Part shown: in pieces, positions 1 through 64,000 of the stretch
Layout: each line of letters opens with the position of its first letter
Position numbering within the stretch: position 1 is the first letter of the stretch
Source: Sipunculus nudus
Lineage: Eukaryota; Annelida; Sipuncula; Golfingiida; Sipunculidae
Length of the DNA stretch: 64,000 nt
Reading direction: 5' to 3'
NCBI GenBank assembly: GCA_026874595.1
Contig: CM049320.1
Coordinates: 15,730,488-15,794,487, forward strand
The notes under the pieces: generated by a model
The model's input: only the letters and a program-made list of their open reading frames with translations
The model's database searches: none
Told to the model about the DNA's origin: nothing
Made by a program: the position numbers and the translations under genes

Positions 1-1384
1 CTTTTTGTATTTCTCGTATCGTCTGCGACATGGTGGTTGATATTTCAAGTTCCGTTCCACGGGAGGACACGCTGTCTCATTAAAAAATCGAAAACGAGGC
101 AAGCTTGTTCCCCGGAAAACAGAACCATATCTTAAAGGTATATCCCGTGTAAATCCCGTGTCCTCAGCTGACGTCTTTGGGAAGTCCTAATGTCTCATGA
201 ATATTCATGATTCACAGAAACAGAAGCGTTATCTCTAAAATACTTGCCCTAATGTCTGATCCCCCACTTTTGCCTCCGCGGTAAGATATTCAAGAAACAT
301 TGTCAAATTATGTGTACACAAACCAACACTGGCAACTGGTAGAGAAAATTAAGTCAGGACATTAAATTACATAAACAATATTGAATAGGTTTAAGAACTG
401 GTTATCAGCAATTCAATTTAAACCAATTTCTTGTAATTCCAATAGCTCTCTAAGACTTTTTTATTGTAACATAAACATAAGAAAGTACTAAAGGCCCACT
501 ACATTAAAATTGTAAATCTTATGAACCTATCCAAGACATAAATTGATCTTGGAACCTGATTTAGTAATTCACCTACGGCACTATATAAATGGCGCTTGTG
601 TGCTACATTCGGTATACCAGATGGCGACAGAGCGGTATCGTACCCAACGCGTGACTTTCTCCACTCATAATCTTTCTTCTAAAAACAAAAATTATTAATA
701 AAATGGAAACAAACAAAAAATGACCGTACATCTAATCCCATAGGTCAGAATGGGTGAGAAGTTAGAAAATCTCCACACATGAACTATATAATAATATGGA
801 GGAAAAACCTTTGGCATAAAAATAAAGTGATGCGAAAAAAATCATCGCACTCCTAACCTACTATTCACAATGACACCCCACCCACTTAAAGGAAGGAAGG
901 CAAACTTCTGGTACGCCATATGAGATCCATCTTAAGATGGGTCAGATCGGAAGATGGCGCGCGACATATACACACTTTTTGTATTCCTGGTATCGTTTGT
1001 GACATGGCGGGTGATAATTCAAGTTCCGCTTCACGGGAGGACACGCTGTCTCATTAAAACATCGAAAACGAGGCAAGCTTGTTCCCCGGAAAACAGAACA
1101 ATATCTTTAAAGGTATATCCCGTGTACATCCCGTGTCCTCAGCTGACGTCTCTGGAAGGTCACATTGTCTCATGAATATTAATGATTCGCGGAGACAGAA
1201 GCGTTATCCCCAAATCACATGACCTAATGAGCCACCTCTACACATGAACTGAGGAGGAAAAACCTTGACATAAAAATAACATAATAGAAAAAAAGTATCG
1301 CAATCCTAACCTAGTATTCACAATGACCCCCCCCCCCCCCCCCCCCAGTGGAAGGAAGGTAAACCTTTGATACCCCATATGAGA
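1..1384. repeat. diverged direct segmental duplication, two units
   Basis: Positions 1-258 recur at 975-1231 with roughly nine in ten bases the same by eye, and 766-922 recurs at 1232-1384. The second unit lacks the roughly 507 bases (259-765) that separate these blocks in the first, so one unit has gained or lost that segment. The second unit also carries a poly-C run (about 1326-1346). No intact reading frame is seen; a 73-codon frame at 954-1175 lies inside the repeat and is not credible as a gene. The left edge of unit 1 may lie outside the window. Confidence 0.75.
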
Positions 1385-2037
1385 AGATAAAAAAAAGTGA
1401 ACACTGATTTAAAAATATAACAGCAAAAAATAGTTGTTTAATTAGTCTAATTTATCCAGGTACAAGTCTATTGTAGAGTATACTGTGCAACATAAAGAAT
1501 CAAACATACTATTGTAATTTTGTTTTTCTAACCTACGTCCCTAACATCAAGTGTACTATGAGGAAAAAACAGCCTGGTTCCACGGAGGACACGCTGTCTC
1601 ATTATGCAAATTAGTAACGAGACAAACGAGTAACCCGGGAAACTAGACCGGAAATCGTCTTGTCGTCTGCTGGATCTGTGATACATATTTGCGCCAAATG
1701 GTTCACACTATAAAAAATAACGGAACTTGACCTTTTACTTTCTATCGTTTCTTAAATAATCACTTACATAAGGTCTTATAAAAAATGTGAAATGCACCAT
1801 GATTTCTATACAAATTATATATCAGTATATATGAGTTCTTGCGGACCAGTCCTTTGTTGGCCTATCCGTTTATATCATATCTAACTTTATCCTCAATATA
1901 TTATTACTCGATTCTCGTACAGGGTGCATTTGATGACGTCAGGTTCACGTGATGACGGGAGGACACACTGTCTCATGAATATTTATGAATCATGGAGACG
2001 AGCGAGTCATCCCGCATCATGTGACCGAATCAGCTAG
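57..2037. repeat. six copies of a ~75-80 bp module with palindromic core
   Basis: Copies lie near 57-133, 176-258, 1034-1110, 1150-1231, 1576-1650 and 1955-2037. Each starts with a form of GGAGGACACGCTGTCTCAT, followed by an AT-rich palindromic stretch and then a GAGACnnA-like segment. In the 176-258 copy the core is a perfect 16-base palindrome (195-210, TCATGAATATTCATGA). Four copies sit inside the duplicated units and two beyond them, so the module is older than the duplication. It may be part of a non-autonomous element or a protein-binding site; the sequence does not decide. Confidence 0.6.
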
Positions 2038-2584
2038 GATCGCGGCAACCATTTGTTTCTTGTACACCACGCATGATTTCAAAACTAATTATACTATTAT
2101 GTTTCACAAAGGAGAAATAAATTTACAATCTAATGACATTTAACTCAGTTACAAAATTAAGCCTCTGATACGAAGATAAATGTACATGATAACCCTTTTA
2201 CGTAATTTTTTGCCGATTTTGTATCGCATGTAGGAGGACAAATTGGATATATCGGATATATATAAAGAGTTATACACTAAACTGCCAAAGAAGTATATTG
2301 TTCCCTATCAACTATGGTAAATATTACTACGCGTATGTGATGGACAATCGTCCTTTTATGGCATAGCGTGCTTAAATAGAATACATATTAACTTTTACAT
2401 TATAATCAACCTAATATATGAGACTTACAATTACAATTTTTTTTAATCCGATAAAAAGTAAAAGGATTCATCTTAACTCTTAATTCTTTAGAGATACTCA
2501 TTTCATTTAAAATGAAGTTTGGATATGACTATTTCATTATTGTTAACATTTTACTGCTGAAAATATATAAGTTTTAATACTCAC

Positions 2585-2708
2585 AGTTCTCTTCAAACCA
2601 TGCAGAGGCCATAGATGTATATCCATTAAACATAAACCTCCTGGCAGCCCTCTGTTGATAATGGCAATGCAGTCACCATGTTGTACATACAGGTCTTCCT
2701 TCTGCAAG
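2585..2708 (-). CDS. orphan coding-exon candidate, unknown protein
   Basis: On the minus strand a pyrimidine-rich acceptor (ending CTTCTCTTCCGCAG) and a consensus donor (GTGAGT) bracket 124 bases that stay open in one frame, reading roughly LQKEDLYVQHGDCIAIIN... and ending ...PLHGLKRT. An alternative acceptor 7 bases further in (CTTGCAG) would give a 117-base, phase 0-0 exon. The composition is protein-like, with Gly, Pro, Trp and Cys rather than low-complexity residues. No partner exons were found between here and the left edge, nor within several kb to the right. It may be an exon of a long gene running off the left edge, or a relic. I do not recognise the domain. Confidence 0.4.
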
Positions 2709-3668
2709 CTGCGGAAGAGAAGTAATGCACAACAGCCAGTTAGCCACCTTATATACATGAACACGGCCTCACACTAATGTTTTATTCAAATGCTGGTCAT
2801 TTGAAGCTTTGAATACTTAATGAGCAATGACCCGTGACCCCTGGACCACCAGCCAGTTATCGTGGTCGTCTGCTGCGCTGACCGCTGTGAGCTAATAAAT
2901 GCCAAATGTTGAGAAAAGTTTTCGACGGATCCGCCCACATTACAAATGATAATACAAACATTACAAAAGCAATGTGATATATATATTTGTGTATATTATA
3001 AGATTCACATTACTTTGAAGTCTTGGTTATTTCACCTTTGGGATACGTCGAAATCTTTCTCATTACCATACTGAATTATAAAATCGGTCACCTGAACAAC
3101 GCCCCCTTTACACACGTGCTTTATGTAAAATTAAAGAATTTAAGCGAATGATAAAAAAATCAAAATTAAGAAGTTTCTATTAAAATGAAATTTTCTTTAA
3201 TTCTTGCTTAAATATGTAGTTGGGGGAAAAACATTTTTATAATGGCACATAGTATCAATTGTTTCTTGTTTTACTCATGTTTTTCCTAACGCGAATCAGA
3301 AATCGTACTATATATATCATATATGAAATATAATATTGGTGATTTCTTTGAATATGTCAACCTTTGCATTCCATTGAAGCTGACTAATGAACAAAACAAC
3401 AGGGTATAAGCGAGTAACTTTCGGAGGAATACAGATTCTCACTGTATAAACTTTAATTTTTTTCTCAATATATAATATTTAATAAATGACTAAACCATTA
3501 CTTATAATTACTTAATTATTATGTACTTACTGCTGGCGATCTCCAGATTTCTTTACATTCTATATACAATGACAAAGCGCTATTGTCAATATTTCAATAT
3601 TTAACTCAATCGAGCATGTCGAAACGAAACTTTTGTCAGAAATAATATATTTTAATTTATACCTTTAA
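2709..3668. other. AT-rich intergenic stretch, nothing recognised
   Basis: Short AT-only runs are present but no open frame with splice support, no RNA gene and no clear repeat was seen. Confidence 0.5.
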
Positions 3669-4036
3669 TGGAGATAAGGTTCAACATAGACCTCTACATT
3701 AACTATGACTGTGCCATCATTTTGTACAGAGTTAACAATGTTAAGTTTATACCATGACTGTGCATGACATCTTTTGGCACAGAGATAACAATGTTAAGTT
3801 TATACTTTTTGACTTTAAATCCATTTCTTGCACTGAGATAACAATGTTCAGTTTATACTATGACTGTGCCATCATTTGGCACAGCGATAACAATGTTCAG
3901 TTCATATATACTAAGATTAGGCTCTCAATTTAACAATGTTCAGTTTATACTCTCACTGGGCCATCATTTCGTACAGAGATAACAATGTTCAGTTTATACT
4001 AAGATTTGACCATCATTTTGCGCAGAGATTAAGTAA
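3669..4036. repeat. minisatellite, ~60 bp unit, about six copies
   Basis: The phrase AGATAACAATGTTCAGTTTA recurs about every 55-65 bases, alternating with CTGTGCCATCATTTGGCACAG-like blocks that form a small inverted repeat. Units differ by point changes and small indels, so the array is old. The 73-codon frame at 3936-4157 runs through it and is rejected. Confidence 0.8.
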
Positions 4037-4167
4037 ATATATATATATGTTGACATGTAGGTCAGCAAAACGACTGTTTTGGAGACTGTTGTTGCCTTAC
4101 TCTAAAAAAATACCAACTAAATTTGTTTTATATTCAGACTTCAAACAGTTCCTTTAACTTTCTGCAT

Positions 4168-4169
<2 letters not shown>

Positions 4170-4252
<83 letters not shown>
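4170..4252. repeat. (TA)n microsatellite
   Basis: Uninterrupted alternating TA, about 41 repeats. It produces a meaningless Ile-Tyr reading frame. Confidence 0.95.
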
Positions 4253-4254
<2 letters not shown>

Positions 4255-4588
4255 GGTACAGAGCACTCTCCAACACAGGCCCCGAAAATTATTTTTCAAG
4301 CCTGTTTAAAATCTCAATAGTCACAAATATAGTGATAAAACATATATGAGTATTAGACCTTTGAACAAGTCTCATTGGCGACTGTCTGTGTCCCAAACAA
4401 AATATGTATTACGCCAAACTGATGTTTAGGATTAATAAAAGTCACTTTAAATTAGAGCAATAATATATATACACGCACACACATATGTGTGTGTGTGTGT
4501 GGATATGGGTGTGTGTGTGTGTAGACTAAAAATTATGCTAAGCTTCATATGAAAACCTGTATTCAAAATTGAGAACCATATTTTAAGA

Positions 4589-4632
4589 AAGATATGGAGC
4601 AGGCATTTAAGGAAAAGGTATAACGGAGAGCA

Positions 4633-4634
<2 letters not shown>
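4589..4634. repeat. dispersed repeat, copy 1 (partner at 42,802)
   Basis: The segment from GAAAGATATGGAGCA through AAGGTATAACGGAGAGCA is matched at 42,802-42,846 with a few substitutions and a small gap. It directly precedes a (TA)n tract, as the partner copy precedes TA-rich sequence, so both may be ends of one element type. Confidence 0.5.
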
Positions 4635-4687
<53 letters not shown>

Positions 4688-4711
4688 ATTTATATATATA
4701 TATATATATAT
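4635..4711. repeat. (TA)n microsatellite
   Basis: Alternating TA with two TTTA interruptions. Confidence 0.95.
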
Positions 4712-4996
4712 GAGAGGTGACATATTAAGACTGTAATATACAGCCCCGAGGTTCAGTCGGTATTCATTAATTCCGCCAGTAATTGAGCCGTGCCCGCGTT
4801 TCTCTCCCTCATTACTTTACGACAACACGTGTGCACGTGCACGCAGGTAAGCACGCACTTTCATTATTTGGTTTAAATCAATTAGTGAGCGGTGTGTGAG
4901 GTAAAGGACTGATCTGATAACGGTACAGTGGTGTCGGTATCATAAAGCAATACAAGACTAGCTGACTGACCCATGGAGGTCCAGGAGTCAATTAAA

Positions 4997-5001
4997 CCCC
5001 C

Positions 5002-5052
<51 letters not shown>
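4997..5052. repeat. poly-C followed by (CT)n
   Basis: A run of C (4997-5012) passes directly into alternating CT. The opposite strand gives Arg-Glu repeat frames with no biological meaning. Confidence 0.95.
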
Positions 5053-5054
<2 letters not shown>

Positions 5055-6973
5055 GGTATAAAGCACAAGATGTACCGAAAGCACACGGTAACAAGACTTT
5101 TCCCATAATCGAATAGAGCGTTAGGCCACGAAGCGGTATATCCCTGACTGGTACCCCGCCGATGCCTCAAAGGTAAACAGTGAAAACTCTATATACAGAA
5201 CCAAAGAGATTATAACGTTTTAACGACAGGCTCTGATTTCAAATATAAGCTTCTGAGGTTCTCGGGATGCCCATAGTAAATATAATTCTTATTGTTCTAT
5301 CTTCATTTACATTCAATAGACATTATCATCAATAGACCATTATAATAACCTTTATACAAGATTCGTAAAATTGCAATTTCAGAAGATAGATTATGAGGTA
5401 ATAAATTAAATAAGAATTTTATACACAATTTTTTTTTATAATCCTGATACAGACTTCATGAACTACATACATAATAAAGATTTCTGATTTCACGTTATAA
5501 ATGGTATACCCACGTTGACAATACGCACATAAATAAAACTTGATCCGTTGATTTAAATGTATTAAGTTTCAGAATTATATATATATACATGTAGAGAGAG
5601 AGGAGTAATATATAACAACACTACATTCAATATTGCTGGCTCGATAACTGGAAAAGCTATAAAACAAGTTGATTTAGAGTGTGGGTTTATAAGAAAGATT
5701 TCCGAAATATTATGCAGAAAAATTACATCAAATCACCAAAAAATAATGATACATATTTCCGTATGTGGATACGGAGAGAACACAAAGTTTATGATTGCAT
5801 AAATGTATGTATATATAATATGCAGATATGTTTAAATTTCTGTATTCTATATAAAAGGAGAAATTAACTTTTGTATATGAGAACATAATTAAGATAGGCT
5901 AATATTTTTATCGCCTTTGATATTTGCTATCAATATTGATTAAATCAAGACACGGGAAGCGATCAATAACAGTTTTTAAACCTCTGATTAATTTATTCTG
6001 ACTACATAATTAGGACACATTTTCCGTTAGGGAAGGGAGGGATGGGGGAGGCAAAAGCATCCATGGCAAAAACTGGCTTAATTCCTGAGGCAGCCCGGAG
6101 GTGGCCAGTTACAACATGGTAGTGTAAGTTTCCGTGCGGTGGTGGCGTGCTACGAGATACCTGTATGTTAAAGCGGGCCGGCTCGCTGGGGGGCGGAATA
6201 GGCTTGAATATATAGTTTCGTCACACGCACGTGCCAGTGACGATACTGTTTATTTAAGCCCACAGGTTTCTCTGATTTTACACCAAAGGTGTCACGCAAT
6301 TAAACCGCACTTCTCTCATGTAAATACATGGGGGTACCTGCACATGAATTCGACCATATTGTACTTTGTTTGTATGTGAAATCGATGGTAAGTTAATTAC
6401 ATGTGTTTTCTTTAAATATCACATTACTGCCGGTAATGTGGCAACCGTCAACCTGAATGCCTTTACAGCTGGCCAAAACCGTCCGTTAATTGGATCGTTC
6501 TATTGTACGATTTATAATCAGGTGAAACATAAGAACAAGTGAAAAGGAGTAACAATTGTCATATTTATATTACTGATTACGTTCGGTTATTTTTATATAA
6601 ATACACTTATTTTTATCTTTCATAATAAAAATGAATGCACTGATTTATTTAGGTACGTTTACACGTAAGTTCATATTATTTACCATACTGAATACCAGTT
6701 AATAATAATAATAATTTATGCAGTTTTTTTTAATAAGACTTTTTAACAATCTTCTGTGAAAATGTAAACGAAAAATATTGAAATCCAATGATAAAAAGTA
6801 TTTCTTGACTGTTAAATTTCTAATCAAATCATGTATATATCGAGATCACTTTTTTAATTACCGCATATGCAAGCCCAATTATGATTAGAAAGAGAGGAAG
6901 AGATGGAAAAGGAAATGAAGCATATCCTGTGGTGACGACATTTGCTGTTTTGGGGTTTTTTTTTTGGTTTGGT
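5053..6973. other. intergenic stretch, nothing recognised
   Basis: Mostly AT-rich, with a modestly GC-richer patch near 6020-6250. The 81-codon frame at 6134-6379 has no splice or motif support. No RNA gene was seen. Confidence 0.45.
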
Positions 6974-7440
6974 TGATGATGATAACGAGGAAGATGTGAT
7001 GGAAAACTGATGTGTTAATGATATTTTATGATTGTTTGTTGTTTGATGATTAAGATGATGATGAGGATGGTGGTGATGATGGTGGTGATGCTGATGATGA
7101 AGATGATGATGATGACGAGGAAGATGAAAAGGAAAACTGCATGATGTGCTGATGATATTTGTTGATTTTTTGTTGTTTGATGATGATGATGATAACGAGG
7201 AAGATCAGAAAAAAATAATGATGTGATAATGATATCTGATGAAGATTTATGTTGTTTCATGGGGATGATAATGTTGACGTTGATGGTAACGATCAACATC
7301 ATCGCCAGCGATATCATCTTGGTCGTCGTCGTCATCGACACCGGCGTCACTGTCGTCGTTTTCGTTATAATCATGCACCATTATACCAAACATCAACATC
7401 ATCTAATATTACCTGTATCATCATTATCATCATCATCTTT
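6974..7440. repeat. GAT/ATC trinucleotide-rich tract with strand switch
   Basis: The left part is rich in GAT on the plus strand, with a longer phrase built on GATGATAACGAGGAAGAT seen three times (near 6975, 7101 and 7181). The right part (about 7292-7440) is rich in ATC, so the two halves are partly inverted repeats. Ile/Thr- and His/Arg-rich frames here are by-products. Confidence 0.8.
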
Positions 7441-7840
7441 CTCTTCATTATCATTTTAGCACTTTTTAATAATATGAGAACGTTACTATACGAGAGTGTT
7501 GCCCTTTATCTAGTTTCGTATAAGGGCCCGGTGTTTTTAGTAAAATAGATGTGATTTTTAGAGAAAAACATTAAGAATTTGCAAATGGTAGCTTATAAAG
7601 CCACAGAAATAAAAAAACGAATGCATATAGACAAATAAAAAAATGTGAAAACGGCATATTTAATGTAAATAATAAAAGTAAATTATATATCAATTAAGCG
7701 GTCATTACGGGCGAATATTCATCATTAGGTCATCAGTTAGCTACATTTACGTCATTACAAATCTAACCTTTTTCTCCAAGTGCTTTTCCAGTCTGTCCCA
7801 CGGTTGACTAATCGCACGAGTTCGTAGCGAACCTTGGCTT

Positions 7841-7843
<3 letters not shown>

Positions 7844-7900
<57 letters not shown>
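7844..7900. repeat. (TA)n microsatellite
   Basis: Uninterrupted alternating TA. Confidence 0.95.
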
Positions 7901-7906
<6 letters not shown>

Positions 7907-8279
7907 TGCTCGAGTTTTCCCTGAGACACACAAGATTCACTATATTTAATTAATGTCATTTATATTGTCTTAAATAAGTATAATTTTTACACCTCTACCG
8001 TAAACATACATACATCCAGACACACATATATATTATGGAGATAGAGAGGGTATACAGCGACAGACACACAGATTTAAGACTAAACATCTGCATGTATTTG
8101 TTTGTGTGTTTACGTCTTTATTTTGCCTTAATCCAGTAGACCGGTGTTTGCTGTATACCATAAACATGTGTAAGTACATATTATTTACTTCTGCTATATG
8201 AGGTATTAATTATTTATGTATTAGACTATATATATGATTTGATAGGCTATATATGATTTATGAATAAGTTCTTGTGTGT

Positions 8280-8475
8280 AGGGGCATGAGGGGTGTGGCT
8301 GTTATATGTTGGTAGCCCCCTGGCGTGACACGTCCAGTTCCCGGGCGGGTCGCCACGGGTCACTAGGTGCATACCACCCTGCAGGGTGCCCGTGTCGTGG
8401 CCTGTCATTGCCTTTTATAAGGACTTTTTGCCTTTTATGAGGAGAGTCCGGGTACCAGCACTTAGCAAGTAGCAG
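8280..8475 (+). promoter_or_regulatory. GC-rich, TATA-bearing island; possible solo LTR
   Basis: This short stretch is much richer in G and C than its surroundings. It contains two similar phrases, CCTTTTATAAGGA and CCTTTTATGAGGA, 21 bases apart; the first has a TATA-box look. AT-rich sequence with AATAAA (about 8510) follows. The order GC-rich block, TATA, then polyadenylation signal is what an LTR would show, but no TG...CA ends, target duplication or second copy could be fixed. A cellular promoter is the alternative. Confidence 0.25.
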
Positions 8476-9576
8476 AGACCATAAAATTAAGCAAAAATTT
8501 AAATTTTGTAATAAATTTTATATTCTTTATATGTATCCCCATTTTATCCAGTGGATCCCATGTCAGCCCAACTTTCAATATTAAAATTTCATAAAATTTT
8601 AACAACTCAGTACATGACTTATATTCTATCTGAAGAACTTATGCGGGACTACTATAACAATCTTAACCGTTATGACGTTTTAAAAACTTTATCGTATATG
8701 TTAACTTGTAAAAAAAATACGAGTATATATATATATATAACTCATTGTATTGATATGTACCCTTTGTCATATAAACCGAGAACCTTTAAGTACCAATGTT
8801 GCATATTCATTAAATATATACTAAGTATACTTACCAACATGTGAATAAACCACCTGGAGCTGTTACCGTGACAGTTCCTGTTTGGCTTTGCCTCGACTTC
8901 ATTAAATGACTCATGGTAACACCTGTAACATTAAATGAATATGTGTTTTAGTAGTCTCATTAAAATGTTGTCTCGGTTTGTGTTTGACTGCTGAATGTTT
9001 GTCTGCAAAACCATGTTTGTGTATTTATGTTTGCATATGATTGCCGATTAACGTATTTTTATGTAAAGCCCTTTTATTGTACACTCCTTTGAGTAAATGT
9101 GTAATGAACAATCTAAAAATTACTGTTAAGGTTTAAACTTTGATAGCCCAAATAACACAAAAGCACATGAGACTTAATGAATAAAAATATGCATGAACTG
9201 GAATTTTATATTTCAGTTATTTCAGAAATTATATATTCAATAAAGAATACTCACATGTATATATGTGTGTGTGTGTGTTACTTCAACCATGCCTATTTAT
9301 AAATGATTGAGTCATTATACATATACAGATTTAATAAACGTACATTTATTTCCAAATGTTTGTAAATAAAATATCCAGAATTTATTTCTTGACACCGATT
9401 GACATAATAGTATTGACGGGTCAAATGACATGAACGAGACAGCGCATTTGTTATATACGATACCATCCCATGCAGATACCTCTTAATAAATACACACAAC
9501 ATTAGGAATAAATTCCAAGTAAATGTAAATACATATGCATATACATAAAATTAACATATATAATAGTACAATGCAC

Positions 9577-9579
<3 letters not shown>
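8476..9579. other. AT-rich intergenic stretch
   Basis: The 97-codon frame at 8551-8844 is AT-driven and has no domain. Nothing else recognised. Confidence 0.45.
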
Positions 9580-9641
<62 letters not shown>

Positions 9642-9645
9642 ATAT
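9580..9645. repeat. (TA)n microsatellite
   Basis: Alternating TA with one TTTA interruption. An A-run joined to a G-run follows at about 9722-9747. Confidence 0.95.
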
Positions 9646-9907
9646 GAGTATGTTTATATGGTTCCTTAATCAAATAGTTTATCAGGCTTGACAGTGTTTA
9701 CACAATGAAGTTGTTGTAAGCAAAAAAAAAAAAAAGGGGGGGGGGGGTCGATCGATATTTTGATTTATGTGTTTAATAAAGCTTTTCCAGGACATGAGGA
9801 CTGCGTGTAATGAACTTCCTCTGTGTCTGGGTCCAAGGAGTCAATATTTTGAGTTTTGTCAAGGAAATTAAATATACTTGCAGAATATACCCATTATTTC
9901 AAGGAGC

Positions 9908-10130
9908 GATCTGTGACATCCGGGTTTTAGTATATACGTAAAATGGCAACCCCCATATGCGGGTTCGAAAAATTGGGAGATATAAACCTGTCAAGGTTTG
10001 ATGAGGGTGCGGGGATACGCCACGAAAGTTTCCGTGGACAGCGTCCAGGCTAGAATCTGTCTGCGGAGAGAGTTTATTTGCAAGACGACGTGTATCGCTT
10101 TTTTTTTACCACGTCCAAACCCCAAAAATA
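9908..10130 (+). mobile_element. dispersed repeat B, copy 1 (partner at 32,503)
   Basis: Begins TGTGACATCC and contains AAAATGGCAACCCCCATATG. It aligns along more than 200 bases with 32,503-32,715. From the shared ATG (9953 here) both copies read 36 codons before a stop, with similar residues in the first half (F-E/D-K-L-G-D/E-I-N-x-S-x-F-D). A one-base gap near the end means the stops are not truly equivalent. The opening Met-Ala-x-Pro resembles the start of some retrotransposon gag proteins, which is a weak hint. The family is not identified. Confidence 0.5.
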
Positions 10131-10527
10131 GAGTAGAATTATAGTAATCCCGACAATGAATAAAAGCAAGAATTTATACATCTAGTGTTCATTTGAACCA
10201 TACCAAAATCTTATATTTCCAGTCAATATAATTGACCTAGTCATCCGTTTGTCGACAACAGATGGCGTCAGTCATGTGAGCAAAGTCTAGATTTGAGAGA
10301 ACATTTCTTTTATATCGCGTTAAAGTAAGTATAAAAAAAAATGCTGCCTTGCTTTGGCTACCATGCATTCTGTTGCACCAAGAGAGAGTATGACTGGTTC
10401 CCTACATTTTACTGTGTTTGTTGTGCTCTAGTTGAAACTTTTAGGCCTACGGGAGCCTGTTAGGTTAACGGAACCAGTCTAGTGGAATGATTTGGAAAGG
10501 TGACTTTGAGGTGAACTCTCAAATAAC

Positions 10528-10530
<3 letters not shown>

Positions 10531-10572
<42 letters not shown>
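10531..10572. repeat. (TA)n microsatellite
   Basis: Uninterrupted alternating TA. Confidence 0.95.
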
Positions 10573-10576
<4 letters not shown>

Positions 10577-12495
10577 ATAACGTATGGCAAAAGTCAGTGA
10601 TACTTATCATATATATGTATATAGTATGTATGTTCACGAATTCGTATCTCATACATAAATTGTCTATATACATGTAGATGTATAACCTTTGGTCTTGTTT
10701 CGTGCATCAAATAATTAACTGTATTTTGTAATTTGCAGAGGTGACAGTAGAGGTCGCCATTAAATGTTCAAGCATGAAAAAACATCTGGCAATATTAACT
10801 GATGTTTATATATGGAAAAGTGTAGGTATTAAGGAATAATAGTACCGCTCATCATATATTTATACGTTATATCTATGCCATAGGAACCCTCAATTAAATA
10901 TCCTTTGTCGCAGACCTTTAATTTACATGTGACATGTTTACTTTTTGACTTCAGTCTGCAAAAGAACATGATTTGCTGTCCTATTTTTATTAAGATAGAA
11001 CGGCAGGTTTGATCTCCTATAAAAATTATATATACTTCACCAGATTTTTTGTTTGTAAGGTCGAAAAAGGGAGGGGTGGGGCGTCCCTATTGGCTGGTAC
11101 ACATGTGACATCATAGACTGAATTTCATCAACAACTCAGATCGAGTAATTATTGCATGCTGGTTTTTTATTCTCTGCTGAAAAATTGGGACTGACAGTGG
11201 CAGAAATCCTGTTCTTTTACTGAGATCTATAATTATTAGTCACAGGGGATGTACCAGTGTGTGACGTCACTGCCGAGTTTTCAGTGCTCAAAGACGTGCC
11301 GACGAAAAAATCACATAACCTCATGTTTTTAGTGGAAAATAGAATGAAAACATGGTTTTCCTCCGGGGATTTGTCTCATTTTATGTAAAATCTATATTAA
11401 TATTTTTTTATAGCCAATTATGTTATATGATAATATAATTAGATTTGGAATAAAATCTGACGCAGAGCCTAGTTTATACATTCTCCACCAGAGGTCGCTT
11501 GTTTAGTCAACCGCCATCTTGGTCACACACAACCCCCATGAATCACTAGGCCTATTTCTTCGACCTTGGAATATCGTTATTATTTCGCTCACGCAGATTA
11601 ATGGCAGAAAATATACATTGGATATCAGGCAAAAAACACTCTTTTAGCCAAAGTATAAGCGAGTCATAAAAACATTCTAAAAGAGACATTGAACTTATAT
11701 ATGATTCCTATAATAGATAAATCTGTTCAAATTTGATGGCAAACTCTTTGATTTTGAGTTGAATTCAGTCTATTTTTTTTGGTGCTTTACAACGTGCTTG
11801 CAGAAATGTTTTGATTATTAGAAAGATTGGGAGATCCAAAGAAATATGAAGGATAAGACTTAGTCAAATCGAATCTAATCGAATGTCAAGGATTCCACTG
11901 AGTATTGTACAAGTTATTGCAATGCAGAGATAGCAAGGTTTAACATGAAATTCAAGAACTGCGAGATTTTGAATAATGTTCGCTAACTATTAGCTGATAG
12001 TAAAAATAATTTAAATGTTGGTCATATTTACAGGGATGTGTATTTCACGGAGATATTTTCCATACATAAAGAAATTACTCATGTTGATGATGCGATCTAT
12101 TTTTTTTTTATTTAAGTAAAATATTCGCATTTATATGATGCATATATGAAAGGTTGTTACATCAACTGTCTCCATCTATCAGCAAACACACCTTAGTGTT
12201 CATATACATACACATACACACATCACTGCCTTCATCCCCATCATACACAGCATCACATTCATGTCCTCACCCGTGAACATAATCATTAGTTAAAAGTCAG
12301 GCAGGTACAACATTGAGAAGATTCCAGCTGAGCTAAGAATGAAATATCCGGACAGATTCAATTTAAAAGGTAAGTGCACAATTATTGTGTTTGTATTGTA
12401 CACACCATCTCAGAATCTTGGCTCCATCTAAGTGGGAATCAAACTTGACCTCCGCATCAGTTGATTCTTTTGGGGATGATAGCTAATGAACTCAC
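10573..12495. other. intergenic stretch with one CRE octamer
   Basis: No gene recognised. A perfect cAMP-response element octamer TGACGTCA lies at 11262-11269 in a locally GC-richer region (11,090-11,350). Confidence 0.45.
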
Positions 12496-12816
12496 CTCAG
12501 ATGATGCTCAAAGTAGAATTCGTGACACCTGGACTTTTTTCTGCAAAAGTGTTTTTTGTTGGATCCCTTGCTCAGAACAACTTTTCTTCTTGTGACAGGG
12601 TTGGTAAACCGTCTTGGGGGAGGCATCTGAGTTTGGAGACAGAAGCCGAGGAGGCCAAGATCATCTTGGCCTATTTGTGCGTTGGAGTGTGGAGTCGCTG
12701 GAGCGTGCAGACATCGCGGTCACGCCTCACTGACCCTGACGTACTACCGTGGGTCTTGAAATCACTCACCCTAGCCGTGAACTCTGACGACGGAACCGGC
12801 CCGCAGCCAGGCAAAC
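12496..12816 (-). CDS. two possible micro-exons joining in frame
   Basis: On the minus strand 12770-12816 (47 bases) follows a strong pyrimidine-rich acceptor (CTTTTCTTCTGATCAG) and ends at a GTGAGT donor. 12496-12540 (45 bases) follows a TTTTGCAG acceptor and also ends at GTGAGT. Joined, they are open in one frame through both pieces, containing ...RQSSRLGKKSRCHEFYFEHH. No upstream or downstream partners were found, so this may be part of a longer gene, a non-coding transcript or chance. The plus strand of the same region has a 120-codon open frame (12486-12848) that I also cannot identify. Confidence 0.2.
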
Positions 12817-12870
12817 CTGATCAGAAGAAAAGGGTTAGAGAAATGTAGCCCATAGGTGGCGCCACTATCT

Positions 12871-12872
12871 CC

Positions 12873-12935
<63 letters not shown>

Positions 12936-12971
12936 TTTCTCTGAAGTTTTTTGTCTCAACCTTTTTTGTTG

Positions 12972-13018
<47 letters not shown>

Positions 13019-13123
13019 AAGTTTTTTCCCTCAACCTTTCCTTGTAGCCTCTCTCTCTCTTTCTCTCTCTCTCTGAAGTTTTTTTTTTCTCAACCTTTCT
13101 TAGTAGTCTCTCTCTCTCAAACA
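12871..13123. repeat. compound (CT)n repeat with spacer repeated three times
   Basis: Three CT tracts are separated by diverged copies of GAAGTTTTTTnTCTCAACCT (starting near 12942, 13018 and 13074), making a higher-order repeat. Confidence 0.9.
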
Positions 13124-13233
13124 AACAAACAAACAAATAAACAAACAAATAAACAAACAAACAAACAAACAAACAAACAAACAAACAAACAAACAAACAA
13201 ACAAACAAACAAACAAACAAACAAACAAACAAA
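13119..13233. repeat. (AAAC)n microsatellite
   Basis: Tetranucleotide AAAC with two AAAT variants. The opposite strand reads as a Phe-Val-Cys-Leu repeat. Confidence 0.95.
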
Positions 13234-16200
13234 AGAATTGATTATCAAAAAACTCAATTAATAAACAAGCATAAATATATCATTTGGAAAGAATACGGAA
13301 TAAATATTCGTATTGTTTACTACCAAATACATTTCAATAACATGTCCATGCAGTTTCTTAATTGTTATTTTTTTATGTTAAAATGATATTATTAAACTGT
13401 TCTGTTGTATTCACATGATGAATAATAATCATGGATAAACAAAAACAGCGCACAAAATGTAATCTTAAAACTCTCAAAACATTATTTATACTACTGTTGG
13501 ATTAGTATTTTGAATACTTTGAATATTGAGGTGTAAAACGACCCAGGCTGTTTATCATTTGTATACTTGCTAACATTGAACTGCGGTATGATTTTATAAA
13601 CCGACAATAGATATATGGATAGCTTGAAGGTTTATAGATACGGAAAAGGCAATTACTAGTGACATGTCCAGTTTGAATCGCTTGATCTATAAGTACTTGT
13701 ATTTACAACAAACCGACTATAAGGTAACCATGGTTACCAGATGACAAAGGCACTTTTCCGGTCAAGCGGAACGGTCAAGCAGCACACTGTCTTGTCACCA
13801 AGATGTTGGCTGTGACACTGACGTCGTTAATCATTCAGGGAGGGGTTCACATGAACAGACACCCTTCATAAGGAAAACGAAATTACTTGTATGCATATAT
13901 ATGTGGTGTATGATATAACCATAAGTTAATAGCCTATATAGCCAGCCGCTCGGCGGATTTAATGTTTCGTGGAAACACCTCGGTTGAACTACTTACACTT
14001 AATGAGTGTTTGCAATCTAGTTGGGTGTAAAATGTAACACTCCCACGCAATTATAATTATATCTTAATATATATGATTTTATTAATATAGTTCAATTAAT
14101 TTAATAATATTGTAATCAAAAACATTTAAGAACATGTAGGCCTTAAAGAGTAGTAAACCTTCATAAATTAAGCAAGATAAAAAATAAAAATATTTAATGC
14201 AAATTTAACATATATCTTTAATGCAGAGTAATCTGGATTGAGGCGTTTGATTTTGATCCAATTGTAATCTGGACTAGTCCAGTTTAGAATTGACCTAAAC
14301 CAGATCCCAATCGTGACATGGACTACCCAAGTTCTGGACTGGACTGGATTAGGATAAGGCCTACGGCAGTTAGCAGTAAGATTTTATCATACCGTCAGAA
14401 AAAAGTGATCAAGTCCATATAATGCTAAAAAGCAATCATAGGACAAATGACGTTATTTGATACAGCACCAATAACTTTCATGATTAAAAAGTGATCAAAA
14501 TTAAGCCGAGAATAATTTATGTAGCTTGAAACTGAAATCCTCATTTTGAGATAGCTGTTTCAACACTGACAGACGCATACACGTAAAAGCTGGACTCTAT
14601 AGTCCGGAGCCTCGCTTTCCCATACACACACACATATAAAGAAAAGTCATCGATATTCAATCACAATTTTTAAGATTACTTCAGCACAGACAAATACACA
14701 CCCTAGCAAACAAACAAACAGACTAGACAAAGGAGTGATATCATAATCTCTGGCCAAATATCTTTAGTGAAGGTGGCCACAGTGGTATAAGTTCGCAAAG
14801 AGAAAACATACCTTAGTTTTCTAAGGTGACCTCACTGAGTGTTTCTTCTGTCATCTATAAAGTTGTTATATAGATGTATAGGCCTACTGACTTAGCCGCC
14901 GGCTGTGTTGCACCCAGAGTTGCTTGGGAGTCCTGACTTTGTGAACAGGTAACAATCACTACAATACCCCGTAATACACAAATATACTAATTTATATATA
15001 TACCTGCGAACCTGTCACCTGATAAGGTTAGACGAACCCTAAGGTCCATTCTATGCTAATAGCTCACCTGTACAGGCAAATCCAATGCAGTACAGAATGT
15101 GTTACCAATGTATATTAGTGTTGAAAAAGCCTGGACGCTTCGCGCTGGGTTTCTGCATGACCACGCATACACTGGATGTATAATATAGCGCGTTGATTTA
15201 TGTTGCATTTCGCGACACTGCTTAATTTAATGTGCGACACATCTTGCGCTGGGTCAACACGGCTTGATCCTGAGCCAACGATTCGTATGCGTGAGCCACT
15301 GGATACTTGGTTAAATATGCACTGTACGCGCAACTAACAGTAAATTTATCGTGTATTTGTCCTTATTACCATAAACAGATATTCAACTGGCTGTAACATG
15401 CCACAAATTGACCAAGAGTTCAAAGTCTAAAGTAAAAAGGAATAAATTAATGCAAAACCATTCGTCTGGCCACAGATCCAAAACTTAATTTATGATAAAT
15501 ATCACGTTTTTCAGGCTAGTTTAGTTTAAACATATTTATTTTGAATTGGATTGTACACATAGCACAAAATAATAATGGACGTACTTTCCAACATATAGGA
15601 TAATCATGATATGCAAAGTGTACCATAATATATAGACATTACTATTCATATGATTTGAAATACAACATACAATACAATACTATGACATTGATGTTTGGGT
15701 TACACAGGTTATCGGTACATGTATATCTGCATACATTATGCACACATAAACAATCATCAGTTGAAGTGTAAATACTGAATATCTGACAGAATTTGACACA
15801 ATTACCTCTGAAACCTATGCGAATACATGAATGTATTTACACATGTTCAGACTTGAAACAGAACATGTTCATTTCTTTACATGTCACTTTTAAATAAAAT
15901 AAACAACTTTTTCCAACGTTATTCCGTATTTTTACAAAGATACAACCAAAATTCTACTCTTACTACTTCAAACATAATAACGATATACTAATGATATTAT
16001 AGGCCTAATAATTATAATTTAGATTAACAAAATACGATAAAAACACTTGTCGCTGTCTTTGCTAGTAATAGTAATCCAAATGTTACACGTGATTCGTCCA
16101 CTATTACTACTATTATACATGTATATAATTACAATTACTAAAAAAAACAGTGTACTAATAAGCAATAATGATAAAAATAGTGCTCCTTCAGTCCCCTAGA

Positions 16201-16282
16201 TATATTACTTATAAACTGAAGGCCTTGGTTTTCAGAATCACTTGGACGTGACGTCATAATATACTGCTAAACACTGCAGTGA
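13234..16282. other. intergenic stretch, nothing recognised
   Basis: AT-rich. A self-complementary phrase built on TGGACTAGTCCA occurs near 14,270-14,350. The 72-codon minus frame at 15115-15333 has no recognisable domain. A CRE octamer is at 16249-16256. Confidence 0.45.
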
Positions 16283-16296
16283 GCGCCACCTGGTGG
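16283..16296 (-). promoter_or_regulatory. CTCF-like core motif
   Basis: The minus strand reads CCACCAGGTGGCGC, matching every position of the CTCF core consensus CCASYAGRKGGCRS as I recall it. Function is inferred only from the match. A CRE octamer lies 27 bases to the left. Confidence 0.35.
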
Positions 16297-16693
16297 TAAA
16301 CATGTGATATTTCATTGGGAGATTATTTGGGTGTTTTGCACTGGATATACATGCATTTGAACTATATGCTGTAAAGAAACCGTTTTGAATAAAATTGAAC
16401 TCAATATAAACTCATTAAATTTCCCTTCCTCTGAGGAATCGTTACCTCTGTGATATAACATGTACTTCATTACTTATTGCAGGTATGAGGCCAGCATAGG
16501 TGGCGCCACCAAAAGCATATTTTACATATTCATCACATGATCAATAAGTCTGCAACATTTCATTACGGAAGCTATAATGAAAATTGAGGTATTTCGTGAC
16601 AAATCAGACGTGGATGATGCACGACCCAAGCTGCGCCATGTCGCATCAGTTCACAGATTAAACTTAATAAAATGGCAATGGAAAAAAAGCGGT

Positions 16694-16830
16694 TAAAGGC
16701 CCCTCTACACCGAACGTTGCTACGCCGTGCTGTGAAATTTTTGCTTTGCAGTGCCGCACAGCCCCGTGTTTTTGCACGTACATGTACTCCGCTATTTTGT
16801 TGCGCAGCGTTCCGTGTGGACGGGCCTTCA
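16694..16830. mobile_element. small MITE with ~30-bp terminal inverted repeats
   Basis: The left end begins AAGGCCCCTCTACACCGAAC and the reverse complement of the right end begins AAGGCCCGTCCACACGGAAC. The similarity continues for about 30 bases. The element is about 137 bp with no coding capacity. The CACACGGAACGC-type terminus recalls non-autonomous DNA transposons seen in many invertebrates; the superfamily is not assigned. Confidence 0.55.
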
Positions 16831-17031
16831 GGCATCTGAACGATACTGCATTAAGCATTTTTTATAACTGCTGAATGTGTATGTTAATTGTAAAAACGTA
16901 CATAATACCACTCGACAAAAGACTACCGGTAGTTCCTAAACGAGAAAGCTCTGCTTACATACATTTTTCATCAGTATTTAGGAAAAACATGTGAAGTACA
17001 TCCATAACTTAATGATCATACCTTGCTGTTA

Positions 17032-17035
<4 letters not shown>

Positions 17036-17127
<92 letters not shown>
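17036..17127. repeat. (TA)n microsatellite
   Basis: About 46 TA repeats, running directly into the left end of the pogo-like element. Confidence 0.95.
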
Positions 17128-17130
<3 letters not shown>

Positions 17131-18349
17131 TGGAACCCCGCCTTGCGACCACCCCACAATTGCGACCACCCCACAATTACGACCATTTTGCTTGGTCCCG
17201 AATTTTTTTTAGTTTATTTATGTTTAAAAATGACTCAAAATTACGACCACCCCAGAATTCAGAATTACGACCAGATTTCCTGGCCCCAGCGCTAATGCGA
17301 CCCCGCTAATGCGACCACCGCCGAGAAGTACTGAAACAACATTTGTCACGAGTCAATGGCTGCGTCTTGTCACAGGCGCCTTAACGAAAGATCAAAGCGG
17401 GTAACAAGGTTTCTTAACCCGAGTGTTAATCTGGTTCCGCATATATTCCCGACTCGGTGTCTTCGCTGAGACTCGTTGAGGTGTAGGTTATAGATCAAAG
17501 AGGGTAACCATCGGCCTGATTACTTAATGAGCCGGTCTGACCTGGGGTCAGATGCTAATTGCCCCTCAGTGATCACCTGTATTACAGCTACCCTAAGTGT
17601 GGGGCTGCGGGCTTAATATTTCAACTCATCACATATTGTTCGATCCTCATTGGTAAAATTAACGACCTAGTTAATCCTAAATGTGTTCATACCTTACTGA
17701 CACTGAGTATTGAGCAGTCGGTAAAATGTATAAATAAAGCTTGATTGGGGGGAAAATCCCTCACATTAAATTGCCTTTTCTGATAGATCGTTGTCAGTTT
17801 ATTTTTCTACTGGTTAAGTTTGCATTTAAATTGCTTGCTGTTAGGCAACCATGCCTCTGAAAGAGCTTTCCTTGAAGGATAAAGTGGCGTTAATCAAGGC
17901 GGCAACACCACGCGCAGTCAGCACCAAATGGCTCAGCGGTTTAGCGTCGGGAAAACTCAAGTGCACGCAATATATACTCAAGCGGAAGGCTAAATATATG
18001 ACAGCCACGTATTATGTTCAATATGCATTCAGTATATGTTGTAATCGTATTGCCTTAGTGTTATTATTTGTTAACCGTCAGTAACGACGTATGTGTACAT
18101 GTATATTAATTTTCATCATGAATAAATATGTTCAGCTACACACAAAAAAACATTCAAAATAAGGGTCCTCCGCTAGGTGAAATATTTTGTTATAATTCAC
18201 ATTCAAGAAATGCAATAGTGTACTCTGATACACATTAAATATCATCGTGTTATATGCGACCACGGTAAGAGTTTCACAAATACGACCACCCCCAAATTAC
18301 GACCACTTTGCTCAGTCCCCAGGGTGGTCGTAATTGTGGGGTTCCACTG
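17128..18349 (+). mobile_element. internally deleted pogo/Tigger-type transposon
   Basis: The left end starts CAGTGGAACCCCGCCTTGCG and the right end, reverse-complemented, starts CAGTGGAACCCCACAATTAC. Both are flanked by TA, as expected for Tc1/mariner-superfamily insertion. Inside each end the phrase ACGACCACC is repeated several times, a sub-terminal transposase-site-like arrangement. At about 1.22 kb it is far shorter than an autonomous Tigger element, and only the start of a transposase frame remains (17851-18084). CAGT-type termini and the CENP-B-like frame together support the pogo/Tigger assignment. Confidence 0.75.
17851..18084 (+). pseudogene. truncated pogo/CENP-B-type transposase N-terminus
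   Basis: The 77-codon frame starts MPLKELSLKDKVALIKAA and continues with KWLSGL...ILKRKAKYM. This matches the layout of the N-terminal CENP-B/pogo helix-turn-helix: a basic Leu-x-x-Lys helix, a short turn, then a recognition helix ending in a Lys-rich stretch. After about residue 50 it turns into AT-rich non-homologous sequence (YYVQYAFSICC) and stops. The DDE catalytic domain is absent, so it cannot be a working transposase. It lies entirely within the TIR-bounded element. Confidence 0.6.
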
Positions 18350-18411
18350 TATATATATATTTATTTATTTATTTAAATATATAAATATATATATACGTAT
18401 ATTTATTTATT

Positions 18412-18446
<35 letters not shown>

Positions 18447-18486
18447 CCATCCATCCATCCATCCATTCATTCATTCATTCATTCAT
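18350..18486. repeat. TA/TTTA, (ATCC)n and (ATTC)n compound microsatellite
   Basis: TA and TTTA repeats pass into CCAT and then CATT tetranucleotides, directly abutting the right end of the pogo-like element. Confidence 0.9.
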
Positions 18487-19604
18487 TTTTAAAACATTAG
18501 AAATCTACATTCTACGGAATGCAAGCCATTAGGGCCCTATTGTGGGGTGTTAATATTCACTTATTTGGCCCATATTCTAAGGTTCTTTCGTGTATAAATT
18601 AATGTACAATAGTGAATATTCCTTCATGACGATCTAGAATCCGGATCTTGTGAAGGATCTACACCAAAATCCAATCGATTCTTTATTGTCTCATTCCCGA
18701 ATGCCCTAAAATTGCATGAGACACGAGTTATCTTGTTAACAAACACACAAATACACACACGAACGGGGATGAACGATTACCCTCCTGCGTGGCGGAGGCA
18801 AATACATAAATTACCCTATTATCATGGTTTACTGCAAATCTGATGATAATGTGTTTGCTTCAGTGGAGCAAACAGTTATCAGGGTGATTTTGTGGATCTC
18901 TACAATTAATATATACCGGTAAATATATTCCTGTGTAGGTTGAAAAAATATGTATAACAAATCCATCCCGTTGGGAGTATCACCAAATGGTGATGTTGCA
19001 TGCATGTGGGTTAAAATTATTATTGTATATATAAACTAGATGAAGTGAAATTGCATCCGAAGATACATGAAGCGCCGATCAAATATAATTGCAATTAAAG
19101 AGTAATTATTAGTTTCCACTGGCTAACGGACACAGACGCTAATAATGCGCCAAAGGACTATATTAGGAAAAATATTGCTTGAAATCACAAATAAGGTACA
19201 ATTTGGCGGGATAATTGACCAGAAAATGAATAAAGAGGTACGACTGCATGTCTCTCTTTTTTTTTTGTCTTGCTACCTCACAATCATAGATGATATAGTT
19301 GGTAAAATTTTCCATCTTGGGAAATATTGTTCTGAGTTATCGATTTGTTACAGGGCGTCAATGCGGGGGGTATATATCCCACCCAAGTTTAAGCAATTGT
19401 TCAATGTAATCCCCCCCCCCCCCCCCGATATTCAGAGAATAATATTTATTTTTTGGAAAAGAAATATATTACTCAATATGATTACAGACTTTGGTTTATT
19501 TTCTGAGTTTAATATGTAATAGTATACATCTAAACCTGGTACATAATACCTTAATTTTTTTAAATATTTTTTTTATTCTAATTTGTTTTAAATGTGTCAC
19601 ACAT

Positions 19605-19611
<7 letters not shown>
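18487..19611. other. intergenic stretch, nothing recognised
   Basis: It contains a poly-C run near 19412-19427. A 124-codon plus frame (19145-19519) runs through T-rich and poly-C sequence and has no domain. Confidence 0.45.

Positions 19612-19656
<45 letters not shown>
19612..19656. repeat. (TA)n microsatellite
   Basis: Alternating TA immediately left of the foldback element. Confidence 0.95.
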
Positions 19657-19659
<3 letters not shown>

Positions 19660-19829
19660 GTATCATAAACAGTTAGTTTTACTTCATGAACTACAGAACT
19701 GTTTCATGAGTACAGCTGACTAGCCGGCTCACTCTTCAGGTATTCCTAGGTATTCCGGTTAGTCAGCTGTACTCATGAAACAGTTCTGTAGTACATGAAG
19801 TAAAACTAACTGTTTATATGATACATTAT
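19655..19829. mobile_element. foldback element, ~73-bp near-perfect inverted arms
   Basis: The left arm (19655-19728) begins ATAATGTATCATAAACAG. The right arm reverse-complemented begins ATAATGTATCATATAAACAG and matches for over 70 bases with only about three differences plus a two-base indel. The loop is about 27 bases. Such arms would form a long stable hairpin in DNA or RNA. Most likely it is a foldback MITE inserted beside a (TA)n tract. A hairpin RNA precursor cannot be ruled out, although the arms are more perfectly paired than a typical microRNA precursor. Confidence 0.8.
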
Positions 19830-21989
<2,160 letters not shown>

Positions 21990-22135
21990 GGTCCCCCCCC
22001 CCCCCCCCTTCGAAGCCGCTGCAACCATTTTCTGGGGGAATGAAACAAATTTTAACGGACTGGACCCTTGTCTGACTTTTTTCTTTCAGTCTTATTTTTT
22101 AGCCTCCCTTCTTAAAATCCTGGATCCGCCCCTGA
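21990..22135 (-). mobile_element. hAT-like transposon terminus (fragment)
   Basis: Read on the minus strand it starts CAGGGGCGGATCCAGGATTT, a terminus widely found in hAT elements, and continues through a poly-G run (22007-21992). No matching opposite terminus or target duplication was found nearby, so it looks truncated. Confidence 0.5.
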
Positions 22136-22390
22136 TGTGACGCCGGCGGTGTTTGTGGCGGTATATAAGAAACTTAAATACAACTACAGAAATCTTGAAT
22201 CGCGTCATTTGATCCGCTCGAAATGTAGGTACAATTATAAAGAACCTGCTTTTTTAAAATTGACCAAAAAAAATACCCAATACAAATTGCATCACGAACA
22301 CACACACACACATTTATATATATATACCGTGCCGCACAGTTGTTATAGCCGATAGAAATAATTGACTAACGCGTAAGTCATAAGGTCAAT

Positions 22391-23590
22391 GGCTGCAACG
22401 TCTAAAGCACCTATCACACCGGGAAAGCGAATGAAAAGCGGATCAATAGCTTATATCCGTTTTTCTGTCGCTTTCCTTTTCATTTTCTAAGACATGCTAT
22501 ACAAAGTATCATTTTAATAAAATATAATAATCAAGAATTAACCACAAACCGGGTAATCTACTTTATTGCTGACCCCTCATACTACCACGTATTATTTTAA
22601 CTTCGCCACCAGCTAGGACTTTCAATTTATAGCCGTATACGGCTGCCGACATGTACACTGGTTTCACAGGACTGCCAGAAAAATTACAACCCCGTATATT
22701 TTTTTGTGTGTAAATGTTAAAAAAAAGTAATTGAAAGCTAAAATGTAATAACTTAATTATGATCGATTTGTATAACGTTAAAGGCCGGGGTAATTATTTC
22801 TATTTGTTTTTGGTGTGAAAAACTAGCTCACTTTTATTTGATTTTCAGTGCCAGTTATCAGCTTGATCATAATAAAAAAAAATAAATAAATTTACAAAGA
22901 CAGTTAAAAAGAAATACAATTTAAAAAGTCTGTTCTATGCTTGTTTTGATCATAGGCGTTTGTATGCAATCATTATAGATTTCGGTTGAATTGTCGCTTT
23001 TCTAGGTCATTTCCTTAAAAGAATTACTTATCTCACATTTTCCTAGCGTCTTTATTATTTTTTTAATATTTGAGATAGGCAGGCAAGAAGCCCCCGTAAC
23101 CGTTCGTTGCCTTTGGTAATCGAGCGCTTGAAAGTGGCAGCAAAGCGACTGACTTTCGATATGACTCGATGATCGGCCCAACACTACTTTTCATTCCCCC
23201 GTATCGGTATTGGTTCGTTATTGTCTTTGATTAAAAACCGAACAGAAAGCGAATAAATATCGCATAGACCGAAGTATTAACCAAGCACCGCTTTTCTGGC
23301 GGTATTCCGTCCATATTTGTTCGCTTTTCGTTCACCCTTGTCGCTATTGGCTCGCTTTCAGTTATCCCGTGTCGCTGTTGGTTCGTTAATCATGCGCTTT
23401 TCATACGCCTATTTCGGTTTCCCTCGCTTTTTTTATATGTTTTTGTTCGCCGGCTTCTTTTTTCATGCACTTATAGTTCTTTTTCATGTCGTTATTGCAT
23501 CTTAATCATCCCAACACCATAAAATAATTTAAACTTTCGCTTTCCATGTCCGTTTTTATTTCGTAAAATAAAGTTTTCGGTTCGTTATAC
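22391..23590. other. region rich in TTCGCTTT / AAAGCGAA words
   Basis: Words such as AAAGCGAA and TTCGCTTT recur many times and are unusual in this AT-rich surrounding. The left edge (GCACCTATCACACCGGGAAA) and the right edge reverse-complemented (GCACATAAATCCCGTGTCG) show loose similarity, so this may be one decayed DNA transposon. The hAT 3' end at 23106-23186 sits inside it. Confidence 0.3.
23106..23186. mobile_element. hAT element 3' end, copy 2 of family in PSMC2 intron 1
   Basis: These 81 bases, ending CCCAACACTA, match the right end of the hAT element at 49866-49946 without gaps and with about nine in ten bases the same. No left end was found, so this is a fragment. Confidence 0.65.
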
Positions 23591-24670
23591 GACACGGGAT
23601 TTATGTGCGGCACCCCCTAGATATATCAAGGTGCGCAAATACTGACATCAACTGTGAAAATATGATGAGTCAACTCATAAAACAACAGATCATCTGTGAA
23701 TATCTGTTTAAATATCGTGCCCTTACTAAGAAAAAATTATTACTAGACTCAACATTTCGGCAGGTAATCTTTCTTGTCTTAAAAATTTATCAATGAAACT
23801 GGACACGCAGTTACTACGAGTTTCTGACTGGGGACCTGTTTTCGGGTTCTGCACCAATCCCGCGGCCACAGTTAATGCCAATAAACTCTCAACAAAAAAA
23901 TTCTTCAAACAGAAGTGGGCCTCTGTGTGTCAAGTTCGACGAGAGGAAACGGATTTTTTTACATTAAATTCACGGATTATATTGAAAGCACGGGAAAACC
24001 TCTTTTATAGCACCGGCTGTGAGGAATACTTTGGGCAAAGTTTCCTGCTATTTGCTCTATCTCTCAGCAAATACTAGCACAGTTCGTCGAACGGCATTTG
24101 CGACTTGTTTATTTTAGCAGTAGGTGAATTTGGTATTCAAGCACCGTGCTTATGTAATATGGTGCGAATACACTAAATATATCGTTCTGATTGAGTATTA
24201 TTTAATTCATTCTTTTATACAATGATCAAGAGGGCTAGTTGGTTTCCCTGGATCGCCGCGAATGTACTGCAATATCAGACGAAAGTGTCAATATCAGCGG
24301 ATCGTAACTCTTGTCATAAGTGGAACTTCTAGTAGACGTTATTAGGGGAAGGGTTCTTTTAGGGTTAACAAATGGTTAAAAATAAATTTGAGAACGCGTG
24401 TGTGTATATAGTTAGAGTTATATTAAAACGAGAGAAAAAAAGCCCACGTAGGGTGTTCATGTAAACGGTTCTCATGTTTAAATATCACATGCTTTAATTA
24501 GCATTAAAACTTGTTCAGACACGGTTTAATTGAGATGATAATACAAGCATTACCGCTGGGATATTTGGTGTGTTCCAACTTGATTAATCATTATTCGCAA
24601 ATTAAACCTGCTATGAATATACATGAGAAGCATTTTTGAGAATGTAAAGTCATTCCTGCTAACAGGTCTA

Positions 24671-24673
<3 letters not shown>
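23187..24673. other. intergenic stretch; unidentified 94-codon frame
   Basis: An open frame at 23793-24077 (plus) has mixed composition but no motif I recognise and no convincing splice context. Nothing else seen. Confidence 0.3.

Positions 24674-24725
<52 letters not shown>
24674..24725. repeat. (CT)n microsatellite
   Basis: Uninterrupted alternating CT. Confidence 0.95.
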
Positions 24726-24728
<3 letters not shown>

Positions 24729-26938
24729 AACACACAGCCTGAGAAGATATCCATGATATCAGAAGGGGGCGGGACAAGGTGCGGGGCCCCTATATGCATA
24801 ACCTTTGGTCTGAATACTCGGTCTCTTGTCAAACACTCGTCATACAGAAAGCCAAATAATGTCTAAATACTCAAATGAATATGCACGACAAAAGCTGTTT
24901 ATTTGTCATAAAACAAGACGGACAGTTCACTGCCAGCAATGAACATAACTCGTCTTAAATTCTCAAAGTATAATGTTTGCAAGTATTTAATAATAGTGCT
25001 GGTGTATACTAGAACTCCATTACATACTTCCATGTGTGTTTTTGTTTGTTTTGTTGTATGTATGTGTGGAGAAATTAAAAATGCACATAATTTACATGTA
25101 ATGAACATAAGAGACATCAGACCACGTGACTACACTCTAAGGTGGCACGTGGGACAGACGCGTCACACTGTAACAATATATGTCAGCATATCAATATGTC
25201 TATACCAACAGCACACAATATAAAATAATACTTCACAAATAACAAACAACACGTGGTTGTCTTGTCTCAGCAGTATGGACCACATTTTAAAACTATATAT
25301 GTGTATATAATCATATAAAATCAATAAAAACATATCACAGTACAAACTTCTCAGCCTTCACAGATGACAGCGTATAGAGATACCATAACCAGTCACATGC
25401 AGTTATCTTGATGTTTTTAAATAATATTAGTATGTCTTAACTGTTATATTTTACATCCGATTCAGCATATAGCATGTACCATATATAATACCTTCATGGT
25501 AGGAAATATATAAACATCTTATATTTTTCATGCTATGCTATTTTTGTGTGTTAACTAAAGTTAATAAATTTTTAATCTTCACAATGTTGTTCAGTGAAGC
25601 AATCTGAGAACAGCTATTGCCCTACGTTGTTGTACAAGAATAACAAACGGAAATCACAAAAGAAAGAACATTTTGAGGCCCGAGTGTTTTTAAGTTATCA
25701 GCAGACCCATGTTGTGGAAATAAATTGTTTTCAGAACCTAAAGCGATATATATATATATGGTAGGAATTGGTTGTTAAATCATGTTTAATGATTGAAAGA
25801 AGAAAAACGACCATTGATCCATTATTAATCAATTATTTTATGTAACTTATCCATTACCCGGAAATATGCTGTATGGAATTAATCCTTAAATATTGACCCA
25901 GTAGAGTGAACATCTTGTACATGACGCTGAAAGGTCAAGGTCAGGACCAGGTCTTGTACACTTATTTGCTGCACAAGGTTCTGTTTTAATGTTTTTCATT
26001 ACTTTGTGTCCCGTCCATCTTATAGCTCTGACAAGATTAAATTATTTTTCTGGATAATACAAGTTTTTTGTATGTGGATGCATAATCTTTGTGACCGATT
26101 ATGCAAAAATGTAACCAATTTAATCAATTATCAAAGAAAACGAAAATGACCAATCATTGACATATTCAATTAATTAATAAGCACACCACTATAAATACAT
26201 ATATATTTATAAACCATATATTGGACCTTTCCAGCTGCTCATTACCCGCATAACTATGATTCTAAATTGTGTCAGTTATGCTGGCTTTTACAGCTGGTTT
26301 TGAACCCCTATGTCCAGTGTTCACTATAATAAATTAAATGTCCAAAGGCCACTAACAGCTGTCAATAATGGTGGCATAAAATGCACCATAAATATATAAA
26401 TAGGATTTTTAGTAGTTTCTTGTTAATGACTGTTATTCAAGCTGTTCAGCTGGTTTTTAACTGAATGTAATAATCAACTGATCAGAGCATCTCAATATTG
26501 GTTTTGTGCAATGGGAAGTTTAAATTAAAATGTAATATTAAAGATTATTACTCTGAACCAAACACCAATTATTTTCTAAAAACAAGCCTATGATTAACAA
26601 AATAAGAATAATTACTTTTTTAAATAAAATTATGGTTATTTTGGATATGGAAGATGGTGGAACTGGACAGTATTAACTTTGGATGATAAAACAGTTATTT
26701 TAGACAGTGATAACTCTGGAATGTGGTGTTAAATAATATGAGAAAGTAAAAATAAATAAAATATCATGATAATGACACAATAAAACTTAATATTCAACAG
26801 ATAGGTTGTTCACTGAAACCTTCAGTAAAAAGAACACTAACAAACAATATCCTACATCATAAATCATAACAGACAGATGATATCATGAGATAATCAATAC
26901 AGTAAGTTAGGAAGTGCCAATTTTGTGATATCATCAAT
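24726..26938. other. 3' flank of the UBL-ARM gene
   Basis: AT-rich. It must hold the 3' untranslated region of the minus-strand gene, but no canonical AATAAA was found on that strand close to the stop. A nuclear-receptor-like extended half site TCAAGGTCA occurs at 25935-25943. No coding exon recognised. Confidence 0.4.
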
Positions 26939-27144
26939 TTAATCAAATGGCTTTTTGATATCACCAGACGACTCAGTGTTGCCAGACTGCAGGGATGTTC
27001 GAGATCCCAGCGAAATCTTTGATCCACCGTAGCCTCTCTTGAGCATGTTTGCTTTGGCCTGGTCGTCCATGCGGTTTAATTTTTCTGCAGTGGATAGCGT
27101 GGGAAGGCTGTTAAGACTCTCCTCTGAGTTCATTTCTTGAAGGG
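26939..27144 (-). CDS. UBL-ARM gene, terminal coding exon 15 (residues 623-690)
   Basis: LQEMNSEESLNSLPTLSTAE followed by a basic patch and a Ser/Gly-rich tail (GYGGSKISLGSRTSLQSG) ending KKPFD and a stop. The tail looks disordered and possibly phosphorylated. Confidence 0.85.
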
Positions 27145-30100
27145 CTGTAATGAAAAGCATCAACATTAATAAAACATCTCTGCATCATAGCTTATAGTAA
27201 AATATGTGTTATTAGTATTGTGGCATCAAAAATAAACAAATATTGATAAGGCCAAAAAAGGATGGTTCTCAGGCAGTTTTTTTTCAGAAATCAGTTTTTT
27301 ACCTTTTTTTGTATGTTTTGATAAAAATATCATATGATCAGGGAAAAATATGATAATAACATAATTTTTTTGCTAAACAGGTAAGGCACTTAAAAAAAAA
27401 GAAATCTTATTCAAATTGTATTAATTTATCTTCATGAAAGAAGAAAATCTACTTGAAAATTTTTGATGTAGGAGGTTAAAACTGATGTGAGCAGTGCCTG
27501 AGAACCATACTTTTTTTGCCTAATATGATAAATTTTCCATGAAGATGTTTTTTTTGTAGGAAAATGATTTATAAATCATACATGTACTTATACTGTTAGA
27601 ATAGGTATGGAAAAAAGTTAATAATAGATCTGTTTAACAGAGACTTGCAAATCAAAACTGAAAACATATTTGCTTGTACTTACTTGTTTTGATTATAATT
27701 TGTCCATTGATTTAATTAATGTCATATTCTGTCACGTTTTAAAAATCTGTACCATGTAATGCACCTTTAGCTGTTTTACAGATAGATAGATAGATAGAGT
27801 AATATAAATGAATATGCTTATGCATCTACAAACCTTGATCTGCCATATCCCAGGCTTCACGATCTGCTGCATGGTCACGGATGTACTTCAAAATGGATGC
27901 CAGGTTTAACTCTTCAGTCTTGTGCCTGTGTTAGAAAGACAAAACATGAATATATATAGACAGTCATAGACTGCACACCCTCACTCTGCTGCTACCTGGG
28001 GATTAAAGGGTGAACTACAATTTAATTTTGTTTTTTTAAAGCCAAGGATACAGGACCATCTTTGAGGACTGGAATTTTCCAGAAGAAATTTTCAAGAGAT
28101 TATGTGCTGTATGTTTTGGGTTACAGGTCCACACTGACAAACGCACAGATCAAACTGTAATACCCTTACCCCCCCCCCCCATTATATTCTAAATAATTCT
28201 TTTTTTTTTATATTGCTTTTCAAGTAATTCTTTGAATAAATTATTCTAAATACATTCTTCTTTATATTAATACTTTTGTATTCAATCTTGTGTATTTATC
28301 CTTTTATACTAATTCTTTTGTACTATTTCTTTTGTGTTCATTCTTAATTACCAACGCTTATGCATTCAATCTTATGTATTCATTCTTTTATACTGATGCT
28401 TTGGTGTTGGTTCTTTTGCACTGACCTATTTTGTATTCATCCCTTTGTATCTATTATTTTGTACTTTTTTAAATTATTTTCTTAAATTTAATCATTAACA
28501 TACCTCAGCAATTTATCCTCCATTCCACAAAATATGACCTTGATGATGACCTTCTGAAGCATTGGGTCCTTGGTACGAGCGTAGTTGGTCAGAGATTCTC
28601 GGACGTTAGGATGGTACAACAGATTCTCACATGTCTATAATGAAGTCAAATCAGTTAATAGAACGCTGTACTAAACCACTGGTCAGAAAATGAAGAAGTG
28701 AATTTGCATGTACAATAATGGTCTCAGCAATTTTATTTAAACCCTGTATTTACATGCAATCTGACACACCTCTAATTTTTCTAAGACAACATCATTTGAT
28801 TAAGGAAAAAGAATAATTAAATTGTTCTAAAGCTCCAGCAATTTATTTTCAATTTTGAGGGTATCTAACCTGTTCATTATTTTTTCCCCAACATTTGTCT
28901 TTTGATTTTGAACAATCAAGCCAGCATTCATCAGTGAAATGTGAAGAGTTGTATATCTCTGTAAACTTAGGCCCTTCAGTCAGAATACAGTATCCAGTTA
29001 TCATTTTTTAATATAATTATGAATTCATGAATAAAAATTTAAGACAAAATTATTAAAGTAGTAAATAATGAAAAGAGACCCGTGGGTAATGGTGCTCAGC
29101 TGAAATTGATTATGAGAATATTTGTATAAAATCCAAGCTGTCATGTTGACTGTGCACTACTGTGTAGTTTTATGGACTACACTGAAAGATGCAGAAACCT
29201 CTCATGATCAAATATTTGTAAAAGTATCAGTATTTTAATGTTTCTAACTTTAAACTGAACCTTTAAATTTTGATTCTATCAAACAAATTTATATTAAATT
29301 TTTAAAAACCAAAGAAACGTGGTACAGGAAAAAGAATAAAAATGTTTTGATATTGTCATGTGGGTTGATATAAGATTCCTATTACTGGTGGCTTAAAATT
29401 GTGTACCATTTAAAATTTCAAAATTTTCAAAAATGTTAAAATTTCATAAGAAAATTAATGTGAGTTTAGACATTTATATAACATCAGTACGAGCACTACA
29501 CCAGGTTTACAAAAATTTCTAATTATGAATTTAATAATAATTTCAAATGACTTTTGGGTTGATTTCATGGATCTAATATCAAATTTAAATGCCATCTGGG
29601 TTGATTTTTATTGTAGGGATTCTGCCAGGGATGCCGTCTTAAACAAGAGCCCCGCAAACGTACATAATACGCCCATCATGTATCTGGTGACCTCTGACCT
29701 CATTAAATGTGCGTGAATTCTGATGAAGGTAATTCAGGTGAGAAACTCTATTGGTAAATATGTATAATGAGTTTCATGAAAATCCATAGGATATTTGGAA
29801 AGTCACAGAGAGGTGATATATCTGAGGTAATGATGATTACTCACATCTCTGTTCTCAGCGTAGTACAGCAGGATCTTGGCTGCCAGCAGGAACAGCTTGT
29901 CATCAACAGTCCTCATGGGCAGCTCCAGCAGCAGTTCTAACAGCTCCTCCTGAAAGTAACACAGTTAAATCTCAGATAATACAGGTAAACTAAGGTAATA
30001 TAGGTAAACTCTGGCAACACAGGCGAAACTCTGATAACATAGGTTAACTGGAACAATACAGGTTAACTAAGGTAATATACGCAAACTCTGGCAATACAGG

Positions 30101-33100
30101 TGAAACCTGGTATACCTATGTAACATGTAAAGATTACAGTATCCAGATAAACTGGGCTTCAGATGTTGTAACCAGGGTAATATAGATGACTGTGCTGGTA
30201 TCTCCTGAACCTTCTGGTTATACAGGTTAAAACACAGGTAGGAAGAACAGGTGCATAATTAGGAACTACAGGTAAATGAATGTAAATTCAGACCCTTCAG
30301 GTTACAAAATGGCAAATACAGGTTTGAAAGATAAAAACATATAATGTTTCTTAAATCATGGACATCTTCTTATTTAAACAAAAGATTTATGTATATTCCA
30401 AGGTATCAAAGTAATATCAGGTATAAGTAGGTACATTATGTCATTGTCCTGGTAAGATCACATGATGGTGGCATTTTGTAAAACACAGTAGCATTATATA
30501 CACTCATGTAATACAGACAACTATCCAGTTATGTTCTCAATTAAAAGCAAGTGAATGAGAAATTTGTCCGTGCAGCAGGTGAATAAATCAGGAGGTATTA
30601 ATTATTGCAGATTATCTAGGTGATACTGGGAAGAATACATCTCTATTCATGAATGAACCTGGGTGAAAACATGATTTAAATAAAATTCATTTTTAAAGGT
30701 ACAACATGAAAAAAATTGTATTCAAATTGGAAATATTAAAAAACTAGATGTGTCGGAACAACACGAATGCCCCCGCCTTGGGCAAATTAGAAACATTTGT
30801 AAAATTTGGAAAATTTTTTAAGTTCAGGAGGTGTCGTATGGTCAAAAGTAGGTCAACAAGGGCAAAATGCAAACTCGATTTGTAACAGGTCATTATCAAG
30901 CAACACACCAAAAATCATGCCAGTATATGCAGGCACTGTGAAAAAAAGTCCATACATGTGCATTTTCCATAAAAATTTCTGTTTTTCATGAAATTTTCTA
31001 TGTTTAGGATCCGTAAAACAATCAAAAGTGAGTCAACCAGGATGAAACGCAAATTGATCTGTAACTGTCATTATCTGCCCACACAAAAAAAATCAGGGTG
31101 GTATCTGCAGGCATTGAGGAAAAAAAGTCAGTACATATGCATTTGTTATGAAAATTTATATTTTTCATGAAACTTTCTATGTTCAGGAGCAGTCAAATGG
31201 TCAAAAGTAGGTCAACTGAGACAAAACAAGAACTCGATCTGTAACTGGTCATTATCTGCCTACACACCAAAAATCAGGCCCATATCTGCAGGCATTGCGA
31301 AAAAAAGTCCATACATGTGCACCTTTTTTATGAAATTTTCTATGTTAGAGCACCGTCAAACGGTCAAAAATAGGTCAACTGGGACAAAACGTGTACTCCA
31401 TCTGTAACTGGTCAATATCTGCCGACACACCAAAATTCAGGCCAATATCTGCAGGCATTGAGAAAAAACGTCTACATGTGTATTTGTCATGAAATTTTAT
31501 ATTTTTCATGAAATTTTCTATGTTCAGGAGCCGTAAAACGGTCAAAAGTAAGTCAACCGGGACGAAAGCGAACTCGATCTGTAACTGGTCTATATCTGTC
31601 CACACACCAAAAATCAGGCCAATATCTGCAGGCACTGAGAAAAAAAAAAACGTACATGTGTATTTGTCATGAAATTTCATATTTTTCATGAAATTTTCTA
31701 TGTTCAGGAGCCGTAAAACAGTCAAAAGTAGATCAACCAAGACGAAATGCGAACTCGATCTGTAACTGGTCTATATCTGCTCACACACCAAAAATCAGGC
31801 CAATATCTGCAGGCATTGCGAAAAAAAAGTCCGTACATGTGTATCTGTCATGAATATTTCTATTTTTCATGAAATTTTCTAAGTTTAGGAGCCGTAAAAC
31901 GGTCAAAAGTAGGTCAACCGGGACGAAACACGAACTCGATCTGTAACTGTTCTATATCTGCCCACACACCAAAAATCAGGCCAATATCTGCAGGCATTGC
32001 GAAAAAAAGTCCGTACAACTGTTTCATTTCGGAATGACGGAAGGACAGAATGACGGACATGGGTAAAATTATATGCCCCGGCCACTTTGTGGCGGGGGCA
32101 TAAAAACATGAGCATACAATACTCAGCTTTTTCAATAATGAATGGGGAGGTATAATTCATCTGCATGATATGATAATCCTAATGCCTCAAATTATATTTG
32201 CATATCATTTGGAGACACCATTTTCTTTTAATCCTTTTTACAAAAAGTCTCACCTGAGCACAGATCATCTCAGAGCTCTCGATGGCCAACAGTTCCAGTG
32301 TTTGCAGTGCGAATCTCTGCGTGTCAGGGTCGGAGGACTTGCACAGGGATATCAAAGCCTTGGCTAAAAAGAGAAGTAACAAATATATGCACAGGTTTTG
32401 ATTTCCTCATACAATGAAAGAATACTAAATTTCATGAATGATAAAGAGGCAGTCTTTTGTTTTGTATTTCAACAACTAGATTACCTACAATTTTAACTTG
32501 TGACTTGTGACATCCATGTTTCAGTGTGTACGCAAAATGGCAGCCCCCATGGGCAGTTTTGATAAACTTGGAGAAATAAACCAGTCAGGGTTTGATAAGC
32601 ATACAGGGACCAAGCATGACAGTACTACAGGGTCAGCATCCAGGTGAGAGTTTGATGGCCAGGGGACATGTATTGGCAGAGTTTAGAAGGGAATAACGCT
32701 TTTTTGGACCATACAAAAATATTTTCAAATATGGTAAGATTCACTTTAGAATGTAATGGCCTTGGTCATGGTTACTGTGTTTGATGTAAGGCAATGAGAC
32801 AGTATCTACACTGCCACCTACCTCCATGCCTTTGAACTATTGCCTGGCATTCTTGAATACAGGGGTTCAGGAATTCAGCAGCTCTTTACACCTGCTGCAT
32901 GATTTATTAACATGCAAATTTTTAGGTTCATGTACTTATGGTTGAATCAACCATTGCTGTCTTTTATTACCTCCACCAAGAAGGTTATGTATTCGTCAAT
33001 GTCTGATTGTTGGTTTGTTTGTCAGTCAGCAGGATTAGCAGACACTCCTGCACAGATTTCCACCAAAAAGAGTAAACATGGGCTTGGAAAGATCTGATTT

Positions 33101-36100
33101 AATTTTTGTGAAGACACTAAAGAGACAAATCCAGTATGATTGCTTTGTCTTGGCAGAGGTAAGTGTTTACTGAGTGCCATTCAAGTCTGATGCACTTTTG
33201 GTGTTTATAAGATTAAGGATAACTAAAAGATGCACAATTTACAGTATTAAAGAAACGTGTTGCATAAGTTGAAAGCAGAATCAGAATGGCAAGTATGGGT
33301 CAGGACACATATTAAAAGAAAGCCTACTTACACAAATTATTATCAATATCAATACGAGACATTTTAGTTAATAATCTTACGACAGCAATTAAACATACTA
33401 AAATATGCTAGAAGGCTGACATTTTGTTCTATAATAACACTAAAAAAGACCCCCCTCACTTACAAAAATATACATTGGTAAACTACCTCATTCCTGCCTT
33501 ATTATATTATAGTTCTCTTTATTTCTGTTGGATTTACCTGGTTTGTTCCTGAATGTCATCTGTGCACGGATGTCAGAGTTGAATGCAAGCTCCAAGAAGA
33601 CTCCAGCAATCACACGCTGTACGGAGATTGTGCCGTGCTCAGCTGCGTGAATCAGATCATCCAGCCTACATACAATATATGTTTATTATCAAAATGGTAA
33701 AACAATTACTGTAAAGTTCTGTGTACAAGTCAGAAAATTTGTTACCCAATATCAAAACAATTAATGTAAAGTTCTGTGTACAAGTCAGAAAATTTGTTAC
33801 CCAATATTAAAACAATTACTGTAAAGTTCTGTGTACAAGTCAGAAAATTTGTTACCGAATATCAAAACAATTACTGTAAAGTTCTGTGTACAAGTTGGCA
33901 AAATTTGTTCCCAAATATCATGGTCTAAAATTATATCCTACTTATAATACACATGCCTAAGAATTTTGCCTTGATTTGCTAGTGAATAAAGACAGACCAG
34001 TCTGACAAATTATATATTCACAGTAAGATTAAGTACATATATACTATTCACATATTTACTATTAAATTATTTGAATAAATTTGAGCATGTTTATTCTCTC
34101 AATATGTTCATTATCCACATGTTTGAGTGACAACATAAACAACAATATCTGAGCTTCTTAAATGATTTTATACGTATTTATATGATTTCCAATGATTTTG
34201 CTGTTAATTAAGTGACCGTTCATTCTGGTACATTATTTATAATCTTACATCTTTAAAAATATATTTCACATTCATACATGAACACAATAATTTTGCTTGG
34301 TCAAATGCATTGTTATTTTTTCAAATATTACCGGTTTTTTATTACCACAAAGAGTGTGGCCCTACGTAATCAGACCAATGAGGTTTAAAATGTATAGTAA
34401 TACCTCCCCTTATGACCACTTCAGTTAAGCAACCACCTCAAAATTACAACCACTTGTTCATTGTCAAATACTTTATTTGCTCTTTATTAGATCTCACTCA
34501 GATGACCATCTCGAAAAAATGCAACCTCTTTAACAAGGTCCTGTTGGCGGTCATAATTTTCAGGTTTTACTGTATATATGATTAAAATTCTCACCCGTGA
34601 TGTGCCACCACTGGTCCCTTGTTTTCTTCCGAGTCTGATACAATGTAGGAGATGGCCATTGCTGCCTCGTACATGAGCCGCTGGCTGCGGGAGTGGAGGA
34701 CGGCTGTCAGGGTCCTCATACCACCCATCGCCACAAACTCATCCTGCAAGTAACGCCCAAGTCATATTAAATAGCATGAACATCTGGATAAAATGTTGAT
34801 GAGCATAATCATCACTACTTCAGACTGCCTAGTACACACAGAAAAACTATGACAAATGCAGGAATAGGAATATATGATAGAGTAGGACTTAGGTAGGAAA
34901 ACAGAAGGAAAATTAGGATTGAAACTACACAAAACAATATTGCTAATGCTCAATCTTGATATATAAATATGATAAAAAAGTGATACGATGAAAACATGTT
35001 CAAACAATTTTAAGATACAATGCCTTGAGTGAGTAGGAACTCTTGCTCTGTATTATACAAGTGTTTGGTGCTCCAGCAATATTTACCAACAATAGCATAA
35101 ATACACTATCAGAGAAATTCTCAACATTAAATAAACTGCATGTCATGAAGAAGAACATTAAAAATTGAAAAGTTGGTATTTTAAAAAAAAAAAGAAATAC
35201 CAGGAAAATGTGATTGAGACAAAAAAGTAGAAGTGAGATTGCTAGATGGCTTGCCACTTTAATGCTATAGATCCATTAATTTAGATAAAGCAATATAACA
35301 CCAATATGAGAACTTCAGTTAACTACTATTTTTTGTTAAACCCTGATTTTCTTCCCTTTAACGGTTATTAATTATTCTATTACCTTTAGATGTAGAAGTA
35401 ACTTGACTAAAATCTGGTTTTTGAGCTCTTTAATTAGACATTTAAACTAGGAGTGTATGCATCAGATAATTTGGGTTTATCAGGCTGCTTAATTAGTATG
35501 TTGACTGTTACCTGTATAGATGGAACTGTCAGCAGCTCAGCTAGCGCTTCTACAGCGTGCTCTTGTGTTGCTTCGTCACTGGACAGTGTCATTCTCAGCA
35601 ACACATCCAGCCTGGAGGAAAATAAAAATGATAACATTAAAGTAGGACTGTAAGGATACACGTTGCACCAATACATCACCCTACAAATCAGATATTGTAT
35701 TAATATTGTTACATGAATGAGACCAGATCACTCGATTGAAAGCAACATTCAACATTTTAATAATTATTTCCAAGTGCCATACTAGACATATCCAGTGGAA
35801 CATATTACCAAAACAAGTATGGCGGCATATGATAGATTGATTTTTTTTAAATACTTATATATATCTTGACAGATGAAAAATGATAATGTGTGATAATGTG
35901 TGTTGTCTGTCAAATAGTATGACAACTTTGAATGTGTCTACTTTGTGATGCAAGTTGTATAAACCAGCATGTTAATTCTTTACAATGAAATTTTCTGTTA
36001 TTCTTTTTTTTAGGCAAAAAAAAAACAAAACATGGAACAGTTTCTTACCCGCCCTCGGCTACAATCCTGAACTTGTTATCATCCCCTGTAGCCGCCAGTG

Positions 36101-39100
36101 TGGCCAGTTCAAATGCAGCCACTCGTTTCTCCTTCATGCGCCCATGTTTAGCCGCTTTCATCACATCCTCGATGTCACGAGACTGCACCAGGTGTCGCTC
36201 AATGTAGTCACCGTACTGAAAGAGGAACAATCAATCAGGTGTCACTCAGTGTTGTCCCAGAAATGATAGGGGTGGGGTGGGAATGATACTTCATCAATGT
36301 TGTCTCTATTTCAGAAAAAAATATTTAATTATCACAAAATCAAGCACTGGTCTTCCCATCTACCTACAGAAAATAAGGACCACATATTGGCCAATGACTA
36401 GGCAGAATTTTTTAGCATTCCTATGTTCCATAATCAATAATACTTATTGTCTCTGTTGACCAAATATACAATCTTAACAGATTTCTGGTTCATTTTGCTT
36501 TTAGGTATCTCAATCAGGAAAATATTATGTTTTCCTTTAATTTGTTGGTTTAATCCTTCAGCAATTCAGCAAAGGTTTATGAACAGATTTTGATTAAAAT
36601 TTTATGGTCAGATTTTCGAGGTAATCTGGATCACCATTATATATTTTGAAGGATTCTATCCCATGGTTACATGCAGCTATTTCTTTCTTGATGGGAAAAC
36701 CACTCCATTCATAGATATAAGGGCCAGCATTAATTGAGAACTCACCCCTGTTACTGAAATATGACATTGATGTACAAAAATGTAAGTTTGATAATGAAGG
36801 TCTGGGCAGGGGTGTCAGGTTGTTGTATATAAATTAAGGTTTCCTTTTATTCTAATTTTTTTTATTTCTGTCAAGTCAGGCTTTGTCGATAGTTTTTTCC
36901 TACATGCATATATTGGTTGTCTCTGTATTTTCCACACAGACAGACAGAGTATTGTCTGGTGTTTATATATCACTGATGAAAGCATCCTTACCTCAATTTT
37001 CATGTTCCACAGTAACACCCAGGCAATGATACTAGAGATGAAAAGACAGAGAGCCTGCAGACAGAAAAACACCCCCGAGAAGACGACCTGGTGGGAGCAG
37101 TCGTCCACGAACATCCAGTCCTTACAGCCATGGTTCTGTAATAGAGAGAAATACATGTACCATCTAGTGTCAACCCATATGACTTACCGCTGGGTTTTTG
37201 TAATGAGAGAAATACATGTACCAACTACAAGCCATAATACTTGGGCCAAAAAAAAAATAAAAAGTTTGGTTCTCAGGTACTGCCCACGTAAATTTTTACC
37301 CCCCACATCAAACATTTTTATTTTGATTTTCAACTTTTATTTAATTTAATTTTGACAAGATTTCCTTTGCTATGTAGTGCTTTTATCTGTTGTGCAAAAA
37401 AAAACTGTTATTTTCACGCTTTTCCCTGATCATATGGCATTTTTATCGAAATATACAAAATAGGTAAAAAATAAAATACCTCCCGCCCGCAGTGATTTCT
37501 GAAAAAAAGTGCCTGAGAACCATACCTTTTTATTTTTTTGGCCTTACAGCTGTGGTTCTGCAATAGAGAGAAATAAAAGTAACACCTGGTGTCAAGCCAA
37601 AAGACCATGTTTTTACACCTGTGGCAATGTCACTAAAACATATGCACAAGGATAACACAAGGAAATACAAATTAACCTGCATTCTGACTGATTTCCTGAA
37701 GAAACAAATATAGTTATGGGTTGTCCTTTGATCATCTTTGAATAACCAACATAATCCTCATGTGATTGTCCCTGTTTAAAACCATTTTATTGAAATTGTT
37801 CTAAACAGCATTTGACCTATAAAAACTTGAGATTTCCCTCTTTCTTCCTCACCTTAAAGATGCATGTTCAAATGGACCATACAATGAAGCTGGTTACCAA
37901 TAGTTCTAGGAATGGCAATAATTCTTCTCTTTTAGACGATCCTTTATTTTTTCTTTAGCACCTCCAAGACATCATTTTTGCTCTGTTTTGTTAATCTCTT
38001 TTACAGGGTTGCAAAACTTTCAGCAGATCAACATTTCATTACTTTTTCATGTATGTTAACAATAATTTATGAACTTTTTCCCACAACTTTGATAAGATAC
38101 TGTCATATACAAAACAGGCAATTAAGATCATCAACAATATTTTGCATATACAGGATATCTTTGTATATACTAAAAGAACTAAGATATTAAAATTACAGCT
38201 AGGATTTTTTCTGATTTTTAATGAACCACATAGTCAACTCTCTTCATTCAATTAAGCATGGGTTTACTTTATAATTGGTCGTGAAACAGCTGGTGTAGCA
38301 CATAAAACATTGTTACTTACTGTGATCTTGATCCATTCCTGTGCTGCAAAGTACAGCGACACACCCATGTTGATCAGCGACAGTATGCCGTAGACAATGC
38401 AGAAGTGAAACTTGCTACAGAGACAAGAAACAGAAAAATTAATACAGTTACACACTGAGAGTTCATACTGTATTAGTGATGAGGAAATAAGAAAATCAGT
38501 ACTGATGTTTTTGTATTTTCTTCTTTTTTTTATTTGTGTGTTTCACTGGTCATAAATTTCTTGGGGCCTAACAATAATTGTGGACTTAAGAATGGAAACA
38601 CATATTAATAAATGATTCATAAGTTTTCACTTACAAATTACAAAAAAAACTACAACAAAAAACTCTAACATCAATTCCAAAAATTGCATGAAAGCCATAT
38701 TATGTTGATGACGGATGAGCAATGTGTACAAACTAATGCATTTTCAAACATCCAAAGTTTTTCTCTACTGAATAGTCCTTTGAAAATTAACTCTTTTACA
38801 ATGTAGATATGTTAACCTGCTACCAGCTCTTAACATCTAAAAGTAAAATGAAAGGTATGATGGCTGTATAACTTAAATCTTGTTTCTAAAGACTAATTAC
38901 TTACTGTTGATGTATCTTAAAGCTTCATTACTTACTAAATGCTGTGTTTTCCGATGAAGCCTCCTGTGCGTGTAAATGTCGGACAGTAGTATACACCGAT
39001 TAAGAAGATGAGGAAGGTCCAGATGCCGGAGTACCAGTAGGTCGTTAGGAACGATAAACATGCTCCCATAAAGTGAAGATACAGCAGTCCCTGCAAGACA

Positions 39101-42100
39101 CCACAAATCACACAGATCAATCACAGTTAAAGATGTTCCACCTGTTCAATGTTAAAATACCCTTAAAGTATGCTATTCACCTACGAATCAGTAGAATTTA
39201 TTTACTTTCTGGCTTTCTCTTTGTACATATTAATGAACTGTAGAAAAAAAACACCTGTTAAGAAAAGTTCTTATAATGCCTCTGTGTCAGATGTATGAGC
39301 TTGTACACCTACATGCTGTTACTACACATGGTTGGTGCTCAAATGTCGACCAACTGAAAAACTGTGCAACCTTTATAGTGGTTGGTAGCATATTTGCGGA
39401 AGGTAAAGGCTACTGGCTGCAACACCCCCTTTGCAAAATTCTGGTTCATCTAATGAATGTGTTTGGATAATGTTAGCAGGACACCCATGTTATAAACGGG
39501 TGGATATAAACAAAACAAACAGCCTGTGTGCTGTAGGATTAGTATTTTCTGGCCGATTCAAAAAGGTTCAAAGATTTATCTTTAGTTTACATATCTATGT
39601 CAAATATGAGAATAAGCCCCATTAAAGCTATATCTGTGGCCATTTGTTGCATGGAAGGACTGCATAATGCAAGATAAAATCATTATGCTGACATGGTGAA
39701 CATCAGTAGGTGGCAGCTCAAAGTTGCTGAAAAATAATTTGTACCAAAATTTGAAGCTAAAGATTGGGGGTCGTCTTATACACATGGTCGTCTTATACCC
39801 ATGTAAATACGATAATCGTGTTGCACTCACCCTAAAGTCAAAAATGAGTCGTTCTCGCTGCTTGAAGATGCTGATTTCTTTCAGGAGTGCCTCCTTCACG
39901 TCTTCACTTTGACCTGGGCCGAGGTCAGGGTTACTGTGTTCACTCAGTGACCTAAGGTCAACCACACTCTACAAGCAATAACAATGATATCCTAAGTTTT
40001 ATGTACCATTCCTGAACAAACTGAAATTATAACTATTTAAAATATGGTAACCCTTACAATAATTCTGCTAAAATAAAATTTTCTATGATGATCTCAGAAT
40101 TGAAGTGATTTATTTTACCTCATATGAATCATACTGTACAAATATCAGGATAAAATAATTTTAACTAACTACATTTCATAATTTAGACAGTGTCTTGTAA
40201 TGTTAAGGTATGCTTATGAAAAATTACTCTCTCAATAGAAAAAGACACTCATTTAGTCAACTAATGACAGTCATGACTTGTCCACAAACAAAGAGAACAT
40301 ATTGATATAATTGCAGAAGTCAAACATGGTTCCCAGCATCCCATGAAAACAAACCCTGAAATTAACCGATGACTTTTCAGAATTCTTATAATGATTTTAT
40401 TGGGAAAATTTCCAAATCAGCAGCAACTTCTGAAGTTCAGGTGATCATCCAGTGGATTTGCTGTTTAAACATGAGACAAAATATACACAATGACCAAGGT
40501 CTTTTGGAATAATCAAATTCCAGGACTTTTCAGTGGTTAGCTGCATTTTTCTCAAATTCCCTGACTGGAAAATGGAAACTTTTTTTCCACAGTTTTCATT
40601 GATTCTCAGGACGACTAGGAAATCTGTATACATGTGATCTGTTACAAAAGTATCTACAATATATGAGTCTTCCAGATAAGGTGACAGTGATCAAAAGATT
40701 CACTGCTTGATATTAAAGAAACATAATACTCACATCAGCTCTTTTGGACAGAGGCACCATCTTAATAATGGAGTTGTCAACAATTCCATAATCTTCAATG
40801 GCGTAAGCATCCCTCAGGTACTGTCCCTTGTAGCGCAAACGAAACTGGTGATCTTGTCTTCCGAGTTCAAAGAGCACATGCAGCAGCTGTGCTCTTACCC
40901 GTGCAATATTTTCAAAGGACTGGACACGAACGACAAAGGTCCGGTACTGTGGAGGAGAAAGAATAAGTGGTGTGTCGATTAATCAATGTTTGGTTGTTTT
41001 CTTTCAAAACCGTTTAAATTTATATCAATTTATCAATTTATTTATTCAATTAAAAACTATTATGTAAACATATGCACAGAATCTAATCCTGTCAGAGATA
41101 TACAAACACAAAGTAATGTACAGAATCAAAACGGAACTTTGTGCAGCCAACAATGGCCTGACGGCAAGTCAACCTTTGATGCGGGTGAATTGATGGTTTG
41201 GCCATTTACTGGGCTCAGTATTTTTGGTACTAGTATGCAGCAGAGTTCAAGGTAATATAGAAAGTACATAAAAAATTGATTAATGATGGATCACTTTTCT
41301 TTTTATTATTCAGTCATTGATTATGATTCTTTAAACAATTTCTACCACTAGTAAGACTGATGACTAGAATGATAAATTTAAACTTGAGAAACAGTTAAAA
41401 AAAATGGGTGTTACTGTACCTACTGGTACACAGTCCGTATTGCATTATACTGCAATATACTGCAATATGTAGTAGTATATTACGATATATATGTATTGCA
41501 ATATTTTCATAGAAATCAGTGGGTTTTCTGGTAAACTTACTGGGAAGGACATCTGATAATATGGTCTATGGAGCCTATTTGAACATTAGCTATCATATGA
41601 CTTGAGGAGTGTCTGCAGACATGGTAGCAGTTAACATTTGTTAACAGTCTGCTTCACAACTCGCACCAAAAGATGATAAAACTTATACAGTTGATAAAAT
41701 ACTGGACCTGTTGAGGAAAATAATTTTTATTTTTCAACTGCAGAAGAAGTTGTATATACATAACATGTCCAAAAATTTTACAGGTCAGAAAGGATTCTCT
41801 ATAATTTAAAACATTCTGGTAGACACAGAATGTTTTTGTGGACATCATTTTTTTAAAGGTATATATTGCATAATATTCCCTTAATAAATCTTGAAATGCA
41901 TTGCACTAGTTGTACAGATGGCAAATTAAACCATCCTACACTGAGCTTACCAGTAAGCCTTCTTTCATTCACTAATAAAGGTTGTGGCAGTAAGAATTAA
42001 CCAAACTACCTGTATAAGACACTTTAAAAAAAAAACTTAAAAATGCCTAATCAATATATTCTTCATTCTATACTGCAGAGTAGTTATGTAATAAAATAAA

Positions 42101-42643
42101 ATATAATGGCACTAAGGTATGATTATATTTAAAATATTATAAGCTATATTTAAACTAAAGAATAATATATGATAAAGGTTCCATATTAAGTTATTGCAAT
42201 ATTATTATCAGCTTGTTCAGTTTTTACCAACCATTTATCTTGCTGTGAAGATAAAAAATAACCTGCTATGATAAAAATTCACATATCTTTTAATTACAAT
42301 TAACTACAATGTATACGATATAAATTTTATAAAGGAGAAAAATACCTGTTGCTTAAATTAAAAATGCTTGGCCCAGTGCCAAACTTTGCAATCTGGTCTG
42401 GTACTTGGGGTTGAAAATAGTTATAAATGTCAACTCGTAAAAGTGCGACCCTAAATTATGAAATAATAATCAAGCAAATTGTGAAGAATGTAAAATATTT
42501 ACCGGGAAGGCTTTACTTTCTACGTAGAGGAGCATTTTGTCGTTCTTCCCCTCACTCCGAAAGTTGTTTATCTTGCTACCATGGTCGATGACGGTGTTTA
42601 TGTACAGACCGGTCACGTCGAAAGAAACGGGACACTTGCTCAT
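26939..42643 (-). CDS. ubiquitin-like, four-helix membrane, armadillo-repeat protein (690 aa, 15 exons)
   Basis: Fifteen exons with GT-AG borders join in frame without an internal stop: 42643-42503, 40946-40734, 39968-39831, 39090-38936, 38414-38321, 37135-36992, 36215-36049, 35611-35512, 34743-34595, 33665-33538, 32363-32254, 29949-29845, 28634-28504, 27925-27834, 27144-26939. Residues about 37-114 look like a ubiquitin-like fold (RLRYKGQYLRD, then DNSIIKMVPL). Hydrophobic helices lie near 166-184, 187-201, 220-239 and 264-290. The 3-4 loop holds C251 and C260, and basic residues follow helix 2. With the N-terminus inside, the armadillo-type helices (about 313-620) would also be cytosolic. 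The tail is Ser/Gly-rich. The start is the first ATG of the frame. I do not recognise the family; HERP-like ERAD proteins share only UBL plus membrane helices. Role unknown. Confidence 0.85.
27249..27524. mobile_element. MITE family C, copy 1 (intron 14)
   Basis: The left end AAGGCCAAAAAAGGATGGTTCTCAGG... and the right end, reverse-complemented (AGGCAAAAAAAGTATGGTTC...), form inverted termini. Other copies are at 37241 and 47818. Confidence 0.65.
27780..27798. repeat. (GATA)n microsatellite
   Basis: Four to five GATA units. Confidence 0.8.
27834..27925 (-). CDS. UBL-ARM gene, coding exon 14 (residues 592-623)
   Basis: Last helical segment, LASILKYIRDHAADREAWDM. The donor is the less common GTTTGT. 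Confidence 0.8.
28190..28460. repeat. degenerate ATTCTTTTGTA-type repeat
   Basis: The word ATTCTTTTGTAT and close variants recur about every 17-20 bases. It lies in the intron directly downstream of exon 13. Confidence 0.45.
28504..28634 (-). CDS. UBL-ARM gene, coding exon 13 (residues 549-592)
   Basis: Helical repeat continues: NLLYHPNVRESLTNYARTKD then LQKVIIKVIFCGME. Confidence 0.85.
29074..29103. repeat. short dispersed motif, copy 1 (partner 63,111)
   Basis: AGAGACCCGTGGGTAATGGT followed by GCTCAGCTGA resembles 63111-63143. Such GACCCGTGGGT...GCTCA phrases look like one terminus of an invertebrate repeat; the other end was not fixed. Confidence 0.35.
29845..29949 (-). CDS. UBL-ARM gene, coding exon 12 (residues 514-548)
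   Basis: 35 codons, phase 0-0. A Leu/Glu-rich helix (EELLELLLELP) and KLFLLAAKILLYYAENRD. Confidence 0.85.
29964..30305. repeat. minisatellite, ~20-bp unit, beside exon 12
   Basis: ATACAGGTAAACTCTGGCA-like units repeat at least seven times and decay to the right. The array begins about 15 bases from the exon 12 acceptor. Confidence 0.7.
30743..32104. mobile_element. pearl-like / non-autonomous Helitron-like element with seven core repeats
   Basis: Seven copies of a ~180-bp core (marker phrase CTCGATCTGTAACTGGTC at about 30874, 31051, 31232, 31394, 31572, 31754 and 31935) are flanked on the left by ATGCCCCCGCC (30767). On the right are ACGG-type short repeats (32028-32059) and a strong hairpin (32072-32102, arms TATGCCCCGGCCAC / GTGGCGGGGGCATA). 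Core tandem repeats plus an ACGG tail are the layout I recall for bivalve pearl elements. No coding capacity; the open frames here (31375-31740, 31903-32166) are read-through of the repeats. It sits in intron 11. Confidence 0.6.
32254..32363 (-). CDS. UBL-ARM gene, coding exon 11 (residues 477-513)
   Basis: KALISLCKSSDPDTQRFALQ then TLELLAIESSE, another armadillo repeat. GTGAGA donor. Confidence 0.85.
32503..32715 (+). mobile_element. dispersed repeat B, copy 2 (intron 10)
   Basis: Aligned with 9908-10130: TGTGACATCC start, AAAATGGCAGCCCCCATGGG and CAGCATCCAGG shared. It carries a 36-codon frame from an ATG equivalent to that of copy 1. Confidence 0.5.
33538..33665 (-). CDS. UBL-ARM gene, coding exon 10 (residues 434-477)
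   Basis: LDDLIHAAEHGTISVQRVIA then GVFLELAFNSD. The upstream intron is occupied next to the acceptor by a 55-bp tandem repeat. Confidence 0.85.
33697..33912. repeat. minisatellite, 55-bp unit, four copies
   Basis: GTAAAGTTCTGTGTACAAGT occurs at 33711, 33766, 33821 and 33876, an exact 55-base period with few differences. It lies about 30 bases from the exon 10 acceptor. Confidence 0.9.
34393..34574. mobile_element. 182-bp MITE family D, copy 1 (intron 9)
   Basis: Inverted termini (TATAGTAATACCTCCCCTTA / TACAGTAAAACCTGAAAATT) and repeated GACCACT / CAACCACT words inside. It aligns end to end with 60474-60655. The CAGTnAACCTC-type end and GACCAC words recall pogo/Tigger termini. It ends about 20 bases from the exon 9 donor. 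Confidence 0.7.
34595..34743 (-). CDS. UBL-ARM gene, coding exon 9 (residues 385-434)
   Basis: Starts DEFVAMGGMRTLTAVL, the classic armadillo 'gly-gly, then helix' transition, and continues YEAAMAISYIVSDSEENK. Confidence 0.85.
35512..35611 (-). CDS. UBL-ARM gene, coding exon 8 (residues 351-384)
   Basis: Armadillo helices: LDVLLRMTLSSDEATQEHAV then EALAELLTVP. CTCCAG acceptor, GTAACA donor. Confidence 0.85.
36049..36215 (-). CDS. UBL-ARM gene, coding exon 7 (residues 296-351), first armadillo helices
   Basis: Charged juxtamembrane start (YGDYIERHLV), then EKRVAAFELATLAATGDDNK, a typical armadillo helix-loop. Confidence 0.85.
36992..37135 (-). CDS. UBL-ARM gene, coding exon 6 (residues 248-295), helix 4
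   Basis: Begins NHGCKDWMFVDDC, two cysteines placed in the predicted luminal loop, then a long hydrophobic helix. Its acceptor and first codons are duplicated upstream in the intron (see 37120-37605). Confidence 0.85.
37120..37605 (-). repeat. duplicated exon-6 splice acceptor, split by a MITE
   Basis: The acceptor and first codons of exon 6 (37120-37183) have a second copy at 37542-37605 and a partial third at about 37190-37240. The second copy reads as TTGCAG followed by codons for N-H-S-C-K, mirroring N-H-G-C-K of the true exon, and then runs into the MITE at 37241-37549. It could act as a decoy acceptor. Confidence 0.6.
37241..37549. mobile_element. MITE family C, copy 2 (intron 5)
   Basis: The inverted ends TTTGGTTCTCAGGTACTG (left) and TATGGTTCTCAGGCACTT (right, reverse-complemented) lie inside GGCCAAAAAAA termini. 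Lies within the exon-6 acceptor duplication. Confidence 0.65.
38321..38414 (-). CDS. UBL-ARM gene, coding exon 5 (residues 216-247), helix 3
   Basis: Completes Tyr216, then FCIVYGILSLINMGVSLYFA as the third membrane helix. CTGTAG acceptor and GTAAGT donor. Confidence 0.85.
38936..39090 (-). CDS. UBL-ARM gene, coding exon 4 (residues 165-216), helices 1-2
   Basis: Two hydrophobic stretches separated by a very short Ser-Gly turn, followed by a basic segment (TRTGGFIGKH). Ends in phase 2 at a GTAAGT donor. Confidence 0.85.
39831..39968 (-). CDS. UBL-ARM gene, coding exon 3 (residues 119-164), linker
   Basis: 46 codons, phase 0-0. A polar, charged linker with a Lys/Glu-rich amphipathic stretch (EDVKEALLKEISIFKQRER) leading to the membrane region. 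Confidence 0.85.
40734..40946 (-). CDS. UBL-ARM gene, coding exon 2 (residues 48-118), UBL core
   Basis: 71 codons, phase 0 at both ends, CACAG acceptor and GTGAGT donor. A beta-strand-like start, an amphipathic helix (RVRAQLLHVLFELGR), then RLRYKGQYLRD and DNSIIKMVPL follow the ubiquitin-like order. Confidence 0.85.
42503..42643 (-). CDS. UBL-ARM gene, coding exon 1 (residues 1-47)
   Basis: Starts MSKCPVSFDV and ends VESKAFP in phase 0 before a GTAAAT donor. The start is the first ATG; the longer upstream frame relies on a TTG. Its last ten residues open the ubiquitin-like fold. Confidence 0.8.
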
Positions 42644-42958
42644 GACTGCTGCCTGTACATGCCCAGAACAAAGCAACCGCGAAGTGATTAGATGTAATTA
42701 TTCCAATCAGTTTATTGTCATTGACGGGTTCCACGCGGCATGTTTTAACGTGTTATGTCTCACATACATGGAACCTAAATTCAAAAAGTGAGAGCATTAT
42801 CTGAAGAAAGACGTTGAACATTTATGGAAAAGGTGTAACGGAGAGCAACAAGACCAATAACGTGTGACTATAATGTTTTCAGAGAATTAAAAATATATTA
42901 TACAATATATATATATATATTACATATATTATACAATATTTTATTTTGTACATACTGA

Positions 42959-43000
<42 letters not shown>

Positions 43001-43527
43001 CTTAATAATATATTGGGTTTTTTTATATTTTTATTGAGTGTCATCAGTGAGAGATGAGGAAGCTTGGGCACGTCGAGTGGTTACTTAATTAGAATTCAAT
43101 CTTTTATTCAGTTCATGTTACAGAGATTATATAATCTTCATTTAAATTAACTTCAAAACCTTTTCGAGACCACTTTTATAAAATCCGTCCGTGTATGTTG
43201 CACTTCATAGGATCACAATGAATATTTTTTGTTTTTATGTACAAGGTACTTCTTATAAGTATAGGTATTATTGTTGAAATTTTGCACGTCTTAATCTGTT
43301 TTTTTTTTTTTTTTGTTCTTTGGTTTTTTGTTTTTGTTTTTTTTTTTCTTAAAACAAAGTTGTTGTTATCAAAACATATTACGTTACACAAAAAATACAT
43401 TAAGGTTATTTAGACGGAAGTACTTCTATAAATTTAACATTTTTACATATACATGTACATTCTCATCTAGAGATGACACGTTAACTAGTGTGCTGTAACA
43501 GTATGTCCCATTGTATCTCATAAATAT
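42644..43527. other. 5' flank of the UBL-ARM gene
   Basis: Should contain its promoter and any 5' untranslated exon, none of which I can place. It holds the partner (42802-42846) of the 4589 repeat, TA tracts at about 42905-42920 and 42962-42996, and a long T-rich run near 43300-43350. Confidence 0.4.
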
Positions 43528-45180
43528 AAGTCAACGCACTATAGGTCTATACTTGATCTGTAAGAAGACCTAAAATAATTAAGTCAACGCACTATAGGCT
43601 TATACTTGAACTTGATCTGCAAGAAGACATTAAATAATTAAGTCAACGCACTATAGGCTTATACTTGAACTTGATCTGTAAGAAGACATTAAATAATTTA
43701 AGTCAACGCACTAAAGGCTTATACTTGAACTTGATCTGTAAGAAGACATTAAATAATTTAAGTCAACGCACTATAGGCTTATACTTGAACTTGATCTGTA
43801 AGAAGACATTAAATAATTTAAGTCAATGCACTAAAGGCTTATACTTGAACTTGATCTATAAGATTACATTAAATAATTTAAGTCAACGCACTATAGGCCT
43901 ATACTAGAACTTGATCTATAAGAAGAAATTAAATAATTTAAGTCAACGCACTATATAGGCTTATACTTGAACTTGATCTATAAGAAGACATTAAGAAGAC
44001 ATTAAATAATTAATTCAACACAGTATATAGGCTAGAACTTGATGGATTAGAAGATAAGATATCAATCAATATAAGTCAACTCACAAGGCCTGTACTTGAA
44101 CGATATCGATAAAAAAATTACATTATATAAGTCAACGCATTAGAACTATAAGTAGTGTTACCACAAGTGTTACAAAATGAAGGGGGATCTATATAATTAA
44201 TTAAAGGTAGCGTGACTCAAATGCAGATACCCCTCCATACATACAACAGAAACTATACAAACTATAAGACGGAGAGGTAATTGCAATGACCACCAGAATT
44301 TATTAAGACAGATCTATGTAAAATACAACTAGAGATACAATGAACTAACTTTGATTACATAAAATATATATACTGACCTATTGAGGACCTACACCAAGCT
44401 GTCAGTGATACTCTGGTCCTTTATTCCTAACTTCTGTAAAACAAAAGCTAAGACCAGACCTGAGGCTCGCCGTGATTCAGGGAGACAGGGCTTAGCACGT
44501 CTGCTAAGCTCCGTGTCCCCAAGCCGAGAGAGAGGGCAAGGCTGAAACAGTCACCAGGTTAACCCGGGTCATGTTTCAGTCCTGCATCACCAGCTCTGTG
44601 GTCAATCCAGAGCAGCATCTATGGCATCATTGTCAAGGGAACCTCCCCTGGTTGCCATGACGCCATAGGGTGTTCCCCCGGTAATACCAGGGGTAGGGCA
44701 TTCGTGTAACACTAGAATTTGATTCGATAAGAAGATATTAAATAACATAGGACAACGCACTATAGGTGTATAAAAGAACTTGAGTTGTGAAAGAGCATCA
44801 AATAATATAAGTCCACATCAGGCCTATACTAGAAGTTGATCTGTGAGAAGGCATCAAATAATATAAGTAAAACCACTATCGTCCAATATATATTAGAACT
44901 TTATCTAATGGAAGACATAAAATATTACAAGTCAACGCACTATAGGCCTATATATACTAGAACTTTATCTAATGGAAGACATCAAATAATATAGGTCAAA
45001 CCACTATAGGCCTATATATGCTAGAACTTGATCTATATAAGAAAACGTCAAATATTATAAGTCAAATCACTATAGGCCTATGTATACTATAACTTGATCT
45101 ATATATAAGAAGACATCAAATAATACAACTCCGCATCAGTCCTATACCAGGACATAATTGTTAAGGAGACATCAATTAAA
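43528..45180. repeat. ~60-bp satellite-like tandem array, interrupted
   Basis: The unit is built on AAGTCAACGCACTATAGGC followed by TTATACTTGAACTTGATCT and AAGAAGACATTAAATAA. The left block (43528 to about 44140) has about ten well-kept units. The right block (about 44713-45180) has more diverged, length-variable units. Because the period is near 60 bases, one frame stays open (43665-43907) as a 20-residue repeat; it is not a gene. Confidence 0.85.
44155..44712. mobile_element. insertion within the satellite array
   Basis: About 560 bases of unrelated, GC-richer DNA split the array. The ends are inverted: TAGTGTTACCACAAGTG on the left and TAGTGTTACACGAATGC for the right end reverse-complemented, sharing a perfect 9-base terminus. 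The right flank starts in TAGAATTTGA-like array sequence and the left flank carries TTAGAACT, compatible with but not proving a target duplication. No reading frame. Confidence 0.5.
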
Positions 45181-45290
45181 GAATTCTAAATATATATATA
45201 TATAATTCACCTGATGATCGGGTCGCATCCCGTGAATCAGACTGTTGTGAATTAACAGTGTTGTTTTTCTTCAGAGTTATATATAAATAT

Positions 45291-45336
<46 letters not shown>

Positions 45337-47124
45337 TTTTGGGACAAAACCAAACCTGGATATACATTTCCACTTGTATTCTGTTTGATGCCACGGATCA
45401 ATCAGACTTATAATTTTGCAACCTAAATAACGTCCGGACTCCGGTTAGATTTCACATATTGAAACTTAATTACAATACATCGTTTGTGTTCAAGTGGCTT
45501 TTTTAAACTAAAAGTGATGCATCTTGTGCAGCTGTGATTCCGTAGTTTACTTTACTATCGGCAGATGGCACTACCTCCCGGTTCAGCACAAATGTTTGGT
45601 TTCAACGGAAAACGAACCTTAAGTTTTGGGGCTTTGGGGAAACCCCGGAATACTTGCCTCATTTGTCATCTTCAAAACCAAAAATTATCACAGTTAAAGA
45701 AACTGTTTACATTGCACATACAAATGATCACCAAACGTTACCTGTCTTCCAGTCTGACTAACATGTACTTAAACGGATTTGGTCTACTCTCCTCACGGCA
45801 TTGAATACCAACAATATTGATGCATTTTGAAGCCCAAGTGCATCATGGGGAAATGATTTTTAAACCTGCAATCCTTAAAATAGATGATAGATGGAATTTC
45901 CTCCAGTCAACTTTAAAGGGGCATATTCACCTCTGTCTGACCTGTATAAAAGAAAGGTATAATCCCTTGGAGCTTTTATAAATATAGGCCATTAAACATT
46001 AATATAACCGCAAATAGGCTGCTTGTTTTATTTATGTCAACGTGTTCATAATATGTGGGGCCTCGCCAAAATAATCAAAACAATATCAACAAGGACATAC
46101 CTGACAGCAAGTCAGATAAACCACAGCTTTGCAAATGGCGTTGTGCAACAAGGGACCTTTCTATCTCCGCATATGTATGCAACCTACCACCTCAGGTTAC
46201 AGTTTTTTTAGTTTGTCAACATTGTTGTGTTTACAAACACGTTGTTAAAAAATATGTTCATTCATCCTTCACGGATGCCAAATAAGAACTTTTCATAACC
46301 AAAATAATCCATAGATCATTTAAATATACACAGAGGAAGCCAGATATCACAAATTCTTTTTCAAAAGGCAGGTGAATGGGCAGCTTTAACGTTTCAATAC
46401 TCCAGACGTTATAGTAAAATATGAATCGTCTAATTAAAGAAAGCGCTGAACCTCCTCAGTTTATGGGAAGAAGTGTTATTATCTGCGGATTCTCTGGGCC
46501 ATATCGGGCATCATAAGATTTATGTCATTTACATTTTAATTAAAATCAATTTTTTTTTCTAAATACTGTTTAAAGCTACTTCCTGAAAAAATATATTTCC
46601 AAATATAAATTCATTTTTCTTTTGATTTGCGTGTAATAAACTGACAGAAAGACAGTGGTAAGCTGGATAAGTCTCATATATGTTGATATCATGATGAATA
46701 ATGCAATTAACTCTTTATATGTGCTCAGAAGGTTGATTAATATATTTTAACATATGAACTACTGATGACGTATAACCTGAACATTTATTGTGTCTGTATA
46801 TAAGTAAAAAAATAATAATTTGAAACATGTAATTAAATATATGAGTTCTTGATTTTGATACGTTTGATGATAGAAGAACTGCTTATAAATATAAATATAT
46901 TAAAGTAGGCCTAAAGCTTTACTCTCCATATAATTACTGTATTGACAGACTCACTATATAAAGGACTGCTAGGAAATATTCGGGTAAAGTAAGTATCGCT
47001 GTGTGTTATTGTAGTGTAAACATTTTATTTCAATTTAAATGGATATATCTCTGCCATGTAAACCTGTCCTGTCTCCTCGAATGAGCTACTTCTACATGTA
47101 GGTGATTTCAATCACGGTTTGTTT
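45181..47124. other. intergenic stretch upstream of PSMC2
   Basis: Contains a (TA)n tract at about 45294-45327. Frames at 45565-45804 and 46023-46285 lack domains and splice support. Nothing else recognised. Confidence 0.4.
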
Positions 47125-47134
47125 TATAAAAAGG
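47125..47134 (+). promoter_or_regulatory. possible PSMC2 TATA box
   Basis: TATAAAAAGG lies 124-133 bases before the PSMC2 start codon, a plausible place given a short 5' untranslated region. Proteasome genes often lack TATA boxes, so this may be chance in AT-rich DNA. Confidence 0.3.
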
Positions 47135-47163
47135 AACTGGCATGTAGTTAGTAATCTCATGTT

Positions 47164-47177
47164 TCAGCAGGTGGCGC
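47164..47177 (+). promoter_or_regulatory. CTCF-like motif in PSMC2 5' region
   Basis: TCAGCAGGTGGCGC differs from the CTCF core consensus at one position. It lies about 80 bases before the start codon. Confidence 0.3.
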
Positions 47178-47257
47178 TGCGGTTGATTCGGTAAACACGG
47201 CGACATTGTTTTCAGTGTCAGGATTTCTGCTTTGACAGGCCATTAAAATTCTTAAAA

Positions 47258-62168
<14,911 letters not shown>

Positions 62169-62493
62169 AAGACCTTGTAGAAATGCCTACTCTATATTTA
62201 ACTGCCATAGGGTATGGATTCCGTATGTAAACTTTCTCCAAGGATTCTAGACTTTTCACAAAGGTTCCATGTTTACCAAATTATATGCAGCCATCCAAAG
62301 TCATTTTCAATCGTGACTGGACAGTTTGATGTCTAAAATATATTTATAAGTAGCAATCTTACATCCACAGAGAAGTTTCACTCAAATGTTCACTTTGTTA
62401 GAGTGTTTCATCAGCTCATACTTCACCTGACCTGGCTGTTCTTCGCAGCATTGGTGAAGAATTATTGAAATATTACCTAATTAATAAGTATGA

Positions 62494-62499
62494 AATAAA
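62494..62499 (+). terminator. PSMC2: PSMC2 polyadenylation signal
   Basis: AATAAA lies 326 bases after the stop codon and is followed within about 25 bases by a TGTGTTGTGTTGTTTTT GU-rich element, the standard arrangement for cleavage and polyadenylation. Confidence 0.7.
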
Positions 62500-62520
62500 A
62501 CTGTGTATTGAATGTGTTGT

Positions 62521-63837
62521 GTTGTTTTTATGTCCAACCATGTACATATCAATCATACCAGTATAAGGTTAAAGTGTTTGTATAACGTCAGTAACATTCT
62601 CCCAGTTGAAGAGTCATTTGCCAAAACTAGCAAGACAGATTTTGCAAAAAAGTGATAAACAAGAAATTTCCCATGAAATGTGTGTCAAATTCAGCTGTCT
62701 AAACTCTGGTCAATGCAGACCTGCCTCTGGACTGCAGATATAGTTCAGGCTACATAAACTGGCCCGTTGGTCGGGCATTTGTAGCGTATATCGTCTAAAT
62801 CACGTTTTATATATCCTTCCTGACGTCATAAGTCCTGACCGTCTTCTGGTCAATCAAAACTTCCTATTATACCGACTGTGATATACATGTATTACATGAA
62901 TCTTAATATGGACACACCTCCAGAGATGAAACCCAAACTAAACAGTTGTACATCCTTTGAAGTCTACAACAAACAGTCATTACTATAGAGACCGCCTTAT
63001 AGTTAGAGAGACGGCTCCCTTGAAATTAAACTTTACCGAAATTAACATTAAACGAGACACGCTAATATCTAAACATGATACTCCATATAAAAGTAAAGTA
63101 AATTATAAACAAGGGACCCACGGGTCACTGTGCTCAGCTGACGTTTACCTTGAAGGTAAAAATCTTAAATAATATCAAATGGAGAAAAAGTGTAAGAGGA
63201 AGAGGTAATAAAGGCCATGGTTGGTTTATATGATTGGTTTGTATTGATGAGCAAGAAATAGTTGCAAATAATATTTTGTGACCTGACCATGTGTTTCCTA
63301 ATGTTGAAACTGAATCATGTGAGCAGTTTGTGAACAAATGATCTGTACTATTACCATGATCATTAGTTGGCTTTTTGATTAACTGTTGACATTTCAGTAG
63401 TTTACACATTTGTTCAAGTGAATCTTATTTTTTTGTATAATATATTATTAAATATATATGTATTTTTTTATGAAATGTATACAGTTGAAATATAACTTAT
63501 TAGCAACATAAAACAGGGCAGACAAAGCCTGATCTCAAATTCTGCTGAGGCAGGAAAATAATGAACAAATGTTTGTATTAAATCCTCATTTTTTATCACA
63601 TCAATTTTTTTTATTTTTATGTATCTGAATATAAAAGTTTATTCATAATTCTCAATTGCAGCATCATAAATATCAATCTTGTCAGATAACACCACATCAT
63701 GCATACAAATGTTTATTAATTTTTTACCACAAAAATATATCTTTTAAATCTGCAAAACAATAAATATCTAAAATTAATACTTGATTTTGATTTCACAATT
63801 TTTAATTGTATCTATTTATCCATAATGTGCTTCATAT
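62521..63837. other. intergenic stretch downstream of PSMC2
   Basis: AT-rich. A CRE octamer is at 62821-62828 and the GACCCACGGGTCACTGTGCT motif (partner of 29074) is at 63111-63143. No gene recognised. Confidence 0.45.
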
Positions 63838-64000
63838 TTGTATCCGCCAAAACAAAGTTTTGCGGATACTATGTTTTTGACCGGGTTCCGCCGCCGCATT
63901 CGTTTCAGGAGAACTCCTCTGAGACCACTAGACGGATTTTTCCGAAACTTACACAAAATATCGGGTCACGTGAACTGGTGTCTAACCAAGTGGCCTTGAC
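63838..64000. mobile_element. dispersed repeat starting with terminal hairpin, cut by window end
   Basis: GTATCCGCCAAAAC and GTTTTGCGGATAC form a hairpin at 63840-63869, followed by GC-richer sequence unlike the flank (GTTCCGCCGCCGCATTCG). A sharp change in composition and a hairpin start suggest the end of a transposable element. Confidence 0.4.

Follow-up and report, generated by a model that had tools for sequence, protein, structure and literature searches.

Does the locus between 42643 and 26939 on the minus strand of the 64-kb stretch of Sipunculus nudus DNA analysed here (the window) hold one gene, whose product joins a ubiquitin-like domain (UBL), membrane helices and armadillo (ARM) repeats in a single chain, and what might such a protein do at a membrane? 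The question was approached from the gene model, then from each domain, and finally from a comparison with known proteins.

Gene model and copy number

The initial annotation had joined 15 exons without a stop into 690 residues. This reading was rebuilt exactly by splicing the DNA from 42643 to 26939 on the minus strand, yielding 690 amino acids and a stop codon. All 14 introns are of the GT-AG type and the intron phases of the model are compatible. Exon 5 (38414-38321) is needed to complete the codon split after exon 4 and thus provides a strict check of the frame. An in-frame stop lies 18 codons upstream of the start ATG. The exons were as follows:

Exon 1: 42503..42643, minus strand; residues 1-47, N-terminal end with the first strand of the UBL, beginning with the ATG at 42643; recovered in the genome search
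Exon 2: 40734..40946, minus strand; residues 48-118, remainder of the UBL
Exon 3: 39831..39968, minus strand; residues 119-164, charged linker
Exon 4: 38936..39090, minus strand; residues 165-216, helices 1 and 2 as a hydrophobic hairpin, then a basic loop
Exon 5: 38321..38414, minus strand; residues 216-247, helix 3
Exon 6: 36992..37135, minus strand; residues 248-295, C251/C260 loop and helix 4
Exon 7: 36049..36215, minus strand; residues 296-351, first ARM repeat
Exon 8: 35512..35611, minus strand; residues 351-384, second ARM repeat
Exon 9: 34595..34743, minus strand; residues 385-434, third ARM repeat
Exon 10: 33538..33665, minus strand; residues 434-477, ARM-like
Exon 11: 32254..32363, minus strand; residues 477-513, ARM-like
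Exon 12: 29845..29949, minus strand; residues 514-548, probably ARM-like, degenerate
Exon 13: 28504..28634, minus strand; residues 549-592, probably ARM-like, degenerate
Exon 14: 27834..27925, minus strand; residues 592-623, presumably the last helical unit
Exon 15: 26939..27144, minus strand; residues 623-690 and stop, serine-rich tail

The GC content of the exons was 0.44-0.56, compared to 0.32 in the introns. In a leave-one-out codon score the chosen frame was the best for 14 of the 15 exons, the exception being exon 1, and stops were present in 28 of the 30 off-frames. For 13 random AG-bounded stretches with the lengths of the internal exons, the probability that none is interrupted in the frame needed was about 10^-14, a value that is indicative only, the exons having been picked by eye. 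A search of the whole genome (1.43 Gb, 153 contigs) recovered all 15 exons, each of them at this single locus. Among the best candidates scored were 18 matches, 15 of which were the exons themselves; no convincing paralogue was found elsewhere, since the strongest of these candidates outside the gene had an E-value of 0.9. Exon 2, which carries most of the UBL, gave one match at E <= 0.001 as a query against the genome. The gene looks like a real, single-copy gene.

The model could also have merged two adjacent genes, one for a UBL/membrane protein (exons 1-6) and one for an ARM protein (exons 7-15). Candidate poly-A signals are located in the intron that separates exons 6 and 7 (AATAAA at 36866 and 36851; ATTAAA at 36554, 36541 and 36329), and downstream of the exon 15 stop no AATAAA occurs before 24903, although there are other signals such as ATTAAA at 26124. 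Such signals are, however, frequent in this AT-rich DNA (31 AATAAA on the same strand between 24.5 and 43.5 kb), and the junction of exons 6 and 7 is in phase 0 with proper splice sites. Upstream of exon 7 no ATG is met before the preceding in-frame stop, thus a separate ARM gene would require its own 5' exon or a start within exon 7. A merger is highly improbable; one gene is favoured by the compatible phases together with the collinearity of the exons at a single place.

The only other gene recognised in the window was PSMC2/Rpt1, the 26S proteasome regulatory subunit 7, an ATPase: its exons lie on the plus strand at 55069-60285, and the joined pieces matched a PDB entry with an E-value of 2e-109. 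Its proximity is taken as coincidence. Four other candidate stretches had no Pfam family; elsewhere in the window the screen consisted of open frames and the codon score. Several repeats were observed. Exons 11 and 12 are separated by an intron that contains a tandem array with a 181-base unit in 6.6 copies (30841-32017), and four copies of a 55-base unit with 94% matches lie just before the acceptor of exon 10 (33699-33920). Two minisatellites that are related to each other, one with a 60-base and the other with a 64-base unit, lie upstream of the gene (43551-43994 and 44825-45125). A dispersed repeat occurs at 23096-23187 and 49856-49947, 87% alike and in direct orientation.

The ubiquitin-like domain

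The proposed UBL was recovered as a match to Pfam PF00240 (ubiquitin) at residues 46-111, with an E-value of 2.9e-6 and 27.4 bits against a curated cut-off of 25.4. Matches to polyubiquitin chains were weak, about 8-10 bits per copy, and BLASTP gave no alignment of the UBL with ubiquitin. Exon 2 folded alone (residues 48-118, without strand 1) yielded a low-confidence model (pLDDT 64, pTM 0.47) with the element order E-H-E-E-H-E, the order expected from a ubiquitin fold minus strand 1. Compared to the PDB, this model without its first strand had no match with E <= 0.001 among 500; HPr was best with an E-value of 0.018, and ubiquitin and NEDD8 ranked lower. The sequence evidence for the identity as a UBL is good. 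The C-terminal Gly-Gly is absent at the end of the UBL, where the domain runs on into the linker; hence the UBL would be a built-in domain rather than a conjugated tag.

The Ile44 patch is described in passages of PMC5264512 as an interaction surface of ubiquitin and of the Ubl of Parkin. In the PDB sequence alignment F46, R85, K109 and V111 correspond to L8, I44, H68 and V70 of ubiquitin. Two positions of the canonical patch, F46 and V111, stay hydrophobic, while the central Ile and His are replaced by basic residues. The absence of Gly-Gly together with Arg85 at the Ile44 position and Lys109 at that of His68 makes a canonical docking less likely. For comparison, 14 other UBL regions of the genome, polyubiquitin-type copies and fragments included, were aligned and inspected by eye at the Ile44 place; ten further aligned loci (L001, L023, L024, L028 and six others) were left out of the count. 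The residues were Ile in 4, Leu in 3, Val in 2, Met in 2 and Phe, Tyr and Lys in 1 region each, so that 13 of the 14 were hydrophobic or aromatic and one, locus L041 with Lys, was basic. By this alignment an Arg at the Ile44 place appears unusual, though a basic residue there is not unique. Two of the regions with Ile are L034 and L036, which look ubiquilin-like and Parkin-like, respectively.

The ubiquitin-family search of the genome listed 48 matches at an E-value of 0.001; the UBL exon of this gene, searched alone, was not among them. On contig C11 (G000:C11:59644191-59645993; L021, L022, L025, L026, L030, L031) eight of the listed ubiquitin-family matches fall within a single 634-residue open frame, the later ones being progressively less ubiquitin-like. 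Two ordinary polyubiquitin arrays are present elsewhere in the genome, on C8 and C10.

The membrane block and its topology

Hydropathy windows above 1.2 cover only residues 159-205, 214-241 and 255-296. A second, insertion-type hydrophobicity scale, with weights of our own choice, gave four windows, the first of them marginal. The stretch 159-205 is long enough for two helices, and the three hydrophobic stretches are best read as four helices with a weak helix 1. The four helices of the initial annotation were retained in part: the hydrophobic stretches and the four windows agree with them, but the first helix is marginal. The two cysteines, C251 and C260, were located as claimed, in loop 3. 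With loop borders chosen by hand, the count of basic and acidic residues is 3 and 0 for loop 2 but 2 and 4 for loop 3; the flanks of the membrane block are near charge balance (6/6 and 8/7). Under the positive-inside rule, such loop charges predict that loop 3 is luminal, whereas loop 2 and the ARM end are cytosolic. The UBL would also be cytosolic if the first stretch is a hairpin, that is, if the marginal helix 1 is real or forms a re-entrant hairpin. With three rather than four helices, the UBL and the ARM domain would lie on opposite sides of the membrane. The proposal that both domains are cytosolic and the cysteine loop is luminal thus fits the loop charges, but hinges on helix 1. An N-glycosylation sequon is absent from the entire 690-residue protein. 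The 131-residue membrane block matched no Pfam family at E <= 10, and a PDB sequence search with a 172-residue stretch gave two matches only, both to CDC14 phosphatase, with a best E-value of 0.94.

The armadillo region

Residues 340-377 matched Pfam PF00514 (Arm) with an E-value of 2.7e-9 and 37.2 bits, above the curated cut-off of 20.6. The match was kept when residues 296-434 were searched alone (31.6 bits), while residues 434-690 alone had no Pfam match above the curated cut-off. Sequence matches in the PDB were to designed armadillo proteins (309-440), UNC-45 (343-514) and Vac8 (344-508). An armadillo-type similarity is, at the level of sequence, well supported up to about residue 514; beyond, the armadillo character would be an extrapolation. 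Of the about 300 ARM residues originally claimed, the part up to 508-514 stood with the Pfam and PDB matches, whereas the remainder is a presumption. Eight repeats were divided by hand, and the exon borders roughly follow this division, each exon holding approximately a single repeat. A fold of exon 7 by itself gave two helices with low confidence (pLDDT 60). Sub-cut-off Pfam matches, among them DUF2721, ARMC5, V-ATPase H and CoV NSP8, were dismissed as generic or due to chance, and an NCBIfam search of the protein gave nothing above the cut-offs. The order UBL, membrane helices and ARM repeats is supported by the Pfam matches that flank the hydrophobic block.

A putative membrane scaffold

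The reading that we prefer, with about even confidence, is that of a polytopic membrane scaffold with both ends in the cytosol, in which the ARM repeats and a non-canonical UBL gather partners. Both termini would lie on the cytosolic side of an internal membrane. There, a client or partner protein would be held by the ARM solenoid and a second factor recruited by the UBL, so that the two may meet at the membrane, much as in UBL membrane proteins of the HERP type. The UBL would most likely use a dedicated, non-canonical partner, or pack against the ARM domain, rather than bind standard ubiquitin receptors. By analogy, HERP as portrayed in passages of PMC8924303 may serve as the nearest working model for the mechanism. 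It is doubtful, and proposed here tentatively, that the protein stands for an unnamed class of membrane adaptors, with a non-canonical UBL (Arg at the Ile44 place) joined to an armadillo solenoid by an integral anchor of four helices, forming a platform with its own UBL-reading partner.

A direct role in ubiquitin-dependent quality control, after the fashion of HERP and TMUB proteins, would have the UBL dock to the proteasome, p97 or a ubiquitin ligase via the canonical patch while the ARM repeats select substrates. HERP, too, has an N-terminal UBL ahead of its membrane helices, as stated in parts of PMC8924303. Such a docking is, however, at odds with a patch in which I44 is changed to Arg and H68 to Lys, in a genome where 13 of the 14 other UBL regions are hydrophobic or aromatic at this position, including L034 and L036 with Ile; we consider it rather unlikely. 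Improbable as well is a membrane-anchored armadillo tether for organelles or cargo in the sense of Vac8, with a minor or regulatory UBL. The alignment of Vac8 with residues 344-508 of the ARM part had an E-value of about 2e-8, but designed armadillo proteins outscored Vac8 over the same region and the match is therefore generic. Moreover, the anchor is integral here, unlike the lipid anchor of Vac8, and the Asn typical of peptide-binding ARM repeats is absent from the first three repeats, where the alignments have T, E and Y.

Comparison with known systems

In the open-access literature, by titles and the openings of abstracts, no protein with the UBL-membrane-ARM architecture was found; it is quite possible that the family is already catalogued, yet uncharacterised. 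Searches for homologues in prokaryotic genome contigs gave 18 and 53 pattern matches with none confirmed, and viral contigs and phages gave no match; both results are uninformative on animals. Among the known proteins, TMUB1/2 combine a UBL with membrane helices as here, but are not known to have an ARM domain. Vac8 is an ARM solenoid bound to the membrane by a lipid anchor and is not known to carry a UBL; it resembles the present protein in the ARM sequence match (344-508) and differs from it in the anchor, which is integral here. HERP, a partner in ER-associated degradation, has a UBL and a membrane segment and is not known to have a further large domain or ARM repeats. HERPUD1/2 differ from the protein described here, which has an ARM C-terminus, probably four helices and an Arg at the patch Ile. 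The likeness to HERPUD1 lies in the N-terminal UBL followed by a membrane segment, with both ends cytosolic in the account given in passages of PMC8924303. A review on the ARMC subfamily presents ARM repeats as a binding platform (PMC8666550); in its main text the terms 'ubiquitin-like' and 'transmembrane' had no occurrence. The present protein shares ARM repeats with this subfamily. Membrane proteins with a UBL are known, and so are armadillo scaffolds held at membranes. A chain with both would directly connect ubiquitin-type signalling to a protein-binding solenoid at the membrane and, if conserved, might be a candidate for a role in organelle contact or in the quality control of membrane proteins.
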